From NCBI GenBank assembly GCA_012960035.1, contig DUBZ01000092.1, positions 1-64,000 on the forward strand: a stretch of 64,000 nucleotides of DNA. Direction: 5' to 3'. A program made the translations under genes and the position numbers. Under the pieces are notes generated by a model that ran no database searches, had not been told where the DNA came from, and worked only from the letters and a program-made list of their open reading frames with translations. This document shows positions 1-64,000 of this stretch, piece after piece; the stretch's first letter is position 1; the number at the start of each line of letters is the position of its first letter. The DNA comes from Myxococcales bacterium. GTDB lineage: Bacteria > Myxococcota_A > UBA9160 > UBA4427.

Positions 1-2
1 CG

Positions 3-2402
3 CCGTTGGGCTTTACCGCGCGGGGCCGGTGGCCGGTGAACGAAGGCGATGGAATCGTGGTGCATGACACCAAGGGCGAGCACCACGGTGTTGTCGAAGC
101 ACAGGTGAGTCGCGCGACGGCCAAGTGGCGCGGGAACAGACTTCAGTTCGGAGGCAGGCCCGAAGCCGGCGGTGTGGTGGTCCGCAATGCTGGGCCCCTC
201 TATGGCGACGACTTCATCATTGACTTCGACGTCATGCTCGATGACCCCGACAAGGATTGGGGCTCGTTGCTCGTGAGCAAGACGGGCTCATCGGTGAAGG
301 GTGGGTTCATCATCGACTACATGGGCGGCAGGTCGCAGCTTGTCATCAAGCTCGCCGACGGCGCGCGCAAAGTGGAGGTCGAAGCGAAGATCCCCTTCAA
401 GCTCCCTGCAGACATCTGGCACCCGGTGCGAGTTCGCTTTGCCCACGAAGAACTCAGCGTGACTGTGGCGGGCGTGCAGGTCGGAGAATTTGAATTGCCG
501 GGCTTCGTGCTCGCGCGCGCAGCCGATCCCATGTTGATTGGGGCTTACTATTATCCGCCGAGCAAAGGCGTGAAGGGAAGCCTTCGAAACGTTGCGCTGT
601 ATATGCGCGACGAGACCATCGCGGAAGACGAAACCTATGATCCCCATGCTCCGATCAAGGTTGCGGGGCAAGAGAGAAAAGAAGAGCCCTGTCTCGCACG
701 TCCGCTACGTCCCTCGATGGTTGTAGGAAGCAATGTGCTGGTCCCCAACTGGTTGGGGGCGACGTGCAAGCGGCAGATTCGCGGGGACGCGCGGTTCAAA
801 TACGAGATCGATCTTCCGAAGGCGTTCGAGCTAGTGGGGAGTGGGACGAACTATGTCCAATACGGAAAACTCGTGCGCAACAAAGTCAAGAAGCTCGGGA
901 AAATCGAACGAGACGGCGAGACGTACCAACGCTACCGGGTCAAGCTCAGCTACCACTCCGTTGCCGGCGGACAGTCAGGGTTTGGACCGCTGTTCATTCG
1001 CGTCGATGACTTCAAATTGTTAAACGCAACAACGAACAAACAGATGTATTTCCGCGAAAGCGGTACCGACGCTTCAACGGACCTTGGAAGTGTGAAGCTT
1101 CGAGTCAAAACCTTCCCCGAGCTTCTCCACTCACAGAATCTTCACCTGAGTCTCGCTTGGATGCAGCTCCGCAGCTCGATGAGTTGGCCCGAGTTCTTCG
1201 ACAACTACCGTGCGTTGGGGTTTAACGTCGTCCCGACTCTTGCCTCTTACGACGGACTCATCAAAGAACGCACGCGCAGTAAGTTCATGAAACGTGCGCG
1301 CGACAAGGGGTTCGAGTTGTTGGTCCTCGAATCACCCTACCATCACATGATCGTCTTTCCTGAAGCCCACACCGAAACAATCGACGGAACCATCCAACCC
1401 TACATTGACCCCGCCTACCGCGGGCCCGAATTCAAAGTTGAACTCGACCGCATTGCGAGTCATACGTTGGCACTCGAACCCGAGTGGTTCATGATGGACA
1501 TCGAGTGTTTCGCCGACGGCGCTTACGCATGTCTAATCGGAACGTCTCCACACTGCAGTCAACGTCTCGCTGCGATCTCAAAAGCTTCGGGGACCGACAC
1601 CACCCATGCTCTCACCGATCTCGGAACGGAACTCATTGCCTACATTCGCGCAGCGATCGACGAAGATGTTGCGGTCGGCTCACGCGCTCGCATGGGCATG
1701 AACGGCACCGAGCCCGCAGTCGTCTACCACCAGCTCTTTGACTTCAACAAGCTTTATGACGAGGGCGCCGTCGACTTCGTGCAGCCGACCCTCTATCGCC
1801 AGAGTCCAGACGCGATGGGGAAGCGCGTGCGAAAGGTCCGCGCCGCGATGCCGCGCGGTGATATCATCCCGTGGATGGACCCGGGAACCATCACGGAATA
1901 CCCGAGCGTTTGGATTTATGACCGCGTGCTTGAAGTCTTTGGCTCCGGGGGGCGCGGTCTTGCTTGGTTCGCCTATACGAACTTCGAGGGCTCGGACTTT
2001 TACGCATGGGTGCGGGCTCTAGACGCTGTGATCCCAGTCGAAGAGGTGATCGTGGGGAGCGCGCCGATGGCCGCGATCAAAGTCGAAGCCGGCGGGGTTG
2101 GCGCGACTGGCTTGAGCCATGGTGCGCATCACGTGTTGCTCGTCAGTGACTACGAAACACCAACTCGTCAACGACAGGTGCGTCTCGTGCTTCCGCCAGG
2201 GGTGGATGGAACGATTTGGGACTTGGCAAAGAAAGTTGAGGTCGGGCGTGTTTCCGAGGGTGTCGTGACCTTGATTTGGCGCCCGGGCGTAAAGCGCGCA
2301 CGTACAGCGCTCTACTACGTCGGTCCTTCTCGATTCGAGGACGGGCGCGTGGTGATCGACTCTGACCCCAACCCCGAGACCGAAGCCCAATCGCCCCACT
2401 AG
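3..2402 (+). CDS. LamG-domain / TIM-barrel glycosidase-like protein (5' end outside window)
   Basis: The frame is open to the left edge, so the N-terminus and any signal peptide are missing; the first in-window TTG at 6 is unlikely to be the start. About residues 1-205 resemble a LamG/concanavalin-like lectin domain (a pattern of W-x-N-E-G-x-G followed by D-x-x-G). Residues from about 370 to 680 read like a TIM-barrel hydrolase: ALGFNVVPTLASYD, an acidic strand WFMMDIECFADGAY, then VDFVQPTLYRQ, WMDPGT and a strand ending GRGLAWFAYTNF. The C-terminal 100 residues look like a beta-sandwich. By inference this is an exported polysaccharide-binding or -cleaving protein that works with the glycosyltransferase and O-acylation genes just downstream. 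No named glycoside hydrolase family can be assigned by eye. The stop is TAG, 107 bp before the next gene. Confidence 0.7.
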   Translation, partial: PLGFTARGRWPVNEGDGIVVHDTKGEHHGVVEAQVSRATAKWRGNRLQFGGRPEAGGVVVRNAGPLYGDDFIIDFDVMLDDPDKDWGSLLVSKTGSSVKGGFIIDYMGGRSQLVIKLADGARKVEVEAKIPFKLPADIWHPVRVRFAHEELSVTVAGVQVGEFELPGFVLARAADPMLIGAYYYPPSKGVKGSLRNVALYMRDETIAEDETYDPHAPIKVAGQERKEEPCLARPLRPSMVVGSNVLVPNWLGATCKRQIRGDARFKYEIDLPKAFELVGSGTNYVQYGKLVRNKVKKLGKIERDGETYQRYRVKLSYHSVAGGQSGFGPLFIRVDDFKLLNATTNKQMYFRESGTDASTDLGSVKLRVKTFPELLHSQNLHLSLAWMQLRSSMSWPEFFDNYRALGFNVVPTLASYDGLIKERTRSKFMKRARDKGFELLVLESPYHHMIVFPEAHTETIDGTIQPYIDPAYRGPEFKVELDRIASHTLALEPEWFMMDIECFADGAYACLIGTSPHCSQRLAAISKASGTDTTHALTDLGTELIAYIRAAIDEDVAVGSRARMGMNGTEPAVVYHQLFDFNKLYDEGAVDFVQPTLYRQSPDAMGKRVRKVRAAMPRGDIIPWMDPGTITEYPSVWIYDRVLEVFGSGGRGLAWFAYTNFEGSDFYAWVRALDAVIPVEEVIVGSAPMAAIKVEAGGVGATGLSHGAHHVLLVSDYETPTRQRQVRLVLPPGVDGTIWDLAKKVEVGRVSEGVVTLIWRPGVKRARTALYYVGPSRFEDGRVVIDSDPNPETEAQSPH

Positions 2403-2509
2403 TGCAACGGGCCGACTGCTCCGGGCAGTTTTCCCTATAGTGAGAGCCGCGTGATGCCGTTTTTGAACATCATGATTTTGTTCGGGTATATATTCGGGGG
2501 CCACCGGCT

Positions 2510-3478
2510 GTGAAGCTCATGATCCAGATTCCTTGTTTGAATGAGGAGGAGACGCTTCCCGCCACCTTGAGCGACATCCCGAAGCAGATCGATGGGATCG
2601 ATTCCGTTGAGATCGTCATCATCGACGACGGTTGCACCGACCGCACCGTCGAAGTCGCGCGCGAGCACGGGGTTGAACACGTGTTGAGTTTCGCGGCGAA
2701 CCGGGGTCTTGGCCACGCGTTTGCGGCGGGGATCGACTACTGCCTGCACGCGGGTGCAGATATCATCGTGAACACCGACGGCGACAACCAATACTTTGGT
2801 GGCGACATCCCCAAGCTCGTCGCACCGATTCTTGCCGGCAATGCGGACCTCGTGATCGGTGATCGCGAACCCGCCAAGGTCAAGCATTTTTCGTTCGTGA
2901 AGAAGACCTTGCAGGTGGTGGGGAGTCGCGTGATCAGCCGCTTGGCGGGATTAGATGTGCCCGACGTCGCGAGTGGTTTCAAAGCGTACTCACGTGAAGC
3001 CGCGATGCGGCTCGCAATGTCGACGGACTTCGATCACACCGTCGATCACGTGATCCAAGCGGGTCGCAAGCGTATCCCCACGGTGAGCGTTCCAATTCGT
3101 ACCAACGACAAGCTTCGCGAGTCACGACTCTTTTCCAATGTCTCGCAGTTCATTCTTCGCTCGCTCCACATTGCCGTACGGGTCTATTCGACCTACGGAG
3201 CCATGGCGATCTTTTCGGCGCTCGGCGCCGCGACCATCATGGCCGGCGTCACGCTGGGAGTGCGCTTCATTTACTACTTCTTGTTCACAGACTCGAGCGA
3301 CCTTCATGTTCAGTCTTTGATTCTGGCCGCGATCTTGATGCTCGCGGGTTTTCAAATGGTGCTCACCGGCATCGTCGCGGACTTGATCAGCAGCAGTCGC
3401 GGAATCTTGGAAGAGGTTTCGTATCGCTTGCGTCGCGTGGAAAGCCCCGAGAAGAAAGACCGGACTGACGACGCGTAG
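2510..3478 (+). CDS. Family 2 glycosyltransferase with C-terminal membrane helices (DPM1-like)
   Basis: The protein has 322 residues with a GTG start preceded by GGGGG at 8 bp. The N-terminus IQIPCLNEEETLP followed by VIIDDGCTDRT is the classical GT-A nucleotide-sugar fold. NTDGDNQYF near residue 88 supplies the D-x-D-type metal site, and GDREP follows near residue 120. Two hydrophobic stretches at about 230-255 and 268-295 should anchor it in the inner membrane, as in polyprenyl-phosphate sugar transferases related to dolichol-phosphate mannosyltransferase. It probably moves a sugar from a nucleotide donor to a lipid carrier or a growing glycan. It sits in a four- to five-gene plus-strand run with the SGNH and MBOAT genes, 6 bp upstream of the former. 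Confidence 0.88.
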   Translation: MKLMIQIPCLNEEETLPATLSDIPKQIDGIDSVEIVIIDDGCTDRTVEVAREHGVEHVLSFAANRGLGHAFAAGIDYCLHAGADIIVNTDGDNQYFGGDIPKLVAPILAGNADLVIGDREPAKVKHFSFVKKTLQVVGSRVISRLAGLDVPDVASGFKAYSREAAMRLAMSTDFDHTVDHVIQAGRKRIPTVSVPIRTNDKLRESRLFSNVSQFILRSLHIAVRVYSTYGAMAIFSALGAATIMAGVTLGVRFIYYFLFTDSSDLHVQSLILAAILMLAGFQMVLTGIVADLISSSRGILEEVSYRLRRVESPEKKDRTDDA

Positions 3479-3484
3479 CAGACT

Positions 3485-4501
3485 GTGACGCAGATCAGTC
3501 AGGCGAAGCCTCTGCGCGCGAGTCAGCTACTGATCCTTCTCGGCTGCTTGCTCGCCGGTATCGGGTCGGCGCTCTTCGTCATGCCGATGATGTTCCGTCA
3601 CATTCCGTCGGACATTTCGCGCATTGGTGTGCTGCTTGACGCGATGCACGGCGAGGGTGCAAACCCAAAGGTCGTGGTCTTTGGCAACAGCACGGTGATG
3701 AGCGGGATTGATGCGCAGCAGCTTTCGGCGGAGTTACCCGGCAATCCCCTGGCATGGAGCTTGTCGTCGACAGGACAGGCTCTCACCGAATCCTTCATGC
3801 TCAGCCAGGAATTGCCTGCGAGCGTCGAAGTCGCAGTCTACGGGGCGTCCCTGCGACCGAGCGTTCATGAAGTGCCGCTGATTCCCGTCAAGAGCAACGC
3901 GTTCTATCTTTATGGCTGGCGGCCGACCGACGACACGAAGAAGGAACTCGTACGCGTCTACGGGCACGGTGTAGGGTCCCTGATCCGGCGCTCGCATCTT
4001 TCGCAACTGTTCGACGGACGTTGGGCGCTACGCCAACTGCTCGATACTCAGTTGCGGATCTTGTTGCGCAAAGATCTGAGCCTCGCCGAGGCGGAGTCGA
4101 CTCTCTTTCACGCGCAGCGCTATACCGCTCCCGTCGAGAGTGACCTGCTCGATCGTGCCATCAAATTGAGGGTCGACTCTCTACAGACGGGGCCTCCCCA
4201 TATTCCGCCCCGTGATCGCGAGATGCTGCTCTCGATCGGGAAGCAAGGGGAAGCGTCGGGCCGCCGCATCGCAGTCTTGATCTTGCCCGTGCACCCGGCT
4301 GTCTACGTCCCTCACGCACAAGCGTTTCGTGACGCGGTGACGGAAGCCCGAAATTCGCAGAGAGGCGCACCCGAGACACTCGTTATCGACGCCTCCACGC
4401 TGCTCGATGCGTCGCTCTTCTTCGACGTCTTGCATCCCAGCAACGACGGCGCGCGCAAATTGACCTCCTTCGTTGCAGCGCAACTTCGCGAAGGGTTCTG
4501 A
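3485..4501 (+). CDS. Membrane-anchored SGNH-like acyl hydrolase/transferase
   Basis: The protein has 338 residues and a GTG start 6 bp after the glycosyltransferase stop. Residues about 13-35 form one hydrophobic helix, so the rest should face the periplasm. FGNST places a serine at residue 69 in the position of the GDS block nucleophile, and DVLH near the C-terminus gives Asp314 and His317, the D-x-x-H pair of SGNH enzymes. The stop overlaps the next start in the sequence TGATG, indicating translational coupling to the MBOAT gene. In alginate and peptidoglycan O-acetylation systems an MBOAT protein passes acyl groups across the membrane to an SGNH partner; the same division of labour is inferred here for the polysaccharide made by this locus. 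Confidence 0.72.
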   Translation: MTQISQAKPLRASQLLILLGCLLAGIGSALFVMPMMFRHIPSDISRIGVLLDAMHGEGANPKVVVFGNSTVMSGIDAQQLSAELPGNPLAWSLSSTGQALTESFMLSQELPASVEVAVYGASLRPSVHEVPLIPVKSNAFYLYGWRPTDDTKKELVRVYGHGVGSLIRRSHLSQLFDGRWALRQLLDTQLRILLRKDLSLAEAESTLFHAQRYTAPVESDLLDRAIKLRVDSLQTGPPHIPPRDREMLLSIGKQGEASGRRIAVLILPVHPAVYVPHAQAFRDAVTEARNSQRGAPETLVIDASTLLDASLFFDVLHPSNDGARKLTSFVAAQLREGF

Positions 4502-5940
4502 TGCTTTTTTACACGCCGGAATTCTTGGTCTTTTCGATGCTGCTGCTCGCCACCCTCGCATTGGTGACGCGCGACGAGCCGCGGAAGGTCGTGCTCCTCG
4601 TGGCAAGTTACGGCTTCTACATGTGGTGGAACCCGCTGTTTATCGTTCTGATCGCCTTCGCGACGGCGGTCAACTACATGCTCGGTAAAGCGATAGACGA
4701 AAGCGACGACGACCGCCGTCGCGGGGTGTTACTCGCAACCTCGCTTGTTTCGAGCCTCGGCCTACTTGCATACTTCAAGTACACGGGCTTTCTCGCGGAC
4801 ACCACGCTTGTCTTGATGCGCGAACTCGGCTTTGCGGTGCACTGGAGTTCAATCGAGATCACGCTCCCGGTTGGGATCTCCTTCTATACCTTCCAAGCGC
4901 TCAGCTACACGATCGACGTTTATCGGCGAGACCTTCGAGCCACCGCTTCCCCCATAGACTTTGCGCTCTACATCGCGTTCTTCCCGCAACTCGTCGCCGG
5001 ACCCATCGTGCGCGCTGCGCACTTCCTTCCCCAGCTGCGCGAGCGCATCCGCATTTCGTGCGACCAGACGACGTTCTTCCTGATTGCGCGCGGCCTCGCA
5101 AAGAAGGTCCTCGTCGCCGACAACTTGGCGCTTTTGCCCGATGCCGTCTTCGGAACCCCCGAAGCCTTCCCGAGCATCGTGATCTGGCTCGCGAGCGCGT
5201 GCTTCGGGGTGCAGATCTACTGCGACTTCTCGGGCTATTCCGACATCGCGATCGGGATCGCACGGGTGTTGGGTTTCCGTATTCCCGTCAACTTCGACCA
5301 CCCCTACGCGGCGCGAAACCCCTCTGACTTTTGGCGTCGTTGGCACATCAGCCTTTCTTCCTGGCTCCGGGACTATCTCTATGTCTCACTCGGCGGAAAC
5401 CGCGGCGGCAGCTTTAACACCTACCGGAACCTCATGCTCACGATGCTGCTTGGCGGGTTGTGGCACGGGGCGAGTTGGAATTTTGTTCTTTGGGGCTTTC
5501 TCCACGGTTTCTATTTGGTTGTGCATCGCCTCTACGGCAACTTTCGGCTCGCCCGCGACCCGGGCTACCAGCCGGCATCAAGTCGGTTCGCCACTTTGGC
5601 TTCGATCGTCGCGATGCAGTACTGCGTCTTCGCCGCGTGGATCGCGTTCAGGGTGACGGACTTCGATAAGATGTTGATCGCGCTGCAGAAGTACGTCTTT
5701 TTCGACTTTGACTTTGGCCTCGCAAACATTGGGCTCGGCGGCATGGTGTTCTTCAGCACCCTCTTTCTGCTCGCAGCCTTCGCGTGCGTCCACTGGTATT
5801 CGCGGAGTGTCGGGCACATCGAGCACCGCCTCGGGGAATTGGATCTCAAGTGGGCGGGTCTTATTTGTTTCGTGCTGGGCTTCATTTCTGTCATGCTCTG
5901 GCCGCTCACCGACCAGCCGTTTATCTACTTCCAGTTTTGA
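4501..5940 (+). CDS. MBOAT-family membrane O-acyltransferase (AlgI/DltB-like)
   Basis: The protein has 479 residues with many membrane helices, the usual length for AlgI-type acyltransferases. The family signature is clear: YCDFSGYSDIAIGIARVLG, then a run containing NPSDFWRRWHISLSSWLRDY, then GGLWHGASWNFVLWG, where His322 is the conserved active-site histidine. It should take an acyl group from a cytoplasmic donor and deliver it across the inner membrane. The ATG shares its first base with the stop of the SGNH gene, so the two are very likely made together and work as an O-acetylation pair. A GST gene follows after 18 bp. Confidence 0.93.
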   Translation: MLFYTPEFLVFSMLLLATLALVTRDEPRKVVLLVASYGFYMWWNPLFIVLIAFATAVNYMLGKAIDESDDDRRRGVLLATSLVSSLGLLAYFKYTGFLADTTLVLMRELGFAVHWSSIEITLPVGISFYTFQALSYTIDVYRRDLRATASPIDFALYIAFFPQLVAGPIVRAAHFLPQLRERIRISCDQTTFFLIARGLAKKVLVADNLALLPDAVFGTPEAFPSIVIWLASACFGVQIYCDFSGYSDIAIGIARVLGFRIPVNFDHPYAARNPSDFWRRWHISLSSWLRDYLYVSLGGNRGGSFNTYRNLMLTMLLGGLWHGASWNFVLWGFLHGFYLVVHRLYGNFRLARDPGYQPASSRFATLASIVAMQYCVFAAWIAFRVTDFDKMLIALQKYVFFDFDFGLANIGLGGMVFFSTLFLLAAFACVHWYSRSVGHIEHRLGELDLKWAGLICFVLGFISVMLWPLTDQPFIYFQF

Positions 5941-5958
5941 ACCACTAGGGTCCCCGCG

Positions 5959-6579
5959 ATGAAGCTCTTCACCTACCCCGGAGCACCGAACCCAAGACGC
6001 GTGCATATGTACCTCGCTGAAAAGGGAATTGAGATTCCCTTCGAGCGAGTCGACATTATGAAGCGCGAAAATCGATCGCCCGAATTCATGGCCGACATCA
6101 ACGCGATGGGGGGTGTGCCGGTTCTAGAACTCGACGACGGAAGCCACATCGCAGAGTCGATCGCGATTTGTCGCTACCTCGAAACCCTGCATCCAACGCC
6201 ATCGCTGTTCGGTGCAAGTGCGCAAGAAGTGGGTCTCGTCGAGATGTGGATCCGCCGCATCGAGTTGTACTTGATGATGCCGGTCGGGATGGTGTGGGTG
6301 CACGGCTCACCGCTCACCAAGGCGGTGGTGAAACAGCAGATCCCCGAGATGGCGGAACTCAACCGCGAGATGGTAAAGAACTACTTCGGGTTTATAGACC
6401 GGAGGCTCGCGAAGAGCGCGTATCTCGCGGGGGATCACTTCTCCATGGCAGACATCACCGCGCTCTGCACCATGGACTTCGCCGCGACGTTGAACGGCCT
6501 ACCCCATTCGAAAGAACAGGTTTACCTGTCGCGTTGGTACGAAGAAGTGTCGGGAAGGCCGAGCGCCCAAGAGAAGTAG
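5959..6579 (+). CDS. Glutathione S-transferase family protein
   Basis: The protein has 206 residues, the normal GST length. The N-terminal thioredoxin-like domain starts MKLFTYPGAPNPRRVHMYL. The glutathione gamma-glutamyl site appears as GGVPVLELDDG followed by the I-A-E-S-I-A-I-C-R-Y-L helix near residues 60-75. The C-terminal all-helical domain carries YLAGDHFSMADITALC, the usual N-capping-box region. It is cytoplasmic and probably conjugates or reduces electrophiles. It follows the acyltransferase gene by 18 bp with AGGG upstream, so it may be co-transcribed, though no functional link to O-acetylation is obvious. Its 3' end overlaps the PEP-CTERM remnant on the other strand. Confidence 0.9.
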   Translation: MKLFTYPGAPNPRRVHMYLAEKGIEIPFERVDIMKRENRSPEFMADINAMGGVPVLELDDGSHIAESIAICRYLETLHPTPSLFGASAQEVGLVEMWIRRIELYLMMPVGMVWVHGSPLTKAVVKQQIPEMAELNREMVKNYFGFIDRRLAKSAYLAGDHFSMADITALCTMDFAATLNGLPHSKEQVYLSRWYEEVSGRPSAQEK

Positions 6580-6818
6580 CGATGCGATCGCTCGCGGCGG
6601 CGCCCCAACGCGGCAAGCCCAGCTAGACCCGCGGCCATCAAAACCGCGGTGCCGGGTTCGGGTGCGTGGACCGAGTCGTGACCGCCAACGTTGACGGACG
6701 CCAAGTTGGAGAAGACGTGGGTGGTGGGGGGGGGCGTACCCACCATTGCTCTCGGTTCGAGAAACGCTCTGAGATAAACCTCATCGGTAGCGGTCTCGAA
6801 GGGGCCTTGCGTGGAGAT
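6522..6818 (-). pseudogene. Remnant of a PEP-CTERM protein (C-terminal sorting tail only)
   Basis: On the minus strand the frame between a TAA at 6821-6819 and the TAA ending at 6522 reads as the tail of an exported protein: FETATDEVYLRAFLEPRA, a short proline/threonine stretch, then the sorting signal HAPEPGTAVLMAAG, a hydrophobic helix and the basic end GRRRER. This is the PEP-CTERM pattern (PEP motif, transmembrane helix, Arg cluster) that exosortases recognise, and an exosortase lies at 19.2-20.1 kb. No signal peptide or upstream body remains. The only ATG (6746) would give a 74-residue protein with no export signal. I therefore read it as a 5'-truncated gene. A run of nine G (6726-6734) lies inside the frame, so a sequencing slip could also distort it. 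Confidence 0.6.
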
Positions 6819-6910
6819 TTATTGCGTCGCGGCGAACAGGAGTCAACTTTCGCGGGGAAGACGCTATACCCACTGGGTTTCGCGATACCCCAGACCCAGG
6901 AGTTTCCCCC

Positions 6911-8509
6911 ATGCTTGACTCAAACTACGTAGACGCCTTCCAATTCGCCGGTCAGGACATCCCGTGGCTGCTCGGCCACTGGGCGAAGCACAAGCCCGAC
7001 CACCCATTTCTGATCTGGGAACCCAAGAGCGGTGAAGAGAAGCGCTGGACCTACGCGGACTTCAACGCGCAGGTGGCCGATATTGCTGCGGGTCTCGCCG
7101 CCAAGGGCGTCGTCATGGGCGACAAGGTCTTGATCCACGCCGAAAACAGCCCCGAGATGGTGCTCGCGTGGTACGGGTGCGTGAAGCTCGGTGCGATCGC
7201 GGTGACGACCAACACCCGAAGTGTGGGGGCCGAGATCACATACTTCGCCGAACACACGGGCTGCGTCGGCGCGATCACGCAACCGAAGTTCGCGCGCGCC
7301 GTTTCGGAGAATGCGAAGTCGCTGGGTTGGATCGTCGTGATGGACGACAACTCCGGCGAGGCCGCGACGGACGAAGAACGGGCGCACGGTTTCGAATCGT
7401 TTGATGTGTTGCGCGGCGACGGAGCGTCTCTTCCCGAACGCCCGGCCGAACCGATGGCTCCGGCTGGCATCATGTTTACGTCGGGCACGACATCGCGACC
7501 CAAGGCGGTTGTTCACACGCATGCGAACGCACTGTGGGCAAGCCGCATGGGACCGATCAACATCGACATGGCGAGTGAAGACACGTACCTCGTCTATCTC
7601 CCCTTCTTCCACGTGAACGCCCAGAGTTGGTCGATCTACACGACCCTTGGCGTGGGCGGAACCGTGGTCTTGCAACCGAAGTTTTCGGCGAGCCGCTTTT
7701 GGGAAGTCGTGTTGAAGCACGACGTCACCCACATCTCACTCATCCCCTTCGTCTTCAAGGCGATCGCCGCGCAGCCGATCCCGGAGCACAAACTCAAGGT
7801 CGGCGTCTTCGGCCTCGTCATGCCCGACCTCGAAAACTGGTTGAAGCTCCGCATCCTCGCTTCGTGGGGAATGACGGAAACCGTCATTCATGCGACCCGC
7901 AACGACTACATCCAGACTTACCCCAACGGTTCGATGGGGAAGCCCACGCCGGGCTATGAGTTCGCGATCGTGGACAGCGATACGGGCAAGCCCTGCATGG
8001 AAGGTGAGATCGGGGAACTTTGGATTCGAGGTCGCCGCGGCGTCCAACTCTTCCTCGAGTACTACGACAACGAAGAAGCCATGGAGAAGGCGTTTACCGA
8101 AGACGGCTGGTTCAAGACCGGCGACATGGTGATGCTCGGCGAAGAAGGCAACTTCTTCTACAAGGACCGCGACAAAGACGCCCTCAAGGTCGGTGGCGAA
8201 AACGTGTCCGCGCGCGAAGTCGAAGATTGCGTTCGCGAAGTCGGTGGCATCGGCGACATCGCGGTCGTGGGCCAGCAGCACGACATGCTCGACATGGTTC
8301 CGGTTGCATTTGTGATCCGCGGCATGGGGGCGCCCGAGTCCGAAGACGAACACGCCGCCGCCATCATCGTGCATTGCAAAGAAAACCTTGCAGACTTCAA
8401 GGTGCCACGCGCGGTCTACTTCCGAGACGAGTTCCCAACCGCAACGCTTGACAAAGTTGCAAAGAACAAGCTCCGCGAAATCGCGGATGAGATGCCTGCG
8501 CTGAGTTGA
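6911..8509 (+). CDS. AMP-dependent acyl-CoA ligase (ANL superfamily)
   Basis: The protein has 532 residues. AGGAG at 6898-6902 lies 8 bp before the ATG. The phosphate-binding loop MFTSGTTSRPKAVVHTHAN lies near residues 188-206, the SWGMTET motif at 318-324, the WFKTGDM hinge region near residue 400, and the C-terminal KVGGENVSAREVE plus a lysine in ATLDKVAKNKL fit the mobile adenylation/thioesterification domain. It should activate a carboxylic acid, by inference a fatty or carnitine-type acid, to its CoA thioester in the cytoplasm. The substrate cannot be told from the sequence. It is convergent with the MBL-fold gene that follows after 12 bp. Confidence 0.92.
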   Translation: MLDSNYVDAFQFAGQDIPWLLGHWAKHKPDHPFLIWEPKSGEEKRWTYADFNAQVADIAAGLAAKGVVMGDKVLIHAENSPEMVLAWYGCVKLGAIAVTTNTRSVGAEITYFAEHTGCVGAITQPKFARAVSENAKSLGWIVVMDDNSGEAATDEERAHGFESFDVLRGDGASLPERPAEPMAPAGIMFTSGTTSRPKAVVHTHANALWASRMGPINIDMASEDTYLVYLPFFHVNAQSWSIYTTLGVGGTVVLQPKFSASRFWEVVLKHDVTHISLIPFVFKAIAAQPIPEHKLKVGVFGLVMPDLENWLKLRILASWGMTETVIHATRNDYIQTYPNGSMGKPTPGYEFAIVDSDTGKPCMEGEIGELWIRGRRGVQLFLEYYDNEEAMEKAFTEDGWFKTGDMVMLGEEGNFFYKDRDKDALKVGGENVSAREVEDCVREVGGIGDIAVVGQQHDMLDMVPVAFVIRGMGAPESEDEHAAAIIVHCKENLADFKVPRAVYFRDEFPTATLDKVAKNKLREIADEMPALS

Positions 8510-8521
8510 GGGCGAGCCGCG

Positions 8522-9475
8522 CTACCGCGCGATCTTCCCCATCAAACCAAATAACTCGACCGGATTCGGCGGATCGCCGGCCCCGCCGCGGAACTCGCGG
8601 AACAAGGTGTCGACGTTGACGGCGATGCGCTCCGCATCGCCCCAACTCGCATAGTCTGCGAGCGCGATGTCGTGGATCGTGTCGTTGACCGACAGCCCTG
8701 CGTCGAAACGCAGCTTCGCTTCGTCGCGGATGTAGCTGAGGTATTCGCGAACCGCACGCGGGCCCGACTTGTCCGTGATGGGTCCGTGGCCGGGGACGAC
8801 CGTTTCAACATCGAGGGCTTCGATGCGTTCGCAGGCGCGTATCCAATTTTCGACCGGCCCGGCCCACATGATGGGCGTGCCCTCGATGAAGAGGATGTCG
8901 CCCGTAAACACAGTGCGATCTTCAACGCAATGAATGAGCACGTCGCCACGGGTATGCGCGGGGCCGACTTCGATGAGTTCCAAATGTTTGTCACCGACCT
9001 GAAGGTCGAGATGTCCTTCAAAGGTGCGCGAAACCGGGGGCAGCTCGATCCCCGCAAATTCGAACATGCCGAACACTTGCTTGAAGAAGGCACCTGCTTC
9101 GCCGAGTGAGTCTGCGTTTTCGATCAACATCGCCATCATGCCCGGTGTGACTTCTGCCATCTCTTCCGCGGTCGCTTTCGAGGTGATGATCTCTGCGTCG
9201 CCGACGAGCTGGTTTCCGTAACAGTGGTCGCCATTCGCATGGGTGTTCACGAGGGTGTCGATCTCCGCGGCGGCGGGACACGCGGCCCGCATCTCGTCCA
9301 GCATCTCAGCAGTCAGCTTCAAGTCGAAAAGCGTGTCGACCAACAGCGACGCCTCGCCGCATGTCACCAGGCCGGCGTTGCTCCACCCCCAGGAGCCGTC
9401 GGGTTGGAGGTAGGCGAAGCAGCCGTTTCCGACTTCGTGGAGCCCTTTCGTGAACTTCCGATCTTGTTTCGCCAT
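8522..9475 (-). CDS. MBL-fold metallo-hydrolase
   Basis: The protein has 317 residues with GGAGG 8 bp before the ATG. The zinc site is HANGDH (His79, Asn81, Asp83, His84), a variant of the canonical H-x-H-x-D-H in which the second His is Asn. Other metal ligands are seen in GPAHTRGDVLIH, in TGDILF and in VPGHGP. The Asn variant resembles the subgroup of SoxH/cyclase-like MBL proteins rather than lactamases. It is cytoplasmic by composition, with no signal peptide. Substrate is unknown; a hydrolase for an ester or lactone is only a guess. It stands alone between a convergent CoA ligase and the divergent nucleotidyltransferase module. Confidence 0.88.
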   Translation of the reverse strand: MAKQDRKFTKGLHEVGNGCFAYLQPDGSWGWSNAGLVTCGEASLLVDTLFDLKLTAEMLDEMRAACPAAAEIDTLVNTHANGDHCYGNQLVGDAEIITSKATAEEMAEVTPGMMAMLIENADSLGEAGAFFKQVFGMFEFAGIELPPVSRTFEGHLDLQVGDKHLELIEVGPAHTRGDVLIHCVEDRTVFTGDILFIEGTPIMWAGPVENWIRACERIEALDVETVVPGHGPITDKSGPRAVREYLSYIRDEAKLRFDAGLSVNDTIHDIALADYASWGDAERIAVNVDTLFREFRGGAGDPPNPVELFGLMGKIAR

Positions 9476-9613
9476 CTCGCGCTCCTCCCGGGGTGCTTGC
9501 TGGATGCAATAGGCTGGGCTCGCCTGTGAATCAAATACGGTATGAAAAAACAGATACTTATGGAACAGAAATGCACTGAAGGCAGCACTCTGGAGTGGGC
9601 TTTAGTGCTCAAT

Positions 9614-9630
9614 TCCACTAAGATAGTGGA
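9614..9630. promoter_or_regulatory. Perfect 7-bp palindrome, candidate operator
   Basis: TCCACTA-AGA-TAGTGGA is a perfect 7-bp inverted repeat with a 3-bp spacer, located 51 bp upstream of the ATG at 9681 in a locally AT-rich stretch. The size and place fit a dimeric repressor site for autoregulation of the two-gene module downstream. No convincing -35/-10 pair can be tied to it. Confidence 0.4.
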
Positions 9631-9680
9631 CGAAAACACTATACAGCATTGGCGAACGCTTCATCACTTGGAGACTCCAC

Positions 9681-10184
9681 ATGGCGTCGATCCGAAAGCA
9701 ACGCAACCGGTATGAGATCCGCGAATGCATCAACACAGCGAAGGGACCACGCCAGTTCACGCTGGCGAGTTTCAAAGGCGCCCTCACCCCCGAGACCCTC
9801 GACCGCGCCGACGAAAAGGCTCGTCTCCCATTTGATCGCGATCAACTCATCGCCCGCGCCCAGGCACTCGGCGTGACCGTGAACGAACGCCGCCGTTTCC
9901 CCGAAGCGCGCGCGCTGCTCGCAACACTTCAACGCGGAGGCCGACCGTCGCCTCGCCTGGTGGGCTTGCTCAAGCGCGCACTTGAGCCGTTCGCCGAAGA
10001 ACCGGTCCCCGAACATCTCGAAGATGCAGCACTCTGGCTTGGCCAACCCGAGAGTGAGCGCGGCAAGGCACTCCGCGACCTCGTGCGTAGTGCCGACCGC
10101 GTCGTGCAGTCGCGCGCGCCATTGCGCGAACGCGCCCGGACAAGGTTCCCGCGCATTCAATCGCGCGAACTCGAAGCGCGGTAG
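9681..10184 (+). CDS. Uncharacterised protein paired with a nucleotidyltransferase (antitoxin-like position)
   Basis: The protein has 167 residues and no family I recognise. The first 40 residues are basic (MASIRKQRNRYEIREC), the middle is mostly helical and rich in Arg, Glu and Leu, and the C-terminus is strongly basic. GGAG lies upstream of the ATG. It ends 3 bp before a nucleotidyltransferase-like gene, and the pair has its own palindrome upstream. Small DNA-binding or substrate-recognition proteins placed just before an AbiEii-type nucleotidyltransferase are common in toxin-antitoxin modules, so this could be the antitoxin or regulator. That is inference from position. The start of the protein (basic, with F-T-L-A-S-F-K-G) might also mimic an integrase arm-binding segment. 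Confidence 0.6.
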   Translation: MASIRKQRNRYEIRECINTAKGPRQFTLASFKGALTPETLDRADEKARLPFDRDQLIARAQALGVTVNERRRFPEARALLATLQRGGRPSPRLVGLLKRALEPFAEEPVPEHLEDAALWLGQPESERGKALRDLVRSADRVVQSRAPLRERARTRFPRIQSRELEAR

Positions 10185-10187
10185 CGG

Positions 10188-10748
10188 GTGTACCTCGACG
10201 AAAAAATGGTCGCCATTGAACGCGCCTTCGAAACAGCCGACATCGCACACGCGTTCGGCGGCGCAAATGCGCTTGCGTACTACGCCACGCCGCGAGCAAC
10301 GGTCGACATCGACGTCAATATCTTTGCCCCTGCTTCCCGGGCGGGCGAAGTCCTCGCATGCCTGGGCACGTTGGGTGCGACGGTCGACGCGCCGGAGCTG
10401 ATGCAGGCGATTGAACGCGATGGCCAGGCGCGCGTCTTCTGGGGCCGCACCCCCATCGACCTCTTCTTTTCCTACGACCCGCTTCACCAAAGTTCGATGG
10501 AACGACGACGTCGCGTCAACTTCGGAGCCGACCGGCTCCATATCCTAAGCGCTGAAGATCTGCTGGTCTACAAGGCGGTGTTCAACCGCGAAAAAGACTG
10601 GCGTGACATTGCCGAGATGATCTTCGCCGCCAACGACCCGCTCGATTACGGCTACGTGCGCGAATGGCTCGCTCGCATCTTGGCAGACGACGCACCCCAA
10701 CACGAGCGGCTCGAACGGCTCATTGAATCGGGTGGCGGCGATCTCTGA
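10188..10748 (+). CDS. Nucleotidyltransferase-fold protein (AbiEii/DUF6036-like)
   Basis: The protein has 186 residues. AFGGANALAYYATPRATVDIDVNIF (broken here as AFGGANALAYYA, then R-A-T-V-D-I-D-V) carries the G-G-x-A helix start and the T-x-D-I-D pair that bind metal in minimal nucleotidyltransferases. A third acidic residue lies in IDLFFSYD near residue 90. The C-terminal half has the L-S-A-E-D-L-L-V-Y-K and RDWxD-type pattern seen in AbiEii-like proteins (here KDWRDIAEM). The GTG at 10188 is 3 bp after the upstream stop; an internal ATG at 10206 is an alternative. It may be the enzymatic partner of a small stress or defence module, or a housekeeping sugar/nucleotide modifier. Confidence 0.72.
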   Translation: MYLDEKMVAIERAFETADIAHAFGGANALAYYATPRATVDIDVNIFAPASRAGEVLACLGTLGATVDAPELMQAIERDGQARVFWGRTPIDLFFSYDPLHQSSMERRRRVNFGADRLHILSAEDLLVYKAVFNREKDWRDIAEMIFAANDPLDYGYVREWLARILADDAPQHERLERLIESGGGDL

Positions 10749-10876
10749 TAAGTGACGCCGATCGTTGGGTCTAGGACGACTGCTCGAGCTCGAGCCGAAT
10801 CGACTCGACCACAATGCCAAGGGTTGGGGCGGGCTCGCTCAAAGACAAGATGTCGTAGTAGAGGTTCGGCCGGCGC

Positions 10877-12097
10877 TCATGAGAGGCTCGCAAAAACTTT
10901 GCGCCAAATCGGGGCCCGACTCGCGCGCAAAATTTCAGTCTGGTCTGCGCGCTCCATCCTCGCGTTGTCGGCGGGCTCGCCACCGCACAAGCGATCCATC
11001 GCGCTCGCAAACGACGCAGCGTCATCGGAGTCAAACGTGAAGCAGGCTGCATGACGCTCGCAGATCTTTCGCGCTTCGCCCGACACGCCACATAGGATCG
11101 GCCGTTCATAGGCCGCGTACTCAAAGAGCTTCGATGGGACCGTGTGGCGGTAGACGTCGAGCGCCGCAAGGTGGAGTAAAAAGGCGTCCGTCTCACGACA
11201 CATGCGCGCGAGTTCTTCGCGGCTCGTGTGGGGCAGGACTTTGAAGCGCGGATGGCTGGCGCCGCTGAGTTCGTCCCTCTGCGCGCCGTCGCCAATGATG
11301 GTGATGCGAAGCGCGGGCCATTTTTCCAAGCTCGCCAGCATGCCGCCAAGAATGCCGACCAGACTTTGCGACGGGCCGAGGTTGCCGGCGTAGAGAACCT
11401 GAAGGGGCGCGCCTTCGTCACGCGGGGCCGCGGGTTCAACGTGTTCCGGGATCAGCACCTTGTCGAGTCCATTAAAGACCACGGTCGCGCAGGCGGGATC
11501 AGTGCCGTGTCGCTCGAGCAAAAGATCACGAAAGCCTTCGGTGGCGAGCGTGAGGTGATCGGCCGAGCGAATGATCGAACGTTCAAGGAACCGCATCGAC
11601 CCGGCGAGCAAGGGGTTTCGAAGCAGCCCCGTTTCTTCCGCCCAGTCGAGCCAAAGGTCACGCAAGTCGAGTACCAGGGGCCGTCTTCCGAAGCGCTTCA
11701 CAACGAGACCCGGCAAGCCGTAAAAAAATGGCGGCGTCGAAGCGAAGACGATGTCCATCTTGCCCCGGTGCCGCAGAGCGACAAGCGACATCCACAACGC
11801 ACCGAGTAATTCAGTGAGCAAGCGCCCGACTTTGCCGCGGGACTGCAGAAGTTGAACGCTCGAAATTCTGCGGATCGTGAGATTCTCTTGCCGTTCGATC
11901 GCGGGCGCCTTGGTGGCACCCTCGTAACGGTTCGGCTGCGCGGTGAGGACGGTAACCTCATAGTCTTCGGCCAATGTTTCGGCGAGGTGTTTGAGGCGAT
12001 AGGAGAGCGCACCCACGTCTGGCGGGTAGTGGCGCGTCAAGATCCAGACGCGCTTGCGCGTCTTGTCTTGTTCTGATTCGTCATGACTTGCGCTCAC
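10877..12097 (-). CDS. Glycosyltransferase family 4 (GT-B fold)
   Basis: The protein has 406 residues and a GTG start with AAAGG about 9 bp upstream. The N-terminal Rossmann domain has VWILTRHYPPDVGALSYR, matching the glycine-loop region of WbuB-like transferases. The donor domain begins near LQVLYAGNLGPSQSL and carries GDGAQRDEL and the acidic-loop region VPSKLFEYAAYERPILC. It is cytoplasmic or peripheral and should add a sugar from a nucleotide donor to a lipid-linked glycan. It follows the nucleotidyltransferase-like gene on the same strand after about 47 bp, so the two may form one transcript. Confidence 0.9.
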   Translation of the reverse strand: MSASHDESEQDKTRKRVWILTRHYPPDVGALSYRLKHLAETLAEDYEVTVLTAQPNRYEGATKAPAIERQENLTIRRISSVQLLQSRGKVGRLLTELLGALWMSLVALRHRGKMDIVFASTPPFFYGLPGLVVKRFGRRPLVLDLRDLWLDWAEETGLLRNPLLAGSMRFLERSIIRSADHLTLATEGFRDLLLERHGTDPACATVVFNGLDKVLIPEHVEPAAPRDEGAPLQVLYAGNLGPSQSLVGILGGMLASLEKWPALRITIIGDGAQRDELSGASHPRFKVLPHTSREELARMCRETDAFLLHLAALDVYRHTVPSKLFEYAAYERPILCGVSGEARKICERHAACFTFDSDDAASFASAMDRLCGGEPADNARMERADQTEILRASRAPIWRKVFASLS

Positions 12098-12144
12098 TGG
12101 TTGTCGCCTTTACACCCATGCCGCATTTGAAACGCAACCCGCAT

Positions 12145-13356
12145 TCAAGCCTGCTCTGCACTCGGCCGGAAGAACACTTCGAGCCCCGCTTCTTTCTTAC
12201 CGAGACTCGGGTACAAAGTTGAAAGCCCGCTCCAATATGCCGCCTTGATTCGTGCGACAAAGTCGAGTGCCGTCTCATCGTCTTCCCGCGCAAGAGAATC
12301 AAGCCGCGCATATTCACAAAGGCGATCCGCGACCCCCGAAGGCAGCGGAGCCTCCGGTGCATCGCCCTCCCCGCTCGCCAAGTACGCCAAGACGCCTAAC
12401 ATCGCGGCGCCCCCCATGGCTTCTTTGTTACGCGCGATCCAACGTAGATCTTCAGGTGGCGAGTGCGGATCGCGAAGCACGGAACGCGTTTCAGCTGCGA
12501 GTCTTCGGGGTGTTCGCTGCGGGAGCCAATCCGCAAGGCGCTTTACCAATGCGTGGTCGGGGTCTTCGGGCACGGGTCCCATCCCGTCGATCGCCTGGGT
12601 GACTTCTAAAGCAAACTCGGCGATGGAACGTTCGAGTCCCGCGCGTTCTTCCGTTGGGTTTGTTCTGGTTTCGATCGCCCAGCGAACTCGCTCGCGCAGG
12701 GCTTCGCTGTAAAGACCCTTGGTGCTCGGAGACGAGAGATAGTGCTCGGCCCGTGCGCGATGCCCGGGGATGCACTCGCCATTGTTTGCGCCGGCAAGCA
12801 GCGGCACGTCGAGAAAGAGGCGCGCGGCGACCTGGGTGTAGACGACGTCGTGTCCGCTCCCGCTCGGCGTCCAGTAGAGCACCGGCTTCCATAAGTTCCC
12901 CAGGAAGGAGCGGCGAGAGGCGCGATTGTCGAAACTCTCTGGGTAGTGCTCGAGCACATCCTCTCCGGCCAACACGACACCGGCATGTCGGGTTTCGACC
13001 ATCTGAAAACTCGGTGCGATCGATTCGAGCATTCGCAGTGGGTTTACTTCGACATCCACTTGGAAGAGTGACGACCGGTGGCGAAGTTTGATGTCGTCGA
13101 TGGCTTCTTCCAGTACTTCGGGGCGCTGGTCGCCGCTGCCGGTAAAGAGCGTCATGTCGAGATCAGAGATTAATTCGATCTCACCGTGCGGATCTTCCCG
13201 GTAGACGTAGTCGCCCGTCGAACCACTGCCGCTCAAAATGAAACTCTTGGTTTCGGGGTACGCCTCGGCCGCCGCGTCGACAAGTTGGTTCAGTACGTCG
13301 CGAAGGGCGTCGGGGTAGTGGTAGCGAGAACAAAGCTCATCGACGGGGCTGGGCAC
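12145..13356 (-). CDS. Large nucleotidyltransferase-domain protein
   Basis: With the GTG at 13356 the protein has 403 residues. I prefer this start because GAGGA lies about 4 bp upstream and it begins just before the fold. A longer reading to 13539 would add a Cys-rich stretch with two C-x-x-C pairs. The catalytic region is SGSGSTGDYVY followed by ELISDLDMTLF, the G-S and D-x-D motifs of nucleotidyltransferases, with a third acidic position in FQVDVEVNP. The remaining 250 residues are mainly helical and unlike a known domain. It may modify a sugar, lipid or small molecule. It precedes a GT4 gene and is divergent from the DUF362 gene. Confidence 0.65.
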   Translation of the reverse strand: MPSPVDELCSRYHYPDALRDVLNQLVDAAAEAYPETKSFILSGSGSTGDYVYREDPHGEIELISDLDMTLFTGSGDQRPEVLEEAIDDIKLRHRSSLFQVDVEVNPLRMLESIAPSFQMVETRHAGVVLAGEDVLEHYPESFDNRASRRSFLGNLWKPVLYWTPSGSGHDVVYTQVAARLFLDVPLLAGANNGECIPGHRARAEHYLSSPSTKGLYSEALRERVRWAIETRTNPTEERAGLERSIAEFALEVTQAIDGMGPVPEDPDHALVKRLADWLPQRTPRRLAAETRSVLRDPHSPPEDLRWIARNKEAMGGAAMLGVLAYLASGEGDAPEAPLPSGVADRLCEYARLDSLAREDDETALDFVARIKAAYWSGLSTLYPSLGKKEAGLEVFFRPSAEQA

Positions 13357-13608
13357 GTTGTCCTCATAAGTCTCGCACCCAGGACATGGCAGCGCAGGGT
13401 GGTGGGGCCGGCAATATAGCGAGCTGAGCCCCTGCGCCCAAAGCGCAGTCAAAGGGCAAGCCCGGCAGCCCGCAGTGCGATACTTTCGGCGCCGCGCAAG
13501 CAATTCGCGCCATGAGGTGCTTCGCGCGGCAAATTTCACCCGCGATGCACCGCCAGTTACCTAGATAGATACACAGACAAGGCGCCACGTCGTTGTTAGG
13601 AGACAGCA

Positions 13609-15108
13609 TTGATTCGCGTTGGTCTCGTCCACACGAAGCCGTCCTACGAAGGACTCGCCCCACCCTTTGGGCCCGGCGTCGCATATCCGGAGTTTGCGCA
13701 TTGGGGTGACACAGATGCGGGGGCTTCTTCGGACAATCATGTCTATTCGGCGGTTCGCGAGGCCCTGCACGCGCTGGGTCTCGACGAGGCGCGCTTCGGG
13801 CAAGCAGACTGGAACCCGCTCGGCCAATTTGTGGACGCCGGATCAAAGGTCGTCTTGAAACCAAACTTTATTCGGCACTGGAACCCGCTCGAAGGCGGGG
13901 ACGAGAACGCGTCCCTGGAAAGCGTCGTGACCCACGGCGCCGTACTGCGCGCGATGGCGGACTACGCGTTTCTCGCGGCCGGGCAAAGCGGTGACGTCAT
14001 CGTCGCCGAAGCGCCCCAGCAAGACTGCGACTTCGAAAAAATTCGCATTTACGCCGGGCTCGATGAACTGGCGGCCCACGCCGAACGTGTCGGACACAAG
14101 TTTACGGTGATCGATTTGCGCCGCGAAACGGTGATCTTCGACGACGGGATCATCGTCGAACGCAAACCGCTTTCGGGAGATCCGCTCGGCTACCGCGCGG
14201 TCGACCTCGGCACGTCGAGCTTCTTCGAGGGCTCGGGCCTCGACCCCAATCGTTTTCGTGGCGCCGACTACGACCCGGGCCCGACGTCGGAACATCATCG
14301 CGACGGGCGCAACGAATACCTGCTCTCCGAAACGGTTCTGTCTGCCGACTTGATCGTGAACCTTCCCAAACTTAAGACCCATAAGAAGACGGGTGTCACA
14401 CTCGCGCTCAAAAATCTGGTCGGCATCAACGGCGACAAGAACTGGCTGCCCCATCACAGCCTGGGCGGCGTGTCTGAAGGCGGCGACGAATTTCCTGCCG
14501 CACGCTTGATCGACCGCCTGCGTAGCCGTGCAATTGAGATCGCCCGCCCGCTTCTCGCGCGTGGCAGGGGCACGCAATTCTTTCGGGCAGTGCGACGTGT
14601 CGAATCCTCGACCCGCGGTGACGCGTTCATTCGCGCGGGCAATTGGTACGGCAATCAGACGACCTGGCGCATGTGCTGCGACTTGAATCGCAGCCTCTAT
14701 TACAGCGACACGAAGGCGTTGGCGCTGGGCGCGGAAGCCCCGGTTCGAATTGTCCTCACGGTGCTCGACGGCATCGTGGCCGGCGAAGGTGAAGGCCCCC
14801 TCGCCCCCAACGACGTACCGCTGGGCGCCATTGTGGCGGGAACGGACCCCATCGCCGTAGACTTGGTCGCCGTTCGCATGATGGGCTTCAACGAACAGTT
14901 GATTCCCAAGCTGCGCGAGCCGATGAGGGACACCGGGGCGCGAATCACGCAGGTGCGCGACCCCGCAGATGTCGAAGTCTTCGAAGCCCGCGTCGATTCG
15001 AACGGGCCGACGAGCAGACGTCTCGATGAAATCACCTGCGAGCGAACCTTTATCGCGCACGCAGGCTGGCGCGGTCATATCGAAAGCGACGGGCCCAAAT
15101 CACCATGA
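13609..15108 (+). CDS. DUF362 domain-containing protein
   Basis: The protein has 499 residues and a TTG start with AGGAG at 13597-13601, 7 bp upstream. The DUF362 core is recognisable in VVLKPNFIRHWNP near residue 82, LIVNLPKLKTHKKTGVTLAL and KNLVGINGDKNWLPHH near residues 245-285, and a final VAGTDPIAVDLVAVRMMG. No C-x-x-C-x-x-C ferredoxin clusters are present, unlike DUF362 proteins fused to iron-sulfur domains. The biochemical role of the family is not established. The stop overlaps the next start in ATGA, tying it to the bi-domain oxidoreductase; such neighbours in polysaccharide loci suggest a part in making or modifying an unusual sugar. Confidence 0.85.
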   Translation: MIRVGLVHTKPSYEGLAPPFGPGVAYPEFAHWGDTDAGASSDNHVYSAVREALHALGLDEARFGQADWNPLGQFVDAGSKVVLKPNFIRHWNPLEGGDENASLESVVTHGAVLRAMADYAFLAAGQSGDVIVAEAPQQDCDFEKIRIYAGLDELAAHAERVGHKFTVIDLRRETVIFDDGIIVERKPLSGDPLGYRAVDLGTSSFFEGSGLDPNRFRGADYDPGPTSEHHRDGRNEYLLSETVLSADLIVNLPKLKTHKKTGVTLALKNLVGINGDKNWLPHHSLGGVSEGGDEFPAARLIDRLRSRAIEIARPLLARGRGTQFFRAVRRVESSTRGDAFIRAGNWYGNQTTWRMCCDLNRSLYYSDTKALALGAEAPVRIVLTVLDGIVAGEGEGPLAPNDVPLGAIVAGTDPIAVDLVAVRMMGFNEQLIPKLREPMRDTGARITQVRDPADVEVFEARVDSNGPTSRRLDEITCERTFIAHAGWRGHIESDGPKSP

Positions 15109-17255
15109 AACAAATTTTGCAGAGTGCGCGCAGCGGTGAACTCGAACTCGTCGAAGTTCCCTCGCCAACTCCCGCTCCGGGCCAGGTGCTTGTTGCCAAC
15201 CACTACTCGGTCGTTTCTCCCGGTACGGAAAAGATGGCGCTCGACTTTGCGCGGAAGTCTCTTGTTTCCAAAGCGCGCAGTCGCCCGGACCTCGTGAAGC
15301 AGGTGCTTAAAAAACTCCAGCACGAAGGCCCGATGCCGACCTATCGCGCGGTCACAACTCGCCTCGAAGCCCCGCAACCGCTCGGCTATGCGACCGCGGG
15401 TGTTGTCGTCGCGGTGGGAGAAGGCGTCGAGGGTTTTGCCCCGGGTGATCGTGTCGCATGCGCGGGCGCGGGCTACGCGAATCACGCCGAATTGATAACG
15501 GTCCCCGACAATTTGGTGGTTCACGTTCCCGCTGAACTCGAACTCGACAAGGCCGCTTTCGCGACCTTGGGCGCAATCGCGATGCAGGGTGTTCGCGTCG
15601 CGGATCCGCGGCTTGGCGAAGTCGTGGCCGTGATCGGCTTGGGCCTCATTGGCCAACTGACCGTGCAGCTTCTTCGCGCAGCAGGTTGCCAGGTGCTCGC
15701 GATTGATCTCAATGAAGACCGTATTGCCGAAGCGATGGATCAGGGTGCGACCTGGAGTGCGGTGCCGGGCGACGATCATGAGCCGTGGAAGAACGCCGCG
15801 ACCCATGGCTATGGCGCCGACATCGCGATCGTCACGGCCGCGTCTGAGAGTTCTGCCCCGATCACGCTTGCCGCAGACCTTTGTCGCGCGAAGGGATGCG
15901 TGGTTGCCGTCGGCGCGACCGCGATGGACCTCGACCGCCGCAGCTTTTACCCCAAAGAACTCGAACTCCGCATGAGCATGTCGTACGGCCCCGGTCGTTA
16001 TGACAGGCGCTACGAAGAACTCGGTCTCGACTACCCGATTTCTCACGTCCGCTGGACAGAGAATCGCAACTTGCAGTCGTTCGTGAACCTCGCCGCGGCT
16101 GGGGACATTGATCCAGCGAAACTCGACGCGGAAGTCGTCGCTTTCGAAGACGCGGAAGGCTCCTACGAAGCACTCGCCAAGGGCGAACGCAAAAACCTCG
16201 CAATCATCTTCAAGTACAAGGGCGCGCCCGATGAAGCCCGAACCCTTGAACTCGCAAAGCCTTCTGCGCGATGCGATGGGGACGTCGGCATCGCGTTCGT
16301 CGGTGCGGGCAACTACGCAAAGGCGCAGCTAATCCCCGCCATCGCGAGCGCGTCAAAGGTTCGCAAGGTTCAAGTCGTCACCGCAACAGGCGCTTCGGCG
16401 CGACGAACTTCAGAAAAGTACGACTACGCGAGCTGCGGGACCGACCCCCAGGAAGTGTTTGGAAACGACGCGGTCGATCTGGTGTTCATTGCAACCCAGC
16501 ACGACTCACACGCCTCGCTTGCGCGCGACGCGATGAAGGCCGGCAAGGCGGTTTGGCTCGAGAAGCCGATTGGGCTTGATCAAGAATCGGTCCGGGAGCT
16601 GGTCGCTGCCGCACGCGACACACAGGGCTTCTTGAGTGTCGGTTACAACCGGCGCTTCTCCCCTCACGCGGAGAAGGTCCGCGAAACATTCGACGGACGA
16701 TCGGAACCCATGTCGATTCGGTACACCATCGCGGCAGGTGCAACCCCGGCAGGAACTTGGGTCACCGACCCGAAGACCGGTGGCGGCCGCATCATCGGCG
16801 AGTGCTGTCACTTCATCGATTTATGCATCTATCTCGTCGGCACATTGCCCTCAAGCGTCTACGCGCGCGGGTTGAGCCGTGACTCCGAGCGCGATGATTC
16901 ATTTGTCGCCAACGTAAGCTTCACCGACGGTTCAGTCGCAACCCTCGAGTACCTTGCCAACGCGAGCGCCGAGCTTCCCAAAGAACGCTTCGAAGTGTCG
17001 TCCGAGCGCAAGACCGCAATCTGCGAAAACTTCCGCAGTACCACCGTGATGGGTGGCACGCCGCTCAAGACCCTCAACCAGAACAAGGGACAACGCGAAG
17101 CCGTGCTCGCCGTCATCGACGCGTGCCGCACGGGCGCGGGTTCCCCGTTTACCCTCGAAGAACTGACCGCCAATTCCGAAACAACCTTCGGGATCTTGGA
17201 ATCGATGCGAACCGGACAGGCAGTCGACCTCACGGCAAAGTTGGCCGCCTACTAG
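15105..17255 (+). CDS. Bi-domain oxidoreductase: zinc-type alcohol dehydrogenase fused to Gfo/Idh/MocA
   Basis: The protein has 716 residues and two complete dehydrogenase halves. Residues 1-355 are an MDR/threonine-dehydrogenase-like domain: GYATAGVVVAVGEGVEGFAPGD, then VVAVIGLGLIGQLTVQLL as the NAD(P)-binding loop. Residues 375-716 are Gfo/Idh/MocA: IAFVGAGNYAKAQLIPAI as the second Rossmann loop, WLEKPIG as the E-K-P signature, and GGGRIIGECCHFIDLC with the catalytic-site histidine. Fusions of this type are found in exopolysaccharide clusters and likely carry out sequential oxidation and reduction on a nucleotide or lipid-linked sugar. It overlaps the DUF362 gene by 4 bp. Confidence 0.92.
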   Translation: MKQILQSARSGELELVEVPSPTPAPGQVLVANHYSVVSPGTEKMALDFARKSLVSKARSRPDLVKQVLKKLQHEGPMPTYRAVTTRLEAPQPLGYATAGVVVAVGEGVEGFAPGDRVACAGAGYANHAELITVPDNLVVHVPAELELDKAAFATLGAIAMQGVRVADPRLGEVVAVIGLGLIGQLTVQLLRAAGCQVLAIDLNEDRIAEAMDQGATWSAVPGDDHEPWKNAATHGYGADIAIVTAASESSAPITLAADLCRAKGCVVAVGATAMDLDRRSFYPKELELRMSMSYGPGRYDRRYEELGLDYPISHVRWTENRNLQSFVNLAAAGDIDPAKLDAEVVAFEDAEGSYEALAKGERKNLAIIFKYKGAPDEARTLELAKPSARCDGDVGIAFVGAGNYAKAQLIPAIASASKVRKVQVVTATGASARRTSEKYDYASCGTDPQEVFGNDAVDLVFIATQHDSHASLARDAMKAGKAVWLEKPIGLDQESVRELVAAARDTQGFLSVGYNRRFSPHAEKVRETFDGRSEPMSIRYTIAAGATPAGTWVTDPKTGGGRIIGECCHFIDLCIYLVGTLPSSVYARGLSRDSERDDSFVANVSFTDGSVATLEYLANASAELPKERFEVSSERKTAICENFRSTTVMGGTPLKTLNQNKGQREAVLAVIDACRTGAGSPFTLEELTANSETTFGILESMRTGQAVDLTAKLAAY

Positions 17256-17695
17256 CTACAGCTAGCTTTCGCAACGCAGCCAGCGGCATTGGATCCGCGT
17301 TTGGGCGCGTGCGCCTTCTGCCGCGCAGACTCCTAGGGGCGTTTCTTCAAGCGGCGGCGGGGCAGCGACGTGAACGCTGCACGATTGTCGGTCGGCAAGA
17401 CAAGGGTCAATTCGTAGCGCGTCATCTTCAGCCACGATCGCTACGCGCTTCAAATCGTGCTTCTACCTGCGGTTGTTGGCTGGCCGATGAGTTACGGCGT
17501 GGGGATCGCGCGCTACTTTATTTTCGACGAACTCGATTGGCTTCATTGGCACGTGTCCATGCGCGAGCCGCGCTTTGTCTCTTGGCGTCGTGAGCGTGAT
17601 CGCCGTTGCGTGGCATCGCTTCATTCTGATGAATGCGGACCAGCCATCTAGAGCCGAGTTAAAACAAGGCCGCGCCGGGCCTGAACCGGGTTGAC
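17256..17695. other. 440-bp convergent intergenic region
   Basis: The region lies between two converging genes. It contains a 7-bp inverted repeat CGTAGCG/CGCTACG (17413-17445, long loop) and a short frame at 17457-17651, which shows no recognisable domain or ribosome binding site. I see no RNA gene and no convincing terminator. Confidence 0.4.
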
Positions 17696-18529
17696 CTAGC
17701 TCGCCGCAGCATCCCGCGGATAGTCACGAAACGGCACCCAGTCAAATTCGCTGAGCAGGGTCGCCACCTTGTCGAGGCAACCCCCGATCCCGACGTAGCT
17801 CTTGAAGTTACGAAACGCGCCGAGGTCGAGGCGCGGCTGGTCGAGGTCGATGTCTCGTGGGTGGATGTAGAGAACGAGGCTTTCGTTTCGCGCGCGTTGT
17901 CCGCGTGCCCAATGGAGAATTAACGAGGTTGGGAAGAGGCGCAGGTAGCCGCCGCCGAGATAAGCAACCCGGCTTAGAGGGGTGCTTATGGTTGAAACGG
18001 GAAACTCCATCAAGCCGTTTGGCAGCCGCGTTGGCAAAGGTTCTGCGTTTGGCAAGCCACCGTGGGCGCGGCTTGCGGGAAATACGGACGAGTCGTATTC
18101 GAAGCCTTCGGAGGCGAGCACGTCCAACGCCCAATCGCTGTCTTCGCGAATCGAAAAGCCCGGAGCGCGGTATCCAATCGGGCGGACGCCAACCGCACCT
18201 TCGATCGCGTCGTTGGCGCGGCGCAGATCATCGCGAAACGCTTGCGGTGTCTGCTGGTAGATCAGGCCGTGCGCGTAACCATGGCTCGCAATCTCATGTC
18301 CCGCTTCGGCGATCCGTTGCAGAAGTGCCGGGTACTGCTCGGCGATCCAGCCCAAGACAAAGAACGTGCAGCGTACGTTCGCTTGTTCGAGTACATCGAG
18401 TAGACGACCGGCATTGGTTTCGACCCGGGCTTCCTGGTCGGCCCAGGTGGACAGCGCCGGGGCCGCGTCGGTGTCGAGGAGATGAAACCAGTCTTCGAGG
18501 TCGATCGAGAATAAGTTCGGTGAAGCCAT
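17696..18529 (-). CDS. Polysaccharide deacetylase, exosortase-associated type (NodB fold)
   Basis: From the ATG at 18529 the protein has 277 residues. FSIDLEDWFHLLD at the N-terminus is characteristic of the deacetylases that accompany exosortase loci. NodB motifs follow: CTFFVLGWIAEQYP, then GHEIASHGYAHGL with the H-x-x-x-H metal pair, and GYRAPGFSIREDSDWA as motif 3. The C-terminal half has the VLYIHPRDID and DFDWVPF-like ending of the DUF3473 extension (here EFDWVPFRDY). It should remove N- or O-acetyl groups from a glycan, probably near the membrane although no signal peptide is visible. An upstream TTG at 18562 would add 11 residues but is not needed. epsI is the next gene upstream. Confidence 0.9.
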   Translation of the reverse strand: MASPNLFSIDLEDWFHLLDTDAAPALSTWADQEARVETNAGRLLDVLEQANVRCTFFVLGWIAEQYPALLQRIAEAGHEIASHGYAHGLIYQQTPQAFRDDLRRANDAIEGAVGVRPIGYRAPGFSIREDSDWALDVLASEGFEYDSSVFPASRAHGGLPNAEPLPTRLPNGLMEFPVSTISTPLSRVAYLGGGYLRLFPTSLILHWARGQRARNESLVLYIHPRDIDLDQPRLDLGAFRNFKSYVGIGGCLDKVATLLSEFDWVPFRDYPRDAAAS

Positions 18530-18577
18530 TTTGTTTCCGATTGTCGAGCAGGTCGCGCCCAAAACCAGGCGCGTCCG

Positions 18578-19228
18578 TTAGTTCGGAATGAAGCGCGGAA
18601 GCTCAGGGGAGATCTTCGAGGCGAACTCGCGAAATGCGTCGTCGGCCTCTTCGAAGTTCTCACGTTCGATCTGCATCGTGAAGCGGAGCAGCGAACCATC
18701 CGTGCGGTTTCGCAGGGCGCGGTCGAAGAACATGTGCCACAGGCGATCGATGTTGGTGCCGATCACGTGGCCACGTGACTGATACCAGAAGTAGACGAGC
18801 CCGCGTCGCTGGCCTTTCGCGATCACGACGCGTTTGGCTTCACCCTCGATGCCGAAGTTGATCGGCACGATGTCGGATTCGATGATGTCCCAACCCGCCC
18901 CCGGCAAGCAGTGTTCCGGGGGATGAATCAATGTGGTCTTGCCCGAGTCGCTGCGCTCCTGCTTCTCGTGATAGCCCGCGTAAAATTCAACATACTTACC
19001 GGGTATGTCGGTCGCGTAGCGACAAATGATGTAGTCGGTGACGCCGAGGTTATCGAGCACTTTCTGGTCCATCAATTGACGATCGCCGCATTTCCAGCCG
19101 TCGAATTCGTCTGGGAAATCGGCAAAGTTTTCCCGGGGCGGCGTGATGTCCCCGGTCGCGAAGTTGTTGTACGCGTACGAGTTCGCGGCGATGAACAGCA
19201 GTGCAACAATGAGCTTGGCGAGGGTCAT
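18578..19228 (-). CDS. epsI: EpsI-like exosortase-associated protein
   Basis: The protein has 216 residues. A short N-terminal hydrophobic segment (LIVALLFIAANSYAY) anchors or exports it. The body matches EpsI: FPDEFDGWKCGDRQL, VEFYAGYHEKQ, then HPPEHCLPGAGWDI with the conserved H-x-P-x-x-C-x-P-x-x-G-W, and a C-terminal FWYQSRGHVIG. EpsI proteins occur alone or fused to the C-terminus of exosortases and are needed for exopolysaccharide production, though their chemistry is not settled. The ATG overlaps the exosortase stop in ATGA, so the two are translationally coupled. Confidence 0.92.
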   Translation of the reverse strand: MTLAKLIVALLFIAANSYAYNNFATGDITPPRENFADFPDEFDGWKCGDRQLMDQKVLDNLGVTDYIICRYATDIPGKYVEFYAGYHEKQERSDSGKTTLIHPPEHCLPGAGWDIIESDIVPINFGIEGEAKRVVIAKGQRRGLVYFWYQSRGHVIGTNIDRLWHMFFDRALRNRTDGSLLRFTMQIERENFEEADDAFREFASKISPELPRFIPN

Positions 19229-20139
19229 GCGGGCGAACTCTCCTGAGCGTTTTTGCGCGTAAAAAAGTTAGCGCCAAAGCTGAGCGAGCGCGCAAGCAGC
19301 AAGAGCATGAAGAAGGCCATGCCGAAGGTGATCATGCCCTGGAAGTCGTGGATGAAGCCCGTCGCGGTCTCGCGGCCGAAGTTGTGTGCAAGTACGCCGG
19401 TAAGTGACACCCGCACAGCGTTTACCACGATCGCGATCGGGATCGTGCCTGCCACCAAGATGCTCTGTTGAATGATATGGCCGGGGCGAAAGAACTGAGC
19501 GAACACAACGCCTAGGGTCAGGAGCGCCATCAACGAACGCAAGCCCGAGCACGCTTCGGCGACGAACAACTGGGTGTGAGCGAGATGAATGATGTTGCCC
19601 TCGAGCAGCGCCGGGATCCCGAACGCCTGCAGACTCCCGACCGCCCAACCGGCGGCGATCAATTGCAGCGGGAACGCGATGATGTTCACGAGAGACTGCG
19701 GGAGCGGGACCATCAAGAAGAGAAACGCCATTGGGAACAACAAGATCTCGAAGACGCGACGGCCGGCGAGGAGCAGCACGAGGCCCATCAGCGCGAGCAC
19801 GTAGCCACTGCGCAGTGCCGTCAGGAGACCGCCAAGCTCACCAATGCACACGGCGATGACGCTCAGAAAAAGAACCCCGGCGCCCCACCAACTCCCGTCG
19901 AGTTCGGTGCGACGCAGCTGCGGCGTTTTGCCGTACGCGAAGTAGAGAGAAAGAGGAACGATGAGCAAGCCGTGGGAATAGTCAGGGTTGGCGCGCCACG
20001 TGCGGAACATGTGGACCAGCACCGGATAGAACACGTAGGTGGCGAGCGTGATGGTGGCGCCGATGGCCCAGAGCGTCTTCTGGCGAAGGGCCGCGGCCGC
20101 GGCCACGCTGGCTTCGATGTTTGGTGGGTCTTGACTCAC
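19225..20139 (-). CDS. Exosortase (EpsH/Xrt family)
   Basis: The protein has 304 residues and eight or so membrane helices. The catalytic triad is complete: Cys197 in VAEACSGLRSL, Arg243 in NAVRVSLTG and His264 in TGFIHDFQG. Exosortases cut and transfer proteins with C-terminal PEP-CTERM-type tails across the inner membrane. NPDYSHGLLIVP near residue 51 is another family hallmark. The GTG overlaps the wecB stop by 4 bp and its own stop overlaps epsI. The subclass (XrtA to XrtD) cannot be fixed by eye. No intact PEP-CTERM substrate is encoded in the window; only the remnant at 6522-6818 is seen. Confidence 0.95.
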   Translation of the reverse strand: MSQDPPNIEASVAAAAALRQKTLWAIGATITLATYVFYPVLVHMFRTWRANPDYSHGLLIVPLSLYFAYGKTPQLRRTELDGSWWGAGVLFLSVIAVCIGELGGLLTALRSGYVLALMGLVLLLAGRRVFEILLFPMAFLFLMVPLPQSLVNIIAFPLQLIAAGWAVGSLQAFGIPALLEGNIIHLAHTQLFVAEACSGLRSLMALLTLGVVFAQFFRPGHIIQQSILVAGTIPIAIVVNAVRVSLTGVLAHNFGRETATGFIHDFQGMITFGMAFFMLLLLARSLSFGANFFTRKNAQESSPA

Positions 20140-21263
20140 GACCCGGCTCCAAGGTCACGTTCGAGTACGTTGGCGATACGCTCCGACGCCTTGCCGTCCC
20201 ACAAGTCGGGGACGTTACCCGCCTTCGGTTTGCCGTCGAGGGTCGCCATGACTTCACGCAAGATCACTTCTCTGTCCGCGCCCACCATGGTGTTGGTTCC
20301 GTGGGTGACGGTAATGGGTCGTTCAGTCGAATCGCGCAGCGTGAAGCAAGGCGTGCCAAGCGCGGTGGTTTCTTCTTGGACGCCGCCCGAGTCCGTGAGG
20401 ACGATCTTGGCGTCGGCCATCAAGCGCAAGAAGTCGAGGTAGTCCTGGGGTTCAATGATCTGAAACTTCAAGTCACGGCCGCCGAGGGCTTCGCTGATAT
20501 TCGTCGCGGTGCGGGGATGCACGGGGAACACGATCGGAACCCGGTCGTGAATTTCTTCGAGCGCGCCAAATAATTCGGCGAGGCGTGCCGGGTCGTCGAC
20601 GTTACTTGGACGGTGCAGGGTGAGGAGACAGAACTTGCCTTCGGTGAGGCCCAAGCGTTCGAGAGTGTCGAGCTTCTTTGCGCGCTCGAGGTTCGCGAGC
20701 AGGGTGTCGATCATCACGTTGCCAACAAAGTGGATCCGCGCCGGGTCGATGCCCTCGCGCAGCAAGTTGGCTTCGCCGTCGGCTTCGGTGGTGAACAGCC
20801 AACTCGCAACGACGTCGGTCATCAGCCGGTTTAGTTCTTCGGGCATGGTGCGATCGCCGGAGCGCAGCCCGGCTTCGACGTGGGCGACGGGGATGTCGAG
20901 TTTCACCGCAGCGATCGTTGCCGCGAGGGTCGAGTTGACATCGCCCACAACGAGAACAAGGTCGGGGCGTTCGCTTAGCAAGACCGCTTCGAGCTTCATC
21001 AAGACATGGGCGGTCTGTTCGGCGTGTGTCCCCGAGCCGACACCCAGGTTGATGTCCGGGGCCGGGATACCGAGGTCGCGAAAAAAGTTTTCGCTCATCC
21101 GGGCGTCGTAGTGTTGGCCCGTGTGGACGAGAAAACTCTCGAAGGTGTCACGCGAATTGAACTCGCGAAGCAGCGGCGCAATCTTCATGAAGTTCGGGCG
21201 TGCGCCAGCGACGCACAACACGCGAACTCTCTTCTTTGCTGCCGGCTGGCTTGCGCCGCTCAT
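20136..21263 (-). CDS. wecB: UDP-N-acetylglucosamine 2-epimerase, non-hydrolysing
   Basis: From the ATG at 21263, with GGGAG 6 bp upstream, the protein has 375 residues, almost exactly the length of E. coli WecB. A longer frame to 21329 lacks support. Signatures are CVAGARPNFMKIAPLL at the N-terminus, VVGDVNSTLAATIAA, HVEAGLRSGDRTMPEE, and TDSGGVQEETTALGTP. The enzyme interconverts UDP-GlcNAc and UDP-ManNAc in the cytoplasm and so supplies ManNAc or its uronic acid for the polysaccharide. It is the first gene of a 4-bp-overlapped trio with the exosortase and epsI. Confidence 0.95.
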   Translation of the reverse strand: MSGASQPAAKKRVRVLCVAGARPNFMKIAPLLREFNSRDTFESFLVHTGQHYDARMSENFFRDLGIPAPDINLGVGSGTHAEQTAHVLMKLEAVLLSERPDLVLVVGDVNSTLAATIAAVKLDIPVAHVEAGLRSGDRTMPEELNRLMTDVVASWLFTTEADGEANLLREGIDPARIHFVGNVMIDTLLANLERAKKLDTLERLGLTEGKFCLLTLHRPSNVDDPARLAELFGALEEIHDRVPIVFPVHPRTATNISEALGGRDLKFQIIEPQDYLDFLRLMADAKIVLTDSGGVQEETTALGTPCFTLRDSTERPITVTHGTNTMVGADREVILREVMATLDGKPKAGNVPDLWDGKASERIANVLERDLGAGS

Positions 21264-21507
21264 GACCGCTCCCAATTCATTTTGCACGACGAGTGTGCCA
21301 AATTCAGCCGCTCGCCGTTCTCGCCCCAAGCGCTTCTAGATCTCGACACCTTGAGGAGTACCTCGTTCACGCATCCGCAACTTGGGCGCAAAACCCATGT
21401 CCGACACGGGTTGGATGGCCTGGATTCAGAAACTGTTCGACACATCAGAGCGAAAAATGGAGACACTTTTCGCCGCTCGCGGCTGCGGCGAAGTTTCTAA
21501 CCCTGGC

Positions 21508-22473
21508 CTACTTCTGGCGCACGATCTGTTCAAAGTATTCGATTGTTCGAGTGAGGCCTTTCCGCAGCGGAACCTTCGGTTCCCAGCCGAGGGTCTTCTT
21601 CGCAAGCCCGATGTCGGGGCAGCGCTGGGTCGGGTCGTCGCCGGGAAGAGGTTCATAGACGAGCTCAGATTTTGAGCCTGTAATTTCGAGGATGAGTGTG
21701 GCGAGTTCCGCGATGGTGAACTCGCCGGGGTTTCCCATGTTCATGGGGCCCGTCACTTCGTCGGGCGTCGCCATGAAGCGCAGGAACCCTTCGATCAAGT
21801 CGTCGACGTAACAAAATGCGCGGGTCTGACTGCCGTCGCCGTAAATCGTAATCGGTTGGTCGGTGAGCGCCTGCATGATGAAGTTGGAAACCACGCGGCC
21901 GTCGTTCGGGTGCATGCGCGGCCCGTACGTGTTGAAGATGCGCACAACCTTGATACGGAGCTGGCACTGGCGCCAATAATCGAAGAACAGAGTCTCCGCA
22001 CAGCGCTTGCCTTCGTCGTAGCAGGAGCGAATGCCCACCGGGTTTACGTGTCCCCAGTAGTCTTCCTTCTGCGGATGGACCTGCGGGTCTCCGTAGACCT
22101 CACTGGTTGAGGCTTGAAAGATCCGGGCCCCCACGCGCTTGGCAAGACCGAGCAAGTTGATCGCGCCGTGCACGCTTGTCTTGGTCGTCGACACCGGATT
22201 GTTCTGGTAATGGATGGGCGAAGCCGGACAAGCGAGGTTGAAGATCTCGTCGACTTCGACGTACAACGGGAACGTGACGTCGTGTCGAATGATTTCGAAG
22301 CGCGGGTTGTCGGCTAGATGGGCGATGTTTTCTTTGGAGCCCGTGTAGAAGTTGTCGACACAGATGACTTCGTTCGCACCTTCGTCTGCTGCCAGCAACT
22401 TCTCACACAGGTGAGAGCCGAGAAACCCGGCACCGCCAGTGACCAGGATGCGCTTGTTTCGGAAGTTCTTCAC
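21508..22473 (-). CDS. UDP-glucuronate decarboxylase-like NAD-dependent epimerase (UXS)
   Basis: The protein has 321 residues from a GTG start. The N-terminal Rossmann loop is [25 protein letters not shown] near residue 80, [14 protein letters not shown] near 125, and the catalytic [11 protein letters not shown] (Y-x-x-x-K) are all diagnostic of UDP-xylose synthase rather than a plain 4-epimerase. The C-terminal half contains [17 protein letters not shown] and [14 protein letters not shown]. It should convert UDP-glucuronate to UDP-xylose (or the 4-keto intermediate) in the cytoplasm. It lies upstream of wecB on the same strand, 244 bp away, and downstream of a GT4 gene. Confidence 0.92.
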
Positions 22474-22606
22474 CGTTCGTCGTGACCTCTTGGCCGTGTT
22501 TTAGGAGTGCTGTCGCGACCGCGCAGCAGTATACAAAGCCCCAACCTGCGCTGCGATTTGCGGTGGGGCGCTCTGACCCCGATACAGGTTGGATCGGCAC
22601 GCCGCG

Positions 22607-23770
22607 TCATTGATCTGAGTGTCGTGACAGAACACTTTCTGCCAAGGCACATGTTCGTCGCACAATCTGTTCCCACCCGTGATGGGTTTCGAGCAACTCG
22701 CGCGCTCCGGCGCCAAGGGTTTGGCGAAGCGCGGGCTCGAGCGCGAGGGTGCGCAACGCTGCGGCAAGTTCTCCGGCGTCCGCTTTCTCGTCGAGGAGCC
22801 ACGCATTTGTCATGTGCTCGAAGCCCGGCGCAATGTTTTCAAAGGCCACGATGGGCTTTCGGGCCTCCATGTAGTTCAGCAGCTTGATTGGAAACCCACC
22901 GCGTCTGCGCCGGCAAAGAACCACGCTCTGAGAGCCGGAGATCAGCGCCCGCATCTGTGCAAAGTTTTCGACTTCAACGCATGCGATGTTTTCCACGCCT
23001 TCGAAGGATGCGGGTAGCGTGCTTTTGTCATGGGTCGCCACGACAATATTGGGCGTCGGGTCGTCACTCATTATCGCGGCGGCTTCGGCGAGTAGGTCGA
23101 GGTCTTGGTAGGCGTCGAGGTTGCCGCAATAGAGCGCATAGCTTCCGGGAGTGATTGTAAACTTCGCGCACGCGCGCGCAACCTGTTCGTCGGTTGGGCT
23201 GGGCGTTGGATCGAGTCCGGGTGCGATGACATCAACCGGCCCACGTGCGATGGACCCGAGGTCCCGCTTGGCGTCGTTGCATAACGCCACGATCCCGTCG
23301 GCATGTCGTCCGATGAAGCGATCCACCATGCCTCCCAAGTTTGCAAGCATGAAGTCGATCGCGTCTGCTCCGTAGGCAGAAAGCTCGTGTCGCAAAATCG
23401 TGTGGGCCACGTAGACGACTGGGGTCTTCAAAACCGCGCGCCCTGCGAGTGCGATCATCGCGGCTTCGGCGTTGTGGGCAAACGCGACGTCGAAAGGTTG
23501 GACGCGCGCCCGGCGGATGTAGGTCGAGAGCAACCCTGCATCGGCGGGAAACTTTGCAAGGGTAGGGCCGGACCTCATGGTGTTCGGCGAAAGCCATCCC
23601 GGTGTCGCAATGCAGTTCAAGTCACTTGGGTGTTCACCAACACCACTGCCGTACGTAAACAGTTCGGCGTCGACGCCGCTGCGCACGAGCGCGCGGGTGT
23701 GTTCAGCGACGAAGACCTGCGAACCCTGTGGATAGGGAAACGGGAACGCGCCCAGCACCGCGACACGCAT
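22607..23770 (-). CDS. Glycosyltransferase family 4 (GT-B fold)
   Basis: The protein has 387 residues. The acceptor-side domain starts MRVAVLGAFPFPYPQGSQVF with the glycine-rich loop. The donor-side domain contains ITPGSYALYCGNLDAYQDL, the typical Rossmann start, and FPIKLLNYMEARKPIVAFEN, which matches the E-x7-E-type nucleotide-sugar site with one substitution. It should act at the cytoplasmic face on a lipid-linked glycan. The ATG is 4 bp downstream of the GT2 stop (23775), so these two transferases are almost certainly one transcript with the AP-superfamily gene before them. Confidence 0.9.
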   Translation of the reverse strand: MRVAVLGAFPFPYPQGSQVFVAEHTRALVRSGVDAELFTYGSGVGEHPSDLNCIATPGWLSPNTMRSGPTLAKFPADAGLLSTYIRRARVQPFDVAFAHNAEAAMIALAGRAVLKTPVVYVAHTILRHELSAYGADAIDFMLANLGGMVDRFIGRHADGIVALCNDAKRDLGSIARGPVDVIAPGLDPTPSPTDEQVARACAKFTITPGSYALYCGNLDAYQDLDLLAEAAAIMSDDPTPNIVVATHDKSTLPASFEGVENIACVEVENFAQMRALISGSQSVVLCRRRRGGFPIKLLNYMEARKPIVAFENIAPGFEHMTNAWLLDEKADAGELAAALRTLALEPALRQTLGAGARELLETHHGWEQIVRRTCALAESVLSRHSDQ

Positions 23771-23774
23771 GGGG

Positions 23775-24557
23775 TTAGGCAGTGCCGTTGCGTTGCGTGC
23801 GGGAAAGCGAACGGTGGAGGGTCGCGAGTTCGATGATGGCGCGTAAAATCACCCTCGGGTTCGCGCCTGATTGGTTGCCGTGCTTTCGACGGCGGTGGGA
23901 CACCGGCACTTGGTAGACGCGATAATGAAGCGCGCGGGCGCGGACCAGAATCTCCGTATTGACGAACGCGCCGATCGATTCGATCTCAATCGCTTCAATG
24001 ACTTCGCGGCGAAAGAGTTTGAACGCGCAGTCGATGTCTTTCACCCTGAGGCCGAACATCACGCGAACGATCGCGCCCCAGGTATTGGCGAGCAGGCGCC
24101 GCGGCCACGGGTCCGAACGTTGGGCGCGGTATCCCGCGACGATGTCGAAGTCGTCTGCGTGCGCAACCAATCGGTTGAGTTCAGAAAGATCGAACTGCAG
24201 GTCGGCATCGCTAAAAAAGATCAGCTCTCCTTTTGCGAAGCGCAGGCCGGAACGCAATGCGGCGCCATACCCGGTGTTGCACTCGTGCTGGAGCAGCTGC
24301 ACCCGGGGGTCTGCTTCACAGATGCGCTCGATGATCTCGGCGCTGCGATCTCTCGAACCATCGTCAACCAAGATGATTTCGAAGTCGGGGGTCAAGCGCT
24401 GCGCGATGTCACGCGCTGCGCCGAGCAGCGGTTCAATGTTCGGCGCTTCATCGAAGATGGGAAACACAAGCGACAGGCGAGGCCGGTCTGGCTTCACTTC
24501 AGTTTCCCGAGACGAATCTTCGAAGGGCATGTCAGTTTGTGCAGGGCTCGCGGTCAT
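23775..24557 (-). CDS. Family 2 glycosyltransferase
   Basis: From the ATG at 24557 the protein has 260 residues; the longer frame to 24803 would run through the end of the upstream gene. LSLVFPIFDEAPNIEPLL and IILVDDGSRDRSAEII form the donor-binding start, and FFSDADLQFDLSELNRL gives the D-x-D metal motif. FDIVAGYRAQRSDPWPR and KDIDCAFKLFRREV are typical of polyprenyl-phosphate glycosyltransferases such as DPM1-like enzymes, but no C-terminal membrane pair is obvious here. It probably builds the same glycan as the GT4 next to it, 4 bp downstream. Confidence 0.9.
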   Translation of the reverse strand: MTASPAQTDMPFEDSSRETEVKPDRPRLSLVFPIFDEAPNIEPLLGAARDIAQRLTPDFEIILVDDGSRDRSAEIIERICEADPRVQLLQHECNTGYGAALRSGLRFAKGELIFFSDADLQFDLSELNRLVAHADDFDIVAGYRAQRSDPWPRRLLANTWGAIVRVMFGLRVKDIDCAFKLFRREVIEAIEIESIGAFVNTEILVRARALHYRVYQVPVSHRRRKHGNQSGANPRVILRAIIELATLHRSLSRTQRNGTA

Positions 24558-24564
24558 CGAAAAA

Positions 24565-26244
24565 TCAGTCCAAGTATCCAAGCGCTCGAAGTCGGTCTGC
24601 GACTGCGGCTTCTTCTTCGGCAGAGTAGCGGCGCTCAGTGAGTCCATGTGATATCCCGTCTGCCGAACCCTCGGATGTTTCCCAATCGAGCCCCATTGCG
24701 CCAAGGAGCGTGGGCGCCATATCGACGAGCCGCGGGTGAGGTTCATCGAGACTGAGGCCTGCGCCTGTTCCGACCAAGATGCCATCGGCGCGGTGGGTCC
24801 CATTCATGCCAAGCCCGCGACCGCCGGCGAGTTCGTCGTCCTCCAAGCGGGTGACAGAACTTCCCCCGCCCTCTTCCCAGCGGCTTGCGACGAGAGACAG
24901 CCCGTAGCCGTGATGGAGTGCAAGTTCGATCATGATGTCTGGTGCGCGGGAAACAAAGGGACCGTGGTAGAGGTCTTCTCTGCGGATGGCCCGCGCGACG
25001 ACGGGTTCGCCGTCCGGGAGCCGCCATGCGAGCAGCGCCTCAATGACCCGGTCCCGCACGCGCTCGTAGTCTTCGGGCGCGACCGCGCCTTTGGCCTCGC
25101 GTCCGCGGAGGTTTATCCACACGCCTGGGTTGGTATTCGCCTCTTCGGAGAAGGCCAGGGTCTGATTCCAGTCGAAACCCCCGAATCGGGCACCGCTTTC
25201 CAGCCGCGCCGCGGCGGCACGTGCGCGGCGGAAGATGAACTGGGCCAGGCCGGAGGGGAGAATCTTCAAAGCCAGGTCTCGCAGGCCCCGAGCCAGTGCG
25301 TCCACCGACGGTCCGCCTTCCGATATTCTCGTAAGTAATCCCGCTTCGGAGAGGTAGCGATTCAGATGCACGACATGGCGGCTCGCTCCCCCCATGCCGT
25401 GGTCAGACATCACGACGCACAGGGACTCCTCGCCAAAGGCTCGGCGCAACTCGCCGCACGCATGGTCGAGCCGGCTGTAAACATCTTCGATCGTTGCGCG
25501 CGCGGTCGCGTCGGCGGTTGGGTCGTGGCGCGGAGAGTCCGGGTCGTGATGTCGCCAGAAGTGATGGCCCACGGTGTCGCTTTCCGAAAACACGACCATC
25601 ATAAAGTCGAGGTCGGCCTCCTCCCGCATCGCTTCTATGGCGGCAACGGAAAAAGCAAGTTTGCGATCGACGCGGTCGAGCAAGTGGCCGCGGGTGCGGT
25701 CGAGAGATGTGTCCGACCCTTCTTTCATGGCAGGTCGCATCCACGGACCCGCAATCGCTTCAATGCGCTTATAAAGCGAGGGGTCGTTCGTTGCGTCGGC
25801 GTCGCTTCCCGTTGAGACCGGCGCGTCGAAGCCCGGGACCAAGAGGCCGTTGAGTTCTTCGGGAGGAAACGTGGCGGGAACACCGAGCACGAGAACACGT
25901 CCGCCAGCTTCGCTTACGCGCGCAAAGATTGAACGCCCGCTGCGGTCGGCCGCGTTCGCAAACGCGATGCGGTACGCGCCCGAAATCTTCTGCGTAAAAT
26001 CGAACATCCCGTGACGCCCGGGTTCGAGCCCAGTCATAAAGGACGACCAAGCGGGGAACGTCACCGGGGGTGCGGTGGAGCGCAGGGGAGCCGCGATGCC
26101 CTCGTCCATGAAGCGCGCCAGGTTCGGGAGTTTGCCGGCCTCCACCATGGGGCGAATCACGTCGAAGGTCGCGCCGTCGAGCCCGATGACGAGCAGTGGC
26201 GACATTTTTGCGCTTTTGCTCGCGGAAATTTCCGGGCTGGTCAT
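24565..26244 (-). CDS. Alkaline phosphatase superfamily phosphodiesterase/phosphotransferase
   Basis: From the ATG at 26244 the protein has 559 residues, with GAGG about 9 bp upstream. LLVIGLDGATFDVIRPM opens the family core, and the nucleophile loop is APPVTFPAWSSFMTG, where Thr or Ser takes the phosphate. Later metal ligands are seen in VFSESDTVGHHFW (D and H), CVVMSDHGMG (D-H) and NGTHRADG (H). This arrangement is that of type I phosphodiesterase/nucleotide pyrophosphatases. No signal peptide or transmembrane helix is visible, so it is likely cytoplasmic. Lying 7 bp upstream of a GT2 gene, it probably handles a nucleotide-sugar or phosphorylated glycan; the substrate is unknown. Confidence 0.88.
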   Translation of the reverse strand: MTSPEISASKSAKMSPLLVIGLDGATFDVIRPMVEAGKLPNLARFMDEGIAAPLRSTAPPVTFPAWSSFMTGLEPGRHGMFDFTQKISGAYRIAFANAADRSGRSIFARVSEAGGRVLVLGVPATFPPEELNGLLVPGFDAPVSTGSDADATNDPSLYKRIEAIAGPWMRPAMKEGSDTSLDRTRGHLLDRVDRKLAFSVAAIEAMREEADLDFMMVVFSESDTVGHHFWRHHDPDSPRHDPTADATARATIEDVYSRLDHACGELRRAFGEESLCVVMSDHGMGGASRHVVHLNRYLSEAGLLTRISEGGPSVDALARGLRDLALKILPSGLAQFIFRRARAAAARLESGARFGGFDWNQTLAFSEEANTNPGVWINLRGREAKGAVAPEDYERVRDRVIEALLAWRLPDGEPVVARAIRREDLYHGPFVSRAPDIMIELALHHGYGLSLVASRWEEGGGSSVTRLEDDELAGGRGLGMNGTHRADGILVGTGAGLSLDEPHPRLVDMAPTLLGAMGLDWETSEGSADGISHGLTERRYSAEEEAAVADRLRALGYLD

Positions 26245-26465
26245 CGGTCGGGGCCTCAAGCTGCTGCGAGAATCTGCCTCGAAACTCCCGCGAAGCATTG
26301 CGTGTTAGCGCTTCGTTCACCGCGATACCACCCGACACCGGTTGAGGCGGTCGAGTTGTGGGCCCGGGAACCGCTTGGCGCAGGAGGGCGTCGTTGAAGC
26401 TGAAATTCGCGACCTGGCCACTTTGCGAACGTGACCTCAAAGCGACAGTTTGGCAGCGCTCGGTC

Positions 26466-26494
26466 TCGACACGGAGCGAGCGTGCTCCTATAGT
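26466..26494 (+). promoter_or_regulatory. Sigma70-like promoter for rplC
   Basis: TCGACA at 26466-26471 and TATAGT at 26489-26494 are separated by exactly 17 bp. They match five of six and five of six positions of the consensus boxes. Transcription would start near 26500, giving a leader of about 200 nt before the rplC GTG. Confidence 0.5.
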
Positions 26495-26503
26495 CCGCCG
26501 CTT

Positions 26504-26530
26504 CGTGCCTGCGGCTCGCTCGCAGGCACG
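26504..26530 (+). other. Strong hairpin at the 5' end of the rplC leader
   Basis: CGTGCCTGCG (26504-26513) and CGCAGGCACG (26521-26530) form a perfect 10-bp stem around the 7-nt loop GCTCGCT. It would lie within the first ~30 nt of a transcript from the promoter at 26466-26494. No T-run follows, so it is not a classical terminator of the minus-strand gene or of this leader. A 5' stabilising hairpin or a protein-binding leader structure is possible. Confidence 0.5.
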
Positions 26531-26703
26531 AGAAGACAAGAAGCGAACAACATCTCAAATCAATGATCAAATCGGGGAGTGTGCGGCAACGCCGCTCAGT
26601 ACAACGCCTTGAACTCCGCCAAAGTCGGCGGGCCCAAGCATCCCCTATCACCTCGCGACGAACGCCATGACGGCGGTCCAATCCGAGTAGTGGAGTAACA
26701 AGC

Positions 26704-27345
26704 GTGGCAATCGACCTTATCTGCCGAAAAATCGGCATGACTCAGCTCTTCCTAGACAACGGCAAGTGCGTCCCGGTAACCGTCCTCGATGCATCACCCA
26801 ACACAGTGGTGGACATCAAAACCGAAGAGCGTGACAGCTATACCGCCCTTCAACTCGGTGCAGGTGAGCGCAAAGAAAGCCGCTTCGGCAAAGCCGAACT
26901 CGGTCACTTCAAGAAGAAGAATGTCGAGCCCACGCAGATATTGTTGGAATCTCGAATCACCGCCGAAGAAGCCGGCGAGTTTGAAATTGGCCAAAAGATC
27001 GATTGCTCGATCTTTACCGAAGGCCAGAACGTCGATGTTCACGGGACCTCGAAGGGCCGTGGCTATTCCGGCGTCGTGAAGCGTCACGGGTTTAAGGTCA
27101 AGAAGATGACGCACGGTACCCACGAAGCCTTTCGGCACGGTGGTGCGATTGGTGCGGGCTCATCCCCGGGTAAGGTCATCAAGGGCATGAAGATGCCCGG
27201 CCAGCTCGGCAACGCGCGCGTCACCATGACGAACCTGAAAATCGAAAAGATCGACGCCGAAAAGAACCTGATTTTCGTGCGCGGCGGTGTACCCGGTCAC
27301 AACGACGGCATCGTTTGTGTGCGCGACGCGCTCCAGGGAAAGTAG
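26704..27345 (+). CDS. rplC: 50S ribosomal protein L3
   Basis: The protein has 213 residues, the normal bacterial L3 length, starting at GTG. CRKIGMTQLFLDNGKCVPVT opens it; GTSKGRGYSGVVKRHGF is the central 23S rRNA-binding extension; GAIGAGSSPGKVIKGMKMPG and LGNARVTMTNLKI close it. L3 binds 23S rRNA early in 50S assembly, near the peptidyl transferase centre. It normally lies in the S10 operon, but here its neighbours are an AP-superfamily gene (divergent) and rlmE. Its own promoter and hairpin leader lie upstream. It reads in the same frame as rlmE, separated from it by a TAG and 6 bp. Whether another copy exists elsewhere cannot be seen. Confidence 0.96.
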   Translation: MAIDLICRKIGMTQLFLDNGKCVPVTVLDASPNTVVDIKTEERDSYTALQLGAGERKESRFGKAELGHFKKKNVEPTQILLESRITAEEAGEFEIGQKIDCSIFTEGQNVDVHGTSKGRGYSGVVKRHGFKVKKMTHGTHEAFRHGGAIGAGSSPGKVIKGMKMPGQLGNARVTMTNLKIEKIDAEKNLIFVRGGVPGHNDGIVCVRDALQGK

Positions 27346-27351
27346 GACCCC

Positions 27352-28008
27352 GTCGCGAAATACGATCGAAAGGATCAGTTTCACCAGCGTGCCAAGCGTG
27401 AGGGATACCGTTCGCGCGCAGCCTACAAGCTGCTTGAAATCCATCGCTCCCACCAAGTGATCCGCCGAGGCCGCAAGGTCTTGGATCTGGGTTGCTGGCC
27501 GGGCGGTTGGCTTCAGGTTGCTTCCGCCACGGTGGGCCCGAAGGGCAAGGTTGTTGGCGTCGACAAGGCCGCCATCGACCCGCCGCTCGAGATCCCGAAT
27601 TGCGAGTCCGTTGTCGGTGATCTTGAAGATCCAAAACTATGCGAACAGGTTCTCCCTTTACTGGGTGGTCTCGCGGGGCTTATTCTCTGCGATGCAGCGC
27701 CGAAGTTGACGGGTGTTCGGGCAGTGGATCGAGCCAACGAAGAGCGTCTCCTCGAGGCGGTCGAGATGCAAATTCCCCTTCTTTTACAGGAAGGTGGAGA
27801 CTTTTTGGTCAAGATCCTCGACGGCCCCGAAGCGCAAATCGTCGACCGGCGGATCCGCATGAAGTTTCGCGCTGCCAAGACGGTCAAGTCCAAAGCTACC
27901 CGCAAGGGTTCAACTGAGCGGTATCTCTTCGCTAAGGGATATCGTGGGGCTAAAGACACGATCGAAGCGCCACCCGAGCCGGAAGCAGACGCAACCGACG
28001 AGCCGTAG
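27352..28008 (+). CDS. rlmE: 23S rRNA (uridine 2'-O) methyltransferase RlmE/FtsJ, non-canonical start
   Basis: The obvious GTG at 27457 gives a 183-residue protein that lacks the first part of the family. The frame upstream of it continues AKYDRKDQFHQRAKREGYRS and RAAYKLLEI, which is plainly RlmE. With GTC at 27352 as residue 1, the catalytic tetrad is Lys26, Asp114, Lys154 and Glu189, spaced 88, 40 and 35 residues; in E. coli (38, 124, 164, 199) the spacing is 86, 40 and 35. AGGA at 27344-27347 sits 4 bp before GTC. There is no ATG, GTG or TTG in this frame between the rplC stop and 27457. LDLGCWPGGW is the SAM site. It methylates U2552 (E. coli numbering) in the 50S subunit. The start is GTC, a sequencing error for GTG, or rplC read-through. 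Confidence 0.85.
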   Translation, partial: VAKYDRKDQFHQRAKREGYRSRAAYKLLEIHRSHQVIRRGRKVLDLGCWPGGWLQVASATVGPKGKVVGVDKAAIDPPLEIPNCESVVGDLEDPKLCEQVLPLLGGLAGLILCDAAPKLTGVRAVDRANEERLLEAVEMQIPLLLQEGGDFLVKILDGPEAQIVDRRIRMKFRAAKTVKSKATRKGSTERYLFAKGYRGAKDTIEAPPEPEADATDEP

Positions 28009-28049
28009 TTCGACATCTGGGGTGCACGTATTCCCCGACACGCCAGAGC

Positions 28050-28769
28050 ATGGGGAGCCCGATGCGCGAAACCGAAGCGCGGGACGGTGTGAGCGAAAAG
28101 CCGGTCAATCTGGGCTCGGCGACTTCGCCAGACGGAGTGCTCGTTGACCAGGGGGGCCGCGTACTCGGCCCGCGCGCCCTGGGGACCCGGCAAAAACTCC
28201 TCGACGCCACTCGGGACCGGCTCGACTCCCACAGACTGCGGGAGATTCGCGTGATCGACGTGGCGCGTGCCGTCGATGCGTCGCCCGCGGCCTTTTATCA
28301 GTACTTCAAGGACATTGAAGAAGCGGTGCTCGCCCTCGCCGAGGCCGCGTCGAGCGAAATGCCCGTGGTCGCAGAACTGCTTGAGCAACCCTGGTTGGGC
28401 AACGCAGGGCTCGGCTGCGCGCGAAAACTGGTGTCGGCCTTTATCGATCATTGGGACCACCATCATGCGGTCCTGCGTGTTCGCAACCTGGTTTCGGACG
28501 AAGGAGATGCACGCTTCCGCGCGGTTCGCGGCCGTGCGATGAGTCCCGTCTTGCTCGGGTTGGCGCGCCAAATTGAAGCGTCGCAAGCTGCTGGAAGAAT
28601 TTCGCAAGACGAAGACCCCCGCGCGGCTGCTGCTGCGACGGGTGCCATCCTCGAGCGCATGGGGGCCTATCATCGCGATCTCGCCCAGGGGGGTGTCGCG
28701 CAAGAACAGCTGATCGAAACTTCAGCGCGTATTCTCTTTCGCAGCGTCACGGGCGAATCTCTTCTGTGA
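28050..28769 (+). CDS. TetR-family transcriptional regulator
   Basis: The protein has 239 residues. A disordered N-terminal 45 residues precede a helix-turn-helix: RQKLLDATRDRLDSHRLREI, then VIDVARAVDASPAAFYQYFKD, whose F-Y-Q-Y-F ending marks TetR recognition helices. The ligand-binding half is helical with no family-specific motif. An ATG at 28062 with GGGGAG just upstream is an alternative start. It lies 34 bp before the DUF35/thiolase pair on the same strand, so it may control those genes in response to a CoA thioester or lipid. Confidence 0.9.
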   Translation: MGSPMRETEARDGVSEKPVNLGSATSPDGVLVDQGGRVLGPRALGTRQKLLDATRDRLDSHRLREIRVIDVARAVDASPAAFYQYFKDIEEAVLALAEAASSEMPVVAELLEQPWLGNAGLGCARKLVSAFIDHWDHHHAVLRVRNLVSDEGDARFRAVRGRAMSPVLLGLARQIEASQAAGRISQDEDPRAAAAATGAILERMGAYHRDLAQGGVAQEQLIETSARILFRSVTGESLL

Positions 28770-28802
28770 CGATGCAAACCATGCTGTTTTTCCTGGGACT
28801 CG

Positions 28803-29225
28803 ATGGCTGACAAACCTTTTCGCCTGCAACCGCTCGTGACCGAAGAAAATCGCCACTACTGGCAAGGGGGTCGCGACGGTGAACTTCGCTTTCTCGCCTG
28901 CAGCGCGTGCAGATATTTGATTCATCCCCCGGCTCCCGTGTGTCCCCAATGCCTGGGGCGTGACTCCGAAGTGCGCGCGGTGTCGGGGCGTGGCGTGGTT
29001 CATACCTTCACGGTCAACCACCACCCTTGGGTGCCGGGCTTCGATCCACCCTACGTGGTTGCGATCGTAGAACTCGATGAACAACCGGGCCTTCGCTTGA
29101 CGACCAACATCGTTGATTGCGAAATCGACAAAGTCTCGATCGGCATGCGGGTCGAGGTCTGTTTCGAAGAACTCGACGACGGCGCGTACCTGCCGTTGTT
29201 CGCTCCCGCAAAGACCGAGGCGTAA
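28803..29225 (+). CDS. Zinc-ribbon OB-fold protein (DUF35), thiolase partner
   Basis: The protein has 140 residues. The N-terminal rubredoxin-like zinc ribbon is LACSACRYLIHPPAPVCPQC (four Cys). The OB-fold follows with VSGRGVVHTFTVNHHPWVPG and PYVVAIVELDEQPGLRLTTN. DUF35 proteins bind acyl-CoA and form complexes with thiolase-like enzymes, for example ChsH2 with Ltp2 in steroid side-chain cleavage. The gene ends 3 bp before a thiolase gene, matching that pairing. No MaoC hydratase domain is fused to it. Confidence 0.92.
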   Translation: MADKPFRLQPLVTEENRHYWQGGRDGELRFLACSACRYLIHPPAPVCPQCLGRDSEVRAVSGRGVVHTFTVNHHPWVPGFDPPYVVAIVELDEQPGLRLTTNIVDCEIDKVSIGMRVEVCFEELDDGAYLPLFAPAKTEA

Positions 29226-29228
29226 ACG

Positions 29229-30422
29229 ATGCTTGCTCTCGAACGCAACGTTGCAGTCACAGGGATCGGGCAATCGGATGTGGGTCGACGTCTAGATCGG
29301 GACCCGATGGCGCTCACCATTGACGCTTGCCTTGCCGCGATCGAAGACGCGGGCCTGACGCGTGACGACATCGACGGTCTGTCGACTTACCCCGGAGCCG
29401 GCATGGCGGGCGCGCCGGGTTTCACCGCGGGTGGCGTGACCGAATTGCAAGACGCACTTCGCTTGAACCTCAACTGGTTCAATGGCGGTCCGGAGCTTTC
29501 TGGACAACTCGGTAGCGTCATCACTGCCTGTGCCGCGGTCGCTGCGGGCTTCGCGAAGCACGTGCTCTGCTTTCGCACAGTTTGGGAATCGACTGCACAA
29601 GGTGGAGGAAGGCGCGCGGGCATTGGGACCGGGGGCGGAGGCAAGTTCAAAGCGTCAGGCTTCATGCAGTACTCGCTTCCTTACGGCGCTGCGTCAGCCG
29701 CGGTTTGGATTTCGATGATGGCTCAGCGCCACTTTCACGAATACGGAACCACCAGAGAACAGCTCGCGCAGATCGCCATCAACGCGCGGAAGAATGCGGC
29801 CCACAACCCGAAGGCGATCTTCCGGGACCCGATGTCGCTCGACGACTACATGAACGTTCGCATGATCTCCGAACCCTTCTGTCTATATGACTGTGATATT
29901 CCTGTGGACGGCAGCACGGCGATCATCGTTTCTCATGTCGACGCCGCGAAAGACATGAGGCGCCCGCCACTTCGAGTCGAGGCGGTGGGAAGTGCATTGC
30001 ACGGACGACCTTCGTGGGACCAGTTCGATGACCTGACCACGATGGCGTTGCGCGATGCTTCAAAGATGATGTGGGCGCGGACGGATCTGCGTCCCGCCGA
30101 TGTCGACGTCGCCGAGCTTTATGACGGTTTCAGCTTTATCGCACTCGCATGGCTCGAAGCGCTTGGCTTCTGCGAGAAGGGGGAAGGCGGTCGCTTCATC
30201 GAAGGCGGTGACAACATCTCTTTGACCGGCAAGGTCCCGCTCAACACCCATGGTGGACAGTTGTCTGGCGGCCGGCTCCATGGTTATGGATTCTTGCACG
30301 AAGCCTGTACACAACTGTGGGGCGAAGGCGGCGCGCGTCAGGTTCCCGGCCAGCCAAGGGTCGCGGTTGCGGCCGCGGGTGGCGGTCCACTGGGTGGATG
30401 CCTGCTTCTTTCTCGCGACTAG
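29229..30422 (+). CDS. Thiolase-family protein (lipid-transfer/SCPx-thiolase type)
   Basis: The protein has 397 residues, the usual length for this group. VAVTGIGQSDVGRRLDRDP opens it; ACLAAIEDAGLTRDDIDGLS follows. VITACAAVAAGFAKHVLC carries the cysteine region of the active site, EYGTTREQLAQIAINARKNA the helical loop domain, and VPLNTHGGQLSGGRLHGYGF the conserved C-terminal glycine/histidine loop. Such proteins act as acyl-CoA thiolases or, in the Ltp2 type, retro-aldolases cleaving CoA thioesters of steroid or branched side chains. The DUF35 gene 3 bp upstream supports a complex. The substrate is inferred, not shown. Confidence 0.92.
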   Translation: MLALERNVAVTGIGQSDVGRRLDRDPMALTIDACLAAIEDAGLTRDDIDGLSTYPGAGMAGAPGFTAGGVTELQDALRLNLNWFNGGPELSGQLGSVITACAAVAAGFAKHVLCFRTVWESTAQGGGRRAGIGTGGGGKFKASGFMQYSLPYGAASAAVWISMMAQRHFHEYGTTREQLAQIAINARKNAAHNPKAIFRDPMSLDDYMNVRMISEPFCLYDCDIPVDGSTAIIVSHVDAAKDMRRPPLRVEAVGSALHGRPSWDQFDDLTTMALRDASKMMWARTDLRPADVDVAELYDGFSFIALAWLEALGFCEKGEGGRFIEGGDNISLTGKVPLNTHGGQLSGGRLHGYGFLHEACTQLWGEGGARQVPGQPRVAVAAAGGGPLGGCLLLSRD

Positions 30423-30436
30423 GTAGCCCGGCGGCA

Positions 30437-30458
30437 GCAGGGCGACGGCAGGGCGACG
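30437..30458. repeat. Two tandem copies of an 11-bp unit
   Basis: GCAGGGCGACG occurs twice head to tail (30437-30447 and 30448-30458), followed by another GCA. It lies in the short convergent gap between the thiolase and SpoU-methyltransferase genes. A slippage duplication is the simplest reading. Confidence 0.6.
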
Positions 30459-30536
30459 GCATTGGTGGGCTGTGACGTTTCGCTGACCTTGAGTGCAGAA
30501 ACTCCCCTGCACGCCGCAGTCGGGACAGCGCGTCTT

Positions 30537-31589
30537 CTAAGCCACGTCGACTTCTGCGCGCGGTTCGTCGGCCATTGCGATCGCCGGTGGATGCGACGCC
30601 CAGCTGATGTATTCGGCCTCCTTCACCTTGTCGCCCCGCGCAAGCATCGTGTACCAGGCCGGACGCAACACGGCCTTCTCGTCTTCACTGAGAGTTTCGC
30701 GGAGGTTGTCGGCGCGCATTCGGCGATCTAGGGCGTAGACCGAAATGGCGGTTGCAACCGAGACATTGATGTAAGCCGTGAAGCCGCTGTTGGGTAGAAA
30801 AAACAAACCATCTGCCGCGTTCCGCACCGCTTCACTGACCCCGAGCTGTTCGCTTCCAAATACGATTGCCGTCTTGTTGTGAATGGGGACCGCTTCGACT
30901 TCGGCCGCACCATCACCAAAGTCTGCCGCGAGGATCTTGTAACCACGTTTTCGTAAGGCGTCGATGGCCGCGACCCCGTCGCGATGGGTGATGATGTCGA
31001 GCCAACGTTCGGATCGTGTGGTGAGGGTGCGCTCCATCGCTGGGGGGCCGGCCGCATGAATGACGTGCAACTCCTGCAAACCAAGCGCTTCAATCGAACG
31101 CGCAACTGCTGAAACGTTTCGCGAGTTCACCAAGTTGTCGAGGACAACGACGAGCGAGCGCGTGCGATCTTGAAGTGCGCGTTCTGCAGCAACGATACGC
31201 GCGGGTGGGGCCTCGGGGCTGGGGCCCTCGGTGTTAGGCGGGCTCTCGTCGTCAGGCTGAGGCTTGATCTTGACACCTCGGTCGACTGAAAGCTTCTCGT
31301 CCTTCTCTTCACCGCCTCGCCACTCGCGACCGATGAAGCCGGCATTTTTGATGTCCTCCACCGAGTCGAGTTGATTCGCGATTTCGATGAGTTCGCGAAA
31401 GAAGGGGATGTCGACGGCGCGGCGTATGATTTCCTTGTCCGCGCTGTCGCGCTTGGCGCCCTTCCAAGCCTTGCGTTCGTAGGCGTGGGCTAGGAGCTTT
31501 TCAACTTCACCGAGGTGTTGGCCGGCGATGCGCATCGCCTCCTCGAGTTCTTCCATGTACCCGTGCCAGCGGCCCCATCTCGAACGCAT
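30537..31589 (-). CDS. SpoU/TrmH-type RNA 2'-O-methyltransferase with long N-terminal region
   Basis: The protein has 350 residues. The C-terminal 190 residues are a SPOUT knot: VVVLDNLVNSRNVSAVARSIE (motif 1 shown in two pieces, VVVLDNLVNSRN and VSAVARSIEALG), IVFGSEQLGVSEAV (motif 2) and PNSGFTAYINVSVATAISVY (motif 3). It should methylate a ribose in tRNA or rRNA using SAM. The N-terminal 130 residues are helical then highly charged and proline-rich (about 90-130), unlike the small substrate-binding domains of RlmB or TsnR. GGAG lies just upstream of the ATG. The next gene upstream is a parvulin-type isomerase 10 bp away. Confidence 0.9.
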   Translation of the reverse strand: MRSRWGRWHGYMEELEEAMRIAGQHLGEVEKLLAHAYERKAWKGAKRDSADKEIIRRAVDIPFFRELIEIANQLDSVEDIKNAGFIGREWRGGEEKDEKLSVDRGVKIKPQPDDESPPNTEGPSPEAPPARIVAAERALQDRTRSLVVVLDNLVNSRNVSAVARSIEALGLQELHVIHAAGPPAMERTLTTRSERWLDIITHRDGVAAIDALRKRGYKILAADFGDGAAEVEAVPIHNKTAIVFGSEQLGVSEAVRNAADGLFFLPNSGFTAYINVSVATAISVYALDRRMRADNLRETLSEDEKAVLRPAWYTMLARGDKVKEAEYISWASHPPAIAMADEPRAEVDVA

Positions 31590-31599
31590 TGTGTCTCCG

Positions 31600-32520
31600 C
31601 TACTCGAAACTGTCGGCGATTTCGACGTTGGCGCGCATCCTTAGTTCGTCGAGGTAGGTGCGAAGCGCGATGTCGCCCTGTCGCCTGCGCCAGTCGATGA
31701 CGACTTGTTCGCGAATTGCGGCCAGCGGCGGCGTTCGTGCCGGCTCGCGTTCGACGACTTGTGCAACATGGATCCCGGTTCCCGAACGCACCGGCTCACT
31801 CCACGCGCCAACTTCGAGCTCGCTCAACGTTCGCAACAGGGTGGGGCCGAGGTATTCGCGAGTTTTCGCTGCCGGCAACATCGCAGCGGGGAGCGGCGAA
31901 ATTTCAAAATCGCCAAGTTCGTCTTTCACCGAAGCAAAAGCGTCGCCCGCAACCAGGCGTGCACGGGCCTTTTCGGCGCGGCTCTGTCCGGGCCCGGCTT
32001 CGGGCACCGGTTTTCCTTTCGGTGTCACGCGAAAGAAGATCTGCCTCGCCATCATGCGTCCGGGTCGCGTGAAGTAGTCCTTGTTCTCGTTGTAGAACGT
32101 TTCGAGTTCCTGCTCGCCGGGATTGGAGGCCTTGATGTCGCTCACCACGGACGTGATCACGCTCGCAGTGAGGTCTGCCCGCACTTTGCGGTCGAGGTGA
32201 ACGAGGCCGAGGTCAAGCGCGCGTTGAATCAAGAGTTCTTCTTCGATCATGCGGTCGAGTACGCGTTTGCGCGCGGCCGCTTCGTCAGGTGTACGCATGT
32301 CCTGCAACACCGCGGCGACGAGGCGTTCGAAATCTGCCTCGCGAATCACCGTGTCGTTGACGCGCGCAATCGCGTCGCCGGGAAAGCCGGTTGTCGCCGA
32401 CTCTCCGACCAGGCCCCATGCCGCGACGGCGAGACCCGCAACTGCGCCAAGGGCGAGCAGCAGCGCCGGGCGTGATTGCTTTACGTTTTTTGCGGGGTTG
32501 TTCGCGGAGGACTCTTGCAA
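31600..32520 (-). CDS. Membrane-anchored parvulin-type peptidyl-prolyl isomerase
   Basis: From the TTG at 32520 the protein has 306 residues. A single hydrophobic segment (ALLLALGAVAGLAVAAWGL) near residues 18-36 anchors it, leaving the rest in the periplasm. A SurA/PpiD-like N-terminal chaperone region follows (RVNDTVIREADFERLV, EEELLIQRALDLGLV), then a diverged PpiC/parvulin domain (RMMARQIFF, GDAFASVKDELGDFEI, LEVGAWSEPVRSGTGIHVAQV). It should help fold exported proteins. The frame continues upstream to 32937, but that part overlaps the CoA ligase gene and is not coding; another TTG at 32601 is possible. No good ribosome binding site is seen for either. Confidence 0.82.
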   Translation of the reverse strand: MQESSANNPAKNVKQSRPALLLALGAVAGLAVAAWGLVGESATTGFPGDAIARVNDTVIREADFERLVAAVLQDMRTPDEAAARKRVLDRMIEEELLIQRALDLGLVHLDRKVRADLTASVITSVVSDIKASNPGEQELETFYNENKDYFTRPGRMMARQIFFRVTPKGKPVPEAGPGQSRAEKARARLVAGDAFASVKDELGDFEISPLPAAMLPAAKTREYLGPTLLRTLSELEVGAWSEPVRSGTGIHVAQVVEREPARTPPLAAIREQVVIDWRRRQGDIALRTYLDELRMRANVEIADSFE

Positions 32521-32641
32521 AGTGAATTCGATTCGTGTGCTTGGGGTTCGCGGCGCTTTCTTGCGGGACCGGTACGATAGAAGTTCGCCAGCGCCCGGCA
32601 ACGTGAAACCACGCCAGGAGCCTGGCCCAAGACTCTGGCTG

Positions 32642-34168
32642 CTAGATGTTGCGGTCGCGGTCCTTCCAGTAGCGGTCCCGAAGCCGCCGGATATAGAGCT
32701 TGCCACTCTCTTCACGAGGCAGTTGGACTTCGAAGTCGATCGAACGCGGGACCTTGTATCGGGCGAGTCGTTCGCGAGCGAACTCGAGAATCTCACTTTC
32801 GAGTTCGGCCGTCGCCGCGATGCCGGGTCGCAATTCAACAGCCGCCTTGACGCTCTCCCCCCACTCGTCGTCGGGAATGCCGAAAACGCCCACGTCGGAC
32901 ACCGCGGGGTGGAGCGCAATTTCCTGCTCGACTTCACGGGGGTAGATGTTTACGCCGCCAGAAATGATCATGTTCGACTTGCGATCCGCGAGGAAGACGT
33001 GGCCGTCGTCGTCCACCCAGCCAATGTCGCCAATGGTGAACACGCCCTTGTCGAGATACGCCGCTTCGGTCTTCACGGGGTCGCCGTGGTACTCGAACAC
33101 CCGATCGATTCGTTTGTGTCGGCAATAAAGGTCGCCTGTTTTGCCGGCCGAGAGGCGCTTACAATTTTCATCCACCGCGAAGACTTCGAAGTCGGGCAGC
33201 GTTCGCCCCACACTGCCGGGATGTTCGAGCCATTCTTCGGACCCGATCAAGGTGTTGACCCCACCCTCGGTCGCGCCCCAATACTCAACCAGTTTCGGTC
33301 CAAACCATTCGATCATCGCGCGCTTGGTGTCCACTGATACCGGGGCCGCGCCGTGAAGGACCAAGTTGAGCTTGGGTGCTGCGAACTTTTCCTTGATCTC
33401 GTCTTTCAAGCGCAACAAACGAATGAACATGGTGGGGACCATGTGGAGGTGGGCGATCTCGCGTTCCATGATGAGCGCGAGGGCACCTTCTTCGTCCCAG
33501 CGAGGCATGATGAGAAGCGGGGCGCCGTTGGCGTTGTCGTAGATTGAAAACATCAACGGTGCAGCGTGATACATCGGGCCGGTGATGAGGTGTGGCCCCG
33601 TTCCGTCTAGGCCAACGTTCTTCCCATACTCACCGAGGAAGTCCATCGCCGCTGCGACCGTTGGTTTGCGCGCGCGCTTTACGCCTTTGGGGCGGCCCGT
33701 CGTTCCACTGGTGTAGATCATGTTGCCGCCCGCGGTCCCACTTGGGTCCATGGGTTCGTTCGACGCTGCAGCGAGCAGTCCGTCGAGCTCTTCGCCCGCG
33801 ACTACGACGCGCGAGTTCGGCGCGATCTGCTCGGCGGTTTCGCGGTAATGATCGTCGGCGAACAAAACCTTCGAACCGGAGTCCTCTACCACGTACGCGA
33901 TTTCATCTTCCGACAGGTGCCAGTTGATGGGCGTCACCCAAATACCGGCCATGATGCCGCCGAGAATCAGCTCGACGACCTCAACTCGGTTTTGCATCAG
34001 GACGGCGACGTGCTCGTCAGTGGCGAGCCCAACGTCGTCGCGCAGAAAGCGGGCGACTCGGGTGCTGCGGTCGAGGAGTTCGGCCCAGGTTCGCGAGCGG
34101 CTGAAGTCGTCGACCGCGAGTCCGTCTGGGTCACGCGCTGCAAGTTCAAAATGATTCGATTGCGGCAT
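32642..34168 (-). CDS. AMP-dependent acyl-CoA synthetase/ligase
   Basis: The protein has 508 residues. The P-loop is MIYTSGTTGRPKGVKRARKP near residue 150. GPMYHAAPLMFSIYDNANG, EYWGATEGGVNT (motif equivalent to Y-G-x-T-E) and FTIGDIGWVDDDGHVFLADR are ANL motifs, and the C-terminal domain has SGGVNIYPREVEQEIALHPA and a lysine in REESGKLYIRRL for adenylation. It activates an acid to its CoA ester, substrate unknown, and belongs with the lipid-catabolic genes of this window. It is divergent from the Nudix gene at 34283, sharing a 114-bp promoter region. Confidence 0.93.
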   Translation of the reverse strand: MPQSNHFELAARDPDGLAVDDFSRSRTWAELLDRSTRVARFLRDDVGLATDEHVAVLMQNRVEVVELILGGIMAGIWVTPINWHLSEDEIAYVVEDSGSKVLFADDHYRETAEQIAPNSRVVVAGEELDGLLAAASNEPMDPSGTAGGNMIYTSGTTGRPKGVKRARKPTVAAAMDFLGEYGKNVGLDGTGPHLITGPMYHAAPLMFSIYDNANGAPLLIMPRWDEEGALALIMEREIAHLHMVPTMFIRLLRLKDEIKEKFAAPKLNLVLHGAAPVSVDTKRAMIEWFGPKLVEYWGATEGGVNTLIGSEEWLEHPGSVGRTLPDFEVFAVDENCKRLSAGKTGDLYCRHKRIDRVFEYHGDPVKTEAAYLDKGVFTIGDIGWVDDDGHVFLADRKSNMIISGGVNIYPREVEQEIALHPAVSDVGVFGIPDDEWGESVKAAVELRPGIAATAELESEILEFARERLARYKVPRSIDFEVQLPREESGKLYIRRLRDRYWKDRDRNI

Positions 34169-34282
34169 ATGTTTTGGGGGGACCTTCGCGTGGCGGCATC
34201 AGCTTTATCGAAATCGTGGGCCAAAAGTTTATCGACGAGAGGTTCGTGTATCTTCCGCCGCGGACTTGAAGAGCCGCATACG

Positions 34283-34972
34283 ATGTCAGATTGGCAATTC
34301 GCCGTCGATTCCTTCTCGCCACACGACAGCCACACGACAACTATAAGACAAAGAACACACGAATTGACGACTCGACTCGACGACCTCAGGCGCTGCTTTC
34401 AAAGCCATACCCCCGAATTGAGCGGAGACTCCGTCAACATCGAGGCTTCGGTTGCGCTCGTGCTCTGCGAAGAAGGCGACGATCTGAGCCTGCTCTTCAT
34501 TCAGCGAGCGACCCATAAGAGCGACCGTTGGTCGGGTCACATTGCGTTTCCGGGCGGCAGGCTCGACGCCCAGGACGCGACATCGCAGCAAGCGGCCGAG
34601 CGCGAGACCCGCGAAGAAGTCGGCTTCGCCCTAGACGACAGCAAGTTGATCGGACGCCTCGACGACTTGCGCGGCCTGAGCGAATCGATCCTGGTGTCCG
34701 GGTATGTATACGGTCTCGCGCAACGGCCTCAGCTTGCCCCGAACCACGAAGTCCAGAATGCGTTCTGGCTGTCGCTTGGCGAGATCGAATCGAAGGAGCG
34801 AAACGTCGAGCGCGCCTTCGACTACAAGGGCACCGACTTCGTGCTTCCCGCGATCCAGGTCCTCGACCAAGACGATCCAGTGCTTTGGGGGATTTCGTAT
34901 CGCTTCCTCGAACTCCTCATGGAGCTCGTCGGTCGACCTATCGCCCCAATGCCCTGGATGCCGAATCTCTAG
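34283..34972 (+). CDS. Nudix hydrolase, CoA-pyrophosphatase (NudL)-like
   Basis: From the ATG at 34283 the protein has 229 residues; a longer frame from 33848 lies antisense to the CoA ligase and is rejected. ALVLCEEGDDLSLLFIQRAT is followed by SGHIAFPGGRLDAQD and QQAAERETREEVGF, giving the NuCoA-type sequence F-P-G-G and the Nudix R-E-x-x-E-E-x-G box. Such enzymes cut CoA and its derivatives to phosphopantetheine and 3',5'-ADP. Being divergent from an acyl-CoA ligase makes a CoA-turnover role sensible. No classical SD sequence is clear before the start. Confidence 0.9.
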   Translation: MSDWQFAVDSFSPHDSHTTTIRQRTHELTTRLDDLRRCFQSHTPELSGDSVNIEASVALVLCEEGDDLSLLFIQRATHKSDRWSGHIAFPGGRLDAQDATSQQAAERETREEVGFALDDSKLIGRLDDLRGLSESILVSGYVYGLAQRPQLAPNHEVQNAFWLSLGEIESKERNVERAFDYKGTDFVLPAIQVLDQDDPVLWGISYRFLELLMELVGRPIAPMPWMPNL

Positions 34973-35021
34973 GACATCGACTTTCCACGACAACGACTTT
35001 CGACAACAACGACTTCGGCGT

Positions 35022-36533
35022 CTACCGGCGCCCGAAGTTGCGACCCCCGTTGCTGTTCTTCTTTGACTTCGACTTCCACCTCGCCTTAGGCCGCTGGGCG
35101 CGGCTCTTCTTCCGATCGCTCGTACGCGGGGCATCCACTCGTCGTTCGCCGACCCGGGATCGAATCGAACCTTTGTCACTCGCGCGCCTGTCACTCGCAC
35201 GTGGCTTCGCGCGCCCGGTGGCGTCGCGAAACTTGGACGTGTGCTTGCGCGTGCGAACATCGCCATCCCCTTTTCGAGTTCTAATTCGACTTCGGGTTCG
35301 ACCTCCCTTCCGGTCGTCGTTGCGAACCGATCGGGGGTCCCGTCGTTGATTGCGAATATTCGAAACGTGAACGTCTTTTTGGTGTCCGCGTCGCTTTTGA
35401 CCGCGGTAGTGGTTGTTGTGACGCTTCGGCTTATGCGACCGCGCGTGTTCCCGGATGCGAGCGCCTCGGTAGTGGCGTTTGTGCGGCGCGTGTCGATTGA
35501 AATGGCGATCGATGTGGCCGTAGTGGTGGCGTCGCTGCGGGTGGCGGTCATGCCACGAGGAGTAGTAGGCAGACGGCAAACCAAACACAATGAACGACCC
35601 ACCCGTGTCAAAGTTGAAACCCCAATGAGACCGGTGTGGGTACCAGTGGTAGCTGGCACGCCAATGCGGCGGGCCGAACCAGTAGGGATACGGATGGCTG
35701 TAGTGGTGGACTTCCGTGCGCTCGACGATGCGTTCAACTTCGCGCGGCGAGTCGTAGCCCTCTTCTTCTGCAAAATCTTCTGCCGACTGGATGAGTTCTG
35801 CCTGCGCTTCGGGGTCGTCTTCAATCGCTTCACGCCACTGGGCAATCTCTTGTTCGTGACGAAGTGTTTCTTCTTCGTGATAGCGGTCGAATGCATCGCG
35901 GGTTTCCAAAGGACCTTCGCGATACTGGGTGCCGAGTTCATCTAATAGGCCGGGGTGATCTGCCAAAGCACTCATGAGGTCGGGCCTTTCGATGAGGGCT
36001 TGGAAGTTTGCTTGGGCACTTAGAGGAAGCGAGGCGATGAGCTTTGCCGTTTCACGTTCGGCGTCACTGTGCAGGTGCGCGATGTCGTTCAGCAGGTTGA
36101 AGTCTCGATCGACGATCCGAGTTGCGACCTTGCGAATGCTCTCCGGGTAAGGAGACACGATGCCCGCGACTGCGCCGCGCGCGGGCCTGCCGCCCTGGAC
36201 GAGTTCGTCGATGAGTTCCGGGTACCGAACGAGTTCCCACATGTCTTTTTGCTTCGACCGGGGGATCGCGTTCATCCGTTCACGAAACTGATCACTCGAA
36301 TCTCGTGAAATGCTCGCGATGCGTTCAACCGACTGCGGATGCAGTGACACTCCGAGGATCGCGTCACGCATGGGCTCGTCGGCGAGGGCGAGGGTGCCCA
36401 GCGCGTCGCGTTCCGATTCGCTGAGTGAACCTTCGAGCGATACGCCCGGTGACAACTTCGCCAAGCTGGTCGCCGGCAGCACCATGAAACTGATTGCCGC
36501 GACCGCGAGCCAAGACCAATGTCGAAACGTCAT
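35022..36533 (-). CDS. Exported protein with a long His/Arg/Lys-rich C-terminus, function unknown
   Basis: From the ATG at 36533, with GGAGG 7 bp upstream, the protein has 503 residues. The N-terminus FRHWSWLAVAAISFMVLPATS followed by L-A-K is a signal peptide (shown here in part: WLAVAAISFMVLPATSLA). Residues about 25-270 are acidic to neutral and helical, with a repeated pattern of L-x-x-x-P-E-L and A-D-H-P. A short aromatic/His segment (HHYSHPYPYWFGPPHW) follows, then about 190 residues dominated by Arg, Lys and His with few hydrophobics. The charge layout suggests binding to an anionic polymer or metal at the cell surface. I know of no named family. It is convergent with the Nudix gene and next to a polytopic membrane protein upstream. 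Confidence 0.7.
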   Translation of the reverse strand: MTFRHWSWLAVAAISFMVLPATSLAKLSPGVSLEGSLSESERDALGTLALADEPMRDAILGVSLHPQSVERIASISRDSSDQFRERMNAIPRSKQKDMWELVRYPELIDELVQGGRPARGAVAGIVSPYPESIRKVATRIVDRDFNLLNDIAHLHSDAERETAKLIASLPLSAQANFQALIERPDLMSALADHPGLLDELGTQYREGPLETRDAFDRYHEEETLRHEQEIAQWREAIEDDPEAQAELIQSAEDFAEEEGYDSPREVERIVERTEVHHYSHPYPYWFGPPHWRASYHWYPHRSHWGFNFDTGGSFIVFGLPSAYYSSWHDRHPQRRHHYGHIDRHFNRHAPHKRHYRGARIREHARSHKPKRHNNHYRGQKRRGHQKDVHVSNIRNQRRDPRSVRNDDRKGGRTRSRIRTRKGDGDVRTRKHTSKFRDATGRAKPRASDRRASDKGSIRSRVGERRVDAPRTSDRKKSRAQRPKARWKSKSKKNSNGGRNFGRR

Positions 36534-36635
36534 CTCCTCGCCTCCGTCCTTTGCATGGACCCTCAAGGAACGAAGTTTGGACGAATTGGCAGGCGAATAT
36601 ATTCGGCAGGTACTGTGGGGGCCCTCGGAGGCGCC

Positions 36636-37922
36636 TCAGCTCGGCGGAATCGTAAAATGGGCCAATAGGAGTCGCACTACGGCCCCGTTCTGAAGCGCGA
36701 CTGCCACGACGGTCGCGAACACGATCGCCTGACCGACGCGCAGTGCTCGGCCGGTAGCGAAGAGTGGACCCACGACGAGCACGCTGAACGCGAGGTTCCA
36801 GTGCTGCGAATACAAGAAGTGGCCCACGCCCCAAAAGGCGTGAAGCCATTTGTTGAAGATCAAGATCGCGAGTGCAGCCAGCATCATTGTGCGTTGTGTC
36901 GGCGTACCCGCCCACATCGCGATCGCTCCCGCCAAGGCGAGCGCGAGCAACAGCGACCCCAGCGGGCGTGACGTTGAGAACACGCTCGCCGTGCGGTCGT
37001 AGGTAAAGCGAAATTTGTACCGAGAGTTGTTCTTGTCCGCCTGGTAGTTGTTGACGAGCTCGGGGGGCTTGGCGGTGATGCTGTTGCTCGCCGCAGTGGC
37101 CATCCACAGTGCGCGATCGAAGGGGACGTTGCCCTCAGTCCATTTCGAGATGTAGCGCGCGCCTTCTTCCGTGTTGAGTGGGCGACTGTCGTAGAGGGAA
37201 TAGGAAGCAAAGCCCAGTACGGCAACAAGGGCTGCACTTGTTGCAAACAAAACGGCTGTGCGACGCGCAATGACTTGAGGTTCATCGGTCGCAAGCCAGC
37301 GGGAAGCGGCGAACAAGATCAGGATCGTTGCGATGTTTGTCACCGTGATCGCAGTGGCGACAATGCTCAGGCCAAGCCACAGGGCATGATCGTTGCGAGC
37401 CCCTGGCTTGGTATGTGCCGCGAGTGCAAAGGCTGCCGCGATACAGGCTCCGGACAGGGCGAAACTTTCGGGAATACTGCCGAACACCAAGCCGCTCAAC
37501 GACACCACCACGAGCGCGGTGGCGAGTAGGGCGTAGACCTGGGGTAGGCCAAGGCCAAGAAAAAGCAGGAACGCAAACGCGGCGGTCGCCCCGGATGCGA
37601 GCGGGCTGAGCCAAAGCGCGACTGCGGTCCGGGCCGCCTTGATGTCACCATTCCAGCCACCCAACGTAGTCGCCACTTTTGCCGCGCTTCGGACGGGCGG
37701 GTTTACAAGCAGGTCGAGGGCGGGATGAGAAATGCTTGCGCGGCGATCGCAAGATTCTCGCACCATGCAGTCGAGACGCGCCTTCGTGTCTGCATGGAAG
37801 AACACGTCGTATTGGTTGAGAGAACCGGTGGCGTCGAGGTGAAGCGCGAGTGCAAGATGGATCGCGAAGGAAAGGCCCGCCAACAACATGGCGATCGTCC
37901 TTGCCGCCGGGGCTTTGCTCAC
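36636..37922 (-). CDS. Polytopic inner-membrane protein, glycosyltransferase GT-C-like
   Basis: The protein has 428 residues with about ten hydrophobic helices and a GTG start. A loop after the first helix has YDVFFHADTKARLDCM, where the acidic residues occupy the place of the catalytic D of GT-C transferases, and a later periplasmic segment starts NTEEGARYISKW. Layout and length suggest a transferase using polyprenyl-phosphate sugar, but no motif proves it. The downstream gene on the same strand encodes the His/Arg-rich exported protein 102 bp away, so they could work together. Confidence 0.65.
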   Translation of the reverse strand: MSKAPAARTIAMLLAGLSFAIHLALALHLDATGSLNQYDVFFHADTKARLDCMVRESCDRRASISHPALDLLVNPPVRSAAKVATTLGGWNGDIKAARTAVALWLSPLASGATAAFAFLLFLGLGLPQVYALLATALVVVSLSGLVFGSIPESFALSGACIAAAFALAAHTKPGARNDHALWLGLSIVATAITVTNIATILILFAASRWLATDEPQVIARRTAVLFATSAALVAVLGFASYSLYDSRPLNTEEGARYISKWTEGNVPFDRALWMATAASNSITAKPPELVNNYQADKNNSRYKFRFTYDRTASVFSTSRPLGSLLLALALAGAIAMWAGTPTQRTMMLAALAILIFNKWLHAFWGVGHFLYSQHWNLAFSVLVVGPLFATGRALRVGQAIVFATVVAVALQNGAVVRLLLAHFTIPPS

Positions 37923-38485
37923 TTCAACACCTCAAACGTTCGATTCAGCACGGCCGCAAAGTGGTGACGCAATCCCACGACATCACGGGGTGAGAAGTGG
38001 GGTGTAGCGGGCCGAGTTTGACCGGACAAAGAAGACGGGTCGTCCACGCGATTCTCGCTTTGTAACGCGATGAGAGTTGCTTCGTCGTTGTGCGAATTGC
38101 TCAAACGTGATGGGACATGCGCGGCATAGGGTGCATATGTCCAAGAATACTGGAAACACTCCGGCGTGGGGTGGTTCTCAAGGTCCAGTAGCACGGGCTC
38201 GGCGCACGGAGTCACTTCGGGCGAATGAACTGAGCAGTTCGTACAAGTCTGTGTGCTGGGAACGAACACGCAAAGAGCGAGTCCCGAACGCGTCGGGGGT
38301 CGCGCTTTGGTTCTGTGCGCCGTCCCGCCCCGACAAAGCGAGCTTTAGAGGCCTGGAGTCGGGTTGTAGGGCCCTGCGCAGGGGTGTAAGTTGCTGCCGC
38401 GCTGGCCTTCGCCGCGCACCGATTTCCAGCGTCAATCGCGCGCCATCCGTCAATCCAGCGCGTTTCGACACTTCGAGGAGTTTCC
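37923..38485. other. 563-bp divergent intergenic region
   Basis: This lies between the minus-strand membrane protein and the plus-strand CoA-transferase. A 116-residue minus-strand frame (37919-38269) ends in a 4-bp overlap with the membrane-protein start, but its composition (many His, Asn, Cys, Ser) is not protein-like and no domain is visible. GAGGAG near 38477 is the ribosome binding site of the CoA-transferase. I see no RNA gene. Confidence 0.4.
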
Positions 38486-39724
38486 ATGAGTGACCCCAGA
38501 CATCCGCTTTCGGGCATCCGCGTCATCGAAAGCTCGATGCTGGGTCCCGCCGCGATCACGACCCATCTCGCAGACTTAGGTGCCGAAGTCATCAAGGTCG
38601 AACCGCCCTCGGGTGACTATGTCCGCGAAATGACGTGGCCCATCATCGAAGGGGTTTCGCTGCTTCATCTCCACATCAACCGTGGCAAGAAGAGCATCAC
38701 TCTCGACCTCAAGACGACTGAAGGGGCCGACATTTACCGTGAACTCGTGAAGGGAGCGGACGTTGTGGTCGAAGCCATGCGGCCCGGCTCACTCGCGCGT
38801 CGAGGGCTCGGTTACGAAGATCTCAAGGCGCTGAACCCGAAGATCGTGTTCATCAACATTTCGGGTTATGGGATGACGGGCCCTTACGAAAACCTTCCGT
38901 CTCACGGCATTGCGTTTGACACCTGGGCCGGGTTGGTCAATCCCACCTACGACGAAGACGAGTTCTGTTACATCCCGGAGCACGCATCGATGGGCATGCA
39001 CGCGGGTCCTTTGTTCGGCGCGCTCGGAATCCTGGCCGGCGTTCTGAGAGCACGGGATCGCGGCACTGGATGCATGATGGAAATTGGTCAGTCGGACGCG
39101 GCGGCGTACATGGACTGGTACCGAAGCGAATCGTGGCGCGCGTACGAGCGGCCCGAATCGGAAGTCACCGGCAACAAAGCGGACAACTACGAACGCCGTG
39201 CCCCCGGAACTGCGGGCATGAAGGAAGGGGTCCGGTACCAGATGTACGAATCGAAGGACGGCCACGTTCTCTTCATGGCGAGCGAGCAGGCGTTCTGGAA
39301 GAACTTCTGCGAAGGCGTCGGGCGCATTGAATTGTTCGAAAAGTGGCCGGGTTCGAAGTTCGCCGATCACGCCCGGGGCAATCGCGAACTGCAGGCAATC
39401 TTGCGAGACATCTTCAAGACCAAGACGTCAAACGAATGGATCGAGTTCAGCGGTTCGCAGAACACCCCGATCGCACCGGTCAATACGCCGAAGACCCTCG
39501 CGGATGATCCGCAGTTCAAGGTGCGCTTCCCCCACTACCCGGCGAGCGAGCACGGTGCCGACATGATGCCGCTGCCGCTCAAGATCCAGAACGAAGAGCT
39601 CCCGATTCCCACGATGGCGCCGACGGTTGGCGAGCACAATGATGCTGTAATGGCAGACGTGCTCGGCTACGACGCCGACAAGATCGCGCAGCTCAAAAGC
39701 GCGGGCGCGTTCGGCAAAGCGTAA
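38486..39724 (+). CDS. Family III CoA-transferase (CaiB/BaiF type)
   Basis: The protein has 412 residues and a GAGGAG ribosome binding site. GIRVIESSMLGPAAITTHLADLG (given in two parts: GIRVIESSMLGPAAITTHLA) then EVIKVEPPSGDYVR and NRGKKSITLDLKT are the family start; ADVVVEAMRPGSLARRGLGY and NISGYGMTGPYE follow. It should move CoA between organic acids. The Asp that normally carries the acyl-CoA intermediate near residue 170 is not obvious: the local sequence is EHASMGMHAGPLFGALGIL, so either the enzyme is atypical or the Asp is elsewhere. It is followed after 2 bp by an SDR gene, making a likely two-gene operon. Confidence 0.9.
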   Translation: MSDPRHPLSGIRVIESSMLGPAAITTHLADLGAEVIKVEPPSGDYVREMTWPIIEGVSLLHLHINRGKKSITLDLKTTEGADIYRELVKGADVVVEAMRPGSLARRGLGYEDLKALNPKIVFINISGYGMTGPYENLPSHGIAFDTWAGLVNPTYDEDEFCYIPEHASMGMHAGPLFGALGILAGVLRARDRGTGCMMEIGQSDAAAYMDWYRSESWRAYERPESEVTGNKADNYERRAPGTAGMKEGVRYQMYESKDGHVLFMASEQAFWKNFCEGVGRIELFEKWPGSKFADHARGNRELQAILRDIFKTKTSNEWIEFSGSQNTPIAPVNTPKTLADDPQFKVRFPHYPASEHGADMMPLPLKIQNEELPIPTMAPTVGEHNDAVMADVLGYDADKIAQLKSAGAFGKA

Positions 39725-39726
39725 GC

Positions 39727-40470
39727 ATGAGTCGGATGAACGGGCGGCAGATTCTAGTGGTTGGGGCAACGTCGGGCATTGGCCTCGCGACGGCGCGCGC
39801 GCTCGCGAGCGAGGGAGCGCGTGTTGCATTGAGTGCGCGTCGCGTCGAAAAGCTCGACGCCGAAGTTGCTGCGCTTGGAGCGCAGCACATCGCCGTGCCG
39901 TGCGATGTCCGAGACGCCGAAGCGTGTAAGCGTGCAGTGGCGCAGGCCGTCGACGGACTCGGAGGCCTAACCGACTTCGTCTACACCGCGGGGTCCGCGA
40001 CGCTTTCGAACGTCGCCGACGCCACGCCCGAACAGTGGCACCAAGCCTTCGAGATCAATGTCGTTGGCCCATCGCTGCTAACGAGTGCCGCCCTCCCCCA
40101 TCTTGCAAAGTCTCGCGGACGTGCACTCTATGTTTCCACCGTCGCAAGTGAAGACCGGCCGCCACGTCGCGGTCTCGCGCTCTACTCCGCCACCAAAGCG
40201 GCGCTCAATCGGTTGATCGAATCGTGGCAGGAAGAAGAGCGCGCGGTCGGTTTCACGCGTGTGACGATCGGCGACACTCATGCGACCGAGATGGCGAAAG
40301 ATTGGGATCCGGCTGCGACGGGGGAAATTGTGCGCGAGTGGGTGGCAAAAGGGTTTCTCTACGGACGCACGATGGCGCCGGAAGACGTGGCACTACACCT
40401 CGTCGACTTGCTTGCGCTGCGCGAAACCGTTCCCTTCTCTTCGCTTATTCCGCGCTACCCCGAGCCGTAG
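39727..40470 (+). CDS. Short-chain dehydrogenase/reductase
   Basis: The protein has 247 residues, classical SDR length. VVGATSGIGLATARALASEG is the NAD(P)-binding loop, DFVYTAGSAT the N-A-G-like loop (TAG), and ALYSATKAALNRLIESW the catalytic Y-x-x-x-K with the serine upstream in YVSTVAS. Arg residues after the first beta-strand (SARRVEKLD) favour NADPH. It probably reduces or oxidises a hydroxyl or keto group on a CoA-activated substrate, given the CoA-transferase 2 bp upstream. Confidence 0.9.
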   Translation: MSRMNGRQILVVGATSGIGLATARALASEGARVALSARRVEKLDAEVAALGAQHIAVPCDVRDAEACKRAVAQAVDGLGGLTDFVYTAGSATLSNVADATPEQWHQAFEINVVGPSLLTSAALPHLAKSRGRALYVSTVASEDRPPRRGLALYSATKAALNRLIESWQEEERAVGFTRVTIGDTHATEMAKDWDPAATGEIVREWVAKGFLYGRTMAPEDVALHLVDLLALRETVPFSSLIPRYPEP

Positions 40471-40557
40471 CCCCCGGTTTCGCTAGCGGTACGCGAAGCA
40501 CGAACTCGGGCGCCAAGCGGAGAACCGCTGCAACGCGCAAGCCCGGTGCGAAGCCCG

Positions 40558-42099
40558 TTAGTCGAACTTGGCCTCGTTGTCGGCAAACAACTGCGCGAGT
40601 TTGTTCGCCGCGGTGTCGTACGCCGAAGCATTCGTCCAGGTGTTCTTCGGGTTGAGGATGTCGGCCGGAACGCCTTCGCACTGCGCGGGGATATTGAGGC
40701 CAAAGAACGGATCGGCCGCAGTCTTCGCTTCGGCGAGGCTGCCGTCGTGAATCGCGTCAATGATGGACCGGGTCCACGCGAGCTTCATGCGCTCACCCAC
40801 CCCGTAGCCGCCGCCGCTCCAGCCCGTGTTCACGAGCCAAGCATTGGTGCCGTGGGCTTCCATCTTTTTTGCAAGCATTTCGCCGTAGACCTTGGGGTGT
40901 CGGACCAAAAAGGCCGCGCCAAAGCAGGCGGAGAACGTCGCTTCCGGTTCCGTCACACCGATCTCGGTGCCGGCAACCTTCGCTGTGTAGCCCGCGAGGA
41001 ACTGCTTCATGGCCTGCTCGGGTGAGAGGCGGCTCACCGGCGGCAACACGCCGAAGGCGTCGCAGGTGAGGAAGATAATGTTCGTCGGGTGGCCACCCAC
41101 GCACGGTTCCACGGTGTTGGGGATGTAGTGGATCGGGTAGGACGCGCGCGTGTTCTCGGTGAGCGAGTTGTCGGTGTAGTCGACCTTTCGGTCGTTTTCG
41201 CCGTACACGACGTTTTCGAGCACCGTGCCGAAGCGAATCGCTCGGTAGATGTCGGGCTCCTGCTCTTCGCTCAGGTTGATCGCCTTTGCGTAGCAACCGC
41301 CTTCGATGTTGAACACGCCCTGCTCACTCCAGCAGTGCTCGTCGTCTCCGATGAGGAAGCGCTTCGGGTCGGCGGACAGCGTCGTCTTGCCCGTGCCCGA
41401 AAGCCCGAAGAAGATCGAAACGTCTTGGTTGGAACCGAGGTTGGCGCTGCAGTGCATCGAGAGGACACCCTTTTCGGGCATCAGGTAATGCATGATCGAG
41501 AAGACGCCCTTCTTCATCTCTCCGGCGTATTGAGTACCAAGAATGACGAACTCGCTCTTTTCGAAGTTGATGGCAACGCTCGCGTCGCTGTCGACACCGT
41601 CTACCGATTCGTCGGCCGCTTGCGCGCCCGCGTTGAAAATCACGTAGTCGGGTTCGCCGAAGGTCTCGAGTTCTTTTTCGGTGGGGCGCATGAGCATGTT
41701 GTGCATGAACAGTGCGTGGTACGGGCGGGAACAAATGATGCGGATGGACAGGCGATAACGCGGGTCCCAACCTGCCCAACCGTCGACCACATAAATGCGC
41801 TCGCGGCTCTTCAAGTAGTCGAGTGCGAGGGTGCGGTTTTTTTCAAACGAATCCGAGGACAGGGGCATATTGATGTTGCCCCACCAGATGTTGTCGTGGC
41901 TATCCGGGTTGTCGACGATGCGCTTGTCCTTGGGACTGCGGCCCGTCTTTGCAAACGAGTTGGCGACCAATGCTCCGTCGGAGGTAATGAAGCTGCCGTC
42001 ATACGCGAGACCGTGTTCATACAGCTGTGCGGGCGAGAGGTTGCGGTGGATTTCCTTCGTCGTAATCCCGTACTGGCTGAGGTCGATCGCTTGCGGCAT
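40558..42099 (-). CDS. pckA: Phosphoenolpyruvate carboxykinase (ATP)
   Basis: From the ATG at 42099 the protein has 513 residues, the usual length for ATP-dependent PEPCK. The longer frame to 42438 lacks support. The phosphate-binding loop is FFGLSGTGKTTLSADP, followed by RFLIGDDEHCWSEQGVFNIE with the metal-binding aspartates. FAKTGRSPKDKR at the N-terminus and NTGWSGGGYGVGERMKL toward the C-terminus are further hallmarks. It makes PEP and CO2 from oxaloacetate and ATP, linking acetyl-CoA catabolism to gluconeogenesis and so to sugar for polysaccharide. AGGA lies 9 bp upstream of the start. Confidence 0.97.
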   Translation of the reverse strand: MPQAIDLSQYGITTKEIHRNLSPAQLYEHGLAYDGSFITSDGALVANSFAKTGRSPKDKRIVDNPDSHDNIWWGNINMPLSSDSFEKNRTLALDYLKSRERIYVVDGWAGWDPRYRLSIRIICSRPYHALFMHNMLMRPTEKELETFGEPDYVIFNAGAQAADESVDGVDSDASVAINFEKSEFVILGTQYAGEMKKGVFSIMHYLMPEKGVLSMHCSANLGSNQDVSIFFGLSGTGKTTLSADPKRFLIGDDEHCWSEQGVFNIEGGCYAKAINLSEEQEPDIYRAIRFGTVLENVVYGENDRKVDYTDNSLTENTRASYPIHYIPNTVEPCVGGHPTNIIFLTCDAFGVLPPVSRLSPEQAMKQFLAGYTAKVAGTEIGVTEPEATFSACFGAAFLVRHPKVYGEMLAKKMEAHGTNAWLVNTGWSGGGYGVGERMKLAWTRSIIDAIHDGSLAEAKTAADPFFGLNIPAQCEGVPADILNPKNTWTNASAYDTAANKLAQLFADNEAKFD

Positions 42100-42531
42100 G
42101 AGTGCCTTTCCTAACGCTCTTAATGGAGGGTGTAATGAGGGGTTCAATATGTCGTTGAACGCGTGTTTAAAAGAAGAGCTGGCAACGCTGAACAACGTGA
42201 ATATTTCGTTCGTGCAGAAGGCCGAACCGCCCGTCCAGCTTGGATCGGGAAGGCGCGATATTAGCCTGTCGAAACCGTGTGGCTGCCCCTTTTGGGACCG
42301 GAAGTGTCGAAGATTTTCGGTGTGGAGACGCGACCTTGAGTGACTCCCGACTGGCCTGCCTGTTTTGCCTGGGCGCGAGGCCACCAGCTTGAAACCCCCG
42401 GGGACCGCCCTGCTCCCCGGCCGAAAGGACGGAATCACGAACGTAAGCAGCGTCTACGAGATGGGTGCCGAGTTGCGGGTCGACTGACGCAGCCTTGAAC
42501 GTGAGACGGCGATTCGACGCGCCGACCCCGC
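42100..42531. other. 432-bp region between pckA and the MFS gene, with a hairpin
   Basis: Both flanking genes are on the minus strand, so this is the 3' end of the MFS transcript and the leader of pckA. A hairpin at 42398-42420 pairs CCGGGGA with TCCCCGG around a 9-nt loop; on the minus strand it is followed by GGGTTTC, a weak terminator pattern about 110 bp after the MFS stop. No small gene or riboswitch is recognised. Confidence 0.4.
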
Positions 42532-43845
42532 CTACGCGCGGTGCCGCGGCTCGTCGACGAACATCATCACCAAAAATGCCGCGCTCAGCTGAAACGCGAT
42601 TGCGACCCCGAAGAGACTCGGCTTCGAGAACGCCACGGCGATCGCGCCCCCGAGGAGCGGACCGATGAAACCGACAAATTCTTGAGCTGAGTTCGCCACT
42701 GCGATTCGGACCGGCAAGTCGGAGCGCGAGCCGAATTCCAGCGCCATGTTATGGGACGCCATCTCGAAGCCCCCCATCCCGGCCCCCACTGCGAGGAAGC
42801 AGAGCGTGAACCCAAGCAGGTTGCTCGCGACCATGATGGCGGCGGCGCCGAGGATCCACACGCCGAGGGACGCTAAGAAGACGAGGCGGAATCCGGTGCG
42901 GTCGCCCATCACGCCCCAGCCGAAATTTCCGGTCGAGTTGGCGACGATGAACGCGGTCGAGAGAATGCCGATGGCCTCGCCGCTGGGAATCGAACCGCCT
43001 CCGTCCCCAGAGACGCCGATCACATCACCGACGTAGAGGATGTAGAAGGGCACCGCCATGCGGCCCATCGTGGCGAGCGCCCGCCCCATGAAATACAACG
43101 TAAAGGGGCGGTCCGAGCGCAACAATGCGGGGAGTTCGCGCAGCCGACTTGCGAGCGAGACTTGTGCACGCACTTCTGGCGGCACGGGCTCTTTGATCAT
43201 CACCAGCATGGCAAGCCCGAGACACGTGAGACCAAATGCGATGAGGAAGGTCACCGCGTATCCATTGCCCGCGACGTTTGGCTCGACGAGGTAGCGCCCT
43301 CCCAGGTAGGCGACCGCGGCGGCGCTCAGCCCCGCCAATGTGGTCCGCACGCCGACCAGAAAGCCTCGACGTTCTACAGGGATCACCTTCGACATCAAGA
43401 AATGGAAGATGACGCCCTGCATCCCCATCAGGAAGCCAAAGAAGAACAAGAAGATCGCGATCGCGACCACGGTTGCTGGCGGCGCGAGAAAGAAGCCAGC
43501 GAGCGCGATGCCGAGCACCTGCAAGCGCATCCCGAGCCCGACCACAAAACCGATCGGCAAAACCTTCTCGCGATGTTCGATGAGGTTGGCACCGAGCAGC
43601 GGCGACAGAAACATGCCCAGGTATTGAATGGAACGGCACAAGCCGACCACAAATTCTGAGCCCGACAACAACATCACGTAGGCGGGGAGAAACGTAGGGG
43701 CGTTGACGAGGCGGAACCCGGTTTGGCCCAACAGACCGTGGAAGAGGTGCGCTGCAAAGTTGCGCGGAAGGTCCCGCTCGACCTGGGCGCGATACAACGC
43801 TTCGCGCTCGGCTAGCGACTGTGGGGCGGGATCTGGACTCACCAT
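42532..43845 (-). CDS. Major facilitator superfamily transporter
   Basis: From the ATG at 43845 the protein has 437 residues and twelve predicted membrane helices. The N-half contains LGANLIEHREKVLPIGFVVG, a diverged loop 2-3 motif, and the C-half GVMGDRTGFRLVFLASLG, where D-R-x-G matches the MFS loop motif. A central cytoplasmic linker (KEPVPPEVRAQVSLASRLREL) separates the halves. Substrate unknown; the neighbours (cupin, SDR, oxidoreductases) suggest uptake or efflux of an organic acid or aromatic compound. It is divergent from the cupin gene. Confidence 0.9.
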   Translation of the reverse strand: MVSPDPAPQSLAEREALYRAQVERDLPRNFAAHLFHGLLGQTGFRLVNAPTFLPAYVMLLSGSEFVVGLCRSIQYLGMFLSPLLGANLIEHREKVLPIGFVVGLGMRLQVLGIALAGFFLAPPATVVAIAIFLFFFGFLMGMQGVIFHFLMSKVIPVERRGFLVGVRTTLAGLSAAAVAYLGGRYLVEPNVAGNGYAVTFLIAFGLTCLGLAMLVMIKEPVPPEVRAQVSLASRLRELPALLRSDRPFTLYFMGRALATMGRMAVPFYILYVGDVIGVSGDGGGSIPSGEAIGILSTAFIVANSTGNFGWGVMGDRTGFRLVFLASLGVWILGAAAIMVASNLLGFTLCFLAVGAGMGGFEMASHNMALEFGSRSDLPVRIAVANSAQEFVGFIGPLLGGAIAVAFSKPSLFGVAIAFQLSAAFLVMMFVDEPRHRA

Positions 43846-43929
43846 CACGTCATAGTTCGCCCACGAATGCGAGTCGCGCCAGGGTTAATCGCGATAGTGT
43901 TCCGCATCGCCCTCGTGATGGAGAAATTG

Positions 43930-44403
43930 ATGAGTTCACAGACAACAGGTTTGACCCGCGTGGTTCCCGGCGCCGACGTCCCGTGGGTGTGGATGGGAAG
44001 CCCCGAGAGCAAAGTCGAAATGAAGCTTCTGAAATGCGGGGCCGAAGACGGAGTTTGCAGCTTCCTAAACCGCTTTCATCCAGGCTTCCTCGCTCCGAAG
44101 CATCTTCACTTGGGCGAAGTGCACGCCTACACGATCCAAGGGACGTGGCACTACCTTGAATACGATTGGACTTCGGGCCCAGGGGACTACGTGTTCGAAC
44201 CGCCTGACACGATCCATACATTGAAAGTGCCGGACAAAAACACCGAACCCACGATCGTCTTCTTTACGGTCGCGAAGGGGATGGATCTCTACGACGGCGA
44301 AGGCAACGTCTTCATGCGACAAGACGCCGCCGGCATGGAAGCGATCTACCGCGCCGGCCTCGCGGAACAAGGGCTCGACTTCCCCAAGTCCATCGTCCCC
44401 TAG
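43930..44403 (+). CDS. Cupin-domain protein (2,4'-dihydroxyacetophenone dioxygenase-like)
   Basis: From the ATG at 43930, with GGAG 6 bp upstream, the protein has 157 residues; an upstream in-frame start at 43867 is less likely. The cupin metal motif is spread over HPGFLAPKHLHLGEVHAYTI (His, His, Glu, His) and GDYVFEPPDTIHTL (second His motif). This matches the single-domain cupins that cleave acetylacetone-type or 2,4'-dihydroxyacetophenone substrates with Fe. Cytoplasmic. The exact substrate cannot be given. It is convergent with the SDR gene that follows. Confidence 0.88.
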   Translation: MSSQTTGLTRVVPGADVPWVWMGSPESKVEMKLLKCGAEDGVCSFLNRFHPGFLAPKHLHLGEVHAYTIQGTWHYLEYDWTSGPGDYVFEPPDTIHTLKVPDKNTEPTIVFFTVAKGMDLYDGEGNVFMRQDAAGMEAIYRAGLAEQGLDFPKSIVP

Positions 44404-44427
44404 CCCGCACACCCCGAAGCGCGCCGC

Positions 44428-45180
44428 TTATCCGGCCATAATCCCGTTGTCGATGCTGAAGATCGAACCGTGCACGCTCTTCGCTTCGTCGGACGCGATG
44501 TAGGCGACTGCGGCCGCGATTTCAGAGGCATCGCTCATGCCGCGCAGTCCCACGTATCGCTGCATCAGCTCGAAGTCCATGTCGGCGGGAAATTCGATGC
44601 TCTGCGTGAGCGAAGTCGTCGTGCCGCCGGGTGCGATCGCGTTGATCCGGATGCCTTGCTTCACGTACTCGATCGCGAGGGCGCGGGTCAAGTTCACCAG
44701 GGCGGCCTTGCTCGAGCAGTAGGCCGACGTAAACGCCTGCCCCATCAGTCCAGCATTCGACGCGATGTTGACGATGTTGCCCCCGGATTCGATCAAGTGC
44801 GGGATCGCGGCCTGTGAAAGAAAGAACGGAGCGTCGAGGTTCACTGCGTGGATCAAGCGCCAGTCTTCTTCGGTGACGTTGGTCGCCGAAGCAAAACGAA
44901 CGATGCCCGCCACGTTGGCCAGTACGTCGAGCTTGCCAAATGCCGCGACGGCGGCGTCGACAACTTCGAAGCAATTCGCGCGCGCGATCACGTCTGCGGT
45001 CAGCGCCTGAATCGTTCCGCCCGCTTCCTTGATGATCGACTCGGTTTCCGCGAGACCTTCGCTGTTGATGTCTACGCCAAAGATCGATGCCCCCTCGCTC
45101 GCGAGTCGCACACAGCTGCTTCTCCCAATACCGCTTGCAGCGCCGGTAATCAAAGCGACCTTGCCGTCGAATCGAGTCAT
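44428..45180 (-). CDS. Short-chain dehydrogenase/reductase
   Basis: The protein has 250 residues and AGGAG 8 bp before the ATG. ALITGAASGIGRSSCVRLAS is the dinucleotide-binding loop; GVDINSEGL after beta-2 has an Asp favouring NAD. VLANVAGIVRFA is the N-A-G-type loop (NVAG), NIASNAG the serine region and YCSSKAALVNLTRAL the Y-x-x-x-K active site. IAPGGTTTSLTQSIEF resembles the substrate loop of FabG-like enzymes. It is convergent with the cupin gene and divergent from the SnoaL-like remnant. Confidence 0.92.
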   Translation of the reverse strand: MTRFDGKVALITGAASGIGRSSCVRLASEGASIFGVDINSEGLAETESIIKEAGGTIQALTADVIARANCFEVVDAAVAAFGKLDVLANVAGIVRFASATNVTEEDWRLIHAVNLDAPFFLSQAAIPHLIESGGNIVNIASNAGLMGQAFTSAYCSSKAALVNLTRALAIEYVKQGIRINAIAPGGTTTSLTQSIEFPADMDFELMQRYVGLRGMSDASEIAAAVAYIASDEAKSVHGSIFSIDNGIMAG

Positions 45181-45197
45181 GGGGTTTCTCCTGAAAA

Positions 45198-45538
45198 TTG
45201 AATGCTGCCGGCTACGCGGTGTGTCGGTTCAGCGAAGTGCGAAGAAGGTACTGTGGCTTTGCGTGGGGGCGAGCGAACGCGAGCATGGCGTCAACCGTGC
45301 GGCAGGGCGCACGCTTCAACGAAAGTCTTTGAGAGCCTTGTGGCGGCCAGACTGGCATCGAAGCGCCTGGACTCGGCGCGACATCGTGCAGGCTGACGAC
45401 ACGAAGGTCCACGTGGTGACGACCTTCGTGCGACTTCGCGAAGACGGCGGTCAAATCGCTTCCTACGACTCGCTCTACGTCCTCACCTATCAAGATGATC
45501 GCTGGGCCATCAAGGGGCGATCAAGCTTCGCCCCATAG
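45198..45538 (+). pseudogene. Frameshifted SnoaL/NTF2-like protein remnant
   Basis: The 3' part reads PDWHRSAWTRRDIVQADDTK, then VHVVTTFVRLREDGG, SLYVLTYQDDRW and KGRSSFAP before the TAG at 45538. This is the recurrent C-terminus of a small NTF2-like family. In another frame from TTG 45198 the reading MNAAGYAVCRFSEVR resembles the earlier part (the usual N-A-x-D-x-x-G-Y segment), but it meets TGA near 45330. No single frame holds both. The amino-terminal helix is lost next to the SDR start at 45180. I read it as decayed by frameshift; it has no usable start. Homology is by memory of the family and needs a search. Confidence 0.5.
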
Positions 45539-45577
45539 TGGGGCGCCGCCGCTCGCTTGTGTGCACGGACCAAGGCT

Positions 45578-46663
45578 CTAGTCGATGTCGACCCAGCGTC
45601 GTTCGGCTGCGGACAAACGGATCGCGTCCAAGACCTTTTGTCCCTCATACCCGTCGGCGAATGTTCCGGGTGCGGGGTCGCTGGACGCCTGCTTGCCTTG
45701 GATTCGGTCGCGCATGATTCCACAGAGCTTTGTGTACGGCGCCAAGTCGAAACCGGCGGCGTGCAAGTGGTCATACGTTGTTGACATGAACTCAGCGGGC
45801 GGCGGCGAAGGCGCGTCGTTGACGAGATCGTCCGGGACGTCGAGCGTCTTGATCCCCTGAGCGTTTGCCACGGTGACGTTGTCGCCTTCGATCGAAAGCG
45901 TTCCCTTGTTGCCGTAGAACTTCGAACAGACGACCGGCATTCCCCACGCGCCCGCCGTGCTCTGCAGCACACCCTCGGTGCCGGACTTCATGCGGAAGTG
46001 AATAATGTACGAATCCTCAGCAGTCCAGTCGCGGTCGGACACCAGGGGAAGCGATGCACTCACCCCGGCGAATTCCCCCAGCGTCGCCCGAAGCTGGTCG
46101 ATGACGTGTGACGCGTAAGCGCCCAACCATCCGCCACCTTCCTGGCCCATGGACCACCACGCCGGGACTTCGCCCGAAGGGTCTGCGAGGACCGGGACGT
46201 TCATCGTGAAGTTCACCAGCCGGGCTTCGCCGATCAAACCTTCTCGCACGCTGCGCGTTGCGAGTGCCTGGCCGGTAGAAAAACGAAACTCGGTCCCCAG
46301 CATGTGGACAATGCCCGCAGCTTCAGCGGCATCGAGCATCTGCTTGCCTTCTTCGGCGCTGCGCGCAAAGGGCTTCTCGCACAACACATGCTTGCCTGCT
46401 GCGATGGCCTCGAGCGCAATTTTGCAGTGGGTGTGGGGCGGAGTTGCGATCGTAACCAGGTCGACACCCGGTAGTGCGAGTGCTTCGGTGAGAGAAGTCA
46501 GCCCGTGTTCGATCCCAACTTTGGTCGCGCGGTCGCGCGTTTTTTCGGGGTTGCGACCCACGAGAGCCTTCGCCTCGATGCCCGCGCCTCGCAGCGCACG
46601 CAAATGAGTAAGCACACCAAAGCCGGTTCCGACGATCACGGCGCCAAGGGGTTGATTCGACAT
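45578..46663 (-). CDS. Gfo/Idh/MocA-family oxidoreductase
   Basis: The protein has 361 residues with AGGAG 6 bp before the ATG. GAVIVGTGFGVLTHLRAL is the NAD-binding loop, DLVTIATPPHTHCKIALEAI the helix after beta-4, and VLCEKPFARS the E-K-P signature at about residues 95-104. The C-terminal beta-sheet domain has EGGGWLGAYASHVIDQLRAT, with the H-x-x-D pair near the active site. It should oxidise a sugar, inositol or cyclic alcohol, cytoplasmic. It stands among catabolic SDRs rather than next to glycan genes. Confidence 0.92.
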   Translation of the reverse strand: MSNQPLGAVIVGTGFGVLTHLRALRGAGIEAKALVGRNPEKTRDRATKVGIEHGLTSLTEALALPGVDLVTIATPPHTHCKIALEAIAAGKHVLCEKPFARSAEEGKQMLDAAEAAGIVHMLGTEFRFSTGQALATRSVREGLIGEARLVNFTMNVPVLADPSGEVPAWWSMGQEGGGWLGAYASHVIDQLRATLGEFAGVSASLPLVSDRDWTAEDSYIIHFRMKSGTEGVLQSTAGAWGMPVVCSKFYGNKGTLSIEGDNVTVANAQGIKTLDVPDDLVNDAPSPPPAEFMSTTYDHLHAAGFDLAPYTKLCGIMRDRIQGKQASSDPAPGTFADGYEGQKVLDAIRLSAAERRWVDID

Positions 46664-46981
46664 CGGGGACTCCTGTTGGCAGAGGTCGCGACGGGTAGCT
46701 CAACCAACGGCGGTCGTCACATCGCGTATCGCGTGCGCCACTAAGATTGTCCGCGTGGTGCGCTGAGAACTTCCTCATTGTGATAGGCCGGCAACTCCAG
46801 GAGGCGAACCGGCTCGTCACGGTCAAACTTGAGCAAGCTCTTCACAATTCTTCCGCCGCGAAGCGATTCGCCGGGCTTCGACAAGCTCCGTCGGCGCTCC
46901 TCGGTGGAAACGAAGAATTAGCGAACACAGCGATTGATGAGTCGCGGTACAACTCGCAACCGGGGTTGGTCGTGGGTTCCC
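46664..46981. other. 318-bp intergenic region, nothing recognised
   Basis: It lies between the Gfo/Idh/MocA start and the SDR stop, both on the minus strand. I find no credible gene, hairpin or promoter pair beyond the AGGAG ribosome binding site of the downstream gene. Confidence 0.4.
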
Positions 46982-47731
46982 CTAGCCGCCGAGAAAGCCG
47001 CCGTTGATGTTTAGGGTTTCGCCCGTCACCCAACCTGATTCGTCAGAAACCAAGTAAACGATTCCAGCGGCAACGTCGTCAGCGGTACCGATGCGCCCGA
47101 CCGCATAGCTGCGTCCCACGTCTCGACCCTGCAAGAATTCTTCGGGCACTGTGTCGACAAGACCCAGCGCAACCGCGTTGACGGTAACACCCTTGCGACC
47201 GACTTCTTTTGCCAAGGTCCGCGTAAAGCCTTCGACTCCTGCTTTCGCCGCGCCGTAGATAGAAGAACCATAGTGGCCAAACCGCGCGGCGTCCGAAGAG
47301 ACCGAGACCACGCGACCAAACCCGCGCTCCACCATGCCGTCAACCACAGCACGTGTGCAGTTGAGAACCCCAGTGAGATTCATATCGATGAAGCTCTTCC
47401 AAGATTCGGGAGGCGTATCCCGAAACGGTGCGGGCATGGTTTGATTCGGTGTTCCGCCTGCGTTGTTGACCAGGATATCGATCCCGCCGAATACCTTCTC
47501 CACAACGTTGGCACCGTTTTGGCAGTCCTCTAAGGATGTGACGTCAAACGGGCACGCGACGGCTTGCCCGCCAGAATCTACGATTGCGGCCGCGGTCGCC
47601 TCGGCGTTTTCCGCGTTGATGTCGTTCACGCCCACAGCCGCACCCTGTCGCGCAAGTGTCATCGCGATCCCGGCGCCGATCCCTCGCCCTGCCCCGGTCA
47701 CGAGTGCAACCCTATTCGTTAGATCGAACAT
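46982..47731 (-). CDS. Short-chain dehydrogenase/reductase (FabG-like)
   Basis: The protein has 249 residues with GGAG 6 bp upstream. RVALVTGAGRGIGAGIAMTL is the nucleotide loop, GVNDINAEN follows beta-2, and ILVNNAGGTPNQ is the N-N-A-G loop. VVSVSSDAARFG plus IYGAAKAGVEGFTRTL give the Ser and Y-x-x-x-K. VTGETLNINGGFLGG is the standard C-terminus. It most resembles 3-oxoacyl reductases and cyclohexanol-type dehydrogenases, substrate unknown. Confidence 0.93.
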   Translation of the reverse strand: MFDLTNRVALVTGAGRGIGAGIAMTLARQGAAVGVNDINAENAEATAAAIVDSGGQAVACPFDVTSLEDCQNGANVVEKVFGGIDILVNNAGGTPNQTMPAPFRDTPPESWKSFIDMNLTGVLNCTRAVVDGMVERGFGRVVSVSSDAARFGHYGSSIYGAAKAGVEGFTRTLAKEVGRKGVTVNAVALGLVDTVPEEFLQGRDVGRSYAVGRIGTADDVAAGIVYLVSDESGWVTGETLNINGGFLGG

Positions 47732-47960
47732 TCCGAATCTCCATGTCTGCGCATTGAAAAGTACAGCGACGAGTGGCTCTATGGGTCGGCGGGTTCTTAC
47801 TCATCGCGTCGATCAGGAACTGTGCCGAAGCCAACGCGTGTTGGCGAATGGGGTCGTTGTCGAGATTGGACCCATTGAACATCAACGCATAAAAGGCGCA
47901 CTTCAAATTTGCGCCGCTCTCGCCGAGTCGCCGGTACTTCGGGGAGAAGTTGGGGCAGCG

Positions 47961-48926
47961 CTATTTGAGGACCTTGCTCGCCACCAACTCAAGGCTTTCC
48001 CACGCCAGGTCGGGAGGCAGCCCGCCACATAAGGGCTGCAGGAGCAACACGCCGAACTGGGAAATATACCCCTTGGCTTCGTCGGGGGTGAAGATCTGAT
48101 ACGCGCCCTTCTGTGTCTTGAGTTCGTCGACGGTCTTCGCGATCGACTTCGTGACCGAAGTCGAGTCGATCATCCATTCCGCGTACGCCTTTGCGTCGTG
48201 AAGCAGGTGTTCACCGATCTGCGCCCACGCGCGGTCGGGATCTTCGGAGACGAAGGCGGACGTCACCATGCCTTGAGGTGGGTTGATGCACATGCCCGGC
48301 GTCTTGCCGAGTTTCTCGCATTCCTCTTTGTACATCGATTCGAGGTCGGGGTTGAGACCCTGGGCGAGCATTCCCATGTCGAAGCGCGCGGCGCGTCGGA
48401 TCGCCGCCGGGCTATTACCGCCCATCAAGAGCATGGGTCCGCCCGGTGTTGCGGGCTTCGGCATGATGCGGACCGTGCGGCCCTGATATTCAAAGGGCTC
48501 GCCCGTCCACGCGCTCCGCATTGCGGTGAGACTCTCGTCCATCCGCTTGCCGCGTCCTTTTAACGAGCGATCAAACAACGCGTACTCGCGTTCGACATAG
48601 CCGACGGCAGTCACGTATGAAACGCGTCCCCCACTCACCAAGTCAAGCACCGCCATGTCTTCCGCCAATCGAAGTGGGTCATGTAGGGGCACGATGAGTG
48701 CCCCGACTTGGATTGGAATCGTTTTGGTTCGACCCGCGATCGCACCTGCAAACACAAGCGGCGAAGGCAGGTAACCGTCGTCTGAACTGTGGTGTTCGGA
48801 AACAACAATCTGAATGGCGCCTTGTTCTTCGCCCCAGGCCGCCATCTCGAGTGCGGCCTTGTAGAGGTCCTGGGTGCTGGCCGGGCTGAAGGCCGGGGCT
48901 CGCATGTCGAAGCGCATCAAGAACAT
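47961..48926 (-). CDS. LLM-class flavin-dependent oxidoreductase
   Basis: From the ATG at 48926, with GGAG upstream, the protein has 321 residues; the frame to 48989 has no support. MFLMRFDMRAPAF opens the luciferase-like TIM barrel. VVSEHHSSDDGYLPSPLVF (the E-H-H and S-P-L-V pattern) and LIVPLHDPLRLAEDMAVLDL, ending V-S-G-G-R, are LLM family landmarks. LLMGGNSPAAIRRAARFDMG follows in the barrel's second half. It should use FMN or F420 to oxidise or reduce a small molecule. It is divergent from the P450 gene and shares its control region. Confidence 0.93.
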   Translation of the reverse strand: MFLMRFDMRAPAFSPASTQDLYKAALEMAAWGEEQGAIQIVVSEHHSSDDGYLPSPLVFAGAIAGRTKTIPIQVGALIVPLHDPLRLAEDMAVLDLVSGGRVSYVTAVGYVEREYALFDRSLKGRGKRMDESLTAMRSAWTGEPFEYQGRTVRIMPKPATPGGPMLLMGGNSPAAIRRAARFDMGMLAQGLNPDLESMYKEECEKLGKTPGMCINPPQGMVTSAFVSEDPDRAWAQIGEHLLHDAKAYAEWMIDSTSVTKSIAKTVDELKTQKGAYQIFTPDEAKGYISQFGVLLLQPLCGGLPPDLAWESLELVASKVLK

Positions 48927-49138
48927 CGGGTTTCTCCATGTTGAGTCTTGTGTCGCGGAAACTCGCGACGCCAAAAACGTCCAGAACATAGAGAACGTTG
49001 CACGCAGGCGGGCTTGCGAAATTGCGCACAGGGGACATCTTCTCGGCGTTTGCGCCCGGCTCGCGTACGGCGGTCCACGATTGCACCGTTCGGTTTCCTG
49101 GGTGACGATCTAAGGCTGTATTTACCAGGAGAAGCCTC
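48927..49138. promoter_or_regulatory. Divergent LLM/P450 control region with a repeat-like site
   Basis: The 212 bp between the two divergent starts should hold both promoters. ACATAGAGAACGTT (48986-48999) resembles the reverse complement of the 17-bp unit at 50431 (ACATAGAAGGACGTT), and AACGT at 48976 with ACGTT at 48995 forms a small inverted repeat. AGGAG before 49139 is the P450 ribosome binding site. A shared regulator is inferred only. Confidence 0.4.
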
Positions 49139-50383
49139 GTGGCAACAGCTGCAAACGAAATTGAGATCATTCTCGACTCGCCCGAAGTCAAAGCGGACCC
49201 GTATCCGATCTTGCACCGGCTGCGAAAAGAAGACCCGATCCACTGGGTTCCAAGCATGCAGCTTTGGCTCGTGACCCGGCACGCGGACATCAAGAAACTG
49301 TTCACGGACCCGCGTGTGGTTCCGGATCGAAGGGCGCACGAGTTCTATACGCCCGCGCCCGAAGGTTCGTATATCCGCTGGATCGAAGAGTCTGGTTTGT
49401 TCGCCATCCCCGCAAAGGAACACCATCGCCAGCGACGACTGCTCGCGAGTGGCTTTACGCCGCGAGGCGTCGCGCGCATGGAGGGCCAGATCAATGACGT
49501 GGTCAAGCGTTGGGCCGAGCCGTTGAAACAGCGCACTGGCGTGGTCGACATCATGAGCGAGTTCACAAGCCCGATCCCGAACGCGGTCATCAGCGCCATC
49601 ACCGGAGTCGGCGCCCCGGGCAATGACGAAAGACGCTTTAGCCTCATGGCACAAGAAGTCGTGCAGGGCTTCTTTGGTTTTGTTGACGACGAAGTGAAGG
49701 CTCGAGCCGAACGCGCGTTTCTGGAACTCAGCAGTTGGGTGCGTGACACGATCGAAGAGCGTCGTCGCGAACCCAAAGACGATTTGCTTTCCGACCTCGT
49801 GAACGCGCGAGACGGACACGATCGCTTGAGCGACGACAACATCGTTGCGCAGGTCGCAGCCTTGCTCGCCGCTGGGAGCGAGACAACCGCGACGGGCGGA
49901 ATGATCGCGATCACCACGCTTCTCGAACATCCCGAAGAACTCGAAAAGTTGCGCGCGGATCGGTCGCTGATCCCTCAGGCGGTTGATGAGATCTTACGGT
50001 TCGGCTTCGGAGGCGTCGGCGGCATGCAGCGCTTTGCAATCGAAGACTTCGAATTTCACGGCAAGCAGATCCGCAAGGGCCAGATGCTCATCTTGAGCCT
50101 GGGCGGTGCAAGCCATGACGCGGAGGTCTACCCCGACCCCGAAACATTCGACATCGACCGGGCACCCAAGGAACTTCTGACCTTCGGCGTGGGCTCTCAT
50201 TTCTGCCTGGGGTCGAACCTCGCCAAGGGTGAGCTCAAATGCATGATCGAGGCGGCGCTCGACTTCTTGCCCGTGGGCGCGAAGGTGCTGCGGGATCAGA
50301 TGGAATTTCAAAGTCTCGGGATCTTCGATCGCGCGACGACGTGCCCGATCGACTTTGGGCCGGTAGCTTCCGGTGGCAACTAG
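49139..50383 (+). CDS. Cytochrome P450
   Basis: The protein has 414 residues, GTG start, AGGAG 7 bp upstream. The heme loop FGVGSHFCLGSNLAKGEL puts the thiolate ligand at Cys356. The I-helix AALLAAGSETTATGG supplies the oxygen-activating acid and threonine, and AVDEILRFG the E-x-x-R salt bridge. No membrane anchor, so a soluble bacterial P450 that needs a separate ferredoxin and reductase, neither of which is in the window. It hydroxylates or epoxidises a lipid or terpenoid by inference, and an epoxide hydrolase gene follows 189 bp downstream past a repeat cluster. Confidence 0.96.
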   Translation: MATAANEIEIILDSPEVKADPYPILHRLRKEDPIHWVPSMQLWLVTRHADIKKLFTDPRVVPDRRAHEFYTPAPEGSYIRWIEESGLFAIPAKEHHRQRRLLASGFTPRGVARMEGQINDVVKRWAEPLKQRTGVVDIMSEFTSPIPNAVISAITGVGAPGNDERRFSLMAQEVVQGFFGFVDDEVKARAERAFLELSSWVRDTIEERRREPKDDLLSDLVNARDGHDRLSDDNIVAQVAALLAAGSETTATGGMIAITTLLEHPEELEKLRADRSLIPQAVDEILRFGFGGVGGMQRFAIEDFEFHGKQIRKGQMLILSLGGASHDAEVYPDPETFDIDRAPKELLTFGVGSHFCLGSNLAKGELKCMIEAALDFLPVGAKVLRDQMEFQSLGIFDRATTCPIDFGPVASGGN

Positions 50384-50396
50384 TTCGGCGGCGTTC

Positions 50397-50465
50397 AACG
50401 TTCCTCTGTTTCAAATGTCCCTTTACGTCGAACGTCCTTCTATGTAAAACGTCCTTCTATGTAAA
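50397..50465. repeat. Four tandem copies of a 17-bp unit, decaying at the 5' side
   Basis: Copies begin at 50397, 50414, 50431 and 50448, spaced exactly 17 bp. The last two are identical (AACGTCCTTCTATGTAA); the first two differ at about five or six positions (AACGTTCCTCTGTTTCA and AATGTCCCTTTACGTCG). The stretch is much richer in A and T than the flanking genes. Confidence 0.85.
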
Positions 50466-50496
50466 TAGAGGACGTCCTATAAAAATAGAAGACGTC
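50466..50496. repeat. Two inverted half-copies of the 17-bp unit
   Basis: TAGAGGACGTC (50466-50476) and TAGAAGACGTC (50486-50496) are close to the reverse complement of the unit's first 12 bases (TAGAAGGACGTT). The first is centred on the palindrome AGGACGTCCT (50469-50478) and can pair with the second direct copy to make a stem with loop TGTAAA. It may serve as terminator of the P450 gene or operator of the epoxide hydrolase. Confidence 0.65.
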
Positions 50497-50572
50497 ATAG
50501 GACCAGAACGACTGATAGACTGACCCGCCTCGCATCGCGCCCTCCAATCTTTACACGCGTGAAAGGAACACC

Positions 50573-51712
50573 ATGTCTACTGAGATTCGCCCGTTCAAGA
50601 TCGAAATCCCCGACGCAGAAATCGAAGACTTGCGCCGCCGACTGGCTTCGACGCGCTGGCCCGAAAAAGAACTCGTCGACGATTGGTCTCAGGGAATTCC
50701 GCTTTCATACGTGCAAGAAGTTTGCGCGTACTGGGGTGAGAAGTACGACTGGCGTTCCCGCGAAGCACTGCTCAACCAATGGCCGCAGTTCAAGACCGAG
50801 ATCGATGGCATCGACATTCACTTCATCCACCTTAGGTCAAAGCATGAAGACGCGATGCCGCTGGTGATTACGCACGGCTGGCCCGGCAGCGTTGTGGAGT
50901 TTCAGAAGGTCATGGGTCCGCTCACTGACCCGACGGCGCACGGAGGCGACGCGAGTGATGCATTTCACGTGGTCTGTCCCTCGCTCCCGGGTTACGGCTT
51001 TTCCGGCAAGCCGACCAAGACAGGTACGAGTGTCGGCAAGATCGGCACGATGTGGGGACAACTCATGGCGCGTCTCGGCTACGACAAGTACGCCGCCCAG
51101 GGTGGGGATTGGGGCGCAATGGTGACGAGCGCAATTGGAATCCAGGACACCGAGCATTGCCTCGGCATTCATCTCAATATGCCGATCGTCGCGCCCGACC
51201 CGGAAACCATGAGCGATATGACCGAACAAGAAAAGAGTGCACTGGCGGGTATTGCGCACTACACCGAACAGGGCTCAGGTTATTCCAAGCAACAGTCGAC
51301 GCGTCCGCAAACGCTGGGTTATGGGCTGACCGACTCACCGTCGGGCCAAGCGGCGTGGGTGCTCGAAAAATTTCACGCTTGGACGGACTGCAACGGCCAT
51401 CCGGAGAACGTGCTCGGGCGCGACGAGTTGCTCGACAACGTCATGCTCTATTGGCTGTCCGGCAACGCGGCGTCTTCGGGGCGTTTGTACTGGGAAAGCT
51501 TCAACAGTGTCGCGATGGATGACATCACGATACCCGTCGGATGCAGCATCTTTCCGAAAGAGATCTTTCGCTGTTCTAGGCGCTGGGCGGAAAAGCGTTT
51601 CAAGAACATCATCCATTGGAACGACATGAAAGTGGGCGGACACTTCGCGGCGTTCGAACAACCCGAAGCCTACGTGGGTGAAGTTCGCACCTGTTTTCGA
51701 AGCTTGCGTTAG
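50573..51712 (+). CDS. Epoxide hydrolase (EHN domain plus alpha/beta hydrolase)
   Basis: The protein has 379 residues, AAGGA 6 bp before the ATG. The N-terminal EHN segment is IRPFKIEIPDAEIEDLRRRL followed by STRWP. HGWPGSVVEF is the oxyanion H-G-x-P, QGGDWGA gives the nucleophile Asp179, and GGHFAAFEQP gives His357. Length and motifs match microsomal-type epoxide hydrolases, which open epoxides to diols. The P450 upstream could supply the epoxide. The gene is 17 bp ahead of the LLM gene, so an operon is likely. Confidence 0.95.
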   Translation: MSTEIRPFKIEIPDAEIEDLRRRLASTRWPEKELVDDWSQGIPLSYVQEVCAYWGEKYDWRSREALLNQWPQFKTEIDGIDIHFIHLRSKHEDAMPLVITHGWPGSVVEFQKVMGPLTDPTAHGGDASDAFHVVCPSLPGYGFSGKPTKTGTSVGKIGTMWGQLMARLGYDKYAAQGGDWGAMVTSAIGIQDTEHCLGIHLNMPIVAPDPETMSDMTEQEKSALAGIAHYTEQGSGYSKQQSTRPQTLGYGLTDSPSGQAAWVLEKFHAWTDCNGHPENVLGRDELLDNVMLYWLSGNAASSGRLYWESFNSVAMDDITIPVGCSIFPKEIFRCSRRWAEKRFKNIIHWNDMKVGGHFAAFEQPEAYVGEVRTCFRSLR

Positions 51713-51729
51713 CGGGTCTGCTCACCCCA

Positions 51730-52752
51730 ATGACAGACAGCGCTGCGGCGACCGAAAAAGAGCGCTGGGGCGTCGATGGCCTTTCGTTTGGCGTCGCGCT
51801 CGGTGGCGTGAGCAACAGCCGCGAGTGGCTGCGGAACCTTGAATGGGCGGACTTCGCAGAGCGCGACGGGCTCCATTCGATCTGGGTTCCCGAGATGCAC
51901 TTTGTTCCCGGCGGCTGCTCGACGCCGCTGCTCAACCTGGCCGCGATCGCGGCGAGGACGAAGTCGGTGCGGTTGGCCACGACCTCGCTGCTGTTGCCGC
52001 TCGCGCACCCCATCGACTTGGCTCGTGACGTCGCGACCCTCGATCACTTGTGTGCGGGCCGCCTTATCCTCGGGCTCGGCCGCGGCTTTCCGCAACATTT
52101 GTTCAGCGCGTTCAACATTGACCCAACGAGCAAGCGCGACCGCTTCGACGAGTGCCTCGAACAGGTGATGACACTGTGGGCCGGCGATGAGTGGAGTGCC
52201 GAACAAGCGCGCTTCCACGAACTCGAACCCCAACAGGCTGCGGGCGGCGTGCGCCCGTTACAAAAGCCCCATCCACCGCTGGCTGTGGCGGCGTTTGGTC
52301 GCAAAGGTCTCGCGCAAGCAGCGCGGTGGGGGCTTCCGTATCTCGCGTCGCCCATGGAACCCTTTGACCTCATTGCCGAGAACCTGGAATTCCACCGGGG
52401 CGAAAAGCGGAACGGGGCGCCTGTCGACGAAGCCGTGGTCCCCATCATGCGCACAATTTTTGTGAGCGAAGACCGTGACACGCTCGCGAAGGTGTACGCG
52501 AAGCTCGAAGCGGAGCGACGCCCTCCGTCGATGAAACTCCCGAAGGCGATCGCTCGGGCTGCAGCCGCGCCGTTCGAAGAACGCGTTGTTGTGGGAAACC
52601 CCGACGAAGTACGAGAGCGACTCGCCCGTTACTGCAATGAGCTGAACATGAACCTCTTGATCGGACGTCCCCACATTGGCGGTGCCTCGCAAGCGCAGCA
52701 AGAAGCATCGATGAGAACGTTGATCGAAGAGATTGTGCCGTCGCTTCAGTGA
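51730..52752 (+). CDS. LLM-class flavin-dependent oxidoreductase
   Basis: The protein has 340 residues. The barrel start has SFGVALGGVSNSREWL, then LHSIWVPEMHFVPGG, and AIAARTKSVRLATTSLLLPL followed by HPIDLARDVATLDHLCAGRL, with the usual G-L-G-R-G next (LGLGRGF). FNIDPTSKRDRFDECLEQVM fits the alpha helix where substrate and flavin contacts lie. The co-factor may be FMN or F420. It is probably co-transcribed with the epoxide hydrolase 17 bp upstream. It differs from the LLM enzyme at 47961, so these are not recent duplicates. Confidence 0.93.
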   Translation: MTDSAAATEKERWGVDGLSFGVALGGVSNSREWLRNLEWADFAERDGLHSIWVPEMHFVPGGCSTPLLNLAAIAARTKSVRLATTSLLLPLAHPIDLARDVATLDHLCAGRLILGLGRGFPQHLFSAFNIDPTSKRDRFDECLEQVMTLWAGDEWSAEQARFHELEPQQAAGGVRPLQKPHPPLAVAAFGRKGLAQAARWGLPYLASPMEPFDLIAENLEFHRGEKRNGAPVDEAVVPIMRTIFVSEDRDTLAKVYAKLEAERRPPSMKLPKAIARAAAAPFEERVVVGNPDEVRERLARYCNELNMNLLIGRPHIGGASQAQQEASMRTLIEEIVPSLQ

Positions 52753-52771
52753 TCCGGGTCGATCGTGCGTC

Positions 52772-53515
52772 TTACCACTTTTCTTTGAAGGGCCGCACGT
52801 CTAGTTCCCACGACCACGCCGTCGGGTGTTGGGTATGCATCGACCAAAACGCACTCGCGATCGCGTCGACGTTGAGCATGCCCATTTCGCCGAGGCTTTC
52901 TTTTGCTTGGGGAAAACGGGTTTGAATCATTTCGCCATCGATCACCCCGTCGATCACGACGTGACCGACATGGATACCTTGGGGCCCGAACTCCCGGGCC
53001 ATCCCTTGTGACAGTCCGCGTAGCGCAGCCTTGGCCGACGCAAAGGCGGTGAACGGTGGACGAGCGCGCATTGATGCGGTGGCACCCGTAAATAGAATGC
53101 TCCCCGAGCCCTGCCCGACCATGCGGCGCGCGGACTCGCGTCCAACCAAGAACCCGCCCATGCAACAGAGCCGCCACGTGTCTTCGAAAAATGCGTCGTC
53201 CATTTCGAGCAAGGGCTTCATGCGATTGTTGCCCGCGTTAAAGCCCACAAAATCAAGCGAGCCCCCTTCGTCGACGGCGCGATCGAGCAAACGAACGACG
53301 TCCGACGCGACGGTGGTGTCGGTCGCCACCGCGGTGACCTTCCCACCCGCGGATTCGATTTCTTTCGCGACGAGGTCGAGCCGGCTCTGGGTCCGACCGG
53401 CAATAAATGTGTGGAGCCCCTCGCTCGCGGTTCGTCGCGCAATCGCTGCACCGAGCCCCTGGCTCGCGCCGACCCCCACCACGACCGCAACCTTGCCAAT
53501 GTCACCCAGTGCCAT
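52772..53515 (-). CDS. Atypical short-chain dehydrogenase with Phe for the catalytic Tyr
   Basis: From the second ATG (53515) the protein has 247 residues. AAAGGAG directly abuts the first ATG (53524) but is 9 bp before the second, so I choose the latter. VVVGVGASQGLGAAIARRTA is the nucleotide loop and FVGFNAGNN the N-A-G loop. The active-site segment reads ILFTGATAS and PPFTAFASAKAALRGL, with Phe where Y-x-x-x-K has Tyr; the lysine is kept. This change is seen in some SDR-fold proteins with altered or no redox activity. It is convergent with the LLM gene. Confidence 0.85.
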   Translation of the reverse strand: MALGDIGKVAVVVGVGASQGLGAAIARRTASEGLHTFIAGRTQSRLDLVAKEIESAGGKVTAVATDTTVASDVVRLLDRAVDEGGSLDFVGFNAGNNRMKPLLEMDDAFFEDTWRLCCMGGFLVGRESARRMVGQGSGSILFTGATASMRARPPFTAFASAKAALRGLSQGMAREFGPQGIHVGHVVIDGVIDGEMIQTRFPQAKESLGEMGMLNVDAIASAFWSMHTQHPTAWSWELDVRPFKEKW

Positions 53516-53651
53516 GTCGGTCATCTCCTTTGGTTTTCACAGGCCGCAGGCGCTGCGGCAGATCTAGAGGAACCAGTATAGAAGCGATCTCCCGAAACCC
53601 GCTCGTCTCCGCACGGAGGTAGATGCTGGAGCCGATGCTACTTTTGGCGCG

Positions 53652-55007
53652 GTGAAGACACAGGCCGCCATATCTTCGTTTCCTCGATCGGTCGTGATCG
53701 CCGGTGTATTTGTGCTCGTCTTCATCTATGTGCTCGCCGCGTCCTATCACATTCATCGTGTGAACACGGAAATTGTGAAGGCGGACCAAGGTGCCTACAT
53801 CTCGTATGCACGCCAGATGGTCGCGACGCAGTACGACGTCGTCGGGGGGCGCAATCAAATGCCCCTCTACCCTGCCGTCGTGAGCCTCGTTGCGCGCGCA
53901 GACGAAACCCCTGCCGAACTCTTCCTGCGCGCAAAGTATCTGAACGTCGCGCTTAGCCTCGTGGTGTTGTTCGGTATTTTTGCTTTGGTGCGGCGCACGG
54001 TTCCGGCCTTCGAAGCCACCACGCTTACGCTCGTCGTCGCCTTTACGGTGTATGTCTATCGCGCGGGTTACGTGCAATCGGAACTCGTCTTCTACGGCTT
54101 GTTCTTCTTGTCGTTCTTGCTCGCGCTCTCGCTACTCGCCAAGCCCACGTTTCGTGTCGCCGCGCTTACCGGCGTCGTGTTGGGCGTCGCGTACCTCACG
54201 AAGGCGTCGGTCTTACCCCTGCTTGCCGCCATTGTGTTCTGGGGATGCGTGGGGGCATGGGTCAAAGGAACCCGAAGCGCAGAACGCTCGCCTGCTATTC
54301 GCTCGGGCGCGGCAGTTGTCCTCGTTGCAGTCGTGTTTCTCGTCACGGTCTTTCCCTACATCCAGACAAGCAAGGAGCGCTTCGGACACTGGTTCTACAA
54401 CGTGAACACGACCCTCTATATGTGGGCCGATTCTTGGGACGAAGTGCAGCGTGTCATGACTGGCACGGGAGACCGGGAACACTGGCCCGACGTCGATCCT
54501 GAAATGCTCCCAAGCCCCACCCGCTACTTCGCCGAACACACGACGACGGACATTGCGTCGCGCGTCGCCAATGGGTTGTGGACGAGCGAGTTTCGTCACT
54601 TGGTCGAGAAACCGTTCGGCTACGGCAAGTACCTGATCTTCTACTTCGTCGTGGCCATTGTGGTGGCGGTTCGCTCGCGGGCCCGAGTTCGCGAGTTGTG
54701 TTTTGCAGATGGACGTTGGATTCAGACGGCGTTCGTTGCCAGTGTCGTACTTGGCTATATGCTCGCGTATGCGTTCTATTCCCCGATTGTCCGCGGACCG
54801 CGTCTGATCCTTGCACTCTATATCCCCACGATGTTTTCCATTTTTTGGCTGCTGAGTCGCAAACCCATCGCCGAGGAACCGTTGTGGACATCCGAACGGC
54901 ATGAACTCCGCTTAGACCACGTTCATATTGCCGCGCTCGCGATGCTTGGAATCGATTTGGTCTTTCGTCTGCCAACGGTCATCATCACGTCGTTTGCAGG
55001 TGCGTAA
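53652..55007 (+). CDS. Polytopic membrane glycosyltransferase-like protein (GT-C, ArnT/PMT-related)
   Basis: The protein has 451 residues, GTG start, about ten hydrophobic helices. After the first helix comes VKADQGAYISYARQM, where Asp could be the catalytic residue as in the D-E or D-D loops of lipid-linked sugar transferases. QMPLYPAVVSLVAR and YVQSELVFYGLFFL are the next helix starts, as in ArnT-like proteins. It would use a polyprenyl-phosphate sugar in the periplasm. No close family can be named. A TPR-membrane protein follows after 104 bp. Confidence 0.75.
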   Translation: MKTQAAISSFPRSVVIAGVFVLVFIYVLAASYHIHRVNTEIVKADQGAYISYARQMVATQYDVVGGRNQMPLYPAVVSLVARADETPAELFLRAKYLNVALSLVVLFGIFALVRRTVPAFEATTLTLVVAFTVYVYRAGYVQSELVFYGLFFLSFLLALSLLAKPTFRVAALTGVVLGVAYLTKASVLPLLAAIVFWGCVGAWVKGTRSAERSPAIRSGAAVVLVAVVFLVTVFPYIQTSKERFGHWFYNVNTTLYMWADSWDEVQRVMTGTGDREHWPDVDPEMLPSPTRYFAEHTTTDIASRVANGLWTSEFRHLVEKPFGYGKYLIFYFVVAIVVAVRSRARVRELCFADGRWIQTAFVASVVLGYMLAYAFYSPIVRGPRLILALYIPTMFSIFWLLSRKPIAEEPLWTSERHELRLDHVHIAALAMLGIDLVFRLPTVIITSFAGA

Positions 55008-55111
55008 CCGAGTCCCTGTACTGAGCCCGCCCAGCGGCTGCGTATTGATTGACGCTCCGTCGGACGTGGCCTCAAACCGAAACTTCTGCTCACTTTGACC
55101 GAGATACCGCG

Positions 55112-56728
55112 ATGACCGAAGCACAGCAGCCTGGCCCGACAGCAGCCGAAACCGCACTTGATGCGATTTCGAGCAGCACCCTGCGTGTCTTCGCCCTGCA
55201 GTCGGTTCTCGGCTTCGTCGCCTATGCGGTTGTGCTCGGCGGCCCGCTCTTCTTCGACGACAAACAGTTCATCGTCTGGAATGAGCACGTCACGAGTTTC
55301 GATGTTGGCGAGATCTATACGTCGAGTGTGACCAAAGGCGTCGGCATTCAGTCCAACACGTACCGTCCCAACCAACAGATCATCTACGCCACGCTCTACA
55401 AGTTCTTCGGGACTTCGCCGGCTCCCTATCACTTGGTTTCGCTCGCGGTCCATGTCACGAACGCGCTGTTGGTGTTTCTGTTGCTTGTCGCTCTCTCGTT
55501 GGGCCGAACCGGAAGTCTCGTTGCATCGCTCGTGTTCTTGCTTCACCCGGTGCAGACCCAGGCGGTGAGTTATGTGTCCGGGCTCGCGGGGCCGCTGCTC
55601 TTGCTCACGCTACTCGGTTCGGTCTTGTGTTGGCTCAAGAGTCTTGAAGTTGACAATACCCGCGAGCGCGCTGGATACCTCGCGTTGTCGCTTGTGCTTT
55701 GTATTGACGCCGCCTTCACCAAGTCCAACGTCGTCATCATCTTGCCCGTCATGATCGTGGTGGCTGCGTACTTGGTTTTGACGGGGCAAAAGAAGTGGAC
55801 TCCATACCTCACGCTTTCGGTTGCTTTGATCGGAGTCTTCGCATTGGGCTTCATGTCGCTGAAACTAACGGTGCTCAACTTTACCGGCACGACGGGGATG
55901 GTCGAGGGGTACAACGTCTATACCGACAGCCTTGTGGTGCGACTCACGACGTTTGTAAGCGTTCTTCATCGCTACCTCGAATTGATCGTATGGCCCGCGG
56001 CGTTGAGCTATTCGAAGCCAAAGATCATCTACGCCTCGATTCTTACGCTGCACGGCGCACTTGGCGTTGCGATCGTTGGCGCGGCGGGCTTCGTGTTAGT
56101 ACGCGCAAAGCAATACCCGCTCGCATTCCTTGGGTGCGGATGGTTCTTCGCCGCGCTCGCACCTTTTTCAGGCGTGATCCCGCTGCCGTCGATGTACCTG
56201 GAACACTGGCTCTATACGCCGATGGTGGGCGTCGTGATCTTGGTCGCGGGTCTTTATCGCACGCTCGCCGAAGAGCGCCGAAGCGGCTTCGCCATTGTTG
56301 CGATTGGAATCTTGCTTCTCTTGATGGTCCGGACGGGAGTGCGAAATTACGAGTGGGCCAACCCCGAGCGGTTCTATCTCGCGGACATGAAGGTCACGGG
56401 CGTGTCGATGCAGATGCTCAACAACCTGGCGCTCTACTTGACCGAGATCGGCGAAACCGACAAGGCCATCAAAGCCCTCGAGGCCCTTATCGCGGCAACC
56501 GACACCTCTCCGGAACCTCGCGACAACCTGGCGCGTATCTACGTTGACCTCGGTGAACCCCAAAAAGCGAAAACAAATTTTCTTCGGGCCCTCGAGATCG
56601 ACGCCTTTCATCTCAACGCCCTGATGGGCCTGCGGTCCCTGTACGACTCGCAAGGGGAGATCGGTGAGGCGATGAAGCTTGATCAGCGCATCCGAGCGAT
56701 CGAGAGAGAAGAAAACTTGTCGCGGTAG
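55112..56728 (+). CDS. Membrane protein with C-terminal TPR repeats (TMTC/O-mannosyltransferase-like)
   Basis: From the ATG at 55112 the protein has 538 residues; a frame to 55049 adds 21 residues without support. Ten or more membrane helices span about residues 25-410. LFFDDKQFIVWNEHV in the first periplasmic loop has the D-D pair seen in GT-C enzymes and in TMTC proteins, and VFLLHPVQTQAVSYVSGLAG the H-P-x-x-x-x-x-V-x-x-x-x-x-R-like segment of that family. The last 110 residues hold two to three TPRs (EIGETDKAIKALEALIAATD, DLGEPQKAKTNFLRALEIDA). By inference a glycan transferase whose TPRs dock a partner. Confidence 0.8.
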   Translation: MTEAQQPGPTAAETALDAISSSTLRVFALQSVLGFVAYAVVLGGPLFFDDKQFIVWNEHVTSFDVGEIYTSSVTKGVGIQSNTYRPNQQIIYATLYKFFGTSPAPYHLVSLAVHVTNALLVFLLLVALSLGRTGSLVASLVFLLHPVQTQAVSYVSGLAGPLLLLTLLGSVLCWLKSLEVDNTRERAGYLALSLVLCIDAAFTKSNVVIILPVMIVVAAYLVLTGQKKWTPYLTLSVALIGVFALGFMSLKLTVLNFTGTTGMVEGYNVYTDSLVVRLTTFVSVLHRYLELIVWPAALSYSKPKIIYASILTLHGALGVAIVGAAGFVLVRAKQYPLAFLGCGWFFAALAPFSGVIPLPSMYLEHWLYTPMVGVVILVAGLYRTLAEERRSGFAIVAIGILLLLMVRTGVRNYEWANPERFYLADMKVTGVSMQMLNNLALYLTEIGETDKAIKALEALIAATDTSPEPRDNLARIYVDLGEPQKAKTNFLRALEIDAFHLNALMGLRSLYDSQGEIGEAMKLDQRIRAIEREENLSR

Positions 56729-56759
56729 TAGCGACGCACAAGTGCGCCAGCGCAAGGGC

Positions 56760-56781
56760 TTACACGCGAGCTTGCGTGTAA
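56760..56781 (+). terminator. Hairpin after the TPR membrane protein gene
   Basis: TTACACGC and GCGTGTAA form a perfect 8-bp stem around the loop GAGCTT, 31 bp after the stop codon at 56728. There is no T-run behind it, so it is at best a weak intrinsic terminator or an mRNA 3' stabiliser. The downstream gene at 56955 has TATACT (56866-56871) as a possible -10 box, without a clear -35. Confidence 0.4.
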
Positions 56782-56954
56782 ATGACGGTGCGGTGTTCAA
56801 GTAAATTGATGAGGAAGCAGGCTCTCGCTGCCGATACGCCCCCGAGCCATACGGGTTGGATCCTCTATACTGCCTCGGTCCACCTGCCCAGTTTTCGCGG
56901 GCATGCGCCTTTGCGCAACGCAGACTGCGTCGACCACTACAAGGGACCTAAGGT

Positions 56955-58073
56955 TTGTCACGCACACTCACCATTTTTATTGACGGCTTGCCCTTCGACC
57001 AGCTCGAAAAACTTCCGTATTCAAGTCGCTTCGTGAGCAAGGGACGCCTGGTTCCGATCCTCGGCTACAGCGTCAATTGTCAAACACAACTCTTCACCGG
57101 CAAGAAGCCCGACGAACTAGGCTTTTGGGGAGAGTGGACCTACGCGCCCGAAACCGCACCGTTCAAGAAGCTTGCACCGCTCTTCAAGCTGTTGTCTCTG
57201 GTCGAGGTGTCGTACTACGCCAAGCGTGTCGTGCACCGCTTCATCGACAAGATGGGTCGCGCGAGTGCCACGAAGAACATTCCGCTCTCTTACCTCGGGC
57301 AGTTCGAAGAGACGGGGCACTCGGTCTTGAGCTCATGGTTCAAGCAAGAGTCGCTACTCCAGCACCCCAAGATGAAGGTGATTCTTCACAACAAGTTTCC
57401 CGTCGTGGAGCGCCGCGACGAAGACGCCTACAAGGCGACCAAAAAGTACATCGACGAAACCGACGATCTCGAAAGCGTGCTCGTAACCTTCACCCGCATT
57501 GACGCTTGTTCGCATTGGTTAGGTGTGGCGTCTGATCCCTACAACGAGTTGTTGTTGGTTCAAGACAAATACATCGAAGAACTCAGCGAGGCGTATCTCG
57601 CGAAGGTGCCGGACGGGACCATCCTTGTCGCTTCCGACCACGGCATGGTGAACGTCACCGAACAAGTGAACATCAACCTCGAGCGCGAAATTGGGAACCC
57701 CAACGCGAACGGCTACGCTTACTTCACCGAGGGCACGATCCTTCGGGTGTGGTGCGAGCGCGACGCGATGCGCGAAAAGATCGCAACCTACCTTGATGGC
57801 GTTGCTGGCATGGAACAGTTGTGCGACGAAGACCGCAAAGAGTTCGGCATTACGAATCCGAAGTTCGGCGACCTGATCTACCACACCCATGAAGGCCACC
57901 AGTTTGTTCCGAGCTTCTGGGGCCCCAAGCCTTCGGTCGGGATGCACGGCTATCACCCGCGCTACGAAAGCCAACACGGGATCTGCCTGAGTTCACGTCC
58001 GGGTGACTTCGATGGCAAAGTGTCGGCGACCGACTTCTACAACGTGCTGTCGGGATACCTCGGCACGGCGTAG
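56955..58073 (+). CDS. Alkaline phosphatase superfamily (type I phosphodiesterase-like) protein
   Basis: The protein has 372 residues, TTG start with CTAAGG just upstream. LTIFIDGLPFDQL opens the core, with the metal-binding Asp; SVNCQTQLFTGKKPDELGFW is the nucleophile loop, where Thr or Ser would take the phosphate. TRIDACSHWLGV (D and H), VASDHGMVNV (D-H) and VGMHGYHPR (H) are the later metal ligands. It is shorter than the family member at 24565 but built the same way. No signal peptide. Both lie beside glycosyltransferases, which suggests that they act on polysaccharide precursors or phosphate substituents. Confidence 0.85.
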   Translation: MSRTLTIFIDGLPFDQLEKLPYSSRFVSKGRLVPILGYSVNCQTQLFTGKKPDELGFWGEWTYAPETAPFKKLAPLFKLLSLVEVSYYAKRVVHRFIDKMGRASATKNIPLSYLGQFEETGHSVLSSWFKQESLLQHPKMKVILHNKFPVVERRDEDAYKATKKYIDETDDLESVLVTFTRIDACSHWLGVASDPYNELLLVQDKYIEELSEAYLAKVPDGTILVASDHGMVNVTEQVNINLEREIGNPNANGYAYFTEGTILRVWCERDAMREKIATYLDGVAGMEQLCDEDRKEFGITNPKFGDLIYHTHEGHQFVPSFWGPKPSVGMHGYHPRYESQHGICLSSRPGDFDGKVSATDFYNVLSGYLGTA

Positions 58074-58235
58074 CGACGAGACGGCTCCAAGATTTTTGCG
58101 CGAGTTGGTTACCGCTGCATCGCGTCTACTGACCGCAGCCCGCTAGTGAGGCAAAGGCTTAGTCGGGCGCCTTGTCATTGGCGCAGATCGGCGACTTGGC
58201 TGTTGCGCGAATGGCTTGGTTCAACCTCATTGCGA

Positions 58236-59426
58236 TCAATCGAGCGTGCCGTCTAGCAAGTACTTCGCGTGCTGTTCCGCGGCGGACGAGAAGGCTGTCC
58301 ACTGTTGCCTTCGTCGGTCTGCGCCTTCGATGTAGCGGGCGCGGGCTTCGCGGTCGTAGAGCAAGGTTTCGATCCCGTCCGCGATCTGGTCCGGCGCACT
58401 CGGGTCGACGAGCAGGGCTTCGCCATTTGCGAACTCGTCGGGCACCCCGGCGATGCGCGTCGCGACAACGGGGATCTTCCGCACCAACGCTTCGTCGATC
58501 GACCGCGGCACACCTTCGGGGTGCGTCGACGTCGGCATCACGAGTGCGTGGGCTCTGGCGAAAAAGGCCGCCATCTCTTCTCCACTTTCGACCCAGCCGT
58601 GAAAATGAACATGATCCGCGATGCCGAGGCGGCTCGCGTACGCTTCGAAGTCAGGGAGGTCCGGGCCGTCGCCGAGCACGTCGATGTCGATCTTTGCGTT
58701 GGGGCGTCGGTCGAGCACCATCTTGAGTGCCGAAGAGAAGTCGTTCATGCCCTTTGATTCGACGAGGAGCCCGATATAGAGCAGGCGTCGGGGCGCGTCG
58801 TCCTCGAGGGGAACGTCTTCGTTTATCTTGCCTGCCTGCATGTGGCCCAGGGGCACGGTTTCGATGACGCGGTCGTTGCAGCGTCGCGCCAGGCTTGCGA
58901 GTCGTCCGCCGCGGGCGATCACGCCGTATGCCTGACGCATCGCACCCTCGTAGGCGTGGCGGAAAAAGAACTTCCAGCCCGGCCATTTGCCCGCGGCAGC
59001 TTCCGGGTCGTTCAGGGTGACTTCGTAGTCGCCGGCGAGATACACGACGAAGCGCTTCATCATTAGCTTCGCAATTGGGAGTGTTGGGACCAGCGTCATA
59101 ACCTGGGGCAGAAAGAAGACGCCATAGGGCCGGTCAATGATGGTGCGGAGAAAGAGCCATGTGTTTCGAAGGGTTCCCCGCGCGGTGGTGTTTACCGCGA
59201 CGACGGTGACCTTCTCGGGATCGAGCACGCCCTTCACCCTGGTGTTGGTGCCTTCGAGCACAACACCCCACGTGCCCGAACAGTCGACGAACCAAACGAG
59301 GTGTCCCAAGCGGTCCGAGAGTTCGTGGAGGTAGTCCGCGATCGGGACCTTGGTGACGTACTCACCGGCCGGGCCGCGTTCGAGGTTGCCCCCGCCGATG
59401 ACCAAAATTTCTGTTCGCTTCGGCAT
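58236..59426 (-). CDS. Glycosyltransferase family 4 (GT-B fold)
   Basis: The protein has 396 residues. EILVIGGGNLERGPAGEYVT is the acceptor-side glycine loop. The donor domain starts RRLLYIGLLVESKGMNDF and carries IDVLGDGPDLPDF, HFHGWVESGEEMAAFFARA and VMPTSTHPEGVPRSIDEALV, a clear match to the E-x7-E sugar-nucleotide site (here E-G-V-P-R-S-I-D-E). This is a typical retaining transferase at the cytoplasmic membrane face. It is convergent with the AP-superfamily gene and divergent from the epimerase. Confidence 0.93.
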   Translation of the reverse strand: MPKRTEILVIGGGNLERGPAGEYVTKVPIADYLHELSDRLGHLVWFVDCSGTWGVVLEGTNTRVKGVLDPEKVTVVAVNTTARGTLRNTWLFLRTIIDRPYGVFFLPQVMTLVPTLPIAKLMMKRFVVYLAGDYEVTLNDPEAAAGKWPGWKFFFRHAYEGAMRQAYGVIARGGRLASLARRCNDRVIETVPLGHMQAGKINEDVPLEDDAPRRLLYIGLLVESKGMNDFSSALKMVLDRRPNAKIDIDVLGDGPDLPDFEAYASRLGIADHVHFHGWVESGEEMAAFFARAHALVMPTSTHPEGVPRSIDEALVRKIPVVATRIAGVPDEFANGEALLVDPSAPDQIADGIETLLYDREARARYIEGADRRRQQWTAFSSAAEQHAKYLLDGTLD

Positions 59427-59562
59427 CGCGATTTGGATTCCAGGTTCACTCGTCTACGCGCGCCATTGGCAGCGCGCGATACAAGCGCATGCGGTTGAAA
59501 GGGCGGTGATAATGCATCGCCCTCAAACCGACTGCAACCGCACCCGCTATACTGCGCCGACT

Positions 59563-60495
59563 ATGCGGATCCTCATTACAGGTGGTGCGGGCTTCATCGG
59601 CAGCCATATTGCAGATGCATGCCTATCGGCGGGTCACGACGTTCTCGTCATCGACAATCTCTTGACCGGGCAGCGCAAGAACGTTCCAACGGCAGCGCAG
59701 TTTGAAGAAGGTGACATTCGCGACGCATCTTTTGTCGGCAAGACGATCGCAAGCTTTCGCCCCGACGTCGTAAGCCACCAAGCTGCGCAGACAAGCGTTG
59801 CGATCAGTGCGCGCGAACCCGTGCTCGACGCAGACATCAACATCCTCGGTACGCTCAACCTTTTGAACGCGTGCGTAGCGAACAAGGTCGGACAGATCGT
59901 CTTCGCGAGTACAGGCGGAGCGATCTACGGAGAGGTCCCGGACGGGAAACGTGCCGCAATCGACTGGCAGCCGCGCCCACTCAGCCCATACGCGTGTTCG
60001 AAGTTTGCGGTCGAGTGCTACCTCGTTTGCTTCGCAGCCGAACACGGCCTGCGCTCGACGGTGCTCCGCTACGCGAACGTATACGGCCCGCGTCAAGATC
60101 CGCACGGCGAAGCCGGGGTCGTTGCCATCCTGAGCAAGCGCACCCTCCACGACGAACCCTTCAGCGTGTTTGCGCGGGTTACCGAGGGAGACGACGGCTG
60201 TGTTCGCGACTACGTGTACGTGGACGACGTCGTGCGAGCCAACCTCGGCGCGATCACCGGCAGTCTTGAACAGTCGATGATCAACGTTTGCACTGGCGTC
60301 GGCACGTCGACCCGCGAACTCGCTGACCAGATCATCGGGCTCACCGGTTCAAAGAGCGCGGTGAACACGGGCCCGCGCAGGCCGGGCGACGTCGAACGCA
60401 GCGTGCTCGATCCAGGCTCTCCGCCGCCGCTCGGTGAAACGACTTCGCTCGAAGACGGACTGCGCGCCACCCTCGATTGGTTCCGTACGTCGTAG
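59563..60495 (+). CDS. NAD-dependent nucleotide-sugar epimerase (GalE-like)
   Basis: From the ATG at 59563 the protein has 310 residues; the longer frame from 59350 overlaps the GT4 gene and is not coding. MRILITGGAGFIGSHIADA is the classical Rossmann loop, VSHQAAQTSVAISAREP and FASTGGAIYGEVPD the substrate-binding loops, and SPYACSKFAVECYL the Y-x-x-x-K dyad. RYANVYGPRQDPHGEAGVVA is typical of UDP-glucose 4-epimerases. It should interconvert UDP-hexoses for the surface glycan. TATACT at 59548-59553 is close to the ATG, so the transcript may be almost leaderless if it is a -10 box. Confidence 0.93.
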   Translation: MRILITGGAGFIGSHIADACLSAGHDVLVIDNLLTGQRKNVPTAAQFEEGDIRDASFVGKTIASFRPDVVSHQAAQTSVAISAREPVLDADINILGTLNLLNACVANKVGQIVFASTGGAIYGEVPDGKRAAIDWQPRPLSPYACSKFAVECYLVCFAAEHGLRSTVLRYANVYGPRQDPHGEAGVVAILSKRTLHDEPFSVFARVTEGDDGCVRDYVYVDDVVRANLGAITGSLEQSMINVCTGVGTSTRELADQIIGLTGSKSAVNTGPRRPGDVERSVLDPGSPPPLGETTSLEDGLRATLDWFRTS

Positions 60496-60508
60496 CGCGG
60501 GCCGGTAC

Positions 60509-62014
60509 TTAGGTTTCGCTAGAGCCTCGGCCTAAGTATCCCATGACGGTTTGAACTGTGCGTTGGCGCTCGCTTGCGTTGAACATCACGAACCAGACGA
60601 GAGTCATGAAGAACGTGACGATTGCAACGCGATATGCGATCAGAGTCCCTGTGGCTTCGATTGCAACCAGTTGAAGTGCGAGCCCCGCACCTGCGGCGAG
60701 AAGCACCATTGCCGATGGCCGCATCATGTCAAAGCGCATCGGATAGACCTTGTACGCAAAGGCCACGTAGGAGATCGACTGGGCGAGTTTCCCGAGAAGT
60801 GCGCCGTACGCCGCGCCCAATATCCCAAACGGTTGCACGAGTAGCCAGATCGACACCGCGCTCGCCACGATGCCGACCATGTAGCTGTACATCGTGTATC
60901 GGGTCTGCTTCGACAGGGTGATCCCGACACCCGCGATGTGGGAAATGTTCTGGATCACGAGGCCGAGCAAGAGCGGCAGCGCGACAACGTGGCCGGGCAA
61001 ATACCGCGCCGAGGCGACGAGTTCGATGATGGGCTCCACCATGGAAATCATGATCACGCTCACCACCGCAAGGCCGGCCGTCATCAAGATGAGACCGCGA
61101 TTGTAGGTCTCTTCGGCGTTGGGTTCTTTGTAGATCGCCAGCGTGAAGGGCACCCAGGCCGTCAATATCGCTTGGATGGGCAACATCAACATGAACGCGT
61201 AGCGATAGCCAATCGCGTACAGACCGTTTGCGTCGAGGCCGACGTAGTTCGCGATCATGATACGGTCGACCGCCGGGATGAGACACGTCGCCACGGCGGT
61301 CACCATATAAGGCCCCCCGTAGCTCAACATCTTTGCGCCATGATCAAAACCGCGGGGAACCGTGATGTAGCCACGACAGAACCAAAGGCCGAGCAGCGAG
61401 AAAAACCCGAAGCCGGTGAGCTGCCCGTAGAAGTATCCCTTCATCCCAAGCTCAAGCTTGAGGACGTAGAACAACGTGACGGTGATGACACCGGCCGCGG
61501 ATCCGATCGAAATCAAGATGAACTTCGAACGATCGAACGTCCACTTCAAAAGATTCGACGAAAAGCGCACGAGCACGACGAACGGGAAACTCAACACCAT
61601 GACGCGGAAGAAGTCGGCGTACTCCTCCATGCCGTAGGCCGCTTCGAGGAGACGTCCCGCGTTGAACCACACCAGCGCTGTGACGGCCGTGCAGAGGAAA
61701 AGCTCGGTAAACAACGCTTGGGAGATGATCTGTTTGCGTTCTTCGGGGTCTTCGGTTTCGTAGAAGTAGCGCGCGATCGAGCTGTCCTGGCCCATGATGA
61801 TGAAGGCGATAAACGCGGTCCCGAGCACCATCATCCCGTCGAGGGCGCCGTATTCTGCTTTTGAGAAGAGGCGGGTGAGGAACGGCAGCAAGAGCAGGTT
61901 GAGCAGTGAACTCAGTGCCGCCGCGCTCCCGTAGACGACGGAATCCTTCGCAACGAACGCGAGGCGTTCGCGGATCGAACCGGAGCGGAGCTGCTTGAAT
62001 CTCTCTTCAGACAT
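60509..62014 (-). CDS. Oligosaccharide flippase (Wzx/MATE-like, MOP superfamily)
   Basis: The protein has 501 residues and 12-14 hydrophobic helices. FVAKDSVVYGSAAALSSLLN is the first helix with the preceding amphipathic segment, and LLLPFLTRLFSKAEYGALDG the loop 1-2 sequence common to polysaccharide exporters (L-P-x-x-T-R-x-x-x-x-x-E-Y-G). IPAVDRIMIANYVGLDANGL is the equivalent loop at the start of the second half. It should flip undecaprenyl-linked repeat units to the periplasm for polymerisation. It lies between the epimerase (convergent) and the asparagine synthetase gene (same strand, 63 bp upstream). Confidence 0.93.
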   Translation of the reverse strand: MSEERFKQLRSGSIRERLAFVAKDSVVYGSAAALSSLLNLLLLPFLTRLFSKAEYGALDGMMVLGTAFIAFIIMGQDSSIARYFYETEDPEERKQIISQALFTELFLCTAVTALVWFNAGRLLEAAYGMEEYADFFRVMVLSFPFVVLVRFSSNLLKWTFDRSKFILISIGSAAGVITVTLFYVLKLELGMKGYFYGQLTGFGFFSLLGLWFCRGYITVPRGFDHGAKMLSYGGPYMVTAVATCLIPAVDRIMIANYVGLDANGLYAIGYRYAFMLMLPIQAILTAWVPFTLAIYKEPNAEETYNRGLILMTAGLAVVSVIMISMVEPIIELVASARYLPGHVVALPLLLGLVIQNISHIAGVGITLSKQTRYTMYSYMVGIVASAVSIWLLVQPFGILGAAYGALLGKLAQSISYVAFAYKVYPMRFDMMRPSAMVLLAAGAGLALQLVAIEATGTLIAYRVAIVTFFMTLVWFVMFNASERQRTVQTVMGYLGRGSSET

Positions 62015-62077
62015 GAATCAGCCTGGAAACCTCAGTCTTGAAATAGGGTCACGTTCTGGTCTGAGCTTAATCCGATC

Positions 62078-64000
62078 TTAATCGATGAAGCGTCGCATCC
62101 AGAGTTCGAGATTGGTCCACTTCCAGATTTCATTGTTGATGTCGATCTCGTGGGCCTTGTGTTGTTTGAACAGGCTGCGCGCTCGGTCGGTGTCGACAAA
62201 ACCACGTTCCGCAAAGCTGTCCGACATGACGACGTCTTCCACCAAGGGCGCCAAGTCTTCTCGGAACCACGAATCTTGGGGTGTCGAAAAACCGAGCTTA
62301 CTGTGTCGCAGTCGCACCGCGTCGGGCATGAGCCCTTTTGTCGCGTCGCGCAGCACCCGCTTGGTGACGCCATTGTGGATCTTCTGCTCGTCGGGCATCG
62401 CCATGCAGAATTCGACCAGGTTGTGGTCGAGGAACGGAACGCGAGACTCGATCGAATGCGCCATGGAGTTGCGATCGCCGTGACGCAGGAGCCTCGGGAT
62501 GCCGTACGAGATGCTGCTGTGAAGATCACCTTCGAACACGTTGCCGGACGCCCAGTCGTAGTAGGCGTCGCGCCGTCGCATCACGTCGGGGTGTCCCACC
62601 ATGGCCTTGCCAAATTCGTCTGAAATCCAGTTGGGGTATTCGGGTTTGTTCGCGAGCGATCGAAGCGCGTTCTTGAGCGCGACGGGTGTCATCACCGAAG
62701 CGACCTGAGATGCAAGCGCGCGAGTCGCGTAACCGTGAAGCGCTTGGCAGCCCGCAAGTTCTTTTTTGAGACGCGCGAACTTGCCCTTCGAGAGAAGGTT
62801 CGCGAAATACGTGGTGAAGTAACGGTGATAGCCGCCAAGGGTTTCGTCGCCCCCCTGCCCGTCGAGCGTCACCTTCACGCCGACGTCGGTCGACGACTTG
62901 ACGAGTTTGAACACGCGCCACTGGGCGTAGATGCTCGTGCTTCCGAACGGCTCTTCGTGATGCCAAAGGAAATCGTCGAGTTCGTCTAAGAGTTCAGCAC
63001 CCGTTGGAAACGTTGTGTGGGGCACGCTCCTGGTGGCATTTACCACCTCGTCGATCCACTGGCCTTCGTCGTGACGCGGGTCTTTGTAGCGCGCAGAAAA
63101 CGTGCTCTGCATGTCGGTGCCGGCGATCTTGAGGCCGTCGTCGCGCATCAACTTGTCGACCACGCATGCGATCGCGGATGAGTCGAGACCACCACTTAAG
63201 CAAGTTCCGATCGGCACGTCCGCGATCAAGCGATAGCGAATCGAGCGCCTGAACTGTTCGCGAAAGCCTTCGGCGTAGTCGTCGCTCGAAAGTTTGATCT
63301 TGTTCTTGCCGTAGGGCAGTTCGTAATAGCGTTCGATTGAAAGATTGCGCCCGTCGAGATCGATCGTCAGATGATGGCCAGGTGCGAGAGGGACGATGCC
63401 TTCATAACAAGTCTCGAAGATGTCGTCGGTACCTCGCAACAGGTACGTGTACAGGATGGGCAGGTTCGGAGCCGGTTTCACAAGTCCCGACTGAAGCAGC
63501 GCTTTGATCTCGGACCCGAATACGAAGCCTTCGTGATTATGGGCGTAGTAGAAGGGCTTGATGCCGAAGCGATCTCGCGCGCAGAAGAGCTTGTTGCGAT
63601 TTCGATCCAGGATCGCGATTGCGAACATGCCGTTGAAGCGCACCAGACAATCCGCGCCCCACTCTTCGTAGGCGTGGAGTACGACCTCAGAGTCTGAGTC
63701 CGATGCAAAATGATGGCCGAGGTCCGTGAGTTCTTTCCGGACACTCGCGTAGTTATAGACTTCGCCGTTGTAGAGCATCCAAAGACTTTGGTCGGCGTTA
63801 CAAATCGGCTGATGGCCGCCGGCCGACATGTCGATGATCGAAAGCCTGCGGTGCGCGAGTGCGACACTGGCCTGGCCGCGAACGCGCTCGGGTTCGAGCG
63901 GTTGCTCGGGACAGTAGGGTGCGGCGTGCGCAAACACCGAGGCGGGCGTGTCGTCTCCGCCGAAGATCTGGATGTTGCCGCTCGCGGGGTCCGCGAGCAG
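62078..64000 (-). CDS. asnB: Asparagine synthase, glutamine-hydrolysing (5' end outside window)
   Basis: The frame runs off the right edge, so the N-terminal Met-Cys nucleophile is missing; about 640 residues are present. The glutaminase half shows IQIFGGDDTPASVF and VALAHRRLSIIDMSAGGHQP, then LYNGEVYNYASVRKEL, and RDRFGIKPFYY. The synthetase half has PIGTCLSGGLDSSAIACVVD as the ATP loop (S-G-G-L-D-S-S) and VTLDGQGGDETLGGYHRY. The F-G-G-D-D-T-P insertion before the A-H-R-R-L segment marks a subgroup used in polysaccharide clusters. Such AsnB homologues amidate sugar uronates or proteins as well as making asparagine; here an amide on a glycan precursor is plausible. Confidence 0.93.
   Translation of the reverse strand: MLADPASGNIQIFGGDDTPASVFAHAAPYCPEQPLEPERVRGQASVALAHRRLSIIDMSAGGHQPICNADQSLWMLYNGEVYNYASVRKELTDLGHHFASDSDSEVVLHAYEEWGADCLVRFNGMFAIAILDRNRNKLFCARDRFGIKPFYYAHNHEGFVFGSEIKALLQSGLVKPAPNLPILYTYLLRGTDDIFETCYEGIVPLAPGHHLTIDLDGRNLSIERYYELPYGKNKIKLSSDDYAEGFREQFRRSIRYRLIADVPIGTCLSGGLDSSAIACVVDKLMRDDGLKIAGTDMQSTFSARYKDPRHDEGQWIDEVVNATRSVPHTTFPTGAELLDELDDFLWHHEEPFGSTSIYAQWRVFKLVKSSTDVGVKVTLDGQGGDETLGGYHRYFTTYFANLLSKGKFARLKKELAGCQALHGYATRALASQVASVMTPVALKNALRSLANKPEYPNWISDEFGKAMVGHPDVMRRRDAYYDWASGNVFEGDLHSSISYGIPRLLRHGDRNSMAHSIESRVPFLDHNLVEFCMAMPDEQKIHNGVTKRVLRDATKGLMPDAVRLRHSKLGFSTPQDSWFREDLAPLVEDVVMSDSFAERGFVDTDRARSLFKQHKAHEIDINNEIWKWTNLELWMRRFID

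Follow-up and report, generated by a model that had tools for sequence, protein, structure and literature searches.

In the DNA analysed here (the window, 64,000 nucleotides from a contig belonging to a genome of 5.5 Mb with an estimated contamination of 6%), a gene of the rlmE/ftsJ family of 23S rRNA 2'-O-methyltransferases stands directly behind rplC and shows no start codon of the usual kind, which raises the question of where its translation begins. The upstream gene, rplC, encodes ribosomal protein L3 and occupies 26704-27345 on the forward strand (213 aa, GTG start; TIGR03625, 254.9 bits against a cut-off of 142.9), and its TAG stop at 27343-27345 is in frame with rlmE. Past this TAG the frame continues as DPVAKYDRKDQFHQRAKREGYRSRAAYKLLE..., and reading it through confirmed the original prediction that ATG, GTG and TTG are absent from it until a GTG at 27457-27459. 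Our answer, to which we assign a probability of about 0.74, is that rlmE (27352-28008, forward strand, 218 codons plus stop) is translated from the near-cognate GTC at 27352-27354, read as fMet, by ribosomes that have ended rplC 6 nt upstream (termination-reinitiation), and that selection keeps this codon weak.

The rlmE frame and its proposed start

The rlmE frame is matched by the FtsJ domain PF01728 with an E-value of 8.5e-40, and the match to TIGR00438 (rrmJ) runs from end to end (E 3e-46), yet reaches 157 bits against a cut-off of 300. The protein encoded at 27346-28005 likewise misses the equivalog cut-off of PRK11188 (111 of 269 bits) in a full-length match, and its solved relatives include the mitochondrial MRM2, which is the best, and FtsJ (1eiz). 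Because the score lies under the RrmJ cut-off and the best solved relative is MRM2, we refer to an RlmE-family protein rather than to a proven RlmE; the gene product can be placed in the RlmE/FtsJ family from these matches, with U2552 as its presumed target. The K-D-K-E catalytic tetrad is intact (K 27427, D 27691, K 27811, E 27916), and recomputation gave the same spacings of 88/40/35 that had been reported for it.

The GTG at 27457, the earliest canonical start in the frame, is rejected as the true start, since it is located downstream of the first catalytic lysine, which initiation there would remove as had been pointed out, and of an N-terminal segment that is under purifying selection. 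For codons 2-36, all upstream of this GTG, dN is about 0-0.18 among near relatives, compared with a dS of about 0.3-2.7, and this segment is therefore taken to be translated. The alignment of relatives points instead to the GTC at 27352 as the start. At this site of the alignment, relatives without a tight rplC-rlmE pair have ATG or GTG, and those with one have GTC, GTT, ATT, ATC, CTG or ACG. The 6 nt between the rplC stop and the GTC fall inside the coupling range, the tight set spanning -4 to +14 nt.

Start codons and distance from the rplC stop

RlmE loci were sampled from this order and class and from a sample of the phylum; the relatives of the window are uncultured Myxococcota or 'Deltaproteobacteria' MAGs, and the genomes compared are mostly MAGs. 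For each locus, we measured how far the rlmE start lies from the rplC stop (d). In three genomes of the same genus, the codon aligned with GTC 27352 is GTT, ATT and GTT, while same-family genomes with rlmE after rplC carry mostly GTC or GTT at this position, and two close sister genomes differ in their start (GTT vs ATT), both being non-canonical. Relatives with GTG or ATG in this segment, which the original prediction had named as evidence to the contrary, were looked for, and a start codon of this kind was encountered only where rlmE is not tightly behind rplC.

Within the class, 35 of the 36 junctions with the rplC stop within about 14 nt are devoid of a canonical rlmE start, the codons being GTC (12), ACG (10), CTG (5), GTT (4), ATT (2), ATC (1) and GCG (1), and the exception a TTG (L174). 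Where rlmE lies farther from rplC or elsewhere, 53 of 58 genes carry ATG, GTG or TTG at or near the same codon. The comparison of 35:1 non-canonical to canonical starts in the tight set (d up to 14 nt) with 5:53 in the loose set, which includes outgroups outside the class, was restricted to rows with 38% identity or more and gives a Fisher p of 3e-19 with kinship ignored. When the loci are sorted by d, 34 junctions between -8 and +9 nt are non-canonical and two are canonical (L198 with TTG and L212 with GTG, both outside the class), whereas above 25 nt the counts are 27 canonical to 2 non-canonical. Genes that do not adjoin rplC have a canonical start in 32 cases with five exceptions, namely L010, which sits at a contig edge, and four distant proteins whose N-terminus is longer and whose start lies upstream. 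Non-canonical codons despite loose spacing were met in five relatives (L006, L013, L031, L065 and L200). Chance does not account for the absence of a canonical start, which is seen in dozens of independent genomes and varies with how far rlmE lies from rplC.

To take kinship into account, a tree of 113 RlmE proteins was used, in which 10 independent, supported pairs differ in distance; the start type shifts in the expected direction in 5.4 of them on average and in the opposite direction in 0.0, with a median p of 0.06, so that the phylogenetic sign test is borderline on its own. Beyond the family of the window, a sister family (f12) of about 43% identity begins rlmE with ACG at comparable junctions. 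In a genus of another family (L215 and L218-L221; genomes G100, G104, G197, G227 and G235), CTG follows directly after TAA or TAG (d=0) in five of five genomes, with no canonical start nearby, and this genus is an independent second case in Myxococcota. Canonical starts at tight junctions occur outside the class (L198 TTG, L212 GTG, L225 ATG, and also L227, L228 and L229), so that the distance dependence is no law of the phylum. For the class itself we tentatively propose, though with less than even confidence, a rule under which the start would be kept near-cognate only within re-initiation range of a ribosomal-protein stop, so that RlmE output would follow L3 synthesis as well as free IF3 and, through IF3, the supply of 30S subunits, with GUC, GUU, ACG and CUG being usable by re-initiating ribosomes in nature.

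Re-initiation, codon choice and competing explanations

Ribosomes finishing rplC probably re-initiate, inefficiently, at GTC 27352, where the initiator tRNA would place fMet, and the weak codon may let a small fraction of the heavy ribosome traffic on rplC make RlmE. RlmE is presumably needed in far smaller amounts than L3, and a low RlmE output per L3 would result; once the genes part or the distance grows, the weak codon would be replaced by ATG, GTG or TTG. Re-initiation as the route and low dosage as the reason are both read from the pattern of codons and distances. In E. coli, 40-80% of the coupling is lost at +14 nt and nearly all of it at +38 nt (PMC10666635), in agreement with the spacing beyond which canonical starts reappear in the present loci. 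Furthermore, excess IF3 lowers re-initiation without a Shine-Dalgarno sequence in E. coli (PMC2268962), and in Streptomyces, where initiation at GTC is established, IF3 represses the GTC start of sigR (PMC5472188). Repression of the rlmE start by IF3, whose own gene has an ATT start, is plausible, and RlmE may in this way respond to free IF3.

That the GTC is a sequencing or assembly error, for GTG as the original prediction had also considered, or that rlmE is decaying, might be suspected from a single MAG contig of a genome with 6% estimated contamination. This explanation has practically no probability left: a canonical start is likewise missing from independent genomes (GTT, GTT and ATT within the genus, and 35 of the 36 short-distance junctions of the class), the catalytic tetrad is whole and the N-terminus is under purifying selection, and the canonical start being absent from relatives too already refutes it. 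A canonical start located farther upstream, within rplC, from which an RlmE with an N-terminal extension would be made, is very improbable. In-frame GTG or ATG codons do lie 16-45 codons upstream at L007, L010, L012, L018, L020 and L022, but their positions vary and are not conserved, and an in-frame stop within 10 codons upstream makes such a start impossible in the window and at 11 other tight loci; for the window it is refuted by the TAG at 27343 with no later start. The layout of the window, where the TAG shares its frame with rlmE and no start intervenes, would in itself also suit a minor L3-RlmE fusion made by reading through the rplC stop codon or by a frameshift there, for which a separate start is unneeded, and in-frame junctions are found at other loci as well, among them the five with CTG at d=0. 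Nevertheless, the rplC stop is in the rlmE frame in only 8 of 34 tight junctions, the in-frame relation is not conserved among relatives, and with the three relative frames represented 14/12/8 times several recoding mechanisms would be required. Moreover, a near-cognate codon is present in nearly all tight rows, with ATG or GTG at that site once the genes part, and some junctions (L026, L068, L075 and L190) have the layouts CTGA, TGATC and TAGTC, which correspond, with near-cognate codons, to the familiar ATGA and TGATG overlaps and thus mimic ordinary start-stop overlaps. The occurrence of all three frames together with these overlaps favours termination-reinitiation and leaves read-through quite unlikely. 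Among the three options of the original prediction, it is thus re-initiation at GTC 27352, coupled to L3 termination, that the comparison supports, while the error is refuted and the read-through unlikely.

A further explanation accepts the coupling and dispenses with selection on the codon: delivered ribosomes would start near the stop regardless, and the codon would drift neutrally. This would be in line with the several different codons seen, among them the GCG of L022, the oddest, which stands there alone and is one change from GTG. Over all rows, the tight starts comprise GTC (12), ACG (10), CTG (6), GTT (4), ATT (2), ATC (1) and GCG (1), to which L218-L221 add four CTG, and at five tight loci the start was set 1-2 codons off the aligned position for a near-cognate codon, a choice that favours the pattern. 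Against drift, a single substitution would turn nearly all of these codons into ATG or GTG. In the tight rows of the class, at least 15 codon changes have occurred and every codon has a canonical neighbour one change away, yet the canonical status was switched once, to the TTG of L174. Among the 1270 valine codons of the same genes, GTG (539) is as frequent as GTC (536), and yet GTG is at none of the tight class starts; in addition, genes of the S10-spc operon that are under similar coupling retain ATG or GTG. Since at least 15 changes gave one canonical codon and GTG is absent though a frequent valine codon, the site seems to be held by selection both recognisable and weak, and we regard neutral drift as unlikely. 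Re-initiation at a codon kept weak thus remains our reading.

Known systems and genomic context

Non-canonical starts in bacteria are known from a handful of genes. Such starts, translational coupling and initiation at GTC, as in sigR, are already known as such. The closest likeness is to Streptomyces sigR, called the first documented GTC start by Feeney et al. (2017, PMC5472188), which annotation misread and whose output is low relative to its coupled partner gene. However, sigR is the upstream gene of its pair and has a very strong Shine-Dalgarno sequence (AGGAGGTG), whereas here it is the downstream gene that has the weak start, together with a weak Shine-Dalgarno sequence, and the weakness of the codon is tied, unlike in sigR, to how close the upstream stop lies; control by IF3 is demonstrated for sigR and no more than plausible for rlmE. 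The autoregulated infC with its AUU start, which appears as ATT here too, is similar in carrying a near-cognate start on a translation-related gene, but has a strong Shine-Dalgarno sequence (AGGAGG), while that of rlmE is weak and its codon varies among near-cognate types between relatives. Termination-reinitiation pairs (Huber et al., 2023, PMC10666635; Yoo and RajBhandary, 2008, PMC2268962) share the short distances and the loss with distance, but use ATG, GTG or TTG as a rule, whereas the downstream start of rlmE is kept non-canonical. In the literature searched, mostly outside subscription journals, we did not find a conserved near-cognate start tied to the distance from a ribosomal-protein stop, nor a paper linking rlmE, rplC and start codons, nor a relevant one on start codons in Myxococcota. 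The junctions may serve as a repeated natural experiment in which codon weakness tracks distance, providing a sequence-based measure of the range of re-initiation and of the codons it tolerates, and would show how an enzyme gene can persist immediately downstream of a ribosomal-protein gene that is translated at a very high rate. Gene callers restricted to ATG, GTG and TTG cannot call rlmE correctly at such junctions.

Several features of the host were considered as sources of the unusual start. Generally lax start codons are ruled out by the S10-spc operon of this genome: the genes checked there start with ATG or GTG only, at similar spacing. A special initiator tRNA reading GUC was likewise dismissed, as the initiator is ordinary (CAU, GGG/CCC stem) and so is tRNA-Val(GAC), in a tRNA set that may be incomplete. 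Compensation by the Shine-Dalgarno sequence was discarded as well, because anti-SD pairing of the tight rlmE genes is weak (median -3.5 kcal/mol), no different from the loose ones (-3.2 kcal/mol), with stronger pairing in S10-spc genes (-6.7 kcal/mol). In this genome infC, the gene for IF3, seems, as in E. coli, to begin with an ATT located 8 nt after AGGAGG, giving MPARSKFRIVAPERDATRVNERIRV (L137, contig C36 of the same genome, minus strand, at about locus position 2030), and therefore IF3 proofreading of weak codons probably operates in the host.

With respect to the RNA, RNAalifold on 15 relatives yielded just a small stem with negligible covariation at the junction, and an Rfam search of 26200-28200 gave no match. 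A perfect 11-bp inverted repeat (TCGTGCCTGCG-GCTCGCT-CGCAGGCACGA) lies at 26503-26531, about 170-200 nt upstream of rplC; six relatives lack it as a perfect hairpin, and it is therefore probably no conserved leader element. The rplC beside rlmE is the sole copy in the genome and stands outside the S10 operon, where rpsJ is followed by rplD 2 nt later with no rplC between them (contig C86 of the own genome, G000; L196, 161-1158). The pairing of rplC with rlmE is present in many, not all, of the sampled Myxococcota families.
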